Origin: an uncultured Sphingomonas sp.
GTDB taxonomy: Bacteria > Pseudomonadota > Alphaproteobacteria > Sphingomonadales > Sphingomonadaceae
Direction: 5' to 3'
NCBI GenBank assembly: GCA_913777325.1
Contig: CAJYSA010000075.1
Location: 1 to 53,682, forward strand
Length of the DNA stretch: 53,682 nt
Shown here: one piece after another, positions 1 through 53,682 of the stretch
Position numbering within the stretch: the stretch's first letter is position 1
Layout: every line of letters begins with the position of its first letter
Made by a program: the position numbers and the translations under genes
Notes under the pieces: generated by a model
What the model was told of the DNA's origin: nothing
The model's input: the letters and a program-made list of their open reading frames with translations, nothing else
The model's database searches: none

Positions 1-1274
1 TGGCCGATCAGCCGGTCGAGCTCGGGATAGCGCGCCGCCGAGGCGTCGGGAACGTAGTTCGCGAGATAGGCCCAGACCTGATCGGGCGTCGCGCCCTCGC
101 CCATCACACCGACGAGGTTGAGCAGCAGCCCGAACGTGACCGGCAACACGCCCTCCGGCAGCTTGCCGTCATGGACGTGGTGGACCGGGTTACCCAGCTT
201 CTCCTTGGCCGCCTGCCCGGCGTAATTGCCGCGGAACTGCCAGTAATCGTCGACCGCGCGCGGGATCACGCCCATGTGGAGCTGCTTGGCCCTCTTCGGC
301 TCGCGATAGATGTAGAAGGCGAGGCTTTCCTCTGGGCCATAGGTCAGCCATTGCTCGATCGACAAGCCATTGCCCTTCGACTTCGAAATCTTCTCGCCCT
401 TGTCGTCGAGGAACATCTCGTAATTGAAGCCCTCGGGCGGACGGCCGCCCAGCACGCGCGCGATCTTCGACGACTGGACGACCGAATCGATCAGATCCTT
501 GCCCGCCATCTCGTAATCGACACCCAGCGCCACCCAGCGCATCGCCCAGTCGACCTTCCACTGGAGCTTCGACAGGCCGCCCAGCGCCGACTGGACGATC
601 CGTTCGCCCTCATCCTCGAACGCGATCATGCCCGTCTCGGCATCGACCACCTCGACCGGCACCTGCAGCACCACCCCGCTCTTCGGGCTGACCGGCAGCA
701 CCGGCGAATAGGTCGCGCGACGCTCGGCACGCAGCGTCGGCAGCATGACGTCCATCACGCCCTGCCAATGGCGCAGCACGCCCTTGATGGCGTCGTCGAA
801 GCGGCCTGAGGTATAATATTCGGTCGACGACGCGAATTCGTAGTCGAAGCCGTAGCGATCGAGGAAGTCGCGCAGCATGGCGTTGTTGTGCGCCGCAAAG
901 CTGTCGAACTTGCCGAATGGGTCGGGGATGCGCGTCAGCGGGCGCCCAAGATGTTCGCGCAGCATGTCGCCGTTCGGCACGTTCTCGGGCACCTTGCGCA
1001 GCCCGTCCATGTCGTCGCTGAACGCGATCAGCCGGGTCGGCAGGTCGCTGAGCGTGTGGAAGGCGTTGCGGACCATCGTCGTGCGCAGCACTTCGTTGAA
1101 CGTGCCGATGTGCGGCAGCCCCGACGGGCCATAGCCGGTTTCGAACAGCACCGGCGCGCCGTCCGGCTTACCGTGCGGATAACGCTTGAGGAGCTTGCGC
1201 GCCTCCTCATACGGCCAGGCCTTGGAGTCGAGAGCGGCGGTTCGGAAGCTTTCCGGGCGAAGATCGTCGGTCAT
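1..1274 (-). CDS. lysK: Class I lysyl-tRNA synthetase (3' end outside window)
   Basis: Charges tRNA-Lys with lysine in the cytoplasm. The visible 424 residues begin MTDDLRPESF at the ATG complementary to 1272-1274 and run off the left edge. The class I signatures are both present: HIGT at residues 55-58 (LPHIGTFNE) and KISKS at 295-299 (GEKISKSKGN). This is the class I, archaeal-type LysRS, which is the normal form in many alphaproteobacteria and is unrelated to the class II LysS of enterobacteria. The C-terminal anticodon-binding cage lies beyond the window. It diverges from crtZ across about 50 bases. The family assignment is secure; only the 3' end is missing. Confidence 0.95.
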   Translation of the reverse strand, partial: MTDDLRPESFRTAALDSKAWPYEEARKLLKRYPHGKPDGAPVLFETGYGPSGLPHIGTFNEVLRTTMVRNAFHTLSDLPTRLIAFSDDMDGLRKVPENVPNGDMLREHLGRPLTRIPDPFGKFDSFAAHNNAMLRDFLDRYGFDYEFASSTEYYTSGRFDDAIKGVLRHWQGVMDVMLPTLRAERRATYSPVLPVSPKSGVVLQVPVEVVDAETGMIAFEDEGERIVQSALGGLSKLQWKVDWAMRWVALGVDYEMAGKDLIDSVVQSSKIARVLGGRPPEGFNYEMFLDDKGEKISKSKGNGLSIEQWLTYGPEESLAFYIYREPKRAKQLHMGVIPRAVDDYWQFRGNYAGQAAKEKLGNPVHHVHDGKLPEGVLPVTFGLLLNLVGVMGEGATPDQVWAYLANYVPDASAARYPELDRLIG

Positions 1275-1324
1275 GATCGCGCCGACGTAGCGAGACGGGC
1301 GCGCGATGGCTATATGCACGCGCG

Positions 1325-1849
1325 ATGTCGTTCTGGCCCGCCCTCGCGCTATTCCTCGCCACCGTCGCGCTGATGGAGGGGTTCGCCTATGTCATGCACC
1401 GCTGGGTGATGCACGGGCCGGGCTGGTTCCTGCACGAAAGCCACCACCGCCCACGCACCGGCAACTGGGAGCTGAACGACCTGTATGCCGCGATCTTCGC
1501 GGTGCCGTCGTTCGTGATGATCCTGGGCGGGGTGCAGCTCGGCTGGTGGCCGGGGTTCACATGGATCGGCGCCGGCATCGCGGCATACGGCGCGATCTAT
1601 TTCGGTTTCCACGACGTGATCGTCCACAAACGGCTGCCGTCGCGCTACCTGCCGAAGTCGGCCTATATGAAGCGGATCATCCAGGCGCACCGGCTGCACC
1701 ACGTCGTCGAGACGCGCGAGGGCAACGTCAGCTTCGGCTTCCTGATCGCGCCCAGACCCGAGGAACTGAAGGCGGAGCTGAAGCGCCGGGGCCGCGCCGG
1801 GGTGCGCGCGGCGACGGGGGCGGAGCGCGGGGTGTCGTCGCGGGCGTGA
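1325..1849 (+). CDS. crtZ: Beta-carotene hydroxylase (CrtZ family)
   Basis: A non-haem di-iron membrane enzyme that hydroxylates the beta-ionone rings of beta-carotene to give zeaxanthin, on the path to the yellow carotenoids of sphingomonads. All four histidine clusters of the fatty acid hydroxylase/CrtZ family are visible: H25-x4-H30, H37-x2-H40-H41, H96-x4-H101 and H122-x2-H125-H126. Hydrophobic stretches near residues 4-20, 55-72 and 78-95 fit a membrane protein. The 174-residue length is normal for CrtZ; the last ~25 residues are a basic, low-complexity tail. No other crt gene lies nearby, so it stands alone here. A more general sterol-desaturase-type hydroxylase is the alternative, but the length and spacing favour CrtZ. 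Confidence 0.88.
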   Translation: MSFWPALALFLATVALMEGFAYVMHRWVMHGPGWFLHESHHRPRTGNWELNDLYAAIFAVPSFVMILGGVQLGWWPGFTWIGAGIAAYGAIYFGFHDVIVHKRLPSRYLPKSAYMKRIIQAHRLHHVVETREGNVSFGFLIAPRPEELKAELKRRGRAGVRAATGAERGVSSRA

Positions 1850-1865
1850 ACGCGTGGAGCACGTG

Positions 1866-1932
1866 CTTCGACAGGCTCAGCACGAACGGTTCGACGTTGA
1901 CCTTCACCCGTTCGCCCTGAGCCTGTCGAAGG
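1866..1932. repeat. Palindromic intergenic repeat, family A copy 1
   Basis: The left arm (1866-1889, core GACAGGCTCAGCACGAACGG) and the right arm (1908-1932, core CCGTTCGCCCTGAGCCTGTC) are near-perfect inverted copies around an ~18-base spacer. The same pair of arms occurs in the opposite order at 5975-6043. It sits just past the crtZ stop. It resembles REP/REPIN-type elements scattered between sphingomonad genes; it could form a long hairpin in RNA. Confidence 0.85.
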
Positions 1933-1969
1933 GCGTGTTATAGGCTCGCGCTCTCAATGGCGCCCACGA

Positions 1970-2131
1970 TCAGAAATCGACCGCGATGCCCTTCAATTCC
2001 CAGTCGCCGAAGCGCACCGGATCGCGACCCAGCGGATCGTCCTGCGGGCGTTCGACCGCCTCCGGCTCGGGCACCGGCGTGTTCGGGGTGAGGTGCGCGG
2101 GCGGCTTCACATGGTCGGGGCGCTTGCCCAT
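1970..2131 (-). CDS. DUF1674 protein, succinate dehydrogenase assembly factor 4-like
   Basis: A 53-residue protein starting MGKRPDHVKPPAHL and ending in the hallmark DUF1674 motif, here DPVRFGDWELKGIAVDF (G-x-x-P-x-R-[FY]-G-D-W-E-x-x-G-x-x-x-D-F). The family includes mitochondrial SDHAF4 (Sdh8), which binds flavinylated SdhA before it joins the complex, so a role in succinate dehydrogenase maturation is inferred from homology. The N-terminal half is proline-rich and likely disordered. I chose the ATG complementary to 2129-2131; a longer reading upstream would overlap the start of the divergent rsmB-like gene and look non-coding. It is monocistronic, back to back with that gene. No sdh gene is in the window. 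Confidence 0.82.
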   Translation of the reverse strand: MGKRPDHVKPPAHLTPNTPVPEPEAVERPQDDPLGRDPVRFGDWELKGIAVDF

Positions 2132-2222
2132 CGCTGGTCCTTCCGATTGATCCGGCGTGCGGCTCCGCACATATGCAGCGGCATGATCGCCTTCAAGCCG
2201 AGCCGTCGCCGGCACACCGCGC

Positions 2223-3533
2223 GTGGTTGACGCCCGCCCGCCCCGCCGCCCGGCGGGCAAGCCCCGCCCCGCCCCCGGCGGCCCCGAACCGCTCGGCACC
2301 GCCGCCAGGCGCGCCGCGTTGCGGCTGCTCGATGCGGTGCTGCGTCGGGGCGAGCCGCTCGAATCGGCGCTGGCGCATGCCACGCGCGCGCTGCCCGGCG
2401 GGCCGGATCGCGGGCTGGCGCACGCCATCGTCGCCGAAACGCTGCGGCGGCTGCCCGATCTGGACGCGCTGATCGATTCGGCGACGCGCCAGAAACTGCC
2501 CGACGACGCCAAGGCGCGCAGCGCGCTGCGCATCGCGCTGGTGCAGGCGCTGGCGCTGGGCACCCCGCCGCATGCCGCGATCGCCACCGTCCTGCCGCTG
2601 GTGGACGGCGGCCCGCGCAAGCTGGTCCACGGCGTGTTCGGCACGTTGATGCGCGGCGCGGCGACGCTGCCCGAGGTGCCGACGCTGCCTGCCGCCGTCG
2701 CGGAGCGCTGGCGCCACAATTGGGGGAACGAGGCCGCCGCCGCCGCCGCGCGCGCGATCGCCGCGCCGCCGCCGATCGACCTCAGCTATGCCGATCCCGC
2801 GCGGGTGCTGCCCGACGCCGTCTCGCTGGCACCGGCGCATGCGCGCGTTGCGGCGGGCAGCGAGGTGGCGGCGCTGCCCGGCTTCGCGGCGGGCGAATGG
2901 TGGGTGCAGGATCTGGCCGCCTCGATCCCCGCGCGGCTGATCGGACGCGGCCCCGGCAGCGCGCTGGACCTGTGCGCGGCGCCAGGCGGCAAGACGCTCC
3001 AGCTCGCCGCCGCCGGATGGCGGGTGACGGCGGTCGAGCTGTCGGAAAGTCGCGCCGCGCGACTTCGCGAGAATCGCGACCGCACCGGGCTGTCGTTCGA
3101 CATCGCGATCGCCGACGTGCTGGAATGGTCGCCGGAGGCTCCCGCACAGGCGGTGCTGGTCGATGCGCCGTGCAGCGCGACCGGCATCTTCCGCCGCCAC
3201 CCCGACGTGCTCCACCGCGCGCACGGCGGGATCGTGGCGGAGATGGCGACGCTCCAGTCGCGCATCCTGGCGCGCGCCGCCGATTGGGTCGCGCCGGGGG
3301 GCACGCTGGTCTACGCCACCTGTTCGCTGGAGCCCGAGGAGGGCGAGGCGCAGATCGAGCGCTTCCTGCGCGATCGCCCCGACTTCCATATCCGCGCACC
3401 CCGCCCCGGCGAGCTGCCCGACGGCATCGTCGCCGAGCCGGAAGGCTGGGTCCGGACCCTGCCCGGGACGCTTGAACCGGTCGGTGGATGCGACGGGTTC
3501 TTCGTCGCACGGGTCGAGCGCGCTTCCGCCTGA
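2223..3533 (+). CDS. rsmB: RsmB-type rRNA (cytosine-5) methyltransferase
   Basis: SAM-dependent m5C methyltransferase of the Nol1/Nop2/Sun family, expected to modify 16S rRNA. An N-terminal NusB-like RNA-binding domain covers about residues 25-150 and the Rossmann methyltransferase domain residues 230-436. Visible motifs are the SAM loop LCAAPGGKT (250-258), motif IV DAPCSATG with Cys317, and motif VI ATCSLEPEE with the nucleophile Cys367; both cysteines of the two-Cys mechanism are present. The start is probably GTG at 2223; no better ATG lies in frame before the NusB domain. 436 residues is normal. It is followed after 28 bases by rpe, likely one transcript. The exact target cytosine cannot be read from sequence. 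Confidence 0.9.
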   Translation: MVDARPPRRPAGKPRPAPGGPEPLGTAARRAALRLLDAVLRRGEPLESALAHATRALPGGPDRGLAHAIVAETLRRLPDLDALIDSATRQKLPDDAKARSALRIALVQALALGTPPHAAIATVLPLVDGGPRKLVHGVFGTLMRGAATLPEVPTLPAAVAERWRHNWGNEAAAAAARAIAAPPPIDLSYADPARVLPDAVSLAPAHARVAAGSEVAALPGFAAGEWWVQDLAASIPARLIGRGPGSALDLCAAPGGKTLQLAAAGWRVTAVELSESRAARLRENRDRTGLSFDIAIADVLEWSPEAPAQAVLVDAPCSATGIFRRHPDVLHRAHGGIVAEMATLQSRILARAADWVAPGGTLVYATCSLEPEEGEAQIERFLRDRPDFHIRAPRPGELPDGIVAEPEGWVRTLPGTLEPVGGCDGFFVARVERASA

Positions 3534-3561
3534 CGCCCGCGTGGTCTAACGGGGCGGGATC

Positions 3562-4224
3562 ATGACCAAGCCCGTCCGCATCGCACCTTCGATCCTGTCC
3601 GCCGACTTCGCCAGACTGGGGGAGGAGGTGCGCGCGATCGATGCCGCCGGGGCCGACTGGATCCATATCGACGTGATGGACGGGCATTTCGTCCCCAACA
3701 TCACGATCGGCCCGGCGGTGGTGAAGGCGCTGCGCCCGCACACCGCCAAGCCGTTCGACGTCCATCTGATGATCTCGCCGGTCGACGCCTATCTGGACGC
3801 CTTCGCCGAGGCGGGCGCGGACACGATCACCGTCCATCCGGAGGCGGGGCCGCACGTCCACCGCACCGTCCAGCACATCAAGTCGCTGGGCAAGCGCGCG
3901 GGCGTGGTGCTGAACCCCGGCACCCCGGCCAAGATGCTCGACTATCTGATCGACATGGTCGACCTGGTGCTGGTGATGAGCGTCAACCCGGGCTTCGGCG
4001 GGCAGCATTTCATCGACAGCCAGCTCAGGAAGATCGCCGCGATCCGCAAGATGATCGAACATTCGGGGCGCGACATCGATCTGGAGGTCGACGGCGGGAT
4101 CGACGCCGACACCGCGCGCCGCGCGATCGAGGCCGGCGCCGACGCGCTGGTCGCGGGCACCGCCACCTTCCGGGGCGGGCCGGAGCGCTATGCCGAGAAC
4201 ATCCGGGGTCTGCGCGGCGGATGA
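3562..4224 (+). CDS. rpe: Ribulose-phosphate 3-epimerase
   Basis: Interconverts D-ribulose 5-phosphate and D-xylulose 5-phosphate in the pentose phosphate pathway. The 220-residue TIM barrel shows the complete active site: H35 and D37 in HIDVMDG, H68 in DVHLM, and D177 in EVDGGI, with S10 near the N-terminus in APSILSADF; the phosphate-binding GGI and AGTATF loops follow. The ATG at 3562 gives [10 protein letters not shown], the expected N-terminus. The stop overlaps the ATG of the heparinase-like gene in ATGA (4221-4224), so the two are translationally coupled. Confidence 0.97.
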
Positions 4225-5942
4225 CCGACGACCGGACGGGCATCGATTCCGACAAGCACATCATTTCCGCCGGCACCGGCGAATCGCTGGGCGACCGTGT
4301 CGCGACCTGGTTCGAGCGGCTGACGTGGCGCACCCCGATCCACGACCGGCGGCTGGACGGACAGCATCCGGTGAAGCTGGTCGCGGCGCCGGTCGATCCG
4401 CTGCCCGCCGAAACCGATCTGGGCGAGGCGCTGCTCGACGGGTGGATGTTCGCGGGCGGGGAGCATCACGCGATCGACGCGATCGACATGGCCGCCCCCG
4501 CCGCGGGGCCGGCGTTCGTCGAGTATCTCCACGGCTTCGGCTGGCTGCGCGACCTGTCCGCGATCGAGGATCGCGCGCGCACCGTGCCGCTGGCCGAGGC
4601 GCTGGCGGCGCGCTGGCTGGCCGCGCATGGCGAGCGCGTGTCCGACCCGGCGTGGCGCCCCGCCACCACCGCGCGGCGGCTGGCGATGTGGTCGTTCCAT
4701 GCGCCGCTGCTGCTGTCGTCGTCGGACCTGGTATTTCGCTCGCGGATCCTGAACGGCGTCGCGCGCGCCGCGCGGCATCTCGATCGTACCGCCGACAAGG
4801 CTCCCCCGGGGCATGAGCGCGTCGCCGCCTGGGCCGGGGTGCTGATCGCCGGGCTGCTGCTGCCGGGGGGCGAGCCGCGCGTCGCGATCGGCGAGGCCGG
4901 GCTGGCGCGCGCGCTGGCGACCGCGCTGACCGCCGACGGCGGGATCGTCAGCCGCTCGCCCGCCGCGCTGCTCGATCTGCTGGCGACGCTCGGCCTGCTG
5001 CGCGCGGCGTGCGAGGCGCGGGGATTGCCGCTGCCCGACGCGGCGATCGACGCGCTGGCGATCGCAACCCCGGCGCTGCTGGGCACGACGATGGGCGATG
5101 GCGGGCTGTCGAGCTGGCAGGGCGGGCTGCCCGTCGATGCCGAGGCGGTGAACGACGTGCTGATCGCCAGCGGCGCGCATGGCCGCCCGCTGCGCCAGTC
5201 GCGCGACTGGGGATATCAGCGGCTGGCGAACGGCCATGCGGTGCTGATCGTCGATGCCGCCCCGCCGCCGATGGCGCGCGTGGCGGAAGGCGGCTGCGCC
5301 TCGACGCTGGCGTTCGAGTTTGGCGACGGGCCGGAGCGGCTGATCGTCAATTGCGGCGGCGCGGGCGTCACCGGCGCGCGGATGTCGCCCGCGATGGCGA
5401 TCGGGCTGCGCAGCACCGCCGCGCATTCGACGCTGACGATCGGCGACACCAATTCGACCGCGATCCTGCCCGACGGCACGCTGGGCAAGGGCGTCCGCCA
5501 GGTCGAACTGACGCGGCAGGAATCGGAGCTGGGCAGCCGGATCGAGGCCCGTCACGACGGCTATGTCCGCCGGCACGGCTTCCATCACCAGCGCACGCTG
5601 CTGCTGCTGAGCGACGGGCGCGAGTTGCGGGGCGAGGACGCGCTGCTGGCGGCGCCGGGCGCGCGCAGCCGCCGCCCCGATGCGATGACGCCGTTCCTGC
5701 TGCGCTTCCACCTGGCGGTGGGGGTGGAGGCGGTGGCGACCGCCGACGGGCAGGCCGCGATGCTGCGCACCGCGGCGGGACATTTCTGGCACTTCCGCAG
5801 CCGCGGCGAACGGCTGACGATCGAGGACAGCGTGTGGGTGGACGGCTGGGGCCGGCTGTTCACCACGCAGCAGATCGTGATCCACGGGCTGGCGCCGCCG
5901 TCCGGGGTGAACGTGAACTGGGTGATGAAACGCGCGCGGTAG
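4221..5942 (+). CDS. Heparinase II/III family protein
   Basis: A 573-residue protein with the heparinase II/III-like beta domain in its C-terminal half (about 300-560; blocks such as [34 protein letters not shown] and [15 protein letters not shown]) and an alpha-helical toroid in the N-terminal half. Family members are polysaccharide lyases acting on uronic-acid polymers. No signal peptide is visible, so this protein looks cytoplasmic, which is unusual for a lyase. Sphingomonads make acidic exopolysaccharides, so a role in polysaccharide turnover is an inference only. It overlaps rpe by four bases and is separated from purH by a palindromic repeat. Substrate unknown. Confidence 0.82.
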
Positions 5943-5974
5943 GCGCTCCTCTCGCACGGCCGATCCAAAGCAAA

Positions 5975-6043
5975 CCGTTCGTGCTGAGCCTGTCGAAGCA
6001 CATGCCGCACGGGCACACCCTTCGACAAGCTCAGGGCGAACGG
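5975..6043. repeat. Palindromic intergenic repeat, family A copy 2
   Basis: The arms at 5975-5998 (core CGTTCGTGCTGAGCCTGTCG) and 6019-6043 (core TTCGACAAGCTCAGGGCGAA) are inverted partners around ~20 bases and match the arms at 1866-1932. It lies between the heparinase-like gene and purH, clear of both coding regions. REP-like; may also stabilise or end the upstream message. Confidence 0.85.
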
Positions 6044-6149
6044 CGTTCTGTGATGAACCGGGGTTACAACACGTCGCCGATCCGCATGGCGGCTCGTGAG
6101 GCGGGGTTCGCACTTGAGCGCCGCCCGTCGGCCGCGTAAGCGCGCGCGC

Positions 6150-7724
6150 ATGACCAGCATCCCGATCCGCCGCGCGCTCCTTTCCGTTTCCGACAAGACC
6201 GGGATCGTCGATCTCGCCACCGCACTGGCGGCGCGCGACGTCGAACTGGTGTCGACCGGCGGCACCGCCAAGGCGCTGCGCGAGGCCGGCCTGGCGGTTC
6301 GCGACATCAGCGAATTGACCGGCTTTCCGGAGATGATGGACGGGCGCGTCAAGACGCTGCACCCGAAGGTGCATGGCGGATTGCTGGCGGTGCGCGACGA
6401 CGCCGCGCACGCCGCGTCGATGGAAGAGCATCAGATCGGCGCGATCGATCTGGTGGTGGTGAACCTCTATCCGTTTGAGGCGACCGTCGCCAAGGGTGCG
6501 GACCGCGACGAGGTGGTCGAGAATATCGACATCGGCGGCCCCAGCATGGTCCGCTCGGCGGCGAAGAACCACGCTTATGTCGCGATCGTCACCGATCCGG
6601 CCGATTACGCGCTGGTCGCCGAGGGCACGACGACGCTCGACGATCGCAAGCGGCTGGCCGCCAAGGCGTTCGCCACCACCGCCGCCTATGACGGCGCGAT
6701 CGCGCGCTGGTTCGGAAACGTCGATCAGCGCGAGCGCTTCCCCGCGACGCTGCCGATCACGCTCCGCCGCGCCGGCGAGGAACTGCGCTATGGCGAGAAC
6801 CCGCATCAGCACGCGGCCTTCTATGCCGCCACTGGCGATACGACGCCCGGGATCGGGCAGGCGCGGCAGGTGCAGGGCAAGGCGCTGAGCTATAACAATT
6901 ACAACGATGCCGACGCCGCGCTGGAGCTGATCGCGGAGTTCCGCGATGCCGAGCCGACCTGCGTGATCGTCAAGCATGCCAATCCGTGCGGGGTGGCAAC
7001 CGCCGCGACGCTGGCCGAGGCGTATGAGGCGGCGTTCGCGTGCGACACGGTCAGCGCGTTCGGGGGTATCATCGCGGTCAATCGTCCGCTCGACGGCGAG
7101 ACCGCGAAGGCGATCACCGGCATCTTCACCGAGGTGGTGGTGGCGCCCGATGCCGATGAAGAGGCGCTGGCGCTGTTCGCCGCCAAGAAGAACCTGCGGC
7201 TGTTGCTGACCGGCGAGTTGCCCGATCCGGCGCGTGACGGTCTGTTCGCCAAGTCGATCGCGGGCGGCTGGCTGGTCCAGTCGCGCGACGCCGGGCGCGT
7301 GTTGCCCGCCGACCTGAAGGTCGTGACGAAGCGCCAGCCGACCGAGCAGGAACTCGCCGACTGCCTGTTCGCCTGGACGGTGGCCAAGCATGTGAAATCG
7401 AACGCGATCGTCTACGCGAAGGGCGGCAGCACGGCGGGCGTCGGCGCGGGGCAGATGAACCGGCTCGAATCGGCGCGCATCGCGGCGTGGAAGGCGAAGG
7501 ATGCCGCCGACAAGGCGGTGTGGGCCGAGCCGCGCACGATCGGCTCGGCGGTCGCGTCGGATGCGTTCTTCCCGTTCGCCGATGGCCTGCTCGCGGCCGT
7601 CGAGGCCGGCGCGACGGCGGTAATCCAGCCGGGCGGCTCGATCCGCGACGACGAGGTGATCGCGGCGGCGGATGCGGCGGGGCTGGCGATGGTGTTCACG
7701 GGCATGCGCCACTTCCGGCATTGA
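6150..7724 (+). CDS. purH: Bifunctional AICAR formyltransferase / IMP cyclohydrolase
   Basis: Carries out the last two steps of IMP synthesis: formylation of AICAR with 10-formyl-THF, then ring closure. The N-terminal MGS-like cyclohydrolase domain spans residues 1-~195 ([40 protein letters not shown]). The C-terminal transformylase domain holds the catalytic pair K275-H276 in [10 protein letters not shown] and a typical [11 protein letters not shown] block. Length 524. The start [10 protein letters not shown] at 6150 is chosen because the in-frame upstream residues are basic low-complexity sequence not seen in the family. It is preceded by a palindromic repeat, so it probably has its own promoter. 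Confidence 0.97.
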
Positions 7725-7776
7725 TGCCGGCGTCGGGGCGAGCGTGGCGACCGCGTCGCGACGCCCGCCCCGACCG

Positions 7777-9300
7777 TCAGCGGATGAACCCGCCTTCGTT
7801 GGGTAGGGTCGCTTCCTCGGCGCTGGGCATCTTGCTGAACAGCGCGCGGTCCTCCGGTCCGAACGCATAGCGCCAGATCACGAACAGATACGCCGCCAGC
7901 GTCGCCGCCACGCCGAACGACACCTGCGCCCAGCGCCAGCCCGCCGGCAGCAGCGCGAACGCGCCACCCACCGCCGCGCCCGCGCAGGCCGCCCAGACCA
8001 GCGGCCAGCGCATCGGCGATACGCTTTGTCCCAGCAGGCGCCCCAGCACCCCGGCCTTGATGAACGAGGTGAGCAGCAGCACGAGCATCAGCGCCACCGG
8101 CGCCCCCGCCGCCTGCGTGGTGATGCCATAGCCCGCCGCGCGGATCGCGAGGATCAGCGCGAACGACAAGGCGATCTGGAGCGCCAGCATCGACATCGAG
8201 ATCAGCAGGTTGCGGTGCCGCGCCATATAGACCAGCGCCGATTCGGAGACCGCCCCGGTCGAGGCGAAGACCTCCGCGAACAACAGGAACACCATCGGCG
8301 CCGCGCCGCCGACGAATTGCGGGCCGATCGTCGCCATCACACCCTCGCGCGGGATCGAGGCGGTGATCGCCAGCGCGAGCTGCGCCGCGATGATCCAGAA
8401 CGCCACCTGCCGCACCTGCCGCGCGATCGCGGTCAGATCGCCGCGCGCGAGGCTTTGCGTCACGACCGGGCCCAGGATCGGGTCGAAGCTGGTCTTCAGC
8501 TTCTGCGGCAGGCTGGCGACCTGCTGCGCCATATAATAGATGCCGACCACGCTGGGTGCGAACAATGTGCCCAGGATCAGCCGGTCGACGTTGCGGCTGC
8601 CCCATTCCAGCGCGTCGGCGCCGGCCAGCGGGGTGTTGGCGCGCGTCATCTGCCACAATTGCCCGACATGCGGCGACCAGCCGTGCGGCACGCCATAACT
8701 GCGGATCAGCGGCACGATGCTGGCGGTCAGCGCCGCGACCATGCTGGCGACATAGGCCAGCACCAGCCCGTCCTTGTGGGTGAAGAACGAGAACAGGAAC
8801 GCGAAGATCGACAGCGTCCACGGCTCGATCACCGCGCGCGCGGTAACACTGGCCTTCACGTTATGACGATAGGCGAGAGCGGCGAGGCTGACGTCGGACA
8901 GCGCGGGCGCGAGAATGATGAGCGGGAAGAAGCGGTCCAGCCCGCCGATCGCCGAATTGGGGTACATCGCCTGCGGGAAGGCGAACAGCACGACACTGGC
9001 GATCAGGCTGGCGATCAGCGCGAGCGCGAGCGCGTCGAACACGACATGATTGTGCGGGCGTTCGGTGGAGGACAGCGCCTGCGCCAGCCCCCGCTTGAGG
9101 CCGAGCGTGGCGATCAGCGCGGCGAACTCCACCACGACGACCGCGATCGCGAAGCGCCCGACGAGCGCGGCGCCGTACATGTGGCCGGCGATGAACAGGA
9201 ACGGGATGCGCGCACCGAGCCGCAGGATGAAGCCTGCGACGTTCGTGCGCCCGCCCTTGGCGAGGGCGGCGATGTCTTCGGTCTGGTCGGTCGCGGTCAT
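7777..9300 (-). CDS. Polysaccharide flippase-like membrane protein (MOP superfamily)
   Basis: A 507-residue polytopic membrane protein with about 12-14 hydrophobic helices, in the oligosaccharide-flippase (Wzx/PST) branch of the MOP exporters. It would flip lipid-linked sugar repeat units across the inner membrane for capsule, exopolysaccharide or O-antigen. The N-terminus ([20 protein letters not shown]) and the first helices with [12 protein letters not shown] fit the family. It follows polA on the same strand after about 200 bases that hold a repeat and hairpins, so it is probably transcribed separately. No glycosyltransferase genes surround it, so the polymer it serves is unknown. Confidence 0.8.
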
Positions 9301-9321
9301 GCTGCGAACCGCGGATAGGCC

Positions 9322-9397
9322 GTCATGGCGAGCGTAGCGAAGCCATCCAGAGTCCAGCGCGTCACGCCCTGGATTGCTTCGCTACGCTCGCAATGAC
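9322..9397. repeat. Palindromic intergenic repeat, family B copy 1
   Basis: The left arm 9322-9350 (GTCATGGCGAGCGTAGCGAA then GCCATCCAG) and the right arm 9369-9397 (CTGGATTGCTTCGCTACGCT then CGCAATGAC) are inverted copies around 18 bases. Two more copies occur at 33617-33692 and 53041-53115 with nearly the same overall length. All are intergenic. Confidence 0.85.
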
Positions 9398-9414
9398 GGT
9401 GGTGGTGGAGGCGC

Positions 9415-9433
9415 GACGCGGCGAAGCCGCGTC
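9415..9433 (-). terminator. Hairpin downstream of polA, possible terminator
   Basis: A perfect 8-base-pair stem GACGCGGC / GCCGCGTC around GAA, 73 bases beyond the polA stop. No U-tract follows on the minus strand, so intrinsic termination is only possible, perhaps with Rho. Confidence 0.35.
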
Positions 9434-9505
9434 GTCGGACGGGCGTTGCCCGCCGGCCGCGCTGGCGCGAGTCAGCGGGCGGCGGCCCGCTGCCGCGCTG
9501 CGCGG

Positions 9506-12268
9506 TCAATGCGCTTCTCCCCAGCCTTTCCCGACCCCGATCTCCACCCCCAGCGGCACGTCGAGCACCACCGCCGGTTCCGCCGCGCCTGCCATCACGC
9601 GCTCGATCACCGGGCGCGCGCGCTCGACGTCGCCCTCGGGCAGTTCGAAGACCAGTTCGTCGTGCACCTGAAGCAGCATCCGCACGTCGGGCAGACCCGC
9701 CTCCAGCAGCGCCGGCTCCATCCGCACCATCGCGCGCTTGATGATATCGGCGCTGGTGCCCTGGATCGGTGCGTTGATCGCGGCACGCTCCGCCCCCTGG
9801 CGTTCGTGCTGCACCTTGCTGCGGATGCGCGAAAAGTGCGTCTTGCGGCCGAACAGCGTCTCGGTGAAGCCGTGTTCGCGCACCTGCGTCAGCGTCTCGG
9901 CGATGTAGCGGTTGATGCCGGGGAAGCGGTCGAAATAGCGATCGATCATCGCCTGCGCCTCGTCCGCCGAGATATCGAGCCGCCCGGCCAGCCCCCAGCG
10001 CGAGATGCCGTAGAGGATCGCGAAGTTGATCGTCTTCGCCGACGCGCGCGTGTCGCGCGTCACCTCGCCGAACAATTCCTGCGCGGTCAGGCTGTGGATG
10101 TCGTCGCCGCGCGCGAACGCCTCCTTCAACTGGGGCACGTCGGCCATGTGCGCGGCCAGCCGCAGTTCGATCTGCGAATAGTCGGCGGCGAGGATGACGT
10201 TGCCCGGCTCGGCGACGAAGGCGTCGCGGATCTGGCGGCCGACCTCGGTGCGGATCGGGATGTTCTGCAGGTTCGGGTCGGTCGAGGACAAGCGCCCGGT
10301 CTGCGCCCCGGTCAGCGAATAGCTGGTGTGGACGCGCCCCGTGGCGGGGTTGATCTGTTCCTGTAGCGCGTCGGTATAGGTGTTCTTCAGCTTGGTGAGC
10401 TGACGCCATTCGAGCACCTTGGTCGCGATCTCCGCCCCCGGCGAATCGCGATCGGCGGCAAGGCGCTCCAGCTCGTTGACGTCGGTCGAATAGACGCCGC
10501 TCTTGCCCTTGCGCCCGCCCTTCAGCCCCATCCGCTCGAACAGCACGTCGCCCAGCTGCTTGGGGCTGCCGATCGTGAAGGGGCCGCCGGCCAGTTCATG
10601 CACGACGCCTTCGAGCGCGGCGATCTGGCCCGCGAAGTCGCCGGAGAGCTGCGCCAGTTTCTCGCGATCGACCTTGATCCCGCGCCGCTCCATCCGCGCG
10701 ATCACGGCCACCAAAGGACGATCGACCATCTGATAGACACGCGTGCCGCCCTCGCGCGGCAGCCGCGCGGTGAAGCGCCGCCACAGTCGCAGCGTGACGT
10801 CGGCATCCTCGGCGGCGTAACGGGTCGCCGCCTTCAGATCGACCTCGTGGAAGCCGAGCGCCTTCTTCCCCGTGCCGACCACGTCCTTGTAGGCGATGCA
10901 GGTGTGCGACAGATGCGTCGCGGCAAGCTCGTCCATGCCGTGGCCGTGCAACCCGGCGTCGAGATCGAAGCTCATCACGATCGTGTCGTCGTACGGCGCG
11001 ACGTCAACGCCCAGCCGCCCGAGCACGATCATGTCGTACTTCAAATTGTGTCCGATCTTGAGGACCCCCGGATCCTCCAGCAGCGGCTTGAGCTTGGCCA
11101 GCGCCACGTCGCGGTCGAGCTGCGGCGGGCGTTCGGCGAACATGTCGCTGCCGCCGTGCGCCAGGGGCACGTAGCAGGCGAGGTTCGGGTGGAGCGCCAG
11201 CGACACGCCGACCAGATCGGCGAGCATCGGGTCCTTGGCGGTCGTCTCGGTATCCACCGCGACCCAGCCCTGATGGCGCGCCACGGTGATCCACCGGTCG
11301 AGCGCGTCCATGTCGACGACGGTTTCATAGTCGTCGTGCTTGCAGGGTTCGTCGGCGTCGAACGCGGCGTCGGTCGGCGCCTCGGCGACCGGCGCGTCGG
11401 CGACCTCGCCCAGCCGCGAGAGAAGCGTCCGGAAGCCATGATGTTCGAGAAAGGCGCGCAGCGGGGCGTCGGGGATGCCGTCCGCCAGCGACAATTCCTC
11501 CAGCGGCTGCGGCAGCGGCACGTCGCACGCCAGCGTCACCAGCTTACGGCTGAGCCGCGCGGCCTCGGCATGTTCGATCAGATTGTCGCGCAGCTTGCCC
11601 TTCTTCATCGCGTCCGCGGCGGCCAGCACGCCTTCAACATCGCCATGTTCGAGGATCAGCTTGGCGGCGGTCTTCGGGCCGACGCCGGGGACGCCCGGCA
11701 CGTTGTCGACGCTGTCACCCATCAGCGCCAGCACCTCGCCCAGCTTCTCCGGGCCGACGCCGAACTTCGCCTCGACATCGGCGGGGCCGAGCGTGCGGTT
11801 GTTCATCGTATCGAGCATGTCGACCGACGGATCGGTCATCAACTGCATCAGATCCTTGTCGGAGCTGACGATCGTCACCTGCCAGCCCTGCGCCAGCGCC
11901 GCCTTCGCGTAGCTGGCGATCAGGTCGTCGGCCTCCCATCCCGCTTCCTCGATGCACGGCAGCGAGAAGGCGCGCGTCGCGTCGCGGATCATCGGGAATT
12001 GCGGGACCAGATCCTCGGGCGGCGGCGGGCGGTGCGCCTTGTACTGATCGTACAATTCGTTGCGGAAGGTGTGGCTCGACTTGTCGAGGATCACCGCCAT
12101 GTGCGTGGGGCCATCGGCCTTGTGCAGCGCGTCGGCCAGCTTCCACAGCATCGCGGTATAGCCATAGACCGCACCGACCGGCTCGCCGTGCTTGTTGGTC
12201 AGCGGCGGCAGGCGGTGATAGGCACGGAAGATGTAGCCCGATCCGTCGACGAGGTAGAGGTGCGGCAT
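9506..12268 (-). CDS. polA: DNA polymerase I
   Basis: Repair and Okazaki-fragment-maturing polymerase, 920 residues. The 5' nuclease domain covers about 1-290 (LYLVDGSGYIFRAYH, GWEADDLIASYA, GDSVDNVPGVPGVGPKTA). A proofreading 3'-5' exonuclease domain with all acidic motifs follows: D339-x-E341 in AVDTETTA, the IGHNLKYDM block and YAAEDADVTLRL. The polymerase domain has motif A DYSQIELR, an O-helix-like region RQGAERAAINAPIQGTSAD and motif C QVHDELVFE. Unlike some bacterial enzymes, the proofreading site is intact. The start MPHLYLVDGS at the ATG complementary to 12266-12268 is the conserved N-terminus; the 41 in-frame upstream residues are not conserved-looking. It is the first gene of a minus-strand run. 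Confidence 0.97.
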   Translation of the reverse strand: MPHLYLVDGSGYIFRAYHRLPPLTNKHGEPVGAVYGYTAMLWKLADALHKADGPTHMAVILDKSSHTFRNELYDQYKAHRPPPPEDLVPQFPMIRDATRAFSLPCIEEAGWEADDLIASYAKAALAQGWQVTIVSSDKDLMQLMTDPSVDMLDTMNNRTLGPADVEAKFGVGPEKLGEVLALMGDSVDNVPGVPGVGPKTAAKLILEHGDVEGVLAAADAMKKGKLRDNLIEHAEAARLSRKLVTLACDVPLPQPLEELSLADGIPDAPLRAFLEHHGFRTLLSRLGEVADAPVAEAPTDAAFDADEPCKHDDYETVVDMDALDRWITVARHQGWVAVDTETTAKDPMLADLVGVSLALHPNLACYVPLAHGGSDMFAERPPQLDRDVALAKLKPLLEDPGVLKIGHNLKYDMIVLGRLGVDVAPYDDTIVMSFDLDAGLHGHGMDELAATHLSHTCIAYKDVVGTGKKALGFHEVDLKAATRYAAEDADVTLRLWRRFTARLPREGGTRVYQMVDRPLVAVIARMERRGIKVDREKLAQLSGDFAGQIAALEGVVHELAGGPFTIGSPKQLGDVLFERMGLKGGRKGKSGVYSTDVNELERLAADRDSPGAEIATKVLEWRQLTKLKNTYTDALQEQINPATGRVHTSYSLTGAQTGRLSSTDPNLQNIPIRTEVGRQIRDAFVAEPGNVILAADYSQIELRLAAHMADVPQLKEAFARGDDIHSLTAQELFGEVTRDTRASAKTINFAILYGISRWGLAGRLDISADEAQAMIDRYFDRFPGINRYIAETLTQVREHGFTETLFGRKTHFSRIRSKVQHERQGAERAAINAPIQGTSADIIKRAMVRMEPALLEAGLPDVRMLLQVHDELVFELPEGDVERARPVIERVMAGAAEPAVVLDVPLGVEIGVGKGWGEAH

Positions 12269-12395
12269 GTCCGCTGCCCTATAACGGATTGGTGTTGTGG
12301 GGAACCGGGGTTTGCAGGTTGCTCGCTCTCCAGGGTGAGGGGGCGGGGTGTCGTCGCGATCGCACCTCTCTGCGAGGCACCTGCCCCTCACCCAA

Positions 12396-12418
12396 CCCTC
12401 TCCCCCAAGGGGAGAGGG
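12396..12418. repeat. GC-rich hairpin between polA and beta-lactamase gene
   Basis: CCCTCTCCCC (12396-12405) and GGGGAGAGGG (12409-12418) form a perfect 10-bp stem with a CAA loop, 11 bases beyond the beta-lactamase-like gene's stop. There is no T-tract. It could protect or end the upstream minus-strand message; it also looks like a dispersed repeat common in this group. Confidence 0.55.
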
Positions 12419-12428
12419 CTAAGCGCGG

Positions 12429-13538
12429 TCATTCCGATTCGTCCGCCCCGCCCGCCCTTGGCTGCGCGCCGGTCAGCGCGGCGGCGACCTGCTGGATCAG
12501 CACCTGGCGCACGCGCATCGGCGCGGTGGTGTCGCCGATCTGCACCGCGATCGCATAGCGTCGCCCGTCGGGCGCGGTCAGCAGGCCGATGTCGTTGAAC
12601 CCGGCATTGCGGCTGCCCAGTTCCTGCCCGGTCCCGGTCTTGTGCGCCAGCGTCCACCCCGCCGGAGTCGCCGCCTTCAACCGCGCGCGCCCGGTGTGCG
12701 AGGCGGCCATCGTATCGAGCAGAATGCGCGTCGACGTCTCGCTCAGCAACTCGCCGCGCGCCAGCCGCGCCAGCGCCTCGACGATCGCGGCGGGCTGCGC
12801 GCCATCCGGGGGATTGTCGATATAGCGTTGCAGCGCGGCGCGGCGCACCTCGGGATCGAGCCGTGCGCGGGCCGCCTCGAACCCGCGCCCCATCGCCATC
12901 GACTGGTTCCACGTCACGCCCGCCGTACCGCTCTGAAGCAGGCGCTCGCCGGGGCCGAAGCGGATGCCGTTCAGCCGCTTGTCCGCCAGGAAGCGCCGCA
13001 CCGCCCCCGGCCCGCCGACGAAGGTGAGCAACCGGTCGTTCGCGGTGTTGTCGCTCTGCGTCAGCGCGCGGGTCAGCAGCGCGCCGACGGTGGTGCGATA
13101 GCCCTCCGCCGTCACCAGCGAGGCGACCGGCTGGTGGAACAGCGTGAGATCGTCGCGGGTGATCAGCACCGGATCGTCGAGCTTCAGCCGCCCGGCATCG
13201 CGCTGCGCCAGCACGGTCATCGCGACCCACAATTTGCTGACGCTCTGCTGCGGCAGGAACAGCGCGCCGCCCTCGGAGACGATCCAGTCCTCGTCCACCG
13301 CCTGGATCGCGGCGCCGGCCTTGCCGGGGAAGCTGCGGATCAACTGGGTGACGCGCTGTTGCAGCGCGCGGGGCGCCGACTTGGGGCGCGGCGGCGCGGG
13401 CGGGGGCACCACCACCGAGACCAGCGGCGGCGGCGGCGCGGCGGGGATCAACGTGGAGCCGGCGCCGGCACCGCACCCGGCGATCAGCAGCGACCAGCCG
13501 ATCACCGCCGTCCGGTGCGCGAATGTCGTCTTTCCCAT
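12429..13538 (-). CDS. Class A beta-lactamase-like serine hydrolase, lipoprotein
   Basis: A 369-residue protein of the class A beta-lactamase fold. Signal peptide and lipobox: LLIAGC with Cys22, followed by a proline-rich linker (about 33-57), so it should be anchored in the cell envelope. Active-site motifs: S99-V-S-K102 (Ser70/Lys73), S162-D-N164 (SDN130-132), E198 in GERLLQ aligning with Glu166, and K300-T-G302 (KTG234-236). The position equivalent to Asn170 is Gln202, and about 34 extra residues follow before the block aligning with TEM Thr181-Pro183. All catalytic groups for acylation are present, so it may be a beta-lactamase or a related hydrolase. The start MGKTTFAHRT is chosen because it puts the signal peptide at the N-terminus; a longer in-frame start (13664) would hide it. 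Substrate range is not inferable. Confidence 0.82.
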   Translation of the reverse strand: MGKTTFAHRTAVIGWSLLIAGCGAGAGSTLIPAAPPPPLVSVVVPPPAPPRPKSAPRALQQRVTQLIRSFPGKAGAAIQAVDEDWIVSEGGALFLPQQSVSKLWVAMTVLAQRDAGRLKLDDPVLITRDDLTLFHQPVASLVTAEGYRTTVGALLTRALTQSDNTANDRLLTFVGGPGAVRRFLADKRLNGIRFGPGERLLQSGTAGVTWNQSMAMGRGFEAARARLDPEVRRAALQRYIDNPPDGAQPAAIVEALARLARGELLSETSTRILLDTMAASHTGRARLKAATPAGWTLAHKTGTGQELGSRNAGFNDIGLLTAPDGRRYAIAVQIGDTTAPMRVRQVLIQQVAAALTGAQPRAGGADESE

Positions 13539-13683
13539 GTCCGCCGCCGTCACCCCTGCCTGGTCGACGGGTGTGGCGGGCGCACCGGCGGGCGCATAGC
13601 CCCGCGACTCGCGGTTGCGACGACCGCCCGCGCCCGCACGACGAAGCGAGTCGTCGTCGGTCACGCGCGCGATCCCGCCCGCG

Positions 13684-15261
13684 TCACGGCACCAGCACCG
13701 TATCGACCGGCGGATCGGCGAGGGCGGGATAGTCGAGCGTGTAATGCAGCCCGCGGCTTTCGTGCCGGTGCAAGGCGGAGCGGACGATCAGCTCGGCGGT
13801 CTGGAGCAGGTTGCGCAGCTCGATTAGGTCCGGCGTGACGCGGAAGTGGCCGTAATAATCCTCGATCTCGCTGCGCAGCAGATCGATGCGGTGCTGCGCG
13901 CGCTCCAGCCGCTTCGTGGTGCGCACGATGCCGACGTAATTCCACATGAACCGGCGGATCTCGGTCCAGTTCTGCTTGATGACCACTTCCTCGTCGGAAT
14001 CGGTCACGCGGCTTTCGTCCCACGCGCGGATCGCGGGCACCGCCGGCAAGGTGTCCCAGCATTCGGCGATATGCCGCGCCGCCGCCTCGCCGAACACGAA
14101 GCATTCGAGCAGCGAGTTCGACGCCAGCCGGTTCGCGCCGTGCAGCCCCGATTGCGTGCACTCGCCCGCCGCATACAGGCCCGGCAGGTCGGTGCGCCCG
14201 TCGCGATCGACCACCACGCCGCCGCACGTATAGTGCTGCGCGGGCACGACCGGGATCGGCGAGGTCGTCATGTCGATCCCCAGCCCCAGCAATTTCTCGT
14301 GGATGTTCGGGAAGTGCGCGCGGACGAACTCCGGCGGCATGTGGCTGATGTCGAGATGGACGTAATCGAGGCCGTAGCGCTTGATCTCGGCATCGATCGC
14401 GCGCGCCACCACGTCGCGCGGCGCCAGTTCCAGCCGCTCGTCATAATACGGCATGAAGCGCTTGCCGGTGGTCGGGTTGATCAGCCGCCCGCCCTCGCCG
14501 CGCACCGCCTCGGTGATCAGGAAGTTCTTGACCTCCAGATGATAGAGGCAGGTCGGGTGGAATTGCATGAATTCCATGTTCGACACCCGTGCGCCCGCGC
14601 GCCACGCCATCGCGATCCCGTCGCCGGTCGCGCCGCGCGGCGCGGTGGAGAACAGGTACGTGCGCCCCGCCCCGCCGGTCGCCAGGATCGTCGCGCGCGC
14701 GGTGTGCAAGCCGACGCGCCCGCTCTGCCGGTCGATCGCGTAGACGCCCCACACGTTGCCCGCGCCCGAATAGCGGTGTTCGTGGCGGCTGGTGGCGAGG
14801 TCGATCGCGACCTGATCGGGAACGAGCGTGATGTTGGGATGCGCCTCCGCGGCGCGTTGCAATGCCTCTTGCACCGCCCAGCCCGTCGCGTCGGCGACAT
14901 GGACGATACGGCGGTGCGAATGCCCACCCTCGCGCGTCAGGTGCAGCGCGCCCGCTTCCTCCGCGAACGGCACGCCCAGCGCACGGAGCCGCTCGATCGC
15001 GGCGGGCGCGCGTTCGACGACGAACTCGACGATCGCGCGGTCGTTGAGCCCCGCACCGGCGACCATCGTGTCCTCGACATGGTTGTCGAACGTGTCGCCC
15101 GGCTCCAGCACCGCCGCGATCCCGCCCTGCGCCCAGGCCGTCGACCCGTCATTCAGCGCGCCCTTGGCGAGCACGGTGACCTTGAACCGATCGGCAAGGT
15201 TGAGCGCGGCGGTGAGCCCGGCGGCGCCGGAGCCGATGATGAGGACGTCGCTTTGTGTCAT
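13684..15261 (-). CDS. nadB: L-aspartate oxidase
   Basis: FAD enzyme oxidising L-aspartate to iminoaspartate, the first step of de novo NAD synthesis. It is 525 residues long. FAD-binding GSGAAG lies at 10-15 (VLIIGSGAAGLTAAL); further family marks are STAWAQGGIAAV, QFHPTCLYH, VPAQHYTCGGV and the FAD-contacting GLYAAGECTQSGLHGANRL. A C-terminal helical domain of the SdhA/NadB family ends the protein. NadB is distinguished from succinate dehydrogenase by length and lack of the His-flavinylation context. The start is MTQSDVLIIG at the ATG complementary to 15259-15261; the upstream extension is not flavoprotein-like. nadA and nadC are not adjacent. Confidence 0.95.
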   Translation of the reverse strand: MTQSDVLIIGSGAAGLTAALNLADRFKVTVLAKGALNDGSTAWAQGGIAAVLEPGDTFDNHVEDTMVAGAGLNDRAIVEFVVERAPAAIERLRALGVPFAEEAGALHLTREGGHSHRRIVHVADATGWAVQEALQRAAEAHPNITLVPDQVAIDLATSRHEHRYSGAGNVWGVYAIDRQSGRVGLHTARATILATGGAGRTYLFSTAPRGATGDGIAMAWRAGARVSNMEFMQFHPTCLYHLEVKNFLITEAVRGEGGRLINPTTGKRFMPYYDERLELAPRDVVARAIDAEIKRYGLDYVHLDISHMPPEFVRAHFPNIHEKLLGLGIDMTTSPIPVVPAQHYTCGGVVVDRDGRTDLPGLYAAGECTQSGLHGANRLASNSLLECFVFGEAAARHIAECWDTLPAVPAIRAWDESRVTDSDEEVVIKQNWTEIRRFMWNYVGIVRTTKRLERAQHRIDLLRSEIEDYYGHFRVTPDLIELRNLLQTAELIVRSALHRHESRGLHYTLDYPALADPPVDTVLVP

Positions 15262-15456
15262 GCCGCGCGACCGCGAATGTTGCGAATGTTGAGACGCCGG
15301 CGGGTTTTCGCGAGGGGGTAAGCGCACATGATGATCCATGTGGCATAATTCGGGGTGTGTGGGACAGGTGTTTGCGCGGGCCTGCGTCATTCCTTGCGCC
15401 GTCCGGCATCCCCATGACCCACGGTCAGGCCCGCGTAGGGGAATGACGGTGGGGAT

Positions 15457-16383
15457 CTAGCGCTTGACCGCCACCTGCGGCAGCCGGTCGATCGGTTGGA
15501 CCGCGACGCGGCGGAACCATGTCTCCGCGCCCTCCGACTGCAACTGGATGCGGCCGTGAGTCAGCGGGGTACGCGTGCCGTCCGATGCGACCGTTGCCAG
15601 CCCCTCGACCACCATCACCGGCACGCCGTTGACGACATGCACCGCGCGGTCGCCGAGGACGTAGAGGTCGAGCGTGTTCCACTGGCCCGCCGGACGCTCG
15701 GCATCGCGCGCATTCTCGACGTTCCAGATCAAGGTGCCGTTGACGATCTCGACCGGCGTGCCACCCATCCGATAGCGGACCGGCGGCGAGACCAGCGCCG
15801 GGTCGAGCGCGGCGGTGGTGCGGATGCGGACGTCGCGCCCGACCGCGACCGCCATGCCGGTCGAGCCGGTCATGATCTCGAACTCGACCGAGGGCTGCCA
15901 CGTCCCGAACACCGCACTGGGCGCGCCATTCGTGTGGTAGAGCAAACCATTGTTGGGCGCCTTGTCGGCGCGCGGTGCCCAGCGCTTGTCGCCCCAGCGA
16001 TATTCGAGCCGGAGGTGATAGTCGCGCAGATCGGCGTCATGCACGATCGCGCCCCAGGTCTGGCCCTTCACCCACAGCGCGGGGGCACCGTCGATCATCT
16101 TCACCGCGACATCGCCGGTCGTCGCGCGGGTGCGACCGATCGGGGTCGCGCCGGGCTGGTCGCGATAGGTGACCGCCGGGTCGGGATAGCCGAGCCATGT
16201 CTCCCAGCCGGTCAGGTCGCGGCGGTTGAACAGTTCGCGCATCGGGACGGTGGGCGGCGACATGTCGGTGAGGAGCAGCGTCTGCGCCGTGGCGGGCGCG
16301 TCGCCGACGATCGCGCGCGCCTGATCGACCGGGGACGGTGCAGTCGCCTGCGCCAGCGCGGCTGCGATCAGGATCGCCTTCAT
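15457..16383 (-). CDS. Secreted DUF1080 (3-keto-disaccharide hydrolase-like) protein
   Basis: 308 residues with a short signal peptide (MKAILIAAALAQATA) and one DUF1080 jelly-roll domain. Typical blocks are ELFNRRDLTGWETW near the start, WGAIVHDADLRDYHLRLEYRWGDKRWAPRADKAPNNGLLYH in the centre (cited only as residues ~115-155) and GRIQLQSEGAETWFRRVAVQPI at the end. Family members bind or hydrolyse glycosides, including 3-keto-disaccharides, in the periplasm or on the surface. It stands alone between nadB and a repeat element, so no sugar is suggested by context. Confidence 0.82.
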   Translation of the reverse strand: MKAILIAAALAQATAPSPVDQARAIVGDAPATAQTLLLTDMSPPTVPMRELFNRRDLTGWETWLGYPDPAVTYRDQPGATPIGRTRATTGDVAVKMIDGAPALWVKGQTWGAIVHDADLRDYHLRLEYRWGDKRWAPRADKAPNNGLLYHTNGAPSAVFGTWQPSVEFEIMTGSTGMAVAVGRDVRIRTTAALDPALVSPPVRYRMGGTPVEIVNGTLIWNVENARDAERPAGQWNTLDLYVLGDRAVHVVNGVPVMVVEGLATVASDGTRTPLTHGRIQLQSEGAETWFRRVAVQPIDRLPQVAVKR

Positions 16384-16459
16384 GTCATGTCCTCCCGCTT
16401 ATCGCCGAGGACATTGCAGGATTAGCGAGGCTCTACAATGTGTTGATGGTCGCATAGGG

Positions 16460-16637
16460 GCTCACGCGGAGGCGCGGAGACGCGGAGACGCGGAGGATGA
16501 ACGTCGCTCCAGCGGAAGCTGGAGCCTCCTACCCCAAACGGTCGCGTTGAGGAGGAAGGCCCAAGCTTCCGCTGAGGCGGCCCCAGAAGCGGAAGGCACT
16601 CTATCTCTTCTCCGCGCCTCCGCGCCTCCGCGTGAAC
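16460..16637. repeat. Foldback element with GGAGGCGC/GCGCCTCC ends, family C copy 1
   Basis: About 178 bases bounded by inverted termini: GCTCACGCGGAGGCGCGGAG on the left and CTCCGCGCCTCCGCGTGAAC on the right. The left end continues as imperfect 8-base tandem units (GCGGAGAC-type, 16466-16497), and the right end has GCGCCTCC units. The interior contains inverted pieces, for example CTCCAGCGGAAGCTGGAG. The same termini bound 27861-28020. There is no open frame of note. It fills the gap between the DUF1080 gene and the ABC ATPase stop. Confidence 0.75.
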
Positions 16638-16638
16638 C

Positions 16639-17580
16639 TCAACCCGCGTTCGCCGCGCGCGTCAGGTTGAGGAACACGTCCTCCAGATCGGCTTCCTTGG
16701 TCGAAACGTCGACGATGCCATAGCCGTCACGCTGGATCGCGCCGAGCACCTCGCCCGCGTTCACGCGGTCCTTGGCATAGGTGATCTCCAGCGTCCGCGT
16801 GCCCTTCAGCGCGACCTTCTCGAAACAGGCGTTATCGGGCAGCGCGGCGACGTCGCGATCGACCGTCACCGCGACGATCTTCTCCTGCGCCTTGCCCAGC
16901 AGCGTGGCGGTCGGCTCGTTGGCGATCACGCGGCCGTGGTTGATGATCGCGATGCGATCGCACAGTTCCTCGGCCTCCTCCAGATAGTGCGTGGTCAGCA
17001 CCACGGTGACGCCGGCATCGTTGAGGCTGCGCACATAGGTCCAGAGTTGCTGGCGCAGCTCGATATCGACGCCGGCGGTCGGCTCGTCGAGGACCAGCAC
17101 CGGCGGCTGGTGGACCATCGCCTTGGCGACCATCAGCCGCCGCTTCATGCCGCCCGACAGCGTGCGGGCATAAGCGCGCGCCTTGTCCTCCAGATGCACC
17201 GCGCGCAGCAATTCCATGCTGCGGCGCTCCTTCTTCGGCACGCCGTACAGCCCCGCCTGGATCTCCAGCGTCTCGACCGGCGTGAAGAAGGGATCGAAGA
17301 GGATCTCCTGATTGACGATCCCGATCGACGCCTTGGCGTTGCGCGGATGCGCGTCGATATCGAAGCCCCAGATCGACGCCGTGCCGCTGGTCTTGTTCAC
17401 CAGCCCGGCCAGGATGTTGATCAGCGTCGACTTGCCCGCGCCATTCGGCCCCAGCAGCCCGAAGATGCTGCCGCGCGGCACGTCGAACGACACGCCGTCC
17501 AGCGCGCGCTTGGGCGCGCCGCCCTTCACCCCGGCGTAGGTCTTGCACAGGTCGCGGATCGAAATGGCGGCATCGGTCAT
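16639..17580 (-). CDS. ABC transporter ATP-binding protein (DrrA/YadG-like)
   Basis: A 313-residue ATPase subunit. Walker A GPNGAGKS is at 44-51, the Q-loop is in IVNQEI, the signature is LSGGMKRR, Walker B is [10 protein letters not shown], and the switch His is in [11 protein letters not shown]. The sequence resembles the ABC-2-type exporters YadG and daunorubicin DrrA, which work with a separate permease. No permease gene is adjacent on either side, so its partner must be elsewhere. The C-terminal ~80 residues form the variable extension of this subfamily. The start [10 protein letters not shown] at the ATG complementary to 17578-17580 fits the family. The divergent gene is the zinc-finger protein. 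Confidence 0.88.
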
Positions 17581-17662
17581 GCGCGTCGCGATAGGCGCGT
17601 GGGCGATGGATGCCAATAACGGAGGATTGTTTCGCCGTCCGCGGCTTGCTAATCGCGCCGCC

Positions 17663-17899
17663 ATGCAGCCGCCGCCCGAACTCGTCCGCACCGCCTCCGC
17701 CCGCGTCGCCTGCGACGGCGCCACCGACATTCCCGGCGGCGCGGCGCTGGGCCACCCGCGCGTCTGGCTCCAGATCGACGAGCATGGCTATGTCGATTGC
17801 GGCTATTGCGATCGCCGCTTCGTGCTGATCGGCGGCCCGGCGGATGGCGCGGATCACAGCAAGCTGCCCGATATCGCCGAGGGTGCCAGCCCACAGTAG
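17663..17899 (+). CDS. CHCC-type zinc-finger protein (complex I NDUFS6-like)
   Basis: A 78-residue protein with the zf-CHCC pattern: Cys in VACDG, His in GHPRVW, and C-x2-C in DCGYCDRRF. This domain defines NDUFS6, the accessory subunit of alphaproteobacterial and mitochondrial complex I; the short bacterial proteins are thought to act with complex I, which I infer here by homology. The start [10 protein letters not shown] at 17663 is chosen as the first ATG near the domain. It diverges from the ABC ATPase gene and is followed after 32 bases by tldD. Confidence 0.85.
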
Positions 17900-17931
17900 T
17901 ATCGCGGGGCGCACGCGCCTATCTTGGCGCG

Positions 17932-19347
17932 ATGACCGATCCCCGTTCCTTCCTGTACCGCGACACGCTCGATCCCGAGACGGCGCAGCGCGTCACCGCC
18001 GATGTGCTGGCGCGCGCCGACGATGGCGAGCTGTTCCTGCAATATCGCAAGGCCGAGGCGTTCGGGTTCGATGACGGTCGGCTGAAAACCGCCAGCTACG
18101 ATACCACCGCCGGGTTCGGCCTGCGCGCGGTATCGGGCGAGATGACCGCCTTCGCCCACGCCAACGAGCTGAGCGAGGCCGCGATCCGCCGCGCGGGCGC
18201 CACCATGGCGCTGATCGATCCGTCCACGCACGCCAGGGCCGCCGCGCCGGCGCGCACCAACCACCGGCTCTATACCGATGCCGACCCGCTGGACCTGGTG
18301 CCGTTCGCGGACAAGGTGAATTTGTGCCAGACGATCGACGCCGCCGCGCGCGCACGCGACCCGCGCGTGGCGCAAGTGTCGGTCGGGCTGTCGGGCACGT
18401 GGAGCGTCGTCGAGATCGTCCGCCCCGATGGCTTCGTCGCCACCGACGTGCGCCCGCTGGTGCGGCTGAACGTCTCGATCGTCGCCGAGGCGAACGGGCG
18501 GCGCGAAACCGGCTCCTTCGGGGTCGGCGGGCGCTACCTCTACGACCGGCTGATGACGCCCGACCTGTGGAACCGCGCGATCGACGAGGCGCTGGCGCAG
18601 GCGCTGGTCAATCTGGAGGCGATCGACGCGCCGGCGGGCGAGATGACCGTGCTGCTCGGATCGGGCTGGCCCGGCGTGCTGCTGCACGAGGCGATCGGCC
18701 ACGGGCTGGAGGGCGATTTCAATCGCAAGGGGACATCCGCCTTCTCGGGGCGGATCGGCGAGCGCGTCGCGGCGCCGGGCGTGACGATCGTCGATGACGG
18801 CTCGATCGCGGACCGGCGCGGCTCGCTGACGATCGACGACGAGGGGACGCCGACGTCGGAGACGATCCTGATCGAGGACGGCATCCTCAAGGGCTATATG
18901 CAGGACCGGCTGAACGCGCGGCTGATGGGCGTCGCCCCCACCGGCAACGGGCGTCGCGAGAGCTTCCAGCACGCGCCGATGCCGCGTATGACGAACACCT
19001 TCATGAAGGCCGGGCGCGACGATCCCGCCGAGCTGCTGTCGCGGGTGAAGAAGGGCATCTTCGCCAAGTCGTTCGGCGGCGGGCAGGTCGATATCGTCTC
19101 GGGCAAGTTCACCTTCTCGTGCACCGAGGCGTACCGGATCGAGGACGGCAAGATCGGCGCGCCGATCAAGGGCGCGACGCTGATCGGCGACGGGCCGAGC
19201 GTGCTGACCAAGGTGCTGGGCATCGGCCACGACTTCGCGCTGGACGAAGGAATCGGCGTGTGCGGCAAGGGTGGGCAGAGCGTGCCCGCCGGTGTCGGGC
19301 AACCGTCGTTGCTGATCGACGGGCTGACGGTGGGCGGGACGGCCTAA
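17932..19347 (+). CDS. tldD: TldD metallopeptidase subunit
   Basis: Subunit of the TldD/TldE zinc protease that processes unfolded peptides such as microcin and CcdA-type antitoxins. 471 residues. The metal-binding HEAIGH occurs at 252-257 with GLEGD following, the TldD-specific HExxxH; TldE lacks it. The C-terminal barrel blocks GTPTSETILIEDG and GNGRRESFQHAPMPRMTN are typical. The start MTDPRSFLYR at 17932 is the family N-terminus. Its stop (19345-19347) overlaps the stop of the convergent ccdB by three bases. The neighbourhood is notable because E. coli TldD/E has been linked to degradation of the CcdA antitoxin. Confidence 0.94.
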   Translation: MTDPRSFLYRDTLDPETAQRVTADVLARADDGELFLQYRKAEAFGFDDGRLKTASYDTTAGFGLRAVSGEMTAFAHANELSEAAIRRAGATMALIDPSTHARAAAPARTNHRLYTDADPLDLVPFADKVNLCQTIDAAARARDPRVAQVSVGLSGTWSVVEIVRPDGFVATDVRPLVRLNVSIVAEANGRRETGSFGVGGRYLYDRLMTPDLWNRAIDEALAQALVNLEAIDAPAGEMTVLLGSGWPGVLLHEAIGHGLEGDFNRKGTSAFSGRIGERVAAPGVTIVDDGSIADRRGSLTIDDEGTPTSETILIEDGILKGYMQDRLNARLMGVAPTGNGRRESFQHAPMPRMTNTFMKAGRDDPAELLSRVKKGIFAKSFGGGQVDIVSGKFTFSCTEAYRIEDGKIGAPIKGATLIGDGPSVLTKVLGIGHDFALDEGIGVCGKGGQSVPAGVGQPSLLIDGLTVGGTA

Positions 19348-19640
19348 AAGCCCGAGATCAGCATATCGACGGCGGTCTTGATTTCCCACTCAATCGCGTT
19401 CGCCGATCCGATGTGCTCGCCCAGCACGCGGCGGTCAACGGATCGCAGGAACTGCGTCGCCACCCGATAGGCAATGCCATCGACCTCGATACGGGGGTTC
19501 AGACGGGAAAGCGAAACGCTGTCTTCTGCTTCGGCTCTTAGCGGCGCCACGATGCGGGATTGCAGGTCAGACAACAGATCAGATTGGCAATCGACGACCA
19601 GACCGTGCCCGTCGACGCGATAAATGCCGAACTGCGCCAT
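19344..19640 (-). CDS. ccdB: CcdB-family gyrase toxin
   Basis: 98 residues, close to the 101 of F-plasmid CcdB and alignable through its length (QFGIYRVDGHGLVVDCQSDLL resembles the start of CcdB, the pattern VDxQSD being shared; IAPL-type beta strand; VIGEE-like VLGEHIG). CcdB poisons DNA gyrase. In F CcdB the C-terminal Trp-Gly-Ile is needed for gyrase poisoning; here the protein ends LISGF, so the Trp is absent while Gly is kept. The toxin could be active as in divergent CcdB homologues, or weakened. Its ATG shares one base with the stop of ccdA (TGATG). Its stop overlaps that of tldD. Base composition is plainly less GC-rich than the flanks. Confidence 0.88.
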   Translation of the reverse strand: MAQFGIYRVDGHGLVVDCQSDLLSDLQSRIVAPLRAEAEDSVSLSRLNPRIEVDGIAYRVATQFLRSVDRRVLGEHIGSANAIEWEIKTAVDMLISGF

Positions 19641-19885
19641 CAGAGAATCGGCAAATCGCCAAGTGGGATGCCGTTTTGCTCGATCCAGCGATTGTGCCGT
19701 TCAATCGATGCGGCATTTTCCCGGCGCCATTGTTGTTCGCATTCCGATTTGATCGCAACGCGCAAGGCCGCTTCCGCCACTTGCGACAGGTTCAATCCAT
19801 GCTCCCGCGCGAAGGCGACGACGCCGGTGTCGAGCGACACATTGACCGGCTTTCGCTTGCCGGAGAGGATCGGATCATGCTTCAT
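19640..19885 (-). CDS. ccdA: CcdA-family antitoxin
   Basis: 81 residues. The N-terminal ribbon-helix-helix part (KRKPVNVSLDTGVVAFARE, then NLSQVAEAAL) should bind DNA as a dimer and autorepress the operon. The C-terminal tail QQWRRENAASIERHNRWIEQ matches the CcdA toxin-wrapping segment (E. coli ERWKAENQEGMAEVARFIEM). The start MKHDPILSGK at 19885 is chosen because the promoter just upstream puts +1 at this ATG. It is translated ahead of ccdB with a one-base TGATG overlap. Base composition is low in GC for this window, suggesting acquisition by transfer. Confidence 0.88.
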   Translation of the reverse strand: MKHDPILSGKRKPVNVSLDTGVVAFAREHGLNLSQVAEAALRVAIKSECEQQWRRENAASIERHNRWIEQNGIPLGDLPIL

Positions 19886-19891
19886 AATGAG

Positions 19892-19920
19892 AAAGTATGC
19901 GCATGCCCCATGCGCGTCAA
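19892..19920 (-). promoter_or_regulatory. Candidate sigma-70 promoter of ccdAB
   Basis: On the minus strand TTGACG (19915-19920) and TACTTT (19892-19897) are separated by exactly 17 bases. The spacer carries overlapping palindromes GCATGC and ATGCGCAT, plausible sites for a ribbon-helix-helix repressor. A +1 about seven bases beyond the -10 would fall on the ccdA ATG, predicting a leaderless message. Confidence 0.6.
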
Positions 19921-19935
19921 TGTGGAGCATCATGG

Positions 19936-20487
19936 ATGGCCGAGTTCTTCTCCGCGCTGACCGAGGCGCATCGTGCGTTCGTTGCCAAGCAGCCCGTGTT
20001 CTTCGTCGCCACCGCCGCCGCCGATGCGCGCGTCAATCTCAGTCCCAAGGGGATGGACAGTTTCCGGGTGCTCGACGACACGACCGTCGCGTATCTGGAT
20101 GTCGCCGGATCGGGCAACGAGACCAACGCGCATCTGCTGGCGGACGGGCGGATCACGATCATGTTCTGCGCCTTCGACAATCCCGCGCTGATCCTGCGCA
20201 TCTATGGCCGTGGCCGACCGGTGCTGCCGCAGGATGACGATTGGGCGGCGCTCGCGGCGCAGTTCACGCTGCTGCCGGGCACGCGGCAGATCTTCGTCAT
20301 CGCAGTCGATCAGGTGCAGACATCGTGCGGCTGGGGCGTGCCGTACATGGCATTCGAGCGCGAGCGCGAGACGCTGAACAAATATCACGCCGGGACCAGC
20401 GACGCGACGCGCTTCGGCAAGTACGCGATCCGCACACACAGTATCGATGGACTACCCGTGCGCAGCCCGACGCGCGTGCCCGCCTGA
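19936..20487 (+). CDS. Pyridoxamine 5'-phosphate oxidase family (flavin-binding split barrel) protein
   Basis: 183 residues with the FMN-binding split-barrel pattern: FVATAAADARVNLSPKG near residues 20-37, DDTTVAYLDVAGSGNE (44-59), then NPALILRIYGRG. Family proteins include PNPOx-like oxidases, haem-utilisation factors and F420/FMN reductases of unknown role; true PdxH is ruled out by the absent C-terminal domain and substrate motifs. The start MAEFFSALTE at 19936 is the expected start of the barrel. It is divergent from ccdA and overlaps the next small gene in TGATG, so the pair is coupled. Exact reaction unknown. Confidence 0.8.
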   Translation: MAEFFSALTEAHRAFVAKQPVFFVATAAADARVNLSPKGMDSFRVLDDTTVAYLDVAGSGNETNAHLLADGRITIMFCAFDNPALILRIYGRGRPVLPQDDDWAALAAQFTLLPGTRQIFVIAVDQVQTSCGWGVPYMAFERERETLNKYHAGTSDATRFGKYAIRTHSIDGLPVRSPTRVPA

Positions 20488-20687
20488 TGGCGCTGGTCGA
20501 ACTCGGTCGCTACGACCGCAACCTCGCCAACATCCTGGTCGCGCGGCTGGAAAGCGACGGCATCCCCGCGCTGGCGTTCGACGGGGGCGCGAGCATCGCC
20601 GATGGCAGTTGGCTGCTGATCCCGGTACGCGTGATGGTCGACGAGGACGATCTCGCCGCCGCGCAGGCGATCGCCGGCGCTGCCTGA
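20487..20687 (+). CDS. Small DUF2007-like protein
   Basis: 66 residues: MALVELGRYDRNLANILVAR, then LESDGIPALAFDGG and a hydrophobic strand WLLIPVRVMVDEDDLAAAQAI. This alpha-beta pattern (switch from helix to strand, DxxxAxxAxxI ending) fits the DUF2007/putative signal-transducing domain, a ferredoxin-like fold related to P-II-type small proteins. It is translationally coupled to the preceding flavin-type protein by a TGATG overlap, and stops 133 bases before glnK but ahead of the glnK promoter, so it is not in that operon. Function unknown. Confidence 0.7.
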   Translation: MALVELGRYDRNLANILVARLESDGIPALAFDGGASIADGSWLLIPVRVMVDEDDLAAAQAIAGAA

Positions 20688-20769
20688 AAAACGGGCAGTG
20701 ATGTGGCGCTGCACAAATATTAACGCCCGTTAGCACTTCACTCTCATCCGCCTTCCCTCTGCACGCATT

Positions 20770-20784
20770 TGGCACGCGGCTTGC
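20770..20784 (+). promoter_or_regulatory. Sigma-54 promoter of glnK-amtB
   Basis: TGGCAC (20770-20775), five bases, TTGC (20781-20784): the -24 GG and -12 GC are ten bases apart, an exact match to the sigma-54 consensus. The expected start point is near 20796, giving a ~25-base leader to glnK. NtrC enhancer sites would be expected upstream; I could not single them out. Confidence 0.88.
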
Positions 20785-20819
20785 GAGGCTTGTCGCAGGC
20801 AAACGCAAAAGGGGGCGCG

Positions 20820-21158
20820 ATGAAGCTGGTCATAGCCATCATCAAACCGTTCAAGCTCGACGAGGTGCGCGAGGCGCTGACCACCGTCGGCGTGGCGGGG
20901 ATGACGGTGTCGGAGGTGAAGGGGTTCGGTCGCCAGAAGGGCCAGACCGAGATCTACCGCGGCGCCGAATACAGCACCAACATGGTGCCCAAGATCAAGA
21001 TCGAGGTCGTCTGCGCCAGCGACATCGCCGACCGCGTGGTCGAGGCGATCCAGGCCGCCGCGAACACCGGCGCGATCGGCGACGGCAAGATCTTCGTGCT
21101 CGACGTCGGGCAGGCCGTGCGCATCCGCACCGGCGAAACCGACGACACCGCATTGTGA
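20820..21158 (+). CDS. glnK: Nitrogen regulatory P-II protein
   Basis: 112-residue trimeric signal protein sensing 2-oxoglutarate, ATP/ADP and glutamine. Tyr51, the uridylylation site, is present in the T-loop (GRQKGQTEIYRGAEY), and the C-terminal signature TGAIGDGKIFV is intact. Linkage to amtB 11 bases downstream marks it as the GlnK type, which binds and blocks AmtB when deuridylylated, rather than glnB next to glnA. It is driven by the sigma-54 promoter at 20770-20784, so expression should rise under nitrogen limitation through NtrC. Confidence 0.95.
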   Translation: MKLVIAIIKPFKLDEVREALTTVGVAGMTVSEVKGFGRQKGQTEIYRGAEYSTNMVPKIKIEVVCASDIADRVVEAIQAAANTGAIGDGKIFVLDVGQAVRIRTGETDDTAL

Positions 21159-21169
21159 GGGGGGAGTTG

Positions 21170-22591
21170 ATGACGCTTTCACGCAAGGTCGCGGGCGGCG
21201 CGGGGGCGCTGTTCGCCACGATGATGACCGCCGCGCCCGCACTGGCGCAGGCCGCCGGCCCGGCGCGCGCACCCGCCGCCGATCTGGCCGCGACGATGGT
21301 CAACAAGGGCGATACGTCGTGGATGCTGATCTCGGCGGCACTGGTGCTGCTGATGTCGATCCCCGGCCTCGCGCTGTTCTACGGCGGCCTCGTCCGCACC
21401 AAGAACATGCTCAGTGTGCTGATGCAGGTGCTGATGATCGTCTCGGTCGCCAGCCTGGTGTGGGTGTGCTGGGGCTATTCGATGGCATTCACCAGCGGCA
21501 ACGCCTTCGTCGGCGGCTTCTCCAAGCTGTTCCTGAAGGGCGTCGGCCCGACGTCGGTCGCCGCGACCTTCTCGAACAACGTCTATATCCCCGAATACGC
21601 CTTCATCGCGTTCCAGATGACCTTCGCGTGCATCACGCCCGCGCTGATCGTCGGTGCCTTCGCGGAGCGCGTGAAGTTCACGCCGCTGCTGGTGTTCGTG
21701 GTCCTGTGGCTGACCATCGTCTATTTCCCGATGGCGCACATGGTCTGGTACTGGGCGGGCCCGGACTATCTGGCCGACGCGCCGACCGACGCGGGCCTGC
21801 TGTATAGCTGGGGCGCGCTGGACTTCGCGGGCGGCACCGTCGTCCACATCAACGCCGGTATCGCGGGGCTGGTCGGCTGCCTGATCATCGGCAAGCGTCA
21901 TGGCTACAAGTCGGAGCCGATGCCGCCGCACTCGCTGACGATGACGATGATCGGCGCCTCGCTGCTTTGGGTGGGCTGGTTCGGGTTCAACGCAGGCTCC
22001 AACCTGGAGGCGAACGGCGCCGCGGCGCTGGCGTTCGTCAACACCTTCGTCGCCACCGCCGCCGCGGCGGTCGCCTGGGCGGTGATCGAGCAGATCGTCC
22101 ACAAGAAGCCGTCGCTGCTGGGCGGCGTATCGGGGGCGGTCGCCGGCCTCGTCGCGATCACCCCGGCCGCCGGGTTCGCCGCGCCGATGACCTCGATCAT
22201 CCTCGGGTTCGTCGCCAGCGCGGTCTGCTTCTTCTTCGTCACCACGGTGAAGAACAAGCTGGGCTATGACGACACCCTCGACGTATTCGGCGTCCACTGC
22301 GTCGGCGGGATCATCGGCGCGATCGGCACCGGGATCGTCGCCGCACCGTCGCTCGGCGGGCAGGGCTGGATCGATTACACCAGCTTCCCGTCGGTGGCCG
22401 GCCAGTATGACATGGCCGCCCAGGTGGTGACGCAGATCAAGGCGGTGCTGCTGACGCTCGCGCTGTCGGGTGGCGTGTCGGCGGTGCTGTTCTACGGCAT
22501 CAAGGCCACGATGGGGCTGCGCCCGACGCTCGAGGTGGAGGTCGAGGGCCTCGACATCAACGAGCATGGCGAGCGCGCCTACAATTACTGA
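21170..22591 (+). CDS. amtB: Ammonium transporter AmtB
   Basis: 473-residue inner-membrane ammonium channel. A cleavable signal sequence (about 1-26, ending AAPALAQA) precedes 11 membrane helices, as in E. coli AmtB. The pore twin histidines are present: in ALDFAGGTVVHINAG and in LDVFGVHCVGG, as is the structural Asp of ALDFAGG. A strong ribosome site (GGGGGAG) precedes the ATG at 21170; a GTG at 21155 in frame is less likely. Co-transcribed with glnK, whose product gates it. A clear terminator follows. Confidence 0.96.
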   Translation: MTLSRKVAGGAGALFATMMTAAPALAQAAGPARAPAADLAATMVNKGDTSWMLISAALVLLMSIPGLALFYGGLVRTKNMLSVLMQVLMIVSVASLVWVCWGYSMAFTSGNAFVGGFSKLFLKGVGPTSVAATFSNNVYIPEYAFIAFQMTFACITPALIVGAFAERVKFTPLLVFVVLWLTIVYFPMAHMVWYWAGPDYLADAPTDAGLLYSWGALDFAGGTVVHINAGIAGLVGCLIIGKRHGYKSEPMPPHSLTMTMIGASLLWVGWFGFNAGSNLEANGAAALAFVNTFVATAAAAVAWAVIEQIVHKKPSLLGGVSGAVAGLVAITPAAGFAAPMTSIILGFVASAVCFFFVTTVKNKLGYDDTLDVFGVHCVGGIIGAIGTGIVAAPSLGGQGWIDYTSFPSVAGQYDMAAQVVTQIKAVLLTLALSGGVSAVLFYGIKATMGLRPTLEVEVEGLDINEHGERAYNY

Positions 22592-22657
22592 CGAATTCGC
22601 GGGGTAGCGGCACCCGCCGCCACCCCGCCACCGATGTTCCTCCTGCGGACGCACTCA

Positions 22658-22692
22658 CGGCCCGGCGCGGTAACGCGACCGGGCCGCTTTTT
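22658..22692 (+). terminator. Rho-independent terminator of glnK-amtB
   Basis: CGGCCCGGCGCG / CGCG-A-CCGGGCCG stem with a GTAA loop followed by CTTTTT. It lies 67 bases after the amtB stop on the plus strand and is the clearest plus-strand intrinsic terminator in the window. Confidence 0.85.
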
Positions 22693-22712
22693 GCGCGTGC
22701 TGCGCCGCAAGA

Positions 22713-22740
22713 TGACTCGTGGCGCCGAACGCGCTATATA
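22713..22740 (+). promoter_or_regulatory. Possible promoter for the 44-residue gene
   Basis: TGACTC (22713-22718), 16 bases, then TATATA (22735-22740), an unusually A/T-rich -10 for this genome. It sits 62 bases before the ATG at 22802 and after the amtB terminator, which supports an independent transcript. Confidence 0.4.
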
Positions 22741-22801
22741 AGTGTTCGGCGTCGGGCGATCCCGCACGAACGAGACCCCCGCTCCGAGAAGGAGAGAGGT
22801 C

Positions 22802-22936
22802 ATGACCCCGATCAGGAATATCGGCCATCACGGTGCCGTCGCCGCCGGCCTTGCCGCCATGTTCACCGCCGCCGTCTTCGGCGCGCAACTGGCCGCCGAT
22901 GCGATGATCTATATCGGCGAACTATTGATCCGATGA
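22802..22936 (+). CDS. Small single-span membrane protein, unknown
   Basis: 44 residues, MTPIRNIGHHGAVAAGLAAM followed by FTAAVFGAQLAADAMIYIGE and LLIR. It has one predicted membrane helix (about 13-40) and a short basic N-terminus. It has a strong ribosome site (AAGGAGAGAGG) and its own candidate promoter between two terminator hairpins, which argues it is real despite its size. I recognise no family. It could be a regulator of a membrane complex, but nothing in the sequence says which. Confidence 0.55.
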   Translation: MTPIRNIGHHGAVAAGLAAMFTAAVFGAQLAADAMIYIGELLIR

Positions 22937-22947
22937 CGGTGCAGGTC

Positions 22948-22980
22948 GCGGACCGCGCGGGCTGACGAAGCCCGGTCCGC
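22948..22980. terminator. Hairpin between converging genes
   Basis: GCGGACCG...GGGCT pairs with AGCCCGGTCCGC around GACGA with a small bulge. It lies between the converging 44-residue gene and the glutaminyl cyclotransferase gene, so it may end transcripts from both sides. No U-tract is seen. Confidence 0.45.
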
Positions 22981-23022
22981 GGCCGGCGAAGCGGATCGTC
23001 ACGTCCCGCCCCCGCGCACGCT

Positions 23023-23802
23023 TTACTTCGGCAGGCGGATCTCGAACAGCGTGGGCCAGCGTTTGCCGGTGACGAACAGCCGCCGCGTCTTGGCATCCCA
23101 GGCGATACCGTTCGCCACCGCTTCGGGATCGCGCGCGCCGATCTCCGCCACGATCGCACGCAGGTCGATCACCCGCGTCACCGCGCCGCTCTTCGGATCG
23201 ATCCGCACGATGAACGGCTGGTGCCAGACGTTCGCCAAGATCGCGCCGTCCACCATCTCCAGCTCGTTGATCTGGTCGAGCGGCCGGCCCGCGAAGGTGA
23301 CGGTGATCGTCCGCCGCACCTTCATCGTCGCGGGATCGTGGAAGAACAAGGTCGCGCTGCCGTCCGAGCGGATCAGCGAGGCGCCGTCGGAGGTCAGCCC
23401 CCACCCTTCCCCGCCATACCGCATCGTCCCCAACGGCTTCAGCGTCGCGGCGCTCCAGCGGTGCGCGATGCCGTCATGCCAGGTGAGGCTGATCGCCTGG
23501 CCCTTCCAGAGTACCAGCCCCTCGCCGAATTCGGTCGCCGGGATCGTGCGCCGGATGCGCACCTTGCCCGTCGCCAGATCGACGCGCCGGACGTCCGACC
23601 GCCCTTCCAGCCCGACGCTTTCGACCAGCGCGTCGCGATCCCACACCAGCCCCTCGGTGAACGCCTCGCGATCGTGCGGAAACCGCCGCACGACGATGGG
23701 CGCCACCAGCGCGGGCTGGCGCGCCGCCGGCGCGGCCTGCGGGGGAGCCGCGCCCGCCGGTCCGGCGAGCGCGAGCAGCGGAAGAAGCAGCCAGCGTGAC
23801 AT
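23023..23802 (-). CDS. Glutaminyl-peptide cyclotransferase (beta-propeller type)
   Basis: Converts N-terminal glutamine of peptides to pyroglutamate. 259 residues: signal peptide 1-18 (MSRWLLLPLLALAGPAGA), then a five-bladed propeller of the plant/bacterial QC family (PF05096). Family marks are FTEGLVW, ESVGLEGRSDVRRVDL, NELEMVDGAILANVW and AVANGIAWDAKTRRLFVTGK. Exported to the periplasm by prediction. The start is MSRWLLLPLL at 23802 because it begins the signal peptide; upstream codons give an arginine-rich non-conserved stretch. Next upstream on the same strand is a small lipoprotein gene, 61 bases away. Confidence 0.9.
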   Translation of the reverse strand: MSRWLLLPLLALAGPAGAAPPQAAPAARQPALVAPIVVRRFPHDREAFTEGLVWDRDALVESVGLEGRSDVRRVDLATGKVRIRRTIPATEFGEGLVLWKGQAISLTWHDGIAHRWSAATLKPLGTMRYGGEGWGLTSDGASLIRSDGSATLFFHDPATMKVRRTITVTFAGRPLDQINELEMVDGAILANVWHQPFIVRIDPKSGAVTRVIDLRAIVAEIGARDPEAVANGIAWDAKTRRLFVTGKRWPTLFEIRLPK

Positions 23803-23863
23803 GCCGCTGCGGTACGACGCCGCGTGGATCAGGGCAATCGCCGCTTGCGCCGGGTGTGACCGC

Positions 23864-24217
23864 TCATCCCGCCTTGGGCGTGGTCGGCGCGACGGCGTTG
23901 ATCGTCGCCACGCCCTGCGCATTGATCGACACCACCCATGGCGTGCCGTCCTCACACGTCGCCACCCAGCTCGGATTGCCCTGGATCGCCGGCCCGGCGA
24001 CCGAGCGCGTCACGCCCTGGCACGCGCGCCCGGCATCGGTGATCGCGCGGAACAGCACGCCATTGCGCTCATTCTCGTTCATCTTGTCGATCGCCGCCAG
24101 ATAGTTGGCGCTGGCGGCGTTGTTGGTCGCGGCGGCCTGCGTTTCGCTGCTCCCCTTCGAGCCGCACGCAGCGAGCGACAGCGGCAGGATGGCGGCGATC
24201 ACGACTTGGCGAAGCAT
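23864..24217 (-). CDS. Small lipoprotein of unknown function
   Basis: 117 residues with a lipoprotein signal (MLRQVVIAAILPLSLAAC, Cys18), an Asn/Ala-rich linker, and a compact domain with two cysteines in GRACQGVTR and VATCEDGTPWVV that could pair in a disulfide. The segment TRSVAGPAIQGNPSWVATC with a terminal beta strand is repeated in many sphingomonad hypothetical proteins as far as I recall, but no function is known. Probably in the same transcription unit as the cyclotransferase gene downstream. Confidence 0.65.
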   Translation of the reverse strand: MLRQVVIAAILPLSLAACGSKGSSETQAAATNNAASANYLAAIDKMNENERNGVLFRAITDAGRACQGVTRSVAGPAIQGNPSWVATCEDGTPWVVSINAQGVATINAVAPTTPKAG

Positions 24218-24326
24218 GGATGAACCCTTCGACGATTGATGCGCAGGCTTAACGACTTTCCGTGCTTCGGGTTGCGCGGCACGCTGCTATGATGATGGCT
24301 CAGGGTGGCGAGCCATGGAGTGGGTG

Positions 24327-25784
24327 ATGCGTACACGGCGGTCGATCGGGCTGGTGGCGGCGCTGGCGATGCTAGCGTCGTGCGGGGGCGGCGACGGCGG
24401 TGGAACGACGCAGGCGGGCACCGCCAGCGGCGGCGGCGGGGGCGGCACCACCGGCGGCGTGAGCAACCCCACCAATGGCTGTTCCCTGCGCGCGCGGCAG
24501 GATTGGGTGCTGGCGCAGATGAACGAATGGTATCTGTTCCCCGATCTGCTGCCGACCAACGTCGATCCGGGCAATTACCCCTCCGTCTCCGCCTATCTCG
24601 ACGCGCTGACCGCGACGGCACGGGCCCAGCGCAAGGACCGCTTTTTCACCTATCTCACCTCGGTCGCGCAGGAGCGCGCCTATTACCAGTCGGGCGCGAC
24701 CGCCGGGATCGGCATCCGGCTGGCGTTCGACGGCAGCAACCGGCTGCTCGTGAGCGAGGCGTTCGAGGGTGCCCCCGCGCTGACCGCCGGGATCGATCGC
24801 GGCGCGGAGATCCTCGGGATCGGCTACAATCGCGACACGATCCGTTCGATCACCGATATCCGAACCGCCGGGGGCGATGCGGCGATCGACACCGCGCTCG
24901 ACACCTCCACCCCGGGCACGACGCGCGTGCTGCGCATCAGCGATGCCAGCGGCACCCGCGACGTCACCGTCACCAGCAGCAATTACGCGCTGTCGCCCGT
25001 CTCCAGCCGTTATGGCAGCAAGGTGATCGACGATAACGGGCGCAAGGTCGGCTACGTCAACTTGCGCACCTTCATTGACACCGCCGACGATCAGTTGCGC
25101 AGCGCGTTCGCGACGTTCCGTGCGCAGGGGATCACGCAGGTGATCGTCGATCTGCGCTATAACGGCGGCGGACTGCTCTCCACCGCGGAGACGTTCACCG
25201 ACCTGCTCGGTGCGAACCGTTCCACCAACGACGTGCAGGCGTACACCACCTTCCGCACGTCGAAGTCGGCGCAGAACCAGACGCGCCGCTTCGCGTCCGA
25301 AGCGCAGGCGATCGCGCCGACGCGCATCGCCTTCATCGGCACCGCGCAAACCGCCTCGGCCAGCGAATATGTCATCAACGCGCTGATCCCGTACCTCCAC
25401 GCCGATCTCGCGCTGGTCGGCAGCAACACCTATGGCAAGCCGGTGGGGCAAATCGCGGTCGACAACCCGTCATGCAGCGACGACCGGCTTCGCGTGATCG
25501 CCTTCGCGCTCCAGAATGCGGCGCGACAGGGCGATTATTACGACGGCCTCGCCACCAAGGTGGAGACGAGCTGCGCCGCGAGGGACGATTATTCCCGTCA
25601 GCTGGGCGACGTGAACGAGACGTCGGTGCGCACCGCGCTCGACTGGCTGGCGGGTCGTGGCTGCTCGCGGATCGGCGCCAGCGCCTCGGCGGAGCGCACC
25701 AGCGGGTTGTTCGCCGACGCGCGGCGCCCGGTCCTGGCGACGAACCCGACCGCGGCGCAACGCGATCTGCCGGGGCTTTATTGA
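24327..25784 (+). CDS. S41-family C-terminal processing peptidase, lipoprotein
   Basis: 485 residues. Lipobox LASC with Cys19, then a Gly/Thr-rich tether (about 20-45). A helical lead-in, NEWYLFPDLL and a PDZ-like part (GIGIRLAFDGSNRLLVSEAF, GAEILGIG) precede the S41 protease core: VIVDLRYNGGG, the nucleophile Ser in GTAQTASASEYV and the general base Lys in SNTYGKPVGQ. It would cleave proteins in the periplasm near their C-termini. The start at 24327 is preferred over the ATG at 24315 because GGAG lies six bases ahead and the signal peptide then starts MRTRRS. It stands alone. Confidence 0.88.
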   Translation: MRTRRSIGLVAALAMLASCGGGDGGGTTQAGTASGGGGGGTTGGVSNPTNGCSLRARQDWVLAQMNEWYLFPDLLPTNVDPGNYPSVSAYLDALTATARAQRKDRFFTYLTSVAQERAYYQSGATAGIGIRLAFDGSNRLLVSEAFEGAPALTAGIDRGAEILGIGYNRDTIRSITDIRTAGGDAAIDTALDTSTPGTTRVLRISDASGTRDVTVTSSNYALSPVSSRYGSKVIDDNGRKVGYVNLRTFIDTADDQLRSAFATFRAQGITQVIVDLRYNGGGLLSTAETFTDLLGANRSTNDVQAYTTFRTSKSAQNQTRRFASEAQAIAPTRIAFIGTAQTASASEYVINALIPYLHADLALVGSNTYGKPVGQIAVDNPSCSDDRLRVIAFALQNAARQGDYYDGLATKVETSCAARDDYSRQLGDVNETSVRTALDWLAGRGCSRIGASASAERTSGLFADARRPVLATNPTAAQRDLPGLY

Positions 25785-25803
25785 TCCCCGGTCGCGCCTG
25801 CCC

Positions 25804-26418
25804 CTAGTCCTTCCAGCCCCAATAGAGCTGGGCCGGGGGCACATTCCACCATTCCATGTCGTGGTCGATGCGCATGAAGTGCGGCGCGATGAAATCGCGC
25901 ACCTTCGGGCTGAACTGATAGACCAAGAACGCGCCGCCGGGGCGGATCACGCGCTGCGTCGCCGCCGCGATCGCGGGGCCGACACCATCGGGCAGCGTCG
26001 AGAACGGCAGCCCCGACAACACGTAATCGGCGGCGTCATGGCCGTGATCGGCGACGATCTTCTCCACATCGGCGGCCGAGCCGTGCACCGCGACGAAGCG
26101 CGAATCGGTGATCGTATGGTCGAGATAGCGGATGAAATCGGCGTTGGTGTCGATCGCGATCAGCATCGCGTCGGGCGCCATCCGCTCCAGGATCGGGCGG
26201 CAGAAGGTGCCGACGCCGGGGCCGTATTCGACGAACAGCTTGCAATTCGCCCAGTCGACCGGGCCCAGCATCTTGGCGATCAGCCGGTCTGACGACGGGA
26301 TGATCGAGCCGACCATGACCGGGTGCTTCAGGAAGCCGGTGAAGAACATCTGCCACGGTCCGGGTACGCCGGCGGCTTTGCTGCGGTCGCGCCGCACGGC
26401 GTCGGTGGAACTGGTCAT
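25804..26418 (-). CDS. PmtA-like phospholipid N-methyltransferase
   Basis: 204-residue class I SAM methyltransferase. Motif I is VEYGPGVGTF (about 63-72), motif II acidic residue AIDTNADF, and a conserved LSGLPFSTLP block as found in rhizobial/Rhodobacter PmtA. The N-terminal amphipathic segment FFTGFLKHPVMVGSIIPSSD is typical and could dock on membranes. PmtA converts phosphatidylethanolamine to phosphatidylcholine in steps; sphingomonads do contain methylated PE species. Other lipid or small-molecule substrates cannot be ruled out. It converges with the S41 gene, whose stop is 20 bases away, and diverges from the MFS gene. Confidence 0.75.
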   Translation of the reverse strand: MTSSTDAVRRDRSKAAGVPGPWQMFFTGFLKHPVMVGSIIPSSDRLIAKMLGPVDWANCKLFVEYGPGVGTFCRPILERMAPDAMLIAIDTNADFIRYLDHTITDSRFVAVHGSAADVEKIVADHGHDAADYVLSGLPFSTLPDGVGPAIAAATQRVIRPGGAFLVYQFSPKVRDFIAPHFMRIDHDMEWWNVPPAQLYWGWKD

Positions 26419-26576
26419 GTGGAAAAAACGGCTCCCGAACCCTTGGTAAGATGGCGCTTTCGCGTCATCGGCATGACGAACGCCCGCACAGGCGAAGCGG
26501 TTGCCATAGCTTGGTTGCGCGCGGCCCCCAAGCGCCTAATCGAGATTGCGGTGCGACAGGAGGATTGAGCGGCGAC

Positions 26577-27857
26577 ATGCGACCGGAACGGAACAGCCAC
26601 TTCGCGCTGATGTTCGCCGTGATGCTGACGATCGCGGCGGGCAACACCGCGCTGCAATCGGTGCTGCCCGCGCTCGGCCGCTCGCTGGGGGTGCGCGATG
26701 CGGAGGTGGCGCTGGCCTTTTCCGTCTCCGCGCTGATCTGGGTCGCCGCCGCGCCGTTCTGGGCCAATCGCTCCAACCGGCATGGGCGGCGCGCGATGAT
26801 CCTGCTCGGGCTCGGCGGCTTCTCGACCAGCCTGCTGCTGTGCGGATCGTTTCTGGTCGCGGGGATCAACCACTGGATCGGCGGGACGGCAGCGTTCCTG
26901 TTCTTCATCCTGGGCCGCGTGATCTATGGCGCGACCGGCGCCGCCGCGCCGCCCGCGGTGCAGGCGCTGGTCGTGGGCAGCACGACGCGCGAGGAGCGCA
27001 CGCGCGCGCTGACGCTGCTCGCCTCCGCCTTCGGGCTGGGGACGATCCTGGGGCCGGCGCTCGCGCCCTATCTGACGCTGGGCGCGCTCGGCGGGGTGGA
27101 GATCGGGCTGGCGGGGCCGGCGTTCGTCTTCGCCGCGTTCGGCATCGGCATGTTCGTCGCGACCCGGCGGCGGCTCCCCGACGATCGCGGTCTGTCGGGC
27201 GAGGCGCATGGCGCGGCCAACGCCTATCCCTCGATCGGGGGGCAATCGTCCGGCGCGAGCATCACCGCCGCGATCGCCGCGCGCAGCACGACGCGGATCG
27301 GGATGTTCGATGCCCGCATCCGCGCGTGGATGATCGCCGGGCTGGTGATGGTCCATGCGCAGGCGATGACCGGGCAGACGATCGGCTTCCTCGTGATCGA
27401 CCGGCTGGGCGTGCCGCCCGAACAGGCGCTGGGCGCGACCGGGCTGGTGCTGATGATGGGCGCCGGCGCGTCGCTGCTGGCGCAATGGGGATTGATCCCG
27501 CTGCTCAACCTGCGCCCGCGCGCACTGGTGCTGGTCGGGCTGGCGCTGGCGGCGGCGGGGACGCTGCTGACCGGCCGGGCGACCACGCTGCCGTCGATCG
27601 CGACCGCCTATGCGCTGGCGAGCCTGGGGTTCGGCTTCGTGCGGCCGGGGTTCACCGCGGGGTCGAGCCTGGCGGTCGGCGCGGACCTGCAGGCGTCGGT
27701 CGCGGGCAAGGTGACCAGCGTCAGCGGCGCGGGGTTCGTGCTAGGCCCGTCACTGGGGGTGGCGCTGTACGGGGTGGCGCATCCGCTGCCCTATACGGCG
27801 GCGGGGGTGGCGTGCGCGGTGCTGCTGGTGTTTGGGTGGAAGATGTTGCGCGATTGA
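26577..27857 (+). CDS. Major facilitator superfamily transporter
   Basis: A 426-residue, 12-helix transporter. The loop after helix 2 has NRSNRHGRRAMILLG, the MFS motif A pattern G-x3-D/N-R-x-G-R-R; motif C-like glycine-rich helix 5 (LASAFGLGTILGPALAPYL) marks the drug:H+ antiporter branch, resembling tetracycline- and multidrug-type pumps. The start MRPERNSHFA at 26577 has AGGAGGATTGAGC ahead. Substrate unknown. It ends 3 bases before a family C repeat. Confidence 0.85.
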   Translation: MRPERNSHFALMFAVMLTIAAGNTALQSVLPALGRSLGVRDAEVALAFSVSALIWVAAAPFWANRSNRHGRRAMILLGLGGFSTSLLLCGSFLVAGINHWIGGTAAFLFFILGRVIYGATGAAAPPAVQALVVGSTTREERTRALTLLASAFGLGTILGPALAPYLTLGALGGVEIGLAGPAFVFAAFGIGMFVATRRRLPDDRGLSGEAHGAANAYPSIGGQSSGASITAAIAARSTTRIGMFDARIRAWMIAGLVMVHAQAMTGQTIGFLVIDRLGVPPEQALGATGLVLMMGAGASLLAQWGLIPLLNLRPRALVLVGLALAAAGTLLTGRATTLPSIATAYALASLGFGFVRPGFTAGSSLAVGADLQASVAGKVTSVSGAGFVLGPSLGVALYGVAHPLPYTAAGVACAVLLVFGWKMLRD

Positions 27858-27860
27858 TGG

Positions 27861-28020
27861 GTTCACGCGGAGGCGCGGAGGCGCAGAGAGTATGCGCCGC
27901 AGGCAACCTCACCCGCTCACAACCGGCGTCGTGGAGTGAGACACGAAAGCCAGCCTGCGGCGCAACCTCTCTGCGCCTCCGCGCCTCCGCGCCTCCGCGC
28001 CTCCGCGCCTCCGCGTGAAC
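27861..28020. repeat. Foldback element with GCGCCTCC tandem, family C copy 2
   Basis: 160 bases bounded by inverted termini GTTCACGCGGAGGCGCGGAG and GCGCCTCCGCGTGAAC. The right arm has five perfect tandem GCGCCTCC units (27973-28012). A further inner inverted pair, TGCGCCGCAGG and CCTGCGGCGCA, flanks the central 50 bases. It shares ends with 16460-16637 but has a different middle. It separates the converging MFS and CDC48-type genes. Confidence 0.8.
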
Positions 28021-28043
28021 CTCTTACGTTCGGGACGCGAGCG

Positions 28044-30338
28044 TCAGACCTCCTTGCCGCCCGGTCGCGCCGTCAACTGCCCGGGGGAGATGAAGCCGAT
28101 CGGCTGGATCGCATTCGCCTCCTGCTTCAGCCGCGCGGCCATCTGCTCATATTCGCGCTCCACCTCGGGCGTCACGCTCGCACGGCTCTCGGTCAGCGCG
28201 CGCTCGAAATGCGCCATGCGCACCTCGCGCAGATCCAGCGATTCGCGCAGCGCGATCAGGCCGGCGCGGCGCACCACGTCCTCCAGATCGGCGCCCGTGA
28301 ACCGCTCCGCACGGTCGGCGATCGCGTCGAGATCGACATCGGCGGCCAGCGGCATCTTCTGCGTCTGGATATCCAGGATCCGGCGCCGCCCCGCCGCATT
28401 CGGCACGCCGACATAGACCAGCTCGTCGAACCGCCCGGGCCGCAACAGCGCAGGATCGACCAGATTGGGCCGGTTCGTCGCGCCGATCACCACCACCGAC
28501 TGGAGTTCCTCCAGCCCGTCCATCTCGGCGAGGATCGTGTTGACCACCCGCTCGGTCACCTGCGGCTCACCCATCCCGCCGCCGCGCGCCGGCACCAGCG
28601 AATCGAGCTCGTCGATGAAGATCACCGTCGGCGCCACCTGGCGCGCGCGCTGGAACAGCCGTGCGATCTGCTGCTCGCTCTCGCCATACCATTTGCTCAG
28701 CAGGTCGCTGGACTTGGTGGCGATGAAGTTCGCCTGCGCCTCGCGCGCCACCGCCTTGGCGAGCAACGTCTTGCCGGTGCCCGGCGGGCCATAGAGCAGG
28801 AAGCCCTTCGCCGGCCTGATCCCCAGTCGCCGGAACGCATCGGGGTTCTTCAGCGGCAGCTCGACGCCTTCCTTCAGCCGCATCTGCGCGTCGTCCAGTC
28901 CGCCGACATCGGACCAGCGCGTCGTCGGCGCCTGCACCATCACCTCGCGCATCGCGCTCGGCTGGACGCGCTTGAGCGCCTCGGTGAAGTCCTCGCGCGT
29001 CACCGCCAAGGTGTCGAGGACGTCGGCCGGGACGGTGCGATCCTCCAGGTTCAGCTTCGGCATGATCCGCCGTACCGCCTCGATCGCCGCCTCACGGGTC
29101 AGCGCCGCCATGTCCGCGCCGACGAACCCGAACGTCATCCGCGCCAGCTCGTCGAGATCGACGTGGTCGCCCAGCGGCATGCCACGCGTGTGGATGCCCA
29201 GGATCTCGCGCCGCCCGCGCTCGTCGGGGACGCCGACGATGATCTCGCGGTCGAATCGGCCCGGACGCCTGAGCGCCTCGTCGATCGCCTCGGGGCGGTT
29301 GGTCGCGGCGATCACCACCAGATTGGCGCGCGCCTCCAGCCCGTCCATCAGCGTCAGCAATTGCGCGACGACGCGCTTCTCCGCCTCGCCCGAGACCTGC
29401 CCGCGCTTCGGCGCGATCGAGTCGATCTCGTCGATGAACACGATCGACGGGGCGGCCTTGCTCGCCTCCTCGAACACGCTGCGCAGCCGCTGCTCCGACT
29501 CGCCATAGGCCGATCCCATGATCTCCGGCCCGTTGATGAGGAAGAATTGCGCGTCCGATTCGTTGGCCACCGCGCGCGCCAGCCGCGTTTTGCCGGTGCC
29601 GGGCGGGCCATGGAGCAGCACGCCCTTGGGCGGATCGACGCCCAGCCGCTGGAACAGCTCGGGATAGCGCAGCGGCAGTTCGACCATCTCGCGCAACTGG
29701 TCGATCGTGCTCGCCATGCCGCCGATGTCGTCATAGGTGACGTCGGCACGCCGCGCCGCCTGCGGCTCCTCATATTCGGCGCGCAGCTCGACCTCGGTCG
29801 ATTCGTCGATATGCACGACGCCCTTGGGGCTGGCCGAGACGACCAGCAGGCGGATTTCCTGCAGCGCATAGGCGGGCGCGTTGACGTAGCGCTCCATGCC
29901 CGGCGGCATGTTCTGCACGCGCTGGTGCCCGGCGGTCGCGACGATATCGCCCGCGCACAACGGACGCCCGAAAAAGGTGCGCTTCAGCGCGTTGGTCGAT
30001 CCCTGCAACCGCAGATTCTGTTGCGCGGGGGCGAAGACCACGCGGGTCGCGGGCTTCGAATCGGCACGGCGGACCTCGACGAAATCGCCCGACCCCACGC
30101 CGGCATTGGCGCGCTGCAACCCGTCGATCCGGACCAGCTCCAGCCCTTCGTCCTCGACATACGGGCCGATCGCGCGCGCCGGCGTCGTCTTCTTCCCGAC
30201 GATCTCCACCACGTCGCCGTCGGTGATCCCCAACGCCGCGAACACCGCGCGCGGCAGGTGCGCGACGCCGCGCCCGCTATCCTCCGGCCGCGCGTTCGCG
30301 ACCTGCAACCTCACCAGTTTCTCGTCGGCATCCGCCAT
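28044..30338 (-). CDS. CDC48/VAT-type AAA ATPase
   Basis: 764 residues with the full CDC48/p97 layout: an N-domain of double-psi barrel plus clam (about 5-185), then two AAA modules. D1: Walker A GPPGTGKT 244-251, Walker B FIDEID 301-306, arginine finger region [10 protein letters not shown]2: Walker A 517-524, Walker B FIDELD 574-579, LLRPGRFDE. The D2 pore loop has SKWYGESE, and D1 has GSAYGESE. Such proteins unfold tagged or aggregated proteins as hexamers. A CDC48 homologue is standard in archaea and eukaryotes and patchy in bacteria; no partner (proteasome, adaptor) is visible here. The C-terminus lacks the HbYX tail of archaeal forms and ends RPGGKEV. Gene stands alone. Confidence 0.92.
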
Positions 30339-30424
30339 ATCGATCCTTTCGCGGCTTGCAGCCGAGCGCAGGAGATAGGGCGCCGGTTCCGCATTGCGAG
30401 CCGCGCGATCATCGGCCGGACACG

Positions 30425-30454
30425 AAAAAAAAGGCCAGCCCCAAGGGGCCGGCC
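30425..30454 (-). terminator. Strong minus-strand intrinsic terminator
   Basis: Reading the minus strand: GGCCGGCCCC, TT, GGGGCTGGCC, then eight T. The stem is fully paired if one G-U pair is allowed, while the plus-strand version has an A-C mismatch and no clean T-tract. So it is oriented to the minus strand and lies 87 bases before the CDC48-type start. Confidence 0.8.
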
Positions 30455-30524
30455 GTTTGAAGTTTTTAGGAGAGGATGCCTGAAAGGCCCGCCCTATGTG
30501 CCGTCGGTCCGGCTTGTTCGCAAG
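30425..30524 (-). ncRNA. Candidate small RNA with anti-Shine-Dalgarno motif
   Basis: A self-contained ~100-base transcription unit on the minus strand, predicted from a promoter/operator (30531-30560), a likely start near 30524 and a strong intrinsic terminator (30425-30454). No gene lies upstream on this strand to explain the terminator. The RNA would carry an early TTGCGAACAAG stretch, a small hairpin GCCTTTCAGGC (complement of 30478-30488), an unpaired CCUCUCCU (complement of 30468-30475) and then the terminator stem. CCUCUCC can pair with ribosome sites of type GGAGAGG, which alphaproteobacterial anti-SD small RNAs do. Alternatively this is a leftover leader of a lost gene. No known RNA family was recognised. 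Confidence 0.5.
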
Positions 30525-30530
30525 TGCGAA

Positions 30531-30560
30531 ATGGTAGCGCTACGATTGCATTTTGAGCAA
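30531..30560 (-). promoter_or_regulatory. Promoter with LacI-type operator before candidate small RNA
   Basis: Minus strand TTGCTC (30555-30560), 18 bases, TACCAT (30531-30536). The palindrome TGGTAGCGCTACGA (30532-30545, core GTAGCGCTAC) covers the -10 region, a layout used by LacI-family repressors with a central CG pair. A second perfect inverted repeat TTCGCA-AG-TGCGAA (30517-30530) lies across the predicted start point. The same sites lie 100 bases before the plus-strand LysR gene and could serve it instead. Confidence 0.5.
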
Positions 30561-30645
30561 CTGACCCGACGATTCTGGTTGCACCAGCGACCGGATGTTG
30601 CATGATGCGCCGCAATAGCCATATCGGACCAGTCCCGGACCTGCC

Positions 30646-31530
30646 ATGCGTCGGCTTCCGCCCCTCACCGCGATCGAGGCCTTCGTGGCCGTCGCCCGGC
30701 TCGGCTCGATCAAGGCCGCGGCGCAGGAACTCGCGCTGTCGCCGCCGGCACTTAGCCGCCGTATCCAGACGCTTGAGCGCTTCATCGCGCGTCCGCTGTT
30801 CGATCGGCGGCATCAGGCGATGGTGCCCAACGCCGACGGAGAACGATTGCTGGCGGCAATCGCCCCCGCATTGGACGGCATGTCCGACGCGATCGAGGGA
30901 ATGACGAGCGGCAACGACGTGCTGCGACTGCGACTCGGCGTCTTGCCGCTCTATGCGTCGCAACGCCTGTTCCCGCGACTCGGCGAGTTGCGCGCCGCGC
31001 ATCCCGAGCTGCATCTGGATATCGACACCGGCGGCAACGCCCTGGCGCGACTCGGCGAGGGGCTGGACGCGGTGATCGTCGTCGCGCGCGATATCGACCC
31101 GATGCTGTACGCGGAGCGGCTGGACCGCAACATGGTCTATCCGATCGGCGCGCGCGCGCTGCTGGATGGCCCCCGCCCGCTGCGCGATCCCGAACAGATG
31201 CGCCAGCACAGCGTGCTGCTGCATCGCGACATGCCCGATACGTTCGCGGCGTGGAGCCAGGCGGCGGGGCATCCCGGCATGGAGCCGGTCGCGATCGATT
31301 ATTTCGATACCGGCGTGCTGATCCTGGAGGCCGCCGCGCAGGGGCTGGGCGTCGCCTTCATGCACGAGAACCACTTTCAGGATGCGAACGACCCGCGGCT
31401 CGTGCGGCTGTTCGACATCGATGTGACCAGCCCGTACAGCTATTGGTTCGCCTGCCGTCCGCGCGCGTTGCAGACCAAGCCGGTCAAGATCTTCCGCGAC
31501 TGGCTGATCCGCACGCTGCGCGAAGGCTGA
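30646..31530 (+). CDS. LysR-family transcriptional regulator
   Basis: 294 residues. The N-terminal winged HTH covers 1-60 (LTAIEAFVAVARLGSIKAAA, LSPPALSRRIQTLERF, RPLFDRRH). The effector-binding domain follows (LRLGVLPLYASQRLFPRL, then PVAIDYFDTGVLILEAAAQG LGVAF). The sequence pattern is nearest the GcvA/AmpR subgroup. The start MRRLPPLTAI at 30646 is the typical position, 3-5 residues before the first helix. LysR regulators often control the divergent gene; here the divergent side holds the candidate small RNA and then the CDC48-type gene. Target unknown. Confidence 0.9.
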   Translation: MRRLPPLTAIEAFVAVARLGSIKAAAQELALSPPALSRRIQTLERFIARPLFDRRHQAMVPNADGERLLAAIAPALDGMSDAIEGMTSGNDVLRLRLGVLPLYASQRLFPRLGELRAAHPELHLDIDTGGNALARLGEGLDAVIVVARDIDPMLYAERLDRNMVYPIGARALLDGPRPLRDPEQMRQHSVLLHRDMPDTFAAWSQAAGHPGMEPVAIDYFDTGVLILEAAAQGLGVAFMHENHFQDANDPRLVRLFDIDVTSPYSYWFACRPRALQTKPVKIFRDWLIRTLREG

Positions 31531-31583
31531 GAGCCAATCCGGAAACCAAGCGCCTCCAGCGCATTTCCAAACAGCCACTGAGG

Positions 31584-31617
31584 GCACCCCGCCCCGCCGG
31601 TGCGGCGAGGCGGGTGC
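31584..31617. terminator. Hairpin between converging lysR and cyclophilin genes
   Basis: GCACCCCGCC with CCGCC pairs to GGCGA and GGCGGGTGC around GGTGC with a one-base bulge. It lies 54 bases after the LysR stop and 7 bases before the cyclophilin stop, in a position to end both transcripts. No T-tract. Confidence 0.45.
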
Positions 31618-31623
31618 GCCGGA

Positions 31624-32082
31624 TCAGGACGCCTTCATCGTCACGATCTTGCCCGGGTTCGCGGGCGGCTCGCCCTTGGGCAGCGCGTCGATCAGGTCCA
31701 TGCCCTCGGTCACTTCGCCCCACACGGTGTACTGGCCGTCGAGGAAGCGGGCGTCGTCGAAGCAGATGAAGAACTGCGAATTCGCCGAATTCGGGTCCAT
31801 CGTCCGTGCCATCGAGCAGGTGCCGCGCACGTGCGGCTCCTTGTTGAATTCCTGCTTCAGGTTCGGCTTGGTCGATCCGCCGGTGCCATTGTGGTTTCCG
31901 CCATCGCCGCCCTGCGCCATGAAGCCGGGGATCACGCGGTGGAACGGCACGCCGTCGTAAAAGCCTTCATTGGCGAGTTCGGCGATTCGCGCGACATGCT
32001 CGGGCGCTAGGTCGGGGCGGAGCTTGATCGTCACGTCGCCGCCGTCCAGCGTCATCGTCAGCGTCGAATAGGTATCGGTCAC
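31624..32082 (-). CDS. Cyclophilin-type peptidyl-prolyl cis-trans isomerase
   Basis: 152-residue single-domain cyclophilin catalysing proline isomerisation during folding. Core motifs: FHRVIPGFMAQGGD (active-site Arg in FHRV), MARTMDPNSANSQFFI, and TVWGEVTEGMDLIDAL. No signal peptide is seen, so it is the cytoplasmic PpiB type. The start MTDTYSTLTM at the ATG complementary to 32080-32082. Single gene, diverging from mgtE across 113 bases. Confidence 0.94.
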   Translation of the reverse strand: MTDTYSTLTMTLDGGDVTIKLRPDLAPEHVARIAELANEGFYDGVPFHRVIPGFMAQGGDGGNHNGTGGSTKPNLKQEFNKEPHVRGTCSMARTMDPNSANSQFFICFDDARFLDGQYTVWGEVTEGMDLIDALPKGEPPANPGKIVTMKAS

Positions 32083-32195
32083 GGGCAGTTCCTTTCTTGC
32101 CGTATGCGCGCGCCCCTATCGGTCCGGCGCCCGGCTGGCAAATGCGCGACGCCTTCGCTAGGTGCCGGGGGTCGACGCGAAAAGGGAGCCGGCAG

Positions 32196-33611
32196 ATGAG
32201 CGAGACCGAGCTGCGCGACGCCTATGACGATCAGGACGATCGCGCCGAGGACCGGCTGGATGAGGACGACCGGCTGAAGCCCGAGTTCGTCCGCGCGGTG
32301 ATCGACGCGGTGCAGGCCGGCGACGTGGCCGAGGCGCATGCGCTGGTCGAGCCGCTCCACCCCGCCGACATCGCCGATCTGTTCGAGCTGACGCCCGAGG
32401 ATTGCCGCCGCGATCTGGCCGCCGCGATCAGCGACCTGCTCGACGCCGACGTCTTCGCGGAGATGAACGACTATGTCCGCGAGGCGCTGATCGATGCGCT
32501 CGACGCACGACAGGTCGCGGACATCGCGAGCGAACTCGACACCGACGATGCGGTCGCGATCATCGAGGATCTGGAGCCCGAGGACCAGCGCGAGGTGCTC
32601 CGCGCGATGGAGCCCGACGATCGCGCCGCGATCGAGGAAGCGCTGTCCTATCCCGAGGAATCCGCCGGACGCCTGATGCAGCGCGACCTGGTCGCGGTGC
32701 CCGAGCATTGGACGGTCGGCGACGTGCTCGACTATCTGCGCGGCGACGAGACGCTGACCACGGATTTCTGGGAAATTTTCGTCGTCGATCCGACGCACGA
32801 GCCGGTCGGCACCTGCTCGCTCAGCTGGATCCTGCGCACCCCGCGCAGCATCGCGATCGCCGACGTCATGCAGCGCGAGCAGACGCTGATCCCGGTCGAC
32901 ATGGACCAGGAAGAAGTGGCGCTGCGCTTTCAGAAATACGCGCTGATCTCCGCCGCCGTCGTCGATGGATCGGGGCGGCTGGTCGGCATGATCACCGTCG
33001 ACGACGTCGTCCACATCATTCAGCAGGAGGCGGGCGAGGACGCGCTGCGGCTGTCGGGCGCGGGCGAAGGCGACATCAACGAGCCTGTCCGGCTGACCGT
33101 GCGCACGCGGCTGATGTGGCTGCTCATCAACCTGCCGACCGCGATGATCGCCGCCACGGTGGTCGGGCTGTTCGACGAACGCATCGCGCGCTTCGCGGTG
33201 CTGGCGCAATTGATGGGGATCGTCAGCGGGATGGGCGGCAATGCCGGCACGCAGACGCTGGCGGTCGTCGTGCGCGCGTTGGCCACCAACCAGCTCACCG
33301 GATCGAACACGCTGCGCATGATCTGGCGCGAGCTGCGCATCGCCGCCAGCAATGGCGTCGGGCTCGGCCTGCTGGTCGGCGCCGGATCCTATCTGTGGTT
33401 CGGCAATCCGGCGCTGTCGATCGTGTTCGCGCTGGCGCTGTTCATCAACAACATCGTCGCCGGGCTGGCGGGCGTGCTGGTGCCGGTGACGCTCGATCGC
33501 TTCGACATCGATCCGGCGGTCGCCTCCTCGGTGTTCGTGACGACGTGCACCGATTCGCTGGGGTTCTTCACCTTCCTCGGCCTCGCCGCGTTGTGGGGAC
33601 TCGGCGGATAA
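32196..33611 (+). CDS. mgtE: Magnesium transporter MgtE
   Basis: 471-residue Mg2+ channel. Acidic N-terminal superhelical domain (about 30-140, with repeats such as LHPADIADLFELTPED and LDTDDAVAIIEDLEPED), two CBS domains (about 145-265), a connecting helix and a C-terminal pore of five membrane helices (about 300-471, GMGGNAGTQTLAVVVRALAT and the Asp-containing last helices). Mg2+ binding by the cytoplasmic part closes the pore. The start MSETELRDAY at 32196 has AAAGGGAGC ahead. A family B repeat follows six bases after the stop. Confidence 0.94.
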   Translation: MSETELRDAYDDQDDRAEDRLDEDDRLKPEFVRAVIDAVQAGDVAEAHALVEPLHPADIADLFELTPEDCRRDLAAAISDLLDADVFAEMNDYVREALIDALDARQVADIASELDTDDAVAIIEDLEPEDQREVLRAMEPDDRAAIEEALSYPEESAGRLMQRDLVAVPEHWTVGDVLDYLRGDETLTTDFWEIFVVDPTHEPVGTCSLSWILRTPRSIAIADVMQREQTLIPVDMDQEEVALRFQKYALISAAVVDGSGRLVGMITVDDVVHIIQQEAGEDALRLSGAGEGDINEPVRLTVRTRLMWLLINLPTAMIAATVVGLFDERIARFAVLAQLMGIVSGMGGNAGTQTLAVVVRALATNQLTGSNTLRMIWRELRIAASNGVGLGLLVGAGSYLWFGNPALSIVFALALFINNIVAGLAGVLVPVTLDRFDIDPAVASSVFVTTCTDSLGFFTFLGLAALWGLGG

Positions 33612-33616
33612 AGGCC

Positions 33617-33692
33617 GTCATGGCGCGCGTCGCGAAGCAATCCAGGGCGTCACGCAGCGGACTCTGGATGGCGTCGCGACGCTCGCGGTGAC
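33617..33692. repeat. Palindromic intergenic repeat, family B copy 2
   Basis: The left arm 33617-33645 (GTCATGGCGCGCGTCGCGAA then GCAATCCAG) and the right arm 33664-33692 (CTGGATGGCGTCGCGACGCT then CGCGGTGAC) are inverted. Changes in one arm are partly matched in the other (GTCGCGAAG against GTCGCGACG), hinting at maintained pairing. It fills the space between converging mgtE and prfC. Confidence 0.85.
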
Positions 33693-33700
33693 GAAGGGGA

Positions 33701-35227
33701 TTACCGCTCCCGCGTGGCCGCGAAGGTCACCTTGGGATAGCGGTCCTGCACATAGCCGACCTCCCATGCGCTCTTGGCGAGGAACACCGGATTGCCGTCG
33801 CGATCCTTCGCCATCGCCGCGCGGTTCAGGTCGGTGAAGTTCTTCAGCTCCGCCGGATCCGCCGCCGAGATCCAGCGCGCGGTGTCGAACGGCGCCGGCT
33901 CCAGCCCCGCCGCGACCTTATACTCCGCATCCAGCCGGCTGAGCAGCACGTCGAGCTGGAGCTGCCCGACGACCCCGATGATCCAGTTGCTGCCGATCTC
34001 GGGATAGAAGACCTGCGTCACCCCCTCTTCGGCCATGTCGTCCAGCGCCTTGCGCAACTGCTTGGTCTTGGTCGGATCCTTGAGCGCGACGCGGCGCAGG
34101 ATTTCGGGCGCGAAATTCGGCAGCCCGGTGAAGCGCACGTCGGCCTTTTCCGACAGCGTGTCGCCGACGCGCAGCGTGCCGTGGTTGGGAATGCCGATGA
34201 TGTCGCCGGGATAGGCCTCGTCCGCCACCTCGCGGTTCTGCGCGAAGAACAGGATCGGGGAATGAACCGCGATCGGCTTGCCGTGCCCGGTCGGGGTCAG
34301 CTTCATGCCGCGCTTGAACGTGCCCGAACACAGCCGCATGAACGCGATCCGGTCGCGATGCTGCGGGTCCATATTGGCCTGCACCTTGAAGACGAAGCCG
34401 GTGACTTCCTTCTCCTCCGGGGCGACCGGCGCCGGCTCGGCGGGTTGCGGGCGCGGCGGGGGCGCATAGTCGCTGAGCGCCGCGATCAGGTCGGCGGGGC
34501 CGAAGTCCTTGAGCGCGGAGCCGAAATAGACCGGGGTGAGGTCGCCGTTGCGATACGCCTCGGCATCGAACGCGGCATAGCCGGCCTGCGCCAGTTCGAT
34601 CTCCTCGGCGACCTCCGGGGGCAGCGTCGGCTCATCCTCGACCTTGCCCTGAAAGGTGCGGCTGTCGCCCTCGGGGCGCGCGATTCGGTTGGTCGCCAGG
34701 TTCAGGATCCCCTCGAACGTGCCGCCCATCCCGACCGGCCAAGTCATCGGGCAGACGTCGAGCGCCAGCACGTCGGCGATCTCGTCGAGCAGTTCGAAGG
34801 TCGGGCGCCCCTCGCGATCGACCTTGTTGACGAAGGTGATGATCGGCACCGAGCGCAGGCGGCATACCTCGAACAGCTTGCGCGTCTGCGCCTCGATCCC
34901 GCGCGCCGCGTCGATGACCATGATCGCCGAATCGACCGCGGTCAGCGTGCGATAGGTGTCCTCGCTGAAATCCTCGTGCCCCGGCGTGTCGAGCAGGTTG
35001 AAGGTCACGCCGCCGCTCTCGAACGTCATCACGCTGGAGGTGACCGAGATCCCGCGCTGCTGCTCGATCTTCATCCAGTCCGACCGCGCGCGGCGGTTCG
35101 CGCCGCGCGCCTTCACCTCACCCGCGAGATGGATCGCACCGCCGAAGTACAGCAGCTTCTCGGTGAGCGTCGTCTTGCCCGCGTCCGGGTGGGAGATGAT
35201 CGCGAAGGTACGGCGGGGGGAGGTCAT
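33701..35227 (-). CDS. prfC: Peptide chain release factor 3
   Basis: GTPase that recycles RF1/RF2 after termination. 508 residues, slightly shorter than the E. coli protein (529). G1 SHPDAGKTTLTE at about 12-23, G2 region RGISVTSSVM, G3 DTPGHEDFSED, G4 NKVDREGR; then domain II (FKVQANMDPQHRDRIAFMRL) and a C-terminal domain ending in YVQDRYPKVTFAATRER. The EF-G-like fold without domains IV/V identifies RF3 rather than EF-G. The start MTSPRRTFAI at 35227 is conserved. Converges with mgtE. Confidence 0.95.
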   Translation of the reverse strand: MTSPRRTFAIISHPDAGKTTLTEKLLYFGGAIHLAGEVKARGANRRARSDWMKIEQQRGISVTSSVMTFESGGVTFNLLDTPGHEDFSEDTYRTLTAVDSAIMVIDAARGIEAQTRKLFEVCRLRSVPIITFVNKVDREGRPTFELLDEIADVLALDVCPMTWPVGMGGTFEGILNLATNRIARPEGDSRTFQGKVEDEPTLPPEVAEEIELAQAGYAAFDAEAYRNGDLTPVYFGSALKDFGPADLIAALSDYAPPPRPQPAEPAPVAPEEKEVTGFVFKVQANMDPQHRDRIAFMRLCSGTFKRGMKLTPTGHGKPIAVHSPILFFAQNREVADEAYPGDIIGIPNHGTLRVGDTLSEKADVRFTGLPNFAPEILRRVALKDPTKTKQLRKALDDMAEEGVTQVFYPEIGSNWIIGVVGQLQLDVLLSRLDAEYKVAAGLEPAPFDTARWISAADPAELKNFTDLNRAAMAKDRDGNPVFLAKSAWEVGYVQDRYPKVTFAATRER

Positions 35228-35365
35228 CGGGATTCCAGCGGTTCAGGATGTGCCGCGCATGCGGCCATGTGTCGCGCGCGGTAGCAGGATGACGACGGCA
35301 GCGACAGGGGGCGCCGCGCACCCGCACGGCCACCTCGCCGACGGGGTTCGCGCCCGAAACGACAA

Positions 35366-35396
35366 CGGCCCGCCCGGCGATATGCCGGACGGGCCG
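35366..35396 (-). terminator. Terminator of the cold-shock protein gene
   Basis: CGGCCCGCCCGGC (35366-35378) pairs with GCCGGACGGGCCG (35384-35396) apart from one position. Read on the minus strand it is followed by TTGTCGTTTCG, a weak T-rich stretch. It is 26 bases beyond the cold-shock gene stop. Confidence 0.65.
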
Positions 35397-35422
35397 CGTG
35401 TCGGTTACGAGGAAGACGTGGC

Positions 35423-36253
35423 TTAGCTGCCCGACTCGAGATTTACCGCCGCATACTTGCCGCGACGATCGACCTCGATCTCGAACTGCAGGCGATCGCC
35501 CTCGTTCAGCGTCGGCATGCCGGCGCGCTCGACCGCCGAGATGTGCACGAACGCATCCGGCTGGCCATCGTCGCGCTGGATGAAGCCGAAGCCCTTCATC
35601 GCGTTGAAGAACTTGACAGTGCCCGTCGCCTTCTCACCGGTCAGCTGACGCTGCGGCCCACCGGCGCCGCCGGCGCGCGGGCCACGGTCGCCACCGCGAT
35701 CACCGAAGCCACCCTCACGCGGGGGCGCACGATCGGTGACCGGCATCGGCTCGCCGTCGATCTTCAGATCGGTCGCCGAGACGCGACCGCCACGGTCGAC
35801 CAGCGTGAAGCCGAGCGGCTGACCCTCGGCCAGGCCCGACAGGCCCGCCTGCTCGACCGCCGAGATGTGCACGAACACGTCCTCGCCGCCATCGTCGCGG
35901 ACGATGAAGCCGAAGCCCTTCTGACCGTTGAAGAACTTGACCACGCCGGTGCCTTCGCCGACGACCTGCGGGGGCATGCCGCCACCGCCGCCGAAGCCGC
36001 GACCACCGCCGCCGCCACCGCCGAAGCCGCCACCGCCGCCACGGAAACCACCGCCGCCGCCGCCGCTGAAGCCGCCGCCGCCACCGCCGAAGCCACGACC
36101 GCCGCCGAAGCCGCCGCCGCGATCCTCAAAGCCGCCACCGAAGCCGCCGCCGCCGAAGCCGCCGCCGAAATCGTCACTGCCGCCGCCGAAACCATCGCGC
36201 TTGTCGCGCCCACGCCCGCCGCGATTTCCGCGGCCGCCCTTGTCGTAACCCAT
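35423..36253 (-). CDS. Double cold-shock-domain protein with Gly/Phe-rich N-terminus
   Basis: 276 residues. Residues 1-95 are basic and then almost pure Gly with regularly spaced Phe and Arg (FGGG-type units, about 21-92), a disordered RNA-binding-protein-like tail. Two complete cold-shock domains follow: CSD1 102-165 (RNP1 KGFGFI 112-117, RNP2 VFVHIS 126-131) and CSD2 209-274 (RNP1 220-225, RNP2 AFVHIS 234-239), joined by an Arg/Gly-rich linker. Such proteins bind single-stranded RNA and melt structure. Double-CSD proteins of about 180-200 residues are usual in alphaproteobacteria; the long glycine domain is the unusual part. The start MGYDKGGRGN at the ATG complementary to 36251-36253; about 140 bases of upstream leader region before the divergent rnd. 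Confidence 0.9.
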   Translation of the reverse strand: MGYDKGGRGNRGGRGRDKRDGFGGGSDDFGGGFGGGGFGGGFEDRGGGFGGGRGFGGGGGGFSGGGGGGFRGGGGGFGGGGGGGRGFGGGGGMPPQVVGEGTGVVKFFNGQKGFGFIVRDDGGEDVFVHISAVEQAGLSGLAEGQPLGFTLVDRGGRVSATDLKIDGEPMPVTDRAPPREGGFGDRGGDRGPRAGGAGGPQRQLTGEKATGTVKFFNAMKGFGFIQRDDGQPDAFVHISAVERAGMPTLNEGDRLQFEIEVDRRGKYAAVNLESGS

Positions 36254-36522
36254 AACCCTGTTCGTCTTCCCGGTCCGCCCGAACACTTCCACCAGGGCCA
36301 CGCGCAGGACGGCGAACGCGGCTCCCCTGGGCGCATGACCTACTGCGCCGCAACCGCCCCCATAGACCATCTCGCGCCATCCTGCGAATCGTTTTGCGCA
36401 TCTTTTCGAACGAAGGCCGTGGTTTGCCGCAAACCGGTCGCATTGCTGCCACGTTCCGTCGTGTGACGGGTCGGGCGCAGGAAGCGATTGAGCCGCGCGG
36501 GCGGCGTCGCTACAGGCTGGAT

Positions 36523-37143
36523 ATGGCTGTATATCTGCATGAGGAAGACCTGCCGGGCGATGTGTTCGCCCCCGGCGCCGCGATCGCGGTCGATACCGAG
36601 ACGATGGGGCTCATCACCCCGCGCGACCGGCTGTGCCTGGTCCAGTTGTCCGATGGCGGCGGCGACGAGCATCTCGTGCGCTTCTCGCCGGGCAGCGACT
36701 ATGCCGCGCCGGTGCTGCGCGCGATTCTCGCCGATCCGGCGCGGCTGAAGCTCTATCACTTCGGGCGGTTCGATATCGCCGCGTTGCGTCACTATCTGCG
36801 CGTCGTGGCGGCACCCGTCTATTGCACCAAGATCGCGTCGCGGCTGGTGCGTACCTATACCGATCGCCACGGATTGAAGGAGCTGGTGCGCGAATTGCTG
36901 GGTCAGGACATCTCGAAGCAGCAGCAGTCGTCGGACTGGGGCGGCCCGGTGTTGAGCGATGCGCAGCGCGACTATGCCGCCTCCGACGTCCGCTATCTGC
37001 ATCGCCTGAAGGAGGAACTCGATCGCCGCCTGGCGCGCGAGGGCCGCACCGCGCTGGCGCAGGCGTGCTTCGATTTCCTGCCGGCGCGCGCCGAGCTGGA
37101 TCTGGCGGGCTGGCCAGAGGTGGACATCTTCGCGCATGTCTGA
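36523..37143 (+). CDS. rnd: Short ribonuclease D (DEDDy 3'-5' exoribonuclease)
   Basis: 206-residue exonuclease with only the catalytic domain, lacking the HRDC domains of E. coli RNase D. DEDDy residues are visible: D24 and E26 in AVDTETMGL, D84 in HFGRFDIAAL, and Y151/D155 in YAASDVRYLH. Likely trims the 3' ends of stable RNAs. The start MAVYLHEEDL at 36523 gives a compact domain. Its last 8 bases overlap lptC, and it heads the rnd-lptC-lptA-lptB-rpoN cluster usual in alphaproteobacteria. Confidence 0.92.
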   Translation: MAVYLHEEDLPGDVFAPGAAIAVDTETMGLITPRDRLCLVQLSDGGGDEHLVRFSPGSDYAAPVLRAILADPARLKLYHFGRFDIAALRHYLRVVAAPVYCTKIASRLVRTYTDRHGLKELVRELLGQDISKQQQSSDWGGPVLSDAQRDYAASDVRYLHRLKEELDRRLAREGRTALAQACFDFLPARAELDLAGWPEVDIFAHV

Positions 37144-37768
37144 CGTCGCGCTGCGCGTCCGGTCCGAACGGCAACGCTGGGCGCAGCCCGGCGGGCGGCA
37201 CGATCGCGTCATCGCGATCGCCAACCGCCTGTTGCCCGTCTCGATCGGCGTGCTGTTCGCGTTCCTGGTGATGGCGCCCCTGACGATGGGCGGCGACGCG
37301 TCGTTCGTGCTCGACAAGAACCGCGTCGAGGTCGCCAAGGAGCGGATGAAGCTCCAGCAGGCGCGCTATCGCGGCACCGATGCCAAGGGGCAGCCGTTCG
37401 AGCTGGACGCGGGATCGGCGGTGCAGAAGAGCTCGTCCGAACCGATCGTGCGCATCGCCGACATGGCCGCCGCGATCCGCCTGTCGGACGGGCCGGCGAC
37501 GCTCGCCGCGCCCACCGCGCGCTACGACATGGATACCGAGCGCGTCGACGTGAACGGTCCGATCAAGGTGCGCGGTCCCAACAATTACACGCTCGACACC
37601 GACAATGCGGTGGTCGACCTGAAGTCGCGCCGCCTGCAATCCACCGGCCCGGCGACCGGCACCGTGCGCCAGGGCACGTTCCGCGGCGACCGGATGAGCG
37701 CCGACCTGGAGTCGCGCACCGTCACGCTCGACGGCAATGCGCGCTTGCGGTTCACCCCGAGAAAATAG
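37136..37768 (+). CDS. lptC: LPS export protein LptC
   Basis: 210 residues. One N-terminal membrane helix (about 30-50: LPVSIGVLFAFLVMAPLTMG) and a periplasmic beta-jellyroll (about 60-205) with LptC/OstA-like strands (ARYRGTDAKGQPFELDAGSA, LDTDNAVVDLKSRRL, GDRMSADLESRTVTLDGNA). LptC bridges the LptB2FG transporter and LptA in the trans-envelope LPS path. It overlaps rnd by eight bases and is followed 12 bases later by lptA. The C-terminus ends FTPRK. Confidence 0.92.
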   Translation: MSDVALRVRSERQRWAQPGGRHDRVIAIANRLLPVSIGVLFAFLVMAPLTMGGDASFVLDKNRVEVAKERMKLQQARYRGTDAKGQPFELDAGSAVQKSSSEPIVRIADMAAAIRLSDGPATLAAPTARYDMDTERVDVNGPIKVRGPNNYTLDTDNAVVDLKSRRLQSTGPATGTVRQGTFRGDRMSADLESRTVTLDGNARLRFTPRK

Positions 37769-37780
37769 AGAAGCCTCGCC

Positions 37781-38314
37781 ATGTCGCGCCTAGCCGCCCT
37801 CGTCCTGCTCTCGCTCGCCACCGTCCCGGCGGCGGCGCAGACGCGTCACGACACCGGCGCGCCGATCGATTTCGGCGCCGACCATATCGAGCTTCAGGAT
37901 CGCGCGAACCGCGCGGTGCTGTCCGGCAACGTCAAGGTGCGGCAGGGCGAGATGACGCTGACCGCACAGCGCATGACCGTCGCCTACACCGGCCAGGTGA
38001 TCGACGGGAATCCGCAGGTGTCGCGGCTGGACGCCAGGGGCGGGGTGACGGTGACCCGGCCCGACCAGACCGCGCGCAGCCAGTTCGGCGTCTACGACCT
38101 CAATCGCCGCGTCATCACCATGTTGGGATCGGTGCGGCTGACGCAGGGCGGCAACACGATCAACGGCGGGCGGCTGACGATCAACCTGGATACCGGGCGC
38201 GCGGTGATCGACGGATCGTCGGTGGCGGGCGGCGGCACCGGCAATGGCGGCGCCGTCACCCCGGCGCCGAACGGACGCGTCACGGGCACCTTCTCGGTGC
38301 CGAAGCGCAACTGA
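37781..38314 (+). CDS. lptA: LPS export protein LptA (OstA-like)
   Basis: 177 residues. Signal peptide 1-18 (MSRLAALVLLSLATVPAA), then one OstA-like N domain in which strands repeat about every 20 residues (IDFGADHIELQDRANRAVLS, NVKVRQGEMTLTAQRMTVAY, RSQFGVYDLNRRVITMLGSV). A Gly/Thr-rich tail ends the protein. LptA polymers form the periplasmic bridge that carries LPS to LptD. Operonic with lptC. Confidence 0.93.
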   Translation: MSRLAALVLLSLATVPAAAQTRHDTGAPIDFGADHIELQDRANRAVLSGNVKVRQGEMTLTAQRMTVAYTGQVIDGNPQVSRLDARGGVTVTRPDQTARSQFGVYDLNRRVITMLGSVRLTQGGNTINGGRLTINLDTGRAVIDGSSVAGGGTGNGGAVTPAPNGRVTGTFSVPKRN

Positions 38315-38427
38315 TCGCGATGGTCGGCGCGCCAGGGGGTTCCCGTCGCCACGCGCATCATGCATGAATCCTGCCAACATCCGGGCGTTAGCGGCGCGTT
38401 AACCCCGTTCTGCGAGGGCCGATCACG

Positions 38428-39222
38428 ATGGACAGCATGACTTCGACGCTGGATCGCGACGCGCTGAACCGCGTGACGCCGATTCACGAGGCGGAGCTCG
38501 GCAACGGGCTGCAGGTCGTGTCGATCGCCAAGAGCTACGACAAGCGCGTGGTGCTTACCGACGTGTCGGTGACAGTGGGGCGCGGCGAGGTGATCGGGCT
38601 GCTGGGGCCGAACGGCGCGGGCAAGACGACCTGCTTCTATTCGGTGATGGGGTTGGTGAAGCCCGATTCGGGCCGCATCATGCTGGACGGCGACGATATC
38701 ACCGGGCTGCCGATGTACCGCCGCGCGATCCTGGGGCTGGGTTATCTGCCGCAGGAGACGTCGATCTTCCGCGGGCTGACGATCGAGAAGAACATCCTGA
38801 CCGTCCTCGAGCTGGCCGAGCCGGACGCAGCGGCGCGTGCCGACAAGCTGGAGAAGCTGCTGGGCGAATTCGGCCTGACGCGGCTGCGCGACGCGCCCGC
38901 GATGGCGCTGTCGGGTGGCGAGCGGCGCCGTGCCGAGATCGCGCGCGCGCTGGCCGCCGATCCGTCGATCATGCTGCTGGACGAGCCGTTCGCCGGGATC
39001 GATCCGATCTCGATCGCGGATATCCGCAACCTCGTCTGCCAGCTCAAGGATCGTGGGATCGGGGTGCTCATCACCGACCACAACGTCCGCGAGACGCTCG
39101 ACATCGTCGACCGCGCCTACATCATCTACGACGGCAAGGTGCTGTTCACGGGCAGCCCGGAGGAGCTGGTGCGCGACGAAAACGTCCGCCGCCTGTACCT
39201 GGGCGAGGATTTCGCGCTGTAG
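38428..39222 (+). CDS. lptB: LPS export ATP-binding protein LptB
   Basis: 264-residue ABC ATPase powering LPS extraction. Walker A GPNGAGKT at about 55-62, Q-loop LPQET, signature LSGGERRR, Walker B IMLLDEPFAGIDP, switch H in ITDHNVRETLD. The N-terminal ~25 residues before LQVVSIAKSY are an extension relative to E. coli LptB. An internal ATG at 38437 is an alternative start. 113 bases separate it from lptA; rpoN follows 62 bases later, as in many proteobacteria. Confidence 0.96.
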   Translation: MDSMTSTLDRDALNRVTPIHEAELGNGLQVVSIAKSYDKRVVLTDVSVTVGRGEVIGLLGPNGAGKTTCFYSVMGLVKPDSGRIMLDGDDITGLPMYRRAILGLGYLPQETSIFRGLTIEKNILTVLELAEPDAAARADKLEKLLGEFGLTRLRDAPAMALSGGERRRAEIARALAADPSIMLLDEPFAGIDPISIADIRNLVCQLKDRGIGVLITDHNVRETLDIVDRAYIIYDGKVLFTGSPEELVRDENVRRLYLGEDFAL

Positions 39223-39284
39223 GTCATGAGCGCGGGGGGCATCCTTCCTCTCCCGTCTCGCCCGCGCCGCCGGGGCGCGCCCGC

Positions 39285-40754
39285 ATGAGTCTCGCCCCGC
39301 GCCTCGATCTGCGCCAGTCGCAATCGCTGGTGATGACGCCGCAGCTCCAGCAGGCGATCAAGCTGCTGGCGCTCAGCAACCTGGAGATCGAGGGCGTCAT
39401 CGCCGAGGAGCTGGAGCGCAATCCGCTGCTCGAAACCGCGCCGGCCGGCGACGATGCGCCCGAGCCGCTTCCCGTCGAGGCACCCGCGCGTGACGAGCCG
39501 GCGGGCGCCGACGAACTGGTGATCGCGGGCGAGGCGGCGGGCGAGGCGCTGGACGTCGATATCGCCGCCGAGCGGTTCGACGATTCGCCCTCCGACCACA
39601 GCGGCCTATCGTCGAGCGCCGCGCCCGCCAGCGGATCGGGCGAGGCGCCCGATCTCGACAGCTTCGCCGACACCAGCGAGAGCCTGGCCGACGTGCTGCT
39701 GATGCAGGCCGGCGCGACCTTCGCCGAGGCGGACCTGTTCATCGCGCGCGCGCTGATCGACCAGATCGACGAGGCGGGTTACCTCCGCGCCGCGATCGAG
39801 GACGTGGCCCGGCGCCTGGGCGTCGCGGAGGAGCGAGTCGCGCGCGTGCTGGCGACGGTCCAGACGTTCGAGCCGAGCGGGGTCGGCGCCCGGGATCTCG
39901 CCGAATGTCTGGCGATCCAGGCGCGGGAGGCGAACCGCTACGACCCGTGCATCGCACGGCTGCTCGACCATCTCGACCTGCTGGCACGCGGCGACCTGGC
40001 CCGGCTCAAGCGGCTGTGCCAGGTGGATGACGAGGACATGGCGGACATGATCCGCGAACTGCGCGGCTACGATCCCAAGCCCGGCTGCCGTTATGGCGGG
40101 GAGCCGCCCGCACCGGTGATCCCCGACCTGTCGGTCGCGCGCACCAAGCGCGGCTGGTCGATCGAGCTGAACCCCGCCACGCTGCCGCGCGTGCTGGTCA
40201 ACACCGGCTATCACGCCGAACTGGCCAGCGGCGCGCAGGACAAGGCGGGCAAGGCGTGGCTGGCGGATCGGCTGGCCAGCGCCAACTGGCTGGTCAAGGC
40301 GCTCGACCAGCGGCAGCGCACGATCGTGCGCGTCGCGACCGAGATCGTGCGCCAGCAGGAGGCGTTCTTCCTGAAAGGGGTCGCACATCTGCGCCCGTTG
40401 ACGCTGCGTCAGGTCGCGGAGGCGATCGACCTGCATGAATCGACCGTCAGCCGCGTCACCAGCAACAAATATCTCACCTGCGCGCGCGGGGTGTTCGAGC
40501 TGAAATACTTCTTCACGTCCGGGATCGCGGCCGCCGATGGCGGGGATGCGGTGTCGGCGGAAGCGGTGAAGAGCGCGATCCGCGCGCTGATCGCGGCCGA
40601 GGGCGATACGATCCTGTCCGACGACACCCTGGTCGAGCAACTGAACGCCAAGGGCTTCGACATCGCACGTCGCACCGTCGCCAAATATCGCGAGGCGATG
40701 GGGATCGGCAGCTCGGTGCAGCGCCGGCGCGCGCGCGCGTTGCAGCGCGCCTGA
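39285..40754 (+). CDS. rpoN: RNA polymerase sigma-54 factor
   Basis: 489 residues. Region I is Gln/Leu-rich (RLDLRQSQSLVMTPQLQQAI, KLLALSNLEIEGVIAEELE), contacted by enhancer-binding ATPases; region II is an acidic stretch (about 50-125); region III has the core-binding and HTH parts (LTLRQVAEAIDLHESTVSRV) and ends with the RpoN box ARRTVAKYREAMGI near residue 470. It directs transcription from -24/-12 promoters such as the one found before glnK in this same window. The usual hpf and ptsN genes do not follow; the next gene is on the other strand. Confidence 0.96.
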   Translation: MSLAPRLDLRQSQSLVMTPQLQQAIKLLALSNLEIEGVIAEELERNPLLETAPAGDDAPEPLPVEAPARDEPAGADELVIAGEAAGEALDVDIAAERFDDSPSDHSGLSSSAAPASGSGEAPDLDSFADTSESLADVLLMQAGATFAEADLFIARALIDQIDEAGYLRAAIEDVARRLGVAEERVARVLATVQTFEPSGVGARDLAECLAIQAREANRYDPCIARLLDHLDLLARGDLARLKRLCQVDDEDMADMIRELRGYDPKPGCRYGGEPPAPVIPDLSVARTKRGWSIELNPATLPRVLVNTGYHAELASGAQDKAGKAWLADRLASANWLVKALDQRQRTIVRVATEIVRQQEAFFLKGVAHLRPLTLRQVAEAIDLHESTVSRVTSNKYLTCARGVFELKYFFTSGIAAADGGDAVSAEAVKSAIRALIAAEGDTILSDDTLVEQLNAKGFDIARRTVAKYREAMGIGSSVQRRRARALQRA

Positions 40755-40794
40755 CCGCGCAAGCCCTGCCCACCCAAGCCCTGCCCAGCCGAGG

Positions 40795-42234
40795 TTAGCC
40801 GACCGGCATCGACCGCCCGGTCGGCTCGCATTCCGCCATCGCCTTCTCCTCGCCCTCGTGGCGCGTCACGGGCAATTGCCCGCGCCGCCAGCCGCCGTGG
40901 CGATAGAAGGCGATCATCAACAGCATCGAGCCGACCGACCCCGCCGGGAAGCTCCACCAGATCGCATCCGCTCCCCAGGTCGGCCCCAGCCCCGCCGCCA
41001 TCCCCAGCCGCAACGGGAACATCGCGACCGCCAGGATCACCAGCGGCCCGATCACCGCCCCGTTCGCGCGCACGGTGGCGGACAGCACCATCGACACGCC
41101 GAACAACACGAAGCTCCAGCCCGCGATCAGGTTGATGCGCGTGGCGATCGCCACCGCCGCCCCGTCCCGCCCCAGGAACAGCCACAGGATGTGGCGATCG
41201 AGCAGCGTCAGGATCGCGACCAGCCCGCCGGTCATTGCCAGGTTGGTGAGGATTCCGACGCGCGTGATCCGCCCCACCCGCTCCCACGCGCCCGCGCCGA
41301 TGTTCTGCGCGGCCATCGCGCTGACCGCCGCGCCCACCGCCATCGCGGGCATCTGCACGTAGGTCCATAGCTGGTTGGCCGCGCCATAGGCGGCGGTGGT
41401 CGCGGTGCCGTGGCGATTGACCAGCCCGATCATCGCCAGCGCGGAGGTGGAGACGACCAGCATCTGCAACCCCATCGGCACGCCCTTCACCACGATCGTG
41501 CGCAGCAGCCCGGCATCGGGCAGCACATAGCGCCATTCCGCGCCGCGCAGCCGGATCGGCAGGTCGCGCGCATAGACATAGGCCAGCAGCGCGACCAGCG
41601 AGACGGTGTTGGCGATCAGCGTGGCGATCGCCGAACCCTCAATCCCCAGCGCCGGAATCGGCCCCGCGCCCCGGATCAGCAGCGGGTTCAACCCGACGTC
41701 GACTACCGAGCCGAGCGCCATGAACTTCAACGGCGTGATCGAATCACCCGTTCCGCGCAGCGCCATCGTCAGCAGCACGGCAAGAAATCCCGGCACCATC
41801 GCGACGAAGATCACGCGCAGATAGGCCAGCGCCAGCGCATAGACCTCCGCCGGGGTCGCCAGCAGCCGCAGGATCGCGGGCGCGGCGATCAGCCCGACGA
41901 TCACCGTCGCCACCGACAAGGCGGTGAACAGCCCCAGCGAGGTGCCCAGCACCCGCCGCACCGCATCCACGTCGCGGCGGCCCATCGCCTGCCCGATCAT
42001 GATCGTCGCCGCCATGCCGAACCCGAACACCGCCGCGATCAGCAGGAACATGATGATGTTGGCGTTGGTCGTCGCCGCCAGCGCGCGCTCGCCCAGGAAT
42101 TGCCCGATCCAGATCGCGTTGATCGATCCGTTGAGCGATTGCAGGATGCTCGATCCCAGCGTCGGCAAGGCGAACAGCAGCAGCGTGCGCCCGATCGGGC
42201 CGCTCGTCAGATCCCGTTGCGGTGCACGCGCCAT
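40795..42234 (-). CDS. MATE-family efflux transporter
   Basis: A 479-residue, 12-helix transporter of the MATE/DinF type, with the two-fold repeat visible from LTSGPIGRTLLLFALPTLGS in helix 1 and LLRTIVVKGVPMGLQMLVVS at the middle. It would expel cationic drugs or metabolites by Na+ or H+ antiport. The C-terminal ~35 residues are charged and cytoplasmic. The start MARAPQRDLT at the ATG complementary to 42232-42234. Two near-identical CAAGCCCTGCCCA units sit just beyond its stop (40757-40788). Substrate unknown. Confidence 0.9.
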   Translation of the reverse strand: MARAPQRDLTSGPIGRTLLLFALPTLGSSILQSLNGSINAIWIGQFLGERALAATTNANIIMFLLIAAVFGFGMAATIMIGQAMGRRDVDAVRRVLGTSLGLFTALSVATVIVGLIAAPAILRLLATPAEVYALALAYLRVIFVAMVPGFLAVLLTMALRGTGDSITPLKFMALGSVVDVGLNPLLIRGAGPIPALGIEGSAIATLIANTVSLVALLAYVYARDLPIRLRGAEWRYVLPDAGLLRTIVVKGVPMGLQMLVVSTSALAMIGLVNRHGTATTAAYGAANQLWTYVQMPAMAVGAAVSAMAAQNIGAGAWERVGRITRVGILTNLAMTGGLVAILTLLDRHILWLFLGRDGAAVAIATRINLIAGWSFVLFGVSMVLSATVRANGAVIGPLVILAVAMFPLRLGMAAGLGPTWGADAIWWSFPAGSVGSMLLMIAFYRHGGWRRGQLPVTRHEGEEKAMAECEPTGRSMPVG

Positions 42235-42298
42235 CCCAACCCCCTCGATTGCCTGGCGGATCTAGCGCAATCGCGGGGGCCGTGACAGCGCCCGGGAA

Positions 42299-42697
42299 TC
42301 AACGTCCGTCGCGGGCGGGCGCACGGTCGTCGGGCGGCAGGCGGTCGCCATCGCGGTCGCGCAGGTCGTCGCCGGCGCGCTCCAGCGCCCTGCCCGTGCG
42401 GTCGCGCGCGGTGTCGGCATGGCGCCGCACCTCGTCCTCCAGCCGGTCCGACGCCTCCGATATGCGATCCGCCGCGCGGTCGATCTGCGCGGCGGCCAGC
42501 CCGTCGACGCGGTTGGTGACGTGATCCGCCAGCCGGTCGGTCAGCGTGTCGACGCTGTCGACGACGTTGTTCGACGCGCGCTCGATATCGGCGGCGATCG
42601 CGTTGCCGGTGCGCTCGGCATGATCCTCGGCGCGGTCCGAACAGGCGGCGAGCGCCAGCGCGGCCAGCGGGACGATCAGGGCAAGCGTCTTCATCAT
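42299..42697 (-). CDS. Small helical lipoprotein
   Basis: 132 residues. Lipoprotein signal MMKTLALIVPLAALALAAC (Cys19). The rest is a long amphipathic, heptad-like helix with spaced Asp/Arg and Val/Leu/Ala (RASNNVVDSVDTLTDRLADH and so on) and a Pro/Asp/Arg-rich tail. This is an apolipoprotein/Lpp-like envelope protein pattern rather than an enzyme. The second ATG (42694) has better spacing to GGAGAG. No family recognised with confidence. Confidence 0.65.
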   Translation of the reverse strand: MMKTLALIVPLAALALAACSDRAEDHAERTGNAIAADIERASNNVVDSVDTLTDRLADHVTNRVDGLAAAQIDRAADRISEASDRLEDEVRRHADTARDRTGRALERAGDDLRDRDGDRLPPDDRAPARDGR

Positions 42698-42766
42698 GTC
42701 TCTCCGTTGCGGTTCGCCAACGTCAATCCGCCAGCGCCCGGCTTTGTTGCGTCCCCGGCTTTCGCG

Positions 42767-43499
42767 TCAATGACCGCGCAGCGCGCGCCCGATCACGTCG
42801 AAGAACGCCCGGCTGCCCGGGCTGGTCGCGACGTCCCATTCGGGATGCCATTGCACCGCCAGCACCTCGGCCCCGCACGGGCGCGCGGCGATCGCCTCGA
42901 TCACCTCGTCCTCGGTCGACCATGCCTCGATCGTCAGCCCGTCGCCCAGCCGCTCGATCGCCTGTTCGTGCGCGGAATGCACCGACAGCCGCCGCCGGCC
43001 AATCGCCGCCTCCAGCACGCCGCCCTCCGCCAGCCGCACGTCGTGGCGATGATCGAACAGCGTGGCATAATCCTGATGCTCCCACCCGCCGTTCAGGTGC
43101 CGCCCGCAGCATCGCTCGCCCGACAGCGTGCCGCCGAACAGCACGTTGATCTCCTGCATCCCGCGACAGATGCCGAACACCGGCTTGCCCGCGCGGATCA
43201 TCGCGTCGGCCAACGAGAGCGCCACCTCGTCGCGTTCCGGATCGAGCACGCCGCCGCCGCGATCGTCGCGCGCGCCATAGCGGGTGGGCGCCACGTTCGA
43301 GCGCGATCCGGTGAGCAACAGGCCGTCGAGGCTCGCGCCCAGCGCGCGCGCGTCGGTCGCCGCCGCGATCGCGGGCACCAGCAGCACGCACGCCTGCGAG
43401 ATGCGCGCCAGCGGCGCGACGAAGCGGCTCGCCACCACCTGCACCGGGCGCTGCACGGTTTCGTTGCAGCACAGCACCCCGATCACCGGCTTGCGCGCC

Positions 43500-43507
<8 letters not shown>
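42767..43507 (-). CDS. Class I glutamine amidotransferase-like hydrolase (peptidase C26)
   Basis: 246 residues of the gamma-glutamyl-gamma-aminobutyrate hydrolase (PuuD) family. Nucleophile C114 in FGICRGMQEINVLFGG; the His and Glu of the triad in VQWHPEWD near residue 220. These enzymes cut gamma-glutamyl amide bonds. The start MTEARKPVIG at 43507 lies inside the end of the upstream serine acetyltransferase gene (8-base overlap), so the two are translationally coupled. No other putrescine-pathway gene is present, so the substrate may be another gamma-glutamyl compound. Confidence 0.88.
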
Positions 43508-44423
<916 letters not shown>

Positions 44424-44503
44424 GCACCGTCCTTTCGCGGCGCATGATATCCGACTTCTCCGGTGGGTGTTGAAAGAAGCGCGCTACCCGCCCCAAAGCT
44501 CCG

Positions 44504-46153
44504 TTACTGTTCGTCGAACGGGCCGATCACCGTGCCGACGAAGCCGGTCGCGCGCGTGGTGCTGAGGAAACGCGTGTCGACCCCGGTGCGCAATGTGCGC
44601 GCCACGCCGCGCTGTGCATAATCGAACGCCATCGTCCCGCCATCGGCGCGGATCGTCAGCGTCACCGGCTGGTCCATGTCGACCGGCGCGGTCGCGACCA
44701 GCGTGTCGCGATCGGCATTGGCGCGCGTCCACAGCGCCACCACCGGGCGTCCCGCTTGCCGCGTCACCCCGAACAACAGCAAGGCGCGATCGTTCTGCAC
44801 CGCCGCCAGCCCGGCGCGCGCGCCCTCCCGCGCCGGCGCGTAGCGCATCACCGTCGAGATCGTCGCGACATGATGCTGCTGGCGCCGCCCGACGAAGGCG
44901 GGGACTCCGTTCAAATCGCCGAACCGCGCGCCGGGGCGCAGTTCCAGCACGCCGTCCGCGACACGATAGAACGGTTCCTTGGGGGTGCGGATGCCGATCC
45001 ACGGCAGCGCCAGGCGATCGCCCGCGAACGTATCGACATAGCCGAAGTCACCGCTGGTCGGCAGCGTCGGCGCCGCCCCGGCGGGCAGGTCCGGTCGCGG
45101 CGCGGCGAACGGGATCGGCTTTCCACGCGCGAGGATGTGCGGCCAGCCGCCCTTCCACGTCACGGGCAGCAGGAACGTCTCGCGCCCGATATTGTAGAGC
45201 CCGTCGCCATACGGACGCGTCGCCAGGAAGGTAGCCCACCATTGCCCGTTCTGCGTCTGCACCAGCTTGGCATGCCCCGCCGAGGTGACCGGATGCGCGC
45301 GGTCCGCCGGCAGGTCGCGCTGCGTCAGGATCGGGTTGCCGGCATAGGGAACGAACGGCCCGCGCAAGTGCCGGGAGCGGAACACGACCTGCGAATGGCG
45401 GTCGCCGGTGCCGCCCTCCGCCGCGGTCAGATAATACCATCCGTCCTTCTTCAGCAGATGCGGCCCCTCGATCCACACCGGCTTCGTCGCCAGATCGACG
45501 CCGCCGTTCACCAGTTGCGTGCTCTCGCCCATCATCTTGCCGGCGCGCCAGTCATATTCCTGCACCCAGATCGCGCGGTGCCCGTCGTAGCGCGGCGGCT
45601 CGGCGGGCGCGCGATTGTTGACGATGAAGGCGCGATCGCCCTCCCAGTGGATCGACGGATCGATCCCCTCGAACGGCAACCAGATCGGCTGCGACCACGG
45701 CCCCGCCGGATCGCGCGCGGTGATGACGAAATTGCCCCCGCACTCGACACAGGTGTTGACGATGTAGAAGGTGCCGGCGTGATACGAGATATCGGGCGCG
45801 AACACCGCCTGCGACACCCGCCGCCCGGTGAAGTCGAGCTGCGCCGGGCGATCGATCGCGTTGCCGATCTGCACCCAGTTCACCAGATCGGTCGAGCGGA
45901 ACACCGGCAGGCCGGGAAAGTGCGCGAACGACGAATTCACGAGGTAGTAATCGCGGCCCACCCGCGTCACCGACGGATCGGGATAATAGCCGGACAGGAT
46001 GGGATTGCGGTAATGCGCGGCGTCGGCCGTCACCTGTTCCTGGGCATGCCCGTCGTAGGAAAACCGCTCGAACCGCGCGACCTGCGCCTGCGCGACGCCA
46101 CCCGCCAGCAGCGCACCGACGCCCAGCGCGATCCCGTACCGAGCCTTCGCCAT
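44504..46153 (-). CDS. Secreted glycoside hydrolase family 43 protein
   Basis: 549 residues with a signal peptide (about 1-24). The five-bladed propeller carries the three GH43 carboxylates: base D59 in GYYPDPSV, pKa modulator D165 in GIDPSIHW, and acid E229 in WIEGPHLLKK. A C-terminal beta-sandwich (about 350-549) is the beta-xylosidase C2-type domain. Expected activity: beta-xylosidase or alpha-arabinofuranosidase on plant hemicellulose. The start is MAKARYGIAL at 46153, preceded by GGGAGAGGG; the ATG at 46198 is less likely. A LacI-type operator lies ~55 bases upstream. No transporter for the product is adjacent. Confidence 0.9.
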   Translation of the reverse strand: MAKARYGIALGVGALLAGGVAQAQVARFERFSYDGHAQEQVTADAAHYRNPILSGYYPDPSVTRVGRDYYLVNSSFAHFPGLPVFRSTDLVNWVQIGNAIDRPAQLDFTGRRVSQAVFAPDISYHAGTFYIVNTCVECGGNFVITARDPAGPWSQPIWLPFEGIDPSIHWEGDRAFIVNNRAPAEPPRYDGHRAIWVQEYDWRAGKMMGESTQLVNGGVDLATKPVWIEGPHLLKKDGWYYLTAAEGGTGDRHSQVVFRSRHLRGPFVPYAGNPILTQRDLPADRAHPVTSAGHAKLVQTQNGQWWATFLATRPYGDGLYNIGRETFLLPVTWKGGWPHILARGKPIPFAAPRPDLPAGAAPTLPTSGDFGYVDTFAGDRLALPWIGIRTPKEPFYRVADGVLELRPGARFGDLNGVPAFVGRRQQHHVATISTVMRYAPAREGARAGLAAVQNDRALLLFGVTRQAGRPVVALWTRANADRDTLVATAPVDMDQPVTLTIRADGGTMAFDYAQRGVARTLRTGVDTRFLSTTRATGFVGTVIGPFDEQ

Positions 46154-46205
46154 ATCCCTCTCCCGATGACCGTGCCGACCGATGCGGCTGTGCGCCAACC
46201 GTAGT

Positions 46206-46219
46206 CGGTAGCGCTATCA
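46206..46219 (-). promoter_or_regulatory. LacI-type operator before the GH43 gene
   Basis: Minus strand TGATAGCGCTACCG, a near-palindrome centred on AGCGCT, sharing GGTAGCGCTA with the site at 30532-30545. A possible promoter TTGAGA, 16 bases, TACGGT surrounds it. Xylose and related regulons of Caulobacter and sphingomonads use operators of this look; the regulator gene is not in the window. Confidence 0.55.
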
Positions 46220-46275
46220 TCTCAAGCACGAACCGGCGCGAGGATGACTCAGGTCATTGTGATGAGGGGAAAAGC

Positions 46276-46349
46276 TGGATGCCCGACAAGGACTCGAACC
46301 TTGATTGACGGAGTCAGAGTCCGCTCTCTTACCATTAGAGGATCGGGCA
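46276..46349 (-). tRNA. tRNA-Gln (anticodon CUG)
   Basis: A 74-base cloverleaf on the minus strand. The acceptor stem TGCCCGA pairs with TCGGGCA, starting with U1-A72 as expected for tRNA-Gln. The anticodon loop CTCTGAC (46313-46319) gives anticodon CTG at 46315-46317. The T-arm loop is GGTTCGAGTCC, and the 3' CCA is encoded (46276-46278). It reads CAG codons. It lies between the GH43 and ppx genes. Confidence 0.96.
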
Positions 46350-46492
46350 CCAGCGGGGGGCCATTTATGGGTTGGACGGCGTCGTGTCAACGCCTGCCTT
46401 GCTCCTTGAACAGCGACTGTGTAGCGTCGGGCCCAAGCACCGGGGGGTCGCACGGGCGATCCCGGTCCGGAAGAGATGGAAAGTTGACGGCA

Positions 46493-47530
46493 ATGGTGGA
46501 TTACCCCGCCCAATTGCCGCGCCGGCAGGAAAGCACCCCTGCCCGTTCGGCACGACCCCAGCCGCGCCATGCGCGCGGCGCGCCCCGGCATTATGCCGCG
46601 CTGGATCTCGGCACCAACAATTGCCGCTTGTTGATCGCGCGTCCGCAAGGCGACGGCTTCGCGGTCGTCGACGCGTTTTCGCGAATCGTCCGGCTCGGCG
46701 AAGGACTGGCGCATAGCGGCGCGCTGTCGGACGCCGCGATCGAGCGCACGATCGCCGCGCTGCGCGTGTGCGCCGACAAGCTGAAGCGCCGCAACGTCAC
46801 CCTCGCCCGCTCGGTCGCGACCGAGGCGTGTCGCCGCGCCAGCAACGGTGCCGCGTTCATCGCGCGCGTCCTGACGGAAACGGGCATCCATCTCGACATC
46901 ATCTCGGCGGAGGAAGAGGCGCGGCTGGCGGTGCTCGGCTGCCACGCGCTGCTCGAACCCGGCACCGGCCCGGCGCTGGTCTTCGATATCGGCGGCGGCT
47001 CGACCGAGCTGGTGCTGGTGGATGCCGACACCACCGTGCCGCGCGTGCGCGACTGGCATTCGGCGCCGTGGGGCGTCGTCTCGCTGACCGAAAGCGCGGG
47101 CGGCGGCGGCACCGCCGAGGAGCGGGCCAGGGCCTATAAGCGGATGCGCGCGCTGGTGACCGAAAGCTTCGCGCCGTTCGCCGCGCGCCTGCCGCGCCCG
47201 GCCGGCGTGCCGCGGCTGCTCGGCACCTCGGGCACGGTCACGACGCTGGCCAGCGTCCACCTCGGGCTGGAGCGCTACGACCGCGCGCAGGTGGACGGAT
47301 TGATCGCCCCCGCCGCCGCGATGCGCACGATCAGCCAGGAGCTTGCCGGCATGTCACTGGCGGAACGCGCGAAATTGCCGTGCATCGGGCGGGAGCGCGC
47401 CGATCTGGTCGTGGCCGGCTGCGCGATCCTGGAGGGGATTCTCGACCTATGGCCTGCCGAGCGGCTGGGCGTCGCCGATCGCGGGATTCGCGAGGGCATC
47501 CTGCGCCGCCTGATGGAGACCGGCGCATGA
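46493..47530 (+). CDS. ppx: Ppx/GppA exopolyphosphatase-type phosphatase
   Basis: 345 residues. Actin-like ASKHA fold: phosphate 1 loop ALDLGTNNCRLL (36-47), phosphate 2 loop VFDIGGGSTELVL, and a LLGTSGTVTTLASV block. Hydrolyses polyphosphate or pppGpp; this short form lacks the C-terminal HD-like domains of E. coli Ppx, as in other alphaproteobacteria. The start MVDYPAQLPR at 46493 is taken because earlier in-frame starts would lie within or beyond the tRNA. It overlaps rlmE in ATGA. Confidence 0.9.
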   Translation: MVDYPAQLPRRQESTPARSARPQPRHARGAPRHYAALDLGTNNCRLLIARPQGDGFAVVDAFSRIVRLGEGLAHSGALSDAAIERTIAALRVCADKLKRRNVTLARSVATEACRRASNGAAFIARVLTETGIHLDIISAEEEARLAVLGCHALLEPGTGPALVFDIGGGSTELVLVDADTTVPRVRDWHSAPWGVVSLTESAGGGGTAEERARAYKRMRALVTESFAPFAARLPRPAGVPRLLGTSGTVTTLASVHLGLERYDRAQVDGLIAPAAAMRTISQELAGMSLAERAKLPCIGRERADLVVAGCAILEGILDLWPAERLGVADRGIREGILRRLMETGA

Positions 47531-48213
47531 GGGGCGCCGGAGTCGGGCGGCAGCGGGTCAAGACCGCCAAGCGCCGTACCGCGCAATCGACGCGCTGGCT
47601 GGAGCGGCAGCTCAACGATCCCTACGTCCGCCGCGCCAAGGCGGAGGGCTATCGCAGCCGCGCCGCGTTCAAGCTGGTCGAGCTCGACGAACGGTTCGGG
47701 CTGCTGAAGGGCGTGAAGCGTGTGGTCGATCTCGGTATCGCGCCGGGCGGATGGAGCCAAGTGGTGCGGCGGCAGGCGCCCCAGGCCGCGATCGTCGGGA
47801 TCGACCTGCTGCCCGTCGATCCGATCGACGGCGTGACGATCTTCGAAATGGATTTCATGGACGATGCCGCGCCCGGCAAGCTGATGGAGGCGCTGGGCGG
47901 CGCGCCCGATCTGGTCATGTCGGATATGGCGGCGAACACCGTCGGGCATCCACAGACCGATGCGCTGCGCACCATGGCGCTGGTCGAAACCGCGCTCGCC
48001 TTCGCCATCGACGTGCTGCGCCCGGGGGGAACGTTCGTGTCCAAGGTGTTCGCAGGGGGCGCCGATTCGGCGTTGGTCGCGGAGATGAAACGCAACTTCA
48101 CCACCGTGAAACATGCCAAGCCGCCGTCGAGCCGCAAGGGTTCGGTCGAGTGGTTCGTCGTGGCGCAGGGGTTCAAGGGGCGTGCACGCACGGACGACGA
48201 CGCCGCGTCCTGA
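47527..48213 (+). CDS. rlmE: 23S rRNA (uridine-2'-O)-methyltransferase RlmE
   Basis: 228 residues. Methylates U2552 of 23S rRNA in the ribosomal A-loop. The SAM loop is DLGIAPGGWSQVV (68-80) and the K-D-K-E tetrad is complete: K49 (RAAFKL), D133 (VMSDMA), K173 (VSKVF), E208 (SVEWF). The N-terminal ~20 basic residues are longer than E. coli FtsJ. Overlaps ppx by four bases, a conserved sphingomonad pairing as far as I recall. Confidence 0.95.
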   Translation: MRGAGVGRQRVKTAKRRTAQSTRWLERQLNDPYVRRAKAEGYRSRAAFKLVELDERFGLLKGVKRVVDLGIAPGGWSQVVRRQAPQAAIVGIDLLPVDPIDGVTIFEMDFMDDAAPGKLMEALGGAPDLVMSDMAANTVGHPQTDALRTMALVETALAFAIDVLRPGGTFVSKVFAGGADSALVAEMKRNFTTVKHAKPPSSRKGSVEWFVVAQGFKGRARTDDDAAS

Positions 48214-48283
48214 ACCGCAAGCGCTTGCATCGTTTCCGTCGTGACGATTACACCATCCCCCTGACAAAAAAGGGGATCGCCAG

Positions 48284-49915
48284 ATGCGCTTCGGTTACGC
48301 CGCCCTCCTGCTCGCCGCGACCGCCGTGCCGGCGGCCGCGCAGGACAAGGACAAGCGGCCCGTCAAGAGCAATGCGGAGGTGCAGAAGGAGGAGGTCGAG
48401 GCCGCCTATGCCAATGCGCCGGTCGCGGAGCGCGAGGAACGCTCGAAGGGCGCGGTGACGGTCGCGGGCAAGCGGCTGGGCTATACCGCCACCGCCGGCA
48501 CGCTGACGCTGCGCGATCTGGAGGGCAAGCCGACCGCGTCGATGTTCTACACCGCCTACACGCTGGACGGGACGAAGCCGGGGACGAAACGCCCGATCAC
48601 CTTCTTCTACAACGGCGGGCCGGGCAGCCCGACCTTCTGGCTGCACATGGGATCGTTCGCCCCGGTGCGGCTCCAGACCGGCAGCCCGGAGTTCATCCGC
48701 CCCGCGCCGTACGACTTCGGGCCGAATCCCTACACCTTGCTCGACAAGACCGACATGGTGTTCCTGGATGCGATCGGCGCCGGCTATTCGCGACCGCTCG
48801 GCGATGCCAAGCCGTCCGACTTCTACGGCACCGACGAGGATGCCGACGCCTTCGCCAAGGCGATCCTGCGCTACGCCACCAAGTTCGGGCGCTGGAATTC
48901 GCCCAAGTTCATCTTCGGCGAGAGTTACGGCACGCTGCGCTCGGGGGCGCTGGCCTATCAGTTGCAGGATCGCGGCATGGCGCTGAACGGCGTGGTGCTG
49001 CTCAGCTCGATCATGAACTACGGCTATCGCCAGCCGGGGCTCGACCAGGTCTATCTGAACTACCTGCCCAGCTATGCCGCCACCGCCTGGTATCACAACC
49101 GCCTCCCCAACCGTCCGGCGGACGTCGCGACGGTGGTGCAGCAGGCGCGCGAATTCGCGGTCGGGCCGTATATGTCGGCGCTGGCCAAGGGGCAGAACAT
49201 CAGCGCGGAGGAGCGCGACGCGGTGGCCCGGCGGATGAGCGAGCTGACCGGCCTCAGCCCCGAATTCCTGATCCGCAGCAACCTGCGCGTCGATCTCGCG
49301 CGCTTCCAGAAGGAGTTGATGCGCGGCACCCGCCAGACAGTCGGGCGCTTCGATTCGCGCTACGTCGGCGTGGATAGCGACGCGGCGGGCGAACGGCCCG
49401 AAAGCGACGTGTCGTCGGACGCGATCTCGGGCGCGTTCATCGCGACGTTCAACGATTATGCGACCCACACGCTCGGCTACAAGACCGACATGCCGTACCG
49501 CCTGTCGGCGCGCGATGCGAAGGGCTGGACCTGGAACTGGAAGCACGATTCGCCGCTGCGTGGCGGCGGGCAGCAGAACAATCCCAACACCGCCGTCGAT
49601 CTGGCGGCGGCGATGCGCGGCAATCCGTATCTCCAGGTGCTGTCGATGAACGGCTGGTACGACATGGCGACGCCGTTCTTCGGGACCGAGAACGACCTGG
49701 GCCATATGATGCTGGAGCCCGCGCAAGCGCGGAACCTGCGCTTCACTTACTATCCGGCGGGGCACATGACCTATCTGAATCCTGAGGCGCTGGTGGCGAT
49801 GAAGCGCGACCTGTCGGACTGGTACGATCGGGCGCTGGCGGTGGCGCGATCCGATGCGCCGCCGGTGCCGCCCTCCACCGCCGCCGCCATCCCCGCCGGG
49901 CAGGGCCCGAACTGA
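48284..49915 (+). CDS. Secreted S10-family serine carboxypeptidase-like protein
   Basis: 543 residues. Signal peptide 1-19 (MRFGYAALLLAATAVPAAA). Alpha/beta-hydrolase with the oxyanion NGGPGS at 110-115, nucleophile S214 in FGESYGTLRS, Asp in NGWYDMATPF and His in YYPAGHMTYL. It would remove C-terminal residues of peptides in the periplasm. The start at 48284 follows AAAAAAGGGGATC. It overlaps the next gene in TGATG, so the two peptidases are co-translated. Confidence 0.9.
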   Translation: MRFGYAALLLAATAVPAAAQDKDKRPVKSNAEVQKEEVEAAYANAPVAEREERSKGAVTVAGKRLGYTATAGTLTLRDLEGKPTASMFYTAYTLDGTKPGTKRPITFFYNGGPGSPTFWLHMGSFAPVRLQTGSPEFIRPAPYDFGPNPYTLLDKTDMVFLDAIGAGYSRPLGDAKPSDFYGTDEDADAFAKAILRYATKFGRWNSPKFIFGESYGTLRSGALAYQLQDRGMALNGVVLLSSIMNYGYRQPGLDQVYLNYLPSYAATAWYHNRLPNRPADVATVVQQAREFAVGPYMSALAKGQNISAEERDAVARRMSELTGLSPEFLIRSNLRVDLARFQKELMRGTRQTVGRFDSRYVGVDSDAAGERPESDVSSDAISGAFIATFNDYATHTLGYKTDMPYRLSARDAKGWTWNWKHDSPLRGGGQQNNPNTAVDLAAAMRGNPYLQVLSMNGWYDMATPFFGTENDLGHMMLEPAQARNLRFTYYPAGHMTYLNPEALVAMKRDLSDWYDRALAVARSDAPPVPPSTAAAIPAGQGPN

Positions 49916-51711
49916 TGCGCGCGCTGTTGCTCGCGCTCGCCGCCCCGGCCGCCATCGCGGCCCAGGCGCCGGCATCCTCCACTACCGCCGCGGAGGATGC
50001 GCGGCTCACCGCCTTCCTCGACCGTGCGTTCCAGGAACGCATCGCGCTCAGCCCGGAGGCGCAGACCAGCCTCGGGCTGAAGACCGATTACGACAAGCTC
50101 GACGACGAGACCGATGCCGCCGCGATCCGCGCGCGCGATCTGGGCGAGCGACAGCTGCGGGCGATGCGCGCCGGCTTCGCGCCCGCGCGGCTCGGGGCCA
50201 GCGGCAAGCTCAGCTATCGCCTGTTCGAGCAGCAGGTCGAGCGCGCGCGTGACGGCTTCCGCTTCCGCAAGTGGCGCTATCCGGTATCGACCAACGGCAG
50301 CCCGATGGGCGACGTACCCGCGTTCCTGATCAACAACCACCGTATCGACAGCGTGGCGGATGCCGACGCCTATGTCGCGCGCATCCGCGATTCGGAGCGC
50401 GTGATGCGCGAGACCGCGGCGCTGATGCGCGAACAGACCGGCATGGGGATCGTCCCGCCGAAGATGGTGTTCGCCCCCGTTCGCGGCGACGCGCGCAAGG
50501 TGCTGACCGGCGCGCCGTTCACCGCCGGCGACGATTCGGCGCTGATGGCCGATTTCCGCAAGAAGGTGACCGCGCTGAGGGCGTCGGATGCCGACAAGCA
50601 GCGGCTGCTGGCGGCGGCGGCGGCGGCGATGACCGGCCCGATGAAGCGCGGCTACGACCTGATGTTCGCGACGCTCGACGCGATCGAACCGCGCGCCACC
50701 GGCAATTTCGGCGCGTGGAAGCTGCCGCAGGGCGCCGCTTATTATGCCGTGCGGCTGCGCGATTCGACCACCACCGATCTCACCGCGGACCAGATCCACG
50801 CGCTGGGGCTGAAACAGGTCGCGGCGATCCGGCAGGAGATGGAGGCGGTGAAGAACCGCGTCGGCTTCAAGGGCACGCTGGAGCAGTTCTTCGAACAGGT
50901 CCGCACCGATCCGCGCTTCAAATATCCGAACACCGATGCCGGGCGCGAGGCGTATCTGAACGACGCGCGCGCGTTCGTCGCACAGATGATGACCGCCGCG
51001 CCGCGCTATTTCCTGCGCCTGCCCAAGGCCAGGCTGGAGGTGCGCGCCGTCGAGAAATGGCGCGAGGCGACCGCCTCCACCGCCTTCTACAACCGCCCCG
51101 CCCCCGACGGATCGCGACCGGGCATCTTCTACGTCAACCTGGTCGACATGAACCAGACGCAGAAGATCCAGCTCGACGCGATTGCCGCGCACGAGGCCGC
51201 GCCCGGTCATCATTTCCAGATCGCGCGCGCGATGGAGCTGGAAGGATTGCCCCGGTTCCGCGCGTTCGGCGGCTATGGCGCCTATGTCGAGGGCTGGGGT
51301 CTGTACAGCGAGCGGCTGGCCAAGGAGATGGGGGCGTATACCGATCCCTATGCCGAGTTCGGGATGCTCTCCAATCAGGTATGGCGCGCGATCCGGCTGG
51401 TGCTCGACACCGGCATCCATGCGAAGAAATGGACCCGCGAACAGGCGGTGGCCTATTTCCGCGCCAACAGCTCGGTCAGCGACACCGACATCGCGCGCGA
51501 GGTCGACCGCTACTTCAACTGGCCGGGCCAGGCGACCAGCTACATGGTCGGGCAACTGAAGATCGCCGAGCTGCGCACCAAGGCCGAGCGGGCGCTGGGG
51601 CCGAAGTTCGACCTGCGCGACTTCCACGAGGTGGTGCTGGGCCAGGGCGCGCTGCCGCTCGACGTGCTGGAGGAGCAGGTCGACGCCTATATCGCGGCGA
51701 AGCGGGCTTAA
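49915..51711 (+). CDS. Secreted DUF885 metallopeptidase-like protein
   Basis: 598 residues of the DUF885 family, related to M32-like zinc peptidases. Signal peptide 1-16 (MRALLLALAAPAAIAA). The zinc motif is H-E-x3-H-H within AAHEAAPGHHFQIARAMEL (residues ~423-441), with a downstream YVEGWGLYSERLAKEM block providing the third ligand Glu. The mostly helical fold has a long substrate channel. Coupled to the S10 peptidase gene, suggesting sequential breakdown of peptides. A perfect hairpin follows. Confidence 0.88.
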   Translation: MRALLLALAAPAAIAAQAPASSTTAAEDARLTAFLDRAFQERIALSPEAQTSLGLKTDYDKLDDETDAAAIRARDLGERQLRAMRAGFAPARLGASGKLSYRLFEQQVERARDGFRFRKWRYPVSTNGSPMGDVPAFLINNHRIDSVADADAYVARIRDSERVMRETAALMREQTGMGIVPPKMVFAPVRGDARKVLTGAPFTAGDDSALMADFRKKVTALRASDADKQRLLAAAAAAMTGPMKRGYDLMFATLDAIEPRATGNFGAWKLPQGAAYYAVRLRDSTTTDLTADQIHALGLKQVAAIRQEMEAVKNRVGFKGTLEQFFEQVRTDPRFKYPNTDAGREAYLNDARAFVAQMMTAAPRYFLRLPKARLEVRAVEKWREATASTAFYNRPAPDGSRPGIFYVNLVDMNQTQKIQLDAIAAHEAAPGHHFQIARAMELEGLPRFRAFGGYGAYVEGWGLYSERLAKEMGAYTDPYAEFGMLSNQVWRAIRLVLDTGIHAKKWTREQAVAYFRANSSVSDTDIAREVDRYFNWPGQATSYMVGQLKIAELRTKAERALGPKFDLRDFHEVVLGQGALPLDVLEEQVDAYIAAKRA

Positions 51712-51720
51712 TTCCTGACG

Positions 51721-51760
51721 CGATGACCCGGAGCGTCATGCGCGACGCTCCGGGTCATCG
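51721..51760. terminator. Perfect bidirectional terminator hairpin
   Basis: CGATGACCCGGAGCGTC (51721-51737) and GACGCTCCGGGTCATCG (51744-51760) pair over 17 bases with a six-base loop. It sits 9 bases after the DUF885 stop and 8 bases before the stop of the convergent exonuclease gene. No T-tract, so it may act as a stability hairpin or Rho-assisted terminator for both. Confidence 0.65.
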
Positions 51761-51768
51761 CCGCGCGG

Positions 51769-52779
51769 CTAATCGTCCTCATCCTCGAAGCCGACCAATG
51801 CCAGCGCGCGGGCGCGGATTTGCCGTGTCATGCACCAATGGACCAGCGCCTCCTCGCGCCCGTGCGTCACCCACACTTCGCGCGGGGAGATTTCGGTCAG
51901 CGTCGTGGTCAGCTCGTCCCAATCGGCATGGTCGGACAGGATCAGCGGCAGCTCGACGTTCTTCTGCCGCGCGCGCTGGCGCACCCGCATCCAGCCGCTC
52001 GCCATCGCGGTGATCGGATCGGGCAGCCGCCGCGACCAGCGATCGTTGAGCGCGGACGGCGGGCACATCACGACATGCCCCGCCATTTCCGCCTTGGCCA
52101 CGCCGGTCGCGGGGCGCAGTTCGCCCAACGGCACGCCGAGTTCGGCATAAAGGTCGCACAGCCGCTGCAACGCGCCATGGATGTAGATCGGCGCCTGATG
52201 CCCGCGCGCGCGCAGTTCCGCGATCACGCGCTGCGCCTTGCCCAGCGCATAGGCGCCGACCACGATGCAGCGATCGGGGTTGGCGTGGAGCCGCGCGATC
52301 AACTTGTCGATCTCGTCGCCGGTATCCGGGTGGCGGAACACCGGCAGGCCGAACGTCGCCTCGGTGATGAAGACGTCGCAGGTCACCGGCTCGAAGGGCG
52401 CGCACGTCGGGTCGGGGCGGCGCTTGTAGTCGCCCGACACGACGATCCGCTCGCCACGATAGTCCAGCACGATCTGCGCCGAGCCGAGCACATGACCGGC
52501 GGGCACATAGCCGACCTCGACCTCGCCCAGGCGCACGTGCTCGCCATAGCCGACGGGCCGCGCTTCCTGCTGGCCATAGCGCGCGTCCATGATCGCCAGC
52601 GTCTCGGGCGTCGCCCATACCGCGCCGTGCCCACCGCGCGCGTGATCGGCATGGCCATGCGTCACCAGCGCGCGCGCCACCGGTATCGAGGGATCGACCC
52701 ACGCATCGGCGGGGCGCACGTAGATCCCGTGCGGATGCGGTTCCAGCCAGTCTCCCAAAGTGCCGTCGCGCGTCGCCAT
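51769..52779 (-). CDS. Ligase-associated DNA exonuclease (MBL fold)
   Basis: 336 residues of the metallo-beta-lactamase/beta-CASP-type nuclease family. The metal ligands are in LVTHGHADHARGG (H41, H43, D45, H46); further ligands GHVLGSAQ, SGDYKRRP and LSDHADWDEL are visible. It is the partner of a DNA ligase and an Lhr-like helicase in a bacterial repair module; the helicase start lies divergently at about 53.14 kb. The ligase itself is not in the window. The start MATRDGTLGD at the ATG complementary to 52777-52779 is the conserved N-terminus. Confidence 0.9.
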   Translation of the reverse strand: MATRDGTLGDWLEPHPHGIYVRPADAWVDPSIPVARALVTHGHADHARGGHGAVWATPETLAIMDARYGQQEARPVGYGEHVRLGEVEVGYVPAGHVLGSAQIVLDYRGERIVVSGDYKRRPDPTCAPFEPVTCDVFITEATFGLPVFRHPDTGDEIDKLIARLHANPDRCIVVGAYALGKAQRVIAELRARGHQAPIYIHGALQRLCDLYAELGVPLGELRPATGVAKAEMAGHVVMCPPSALNDRWSRRLPDPITAMASGWMRVRQRARQKNVELPLILSDHADWDELTTTLTEISPREVWVTHGREEALVHWCMTRQIRARALALVGFEDEDD

Positions 52780-52853
52780 GCCGCCACCAACCGGCCACGC
52801 GGATCGAAGTTCATCGCCCTGTCGTTGATCGCCTGACATCAGGGAATTACGTG

Positions 52854-53033
52854 ATGATCGGCGACGGATTATGGAGCTTCGTGGTGATCGGCGGCCCGAT
52901 CGTCCTCGTGCTGGCCTTGCTGTTCGCGATGCTGCGCAACCGGCGTTCGGCGCGCGATGAGGCGCACACCGAACAGGCGACGCGCGACCTCTACAAGCAA
53001 CAATCGGCGGAGGATCGTCCACGGACGCCGTGA
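52854..53033 (+). CDS. Small single-span membrane protein
   Basis: 59 residues: an N-terminal helix (about 7-27, WSFVVIGGPIVLVLALLFAM) then a charged tail with RNRRSARDEAHTEQ. Starts at ATG 52854 (a GTG at 52851 precedes it). It lies between the divergent exonuclease and the helicase. The charged coiled tail suggests a cytoplasmic partner, but no family is recognised. Confidence 0.55.
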   Translation: MIGDGLWSFVVIGGPIVLVLALLFAMLRNRRSARDEAHTEQATRDLYKQQSAEDRPRTP

Positions 53034-53040
53034 TCGCTTC

Positions 53041-53115
53041 GCCATGGCGAGCGCGGCGAGGCAATCCAGCACCGGATCAGGACGCGCTGGATTGCTTCAC
53101 TACGCTCGCCATGAC
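53041..53115. repeat. Palindromic intergenic repeat, family B copy 3
   Basis: The left arm 53041-53068 (CCATGGCGAGCGCGGCGAGG then CAATCCAG) and the right arm 53087-53115 (CTGGATTGCTTCACTACGCT then CGCCATGAC) are inverted. It lies 8 bases past the small membrane protein stop and before the helicase. Confidence 0.85.
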
Positions 53116-53142
53116 GGTGGAGATGGAGATGGTCTCTCATAG

Positions 53143-53612
53143 TTGCCGCAATCGGATCATCACCTACATCAGCGTCATGCCGACCCGGACCCGCGATTGA
53201 GCTCCCTCCCCGCCGTCCTGGACGATTGGTTCGCCCGGCGCGGCTGGCAACCGCGCCGTCATCAGCTCGCGATGCTTGATGAGGCGCGCGCGGGACGGCA
53301 CGCGCTGCTGATCGCGGCGACCGGGGCGGGCAAGACGCTGGCCGGCTTCCTGCCGACGCTCGCCGACCTCATCGACGCCCCGTCCGAGGGGCTGCACACG
53401 CTGTACGTCTCCCCGCTGAAGGCGCTGGCGGTCGATATCCAGCGCAACCTGCTGGCGCCGATCGAGGAGATGGCGGTCGATATTAGGGTCGAGACGCGCA
53501 CCGGCGACACGCCCTCGGATCGCAAGGCCCGCCAGCGGGTCAAGCCGCCGCAGATCCTGCTGACCACCCCCGAATCGCTAACGCTGCTGCTCAGCTATCC
53601 CGACAGCATGAC
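53143..53612 (+). CDS. Lhr-like ligase-associated DEXH helicase, 5' part
   Basis: The first ~157 codons of a large SF2 helicase. Q-motif-like RRGWQPRRHQLAMLDEARAG, Walker A ATGAGKTLAGFLP, motif Ia YVSPLKALAVD and TTPESLTLLLSYPDS are present; the DEVH box is not reached. From about 53613 the sequence turns back on the opposite strand (see the terminal inverted repeat), so the frame then meets an artificial TAG at 53656. The real gene continues past the window. It pairs with the exonuclease encoded at 51769-52779. The start is uncertain: TTG at 53143 or TTG at 53197. Confidence 0.78.
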
Positions 53613-53682
53613 GACGATCGTCCTGAGGTTCGCGAACAGCGTCATGCTGTCGGGATAGCTGAGCAGCAGCGATAGCGATTCG
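53571..53682. repeat. Terminal foldback (inverted repeat), likely chimeric contig end
   Basis: 53571-53612 and 53641-53682 are reverse complements over 42 bases with one mismatch (53581 A against 53672 A). The 28-base loop (53613-53640) is not a natural spacer: its reverse complement continues the helicase reading frame after SYPDSMT as LFANLRTIV. So the right half is the other strand of the same gene. The junction lies beside the perfect palindrome GACGATCGTC. Confidence 0.9.

Follow-up and report, generated by a model that had tools for sequence, protein, structure and literature searches.

An unannotated Sphingomonas copy of the alphaR8/MmgR/SuhB small RNA family and its conserved promoter footprint

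Among the described systems closest to the RNA considered here is SuhB of Sphingopyxis granuli TFA, a 61-nt RNA that binds the 5'UTR of thnR together with Hfq and takes part in carbon catabolite repression; excerpts of a review describe its activity at a high rate of growth and in the presence of PHB, whose granules favour suhB transcription, and the legend of a figure there assigns some lines to unknown mechanisms (PMC6563040). In Caulobacter crescentus, SisA represses a TonB-receptor mRNA through an anti-Shine-Dalgarno (anti-SD) 10-mer, UUUCCUCCCU. Passages of the same source present SisA-D as several paralogues in one genome, each with a weak 5' hairpin, a single-stranded anti-SD stretch and a terminator, with TonB-dependent receptors among their targets and no promoter motif shared between siblings, and they place single-copy members of the family, like sisA itself, beside an N-formylglutamate amidohydrolase (FGase) gene (PMC12559287).

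The first characterised member of the family is MmgR of Sinorhizobium meliloti, a 77-nt RNA encoded in single copy and controlled by NtrC. The repressor PhaR (AniA) acts on mmgR, whose promoter shifts in EMSA, through sites of the form YGCRNYGCR (PMC12542648), and the excerpted accounts mention no LysR neighbour (PMC12542648, PMC8401924); the PhaR site given for Bradyrhizobium is TGCRNYGCASMA (PMC6201568). Control of a small RNA by an adjacent LysR-type protein is described for Agrobacterium, in which VtlR binds and activates the neighbouring abcR1 gene; AbcR belongs to another RNA family, its genes lie downstream of the regulator gene, and for LsrB of S. meliloti the excerpt reports no such effect (PMC7486931).

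We analysed a 53,682-nucleotide stretch of DNA from an uncultured Sphingomonas sp., the whole of which is referred to as the window. An initial annotation made from its letters had proposed a regulatory RNA on the minus strand, carrying an anti-SD motif and ending at a terminator of its own, that matched nothing recognised. The Rfam covariance model RF00519 matches window positions 30418-30495 (minus) at 45.6 bits, and because this exceeds the curated gathering score of 41, the RNA described as new is a member of a described family, for which we take the names suhB, MmgR and alphaR8 to be equivalent. The small RNA at 30425-30489 (minus) is, as judged from sequence, an unannotated Sphingomonas copy of this family, and thus an ordinary, unlabelled example of a kind of RNA that is not new; an orphan prediction becomes a named regulator of a family tied to PHB storage and carbon catabolite repression. 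Weak Rfam matches to a sobemovirus element, sbrA and a betaproteobacterial toxic sRNA lay below gathering and were taken as chance. The features of the locus are as follows.

28044..30338, minus strand: CDC48-family AAA ATPase, the downstream neighbour and a gene of its own (TIGR01243, 910 bits, cut-off 802.65)
30425..30489, minus strand: alphaR8/MmgR/SuhB small RNA, predicted at ~64 nt (RF00519, conserved core, covarying terminator)
30425..30454, minus strand: Rho-independent terminator with a 9-bp stem, 4-base loop and U8 (terminator scanner)
30464..30477, minus strand: anti-Shine-Dalgarno stretch AUCCUCUCCUAAAA, mostly single-stranded (fold and conservation)
30478..30488, minus strand: 5' hairpin GCC-UUUCA-GGC (conserved in genus loci)
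30495..30500, minus strand: -10 element CACATA (columns -12 to -7 conserved)
30518..30531, minus strand: box TTTCGCACTTGCGA including the -35 element TTGCGA (30518-30523), 17 nt before the -10 (fixed distance and columns)
30534..30543, strand-neutral: palindrome GTAGCGCTAC, the operator of the initial annotation (once in the 3.6-Mb assembly)
30546..30560, minus strand: TTGCTCAAAATGCAA, a degenerate copy of the dyad TTGCA-N5-TGCAA (comparison with orthologues)
30606..30614, strand-neutral: TGCGGCGCA, a PhaR-like YGCRNYGCR site near the LysR start codon (motif; PhaR binding putative)
30646..31530, plus strand: divergent LysR-type regulator of 294 aa (PF00126, PF03466)

We consider it highly probable that these features, taken together, specify an alphaR8/MmgR/SuhB RNA of about 64 nt that would be transcribed from TTGCGA-N17-CACATA, end at its own terminator and, aided by Hfq, repress by anti-SD pairing, under a tentative control by LysR and PhaR. 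SuhB of S. granuli and this RNA are alike as sphingomonad small RNAs of 61 and ~64 nt, and SuhB shares the name of the Rfam family; the trans-acting, Hfq-dependent repression of the thnR 5'UTR is likened by description, not by sequence or locus (PMC6563040).

The gap between the CDC48 and LysR starts is 307 bases. Eight mechanical ORFs of at least 20 aa overlap 30400-30560, the two longest being antisense to CDC48 and LysR. A frame of 81 aa runs for the most part antisense to LysR and the LysR leader; the others span 26-42 aa. The ORF list of the interval holds no likely protein gene between CDC48 (start 30338) and LysR (start 30646), bearing out the earlier statement that none fits there.

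The assembly (3.6 Mb, 123 contigs) contains four RF00519 matches, three of them above gathering, and the window copy has the highest score. The neighbours of the other three were named by eye:

L002, G000:C84:21601-21674: RF00519 at 41.7 bits, beside a homoserine-dehydrogenase-like ORF
L003, G000:C70:25354-25430: RF00519 at 41.4 bits, beside an FGase-like ORF
L004: weak RF00519 match at 29.9 bits, near sufB

The window copy, lying between LysR and CDC48, differs from sisA in not adjoining an FGase gene; the position beside such an ORF is occupied by L003, and the missing linkage does not exclude membership because extra copies at other places have been described for the family. Two RNA subtypes can be told apart within the genome, the window copy and L002 having a CCUCUCC core, a dyad and a -35 box, and L003 having a CUCCUCCC core, with no such dyad or box seen there.

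The family and its arrangement are widely conserved. RF00519 was found at E<=0.001 in 120 of 121 sampled genus genomes (117 over the cut-off), and a DNA pattern of box plus hairpin occurs in at least 119 stretches of named genomes, the 80 matches listed including records named Sphingomonas, Novosphingobium, Sphingobium, Sphingopyxis and Erythrobacter. The cassette, with LysR divergent from the alphaR8 RNA and CDC48 downstream of it, is syntenic in relatives. A LysR orthologue is present in 288/295 genus genomes at E<=1e-100, and the RNA lies beside it in all 30 of the nearest LysR loci (29 by core, one by Rfam).

The layout of the RNA, a weak 5' hairpin followed by a single-stranded stretch and a Rho-independent terminator, is that described for SisA-D. 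The initial annotation had placed CCUCUCCU between two hairpins, which we confirmed (ATCCTCTCCTAAAA at 30464-30477, hairpin at 30478-30488), and its terminator with eight U was recovered, the stem having nine pairs by the scanner, not ten; the family match, hairpins and terminator together support a minus-strand regulatory RNA of the kind proposed. The 5' hairpin is found in 30/30 best-scoring genus loci fetched with RF00519 (L005-L034) and in 29/30 fetched with LysR, the exception (L209) having one changed loop base and CCTCTCC kept. Its pairs never vary in the structure set, so that covariation supports the terminator stem alone. There, both sides change while pairing is retained in 7 of the 8 pairs counted (7 of 12 by RNAalifold), all of the 286 cells of the named structure pair (100%), and neither any of 500 shuffles nor any slide reaches any of five measures, in a set of 26 sequences hand-picked from 152 distinct ones.

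The anti-SD stretch has two bases paired in a 66-nt fold and more in a 71-nt fold, and its partial pairing in folds with a longer 5' end counts against the main reading. CATCCTCTCC occurs in 77/77 named Sphingomonadales copies examined among the matches listed (80 fetched, 3 dropped), CCTCTCC having been outside the search pattern, and CCTCTCCTA is invariant after the hairpin that was required of the 58 distinct genus copies. The core here, AUCCUCUCCU, differs from the 10-mer UUUCCUCCCU that SisA-D carry (PMC12559287), although both are CU-rich and occupy the same place; a form near that of the family, CUCCUCCCUGAAC, is found in the paralogue L003.

Upstream of the RNA, conservation marks a promoter. 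CGCACTTGC stands 40 nt from the RNA in 24/24 syntenic orthologues, and the 58 distinct genus copies have three conserved blocks: TTCGCACTTGC (-42 to -32, 1.1 to 2.0 bits), GCACATAG, and the 5' half of the RNA. CACATA (-12 to -7) carries 0.6 to 2.0 bits. These copies came from RF00519 or LysR searches in which the box was not required, and were kept if they held GCCTTTCAGGCAT; some genomes were fetched twice, and distinct sequences were counted. Motif counts used 61 genus loci, of which 60 passed and L209 was left out for its loop change, and 77 of 80 listed named loci (3 dropped for a short flank or missing T-run). Column and motif counts alike select for the hairpin, since loci were kept only with it. 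Columns were taken at fixed distance from the RNA, so those upstream of the box are blurred by one-base indels; a gapped alignment of the syntenic loci gave the same picture. The promoter is most likely TTGCGA-N17-CACATA, downstream of the earlier placement, and from the -10 element we infer a 5' end at ~30488 (plus or minus 2) and an RNA of ~64 nt. A promoter scanner run on the window listed neither this promoter nor the earlier one.

The initial annotation had the RNA begin near 30524 from TTGCTC-N18-TACCAT and run for about 100 nt under a sugar-type operator at GTAGCGCTAC, which a LacI-type repressor would bind. Its letters are all present as given (TTGCTC at 30555-30560, TACCAT at 30531-30536 after N18, GTAGCGCTAC at 30534-30543), the GH43 gene of the window has a related palindrome, and TAGCGCTA stands in the same spot, at most 10 bases before the box, in 9/295 genus genomes, all nine sites at alphaR8 cassettes. 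The columns, however, are poorly conserved both for its -10 (-48 to -43, 0.06 to 0.77 bits) and for the palindrome (-55 to -46, 0.03 to 0.36 bits), the seven closest relatives keep the RNA without the palindrome, the conserved -35/-10 pair lies downstream at fixed spacing, and 100 nt is longer than the 61 nt given for SuhB in the review excerpt (PMC6563040). Its -35, TTGCTC, is the left half of the conserved dyad, and position 30524 belongs to the conserved box and immediately precedes the -35 element. With the columns poorly conserved and the palindrome not conserved in the closest relatives, we rejected the idea that this promoter and operator drive the RNA; the whole reading is highly improbable, its start and length being most likely wrong, as the conserved promoter places the start ~36 bases further on and gives ~64 nt.

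A LacI-family repressor might instead be added to the alphaR8 RNA with its downstream promoter, binding TAGCGCTA between the dyad and the -35 in this species and about eight others, and exerting a sugar control shared with the GH43 xylosidase-type gene. The nine occurrences in 295 genomes are more than chance (~0.03 expected, by a base-composition estimate that treats genomes as independent), a backward-read control pattern appears in 3/295 genus genomes, and the same core lies upstream of GH43. Nevertheless, half of the 18 genomes with a LysR at least 85% identical have TAGCGCTA (9/18), the seven nearest (96-98%) have it at the aligned spot in 0/7 cases, and among the 80 named loci listed it lies within 75 nt of the RNA in 3, two of them downstream of the box. 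Further, GTAGCGCTAC marks no regulon, as it occurs once in the assembly. The backward-read counts (39 vs 1 for the assembly, 3 vs 9 genomes) were not taken as a proper null. The exact-box searches behind these counts (295 genus genomes; named genomes) miss copies with a changed box. We regard such added control as unlikely. The sugar-type operator is thus not a defining part of the unit, and of the cassette first proposed the RNA is conserved in relatives and the operator largely is not; TAGCGCTA may nonetheless serve as an operator in certain species. A paralogue that has decayed and is no longer expressed, surviving only as a terminator while other copies do the work, would fit the absence from the window copy of a -10 PhaR-like site and of one dyad half, which most sisters have; yet it retains an intact core, -35, -10 and terminator that agree with theirs, and its RF00519 score is the best of the four, so this reading is very unlikely.

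In the alignment to window positions 30530-30550, TAGCGCTA of the window is replaced by TACCGCTA or otherwise altered in the seven closest species (L186-L192), yet it is found in species further away (L193-L200), so that its distribution is patchy.

For the alphaR8 RNA transcribed from the conserved promoter, the analysis suggests an order-wide promoter footprint and, with it, a hypothesis linking PHB, PhaR and LysR. The dyad TTGCA-N5-TGCAA is centred near -64 and has a T-N11-A shape. LysR boxes have this shape, with a dyad near -65 of the divergently transcribed unit, and the dyad is a possible LysR-type box through which the divergent LysR-type protein, more tentatively, would govern transcription of the RNA. 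TTGC-N7-GCAA occurs in 13/24 syntenic orthologues, in 44/77 named copies among the matches listed (0 to 6 for eight other spacings) and in 35/60 genus copies (0 to 10 for eight other spacings). The half TTGCA is intact in most of the closest relatives, and in the window copy one half is broken. The exact dyad has three sites in the assembly, on contigs C2 and C61 and before L002, whose locus has no LysR match. Among the 80 named loci listed, LysR and CDC48 both lie within 700 bases in 24, LysR is the sole one of the two in 9 and CDC48 in 16, and neither is there in 31 (matches at E<=1e-10, a cut-off that may miss diverged neighbours); the dyad occurs at 16 of these 31. Because it is found also at loci with no LysR match, control by LysR is not proven; at such copies either the regulator would act in trans or another protein would bind.

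The arrangement recalls VtlR and abcR1, where a LysR-type protein acts on a neighbouring RNA gene; it differs in RNA family and in gene order (PMC7486931). It also differs from the Sis siblings, for which the excerpted source gives no shared promoter motif (PMC12559287), in that the window copy and L002 share the dyad and a similar -35 box. Among the papers listed in a literature survey we noticed none on control of an alphaR8 RNA by LysR or PhaR in sphingomonads.

Sites resembling that of PhaR recur in these promoters, similar to those described at mmgR in the excerpts (PMC12542648, PMC8401924). The window copy has one, on the LysR side (TGCGGCGCATCA, 11/12 to TGCRNYGCASMA), and none of the form YGCRNYGCR at the RNA -10, where most sister copies have one; L002 has TGCGGCGCACAA there. 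In 17/24 orthologues a site begins 14-41 nt away from the LysR start. YGCRNYGCR was found in 21/24 orthologue promoters vs 5.8 expected (from first-order Markov samples, not exact dinucleotide shuffles), in 59/77 named promoters among the matches listed vs 7, 17 and 17 for spacings 0, 3 and 4 (9 to 22 for four composition controls), and in 55/60 genus promoters vs 14, 34 and 24 (composition controls 12 to 27); the box and the dyad themselves occupy spacings 2 and 5. The contrast is weaker in the genus set, in which the N3 control is itself common (34/60), and counts from related species are not independent of each other. Most often the sites lie at the -10 (22/77 named among the matches listed; 34/60 genus) and on the side of the divergent gene. 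PhaR is encoded in the genome, and TTATTGTGCAGTGCAGCAATTAC, found upstream of a phasin gene close to where that gene probably starts, matches the PhaR consensus. TTTCGCACTTGCA was rejected as a PhaR site, its half-sites being 2 apart and those of the published consensus 1.

More tentatively, then, the PHB-sensing repressor PhaR would govern transcription by way of YGCRNYGCR sites, which lie at the LysR end in the window copy and, in L002 and many relatives, at the -10; this would agree with the repression of mmgR by PhaR in S. meliloti and with the favouring of suhB by PHB in S. granuli. It is possible, though we lean against it, that in Sphingomonadales PHB titrates PhaR and so frees the LysR gene, the RNA -10 or both, that LysR activates the RNA through the dyad, and that the RNA shuts down nutrient-uptake and catabolic mRNAs and a phasin; if true, this circuit would account for the reported rise of suhB transcription with PHB granules in S. 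granuli. The footprint of LysR-type dyad, fixed -35 box and PhaR-like sites is in this sense a candidate coupling of stored carbon to nutrient uptake through this RNA, a connection for which physiological reports exist in S. granuli.

From the cases in Caulobacter and Sphingopyxis and from AGGAGAGG sites in this assembly, we infer that the RNA, with Hfq, would pair through CCUCUCCU to GGAGAGG-type ribosome sites in mRNAs for nutrient uptake and catabolism, blocking their translation, as reported for SisA and SuhB. The initial annotation had named the GH43 gene, and its ribosome site and operator-like palindrome were both verified (GGGAGAGGG at 46156-46164 before the ATG at 46151-46153; TAGCGCTA at 46209-46216).

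46151..46164, minus strand: GH43 ribosome site GGGAGAGGGATATG, candidate pairing site (sequence and duplex energy)

With the 24-nt linker of the RNA the GH43 site is predicted to pair at -17.8 kcal/mol; since 4.3% of 600 random ATG windows reach this value, GH43 is a reasonable but unremarkable candidate. The palindrome there, GGTAGCGCTATC at 46207-46218, lies ~54 bases upstream of the GH43 start, between GH43 and tRNA-Gln (46276-46349, minus).

Ribosome sites of TonB receptors, like that of GH43, are reasonable candidate targets. TonB-dependent receptors are among the targets of SisA-D (PMC12559287). AGGAGAGG-N2-10-ATG has 14 distinct sites in the assembly, of which 11 open a gene (3 were dropped as opening 17-33 aa). 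Five of the 11 genes concern transport (two TonB receptors, an SDF dicarboxylate symporter, an SSF symporter and an MFS transporter), and the others encode an alpha-galactosidase-like protein, a class II aldolase, an FAA hydrolase, a 3-hydroxyisobutyrate-dehydrogenase-like protein, an AraC regulator and a flavodoxin-fold protein; several are catabolic. The control AGGAGAAG has 18 distinct sites, 10 of them scanned (of the rest, 7 were excluded for a length below 72 aa or, once, for a frame apparently antisense, and one had no row). Six of these 10 genes have Pfam hits (OmpA, citrate synthase, PBP, DUF885, ribosomal L9, DUF6165), none of the six being a transporter or TonB receptor, and four have no hit, at least one of which looks non-coding. 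Both target sets are small, and GGAGAGG is itself Shine-Dalgarno-like. Predicted duplexes are -17.1 to -23.6 kcal/mol for the 11 candidates vs -13.1 to -17.8 for the ten controls, -16.3 for CDC48 and -9.7 for LysR; the candidate values prove nothing because the candidates were chosen for the 8-mer.

The second phasin gene, L169 (G000:C85:14013-14288), has the ribosome site GGGAGAGCAAGG and a predicted duplex with the RNA of -18.1 kcal/mol, the other phasin giving -10.7; this is in line with the repression of phasins by MmgR that excerpted accounts report for S. meliloti. An hfq gene is present in the genome. The Hfq family matches twice within one 198-aa frame (L234/L235, G000:C72:19786-20217), apparently a tandem double-Hfq-domain protein.
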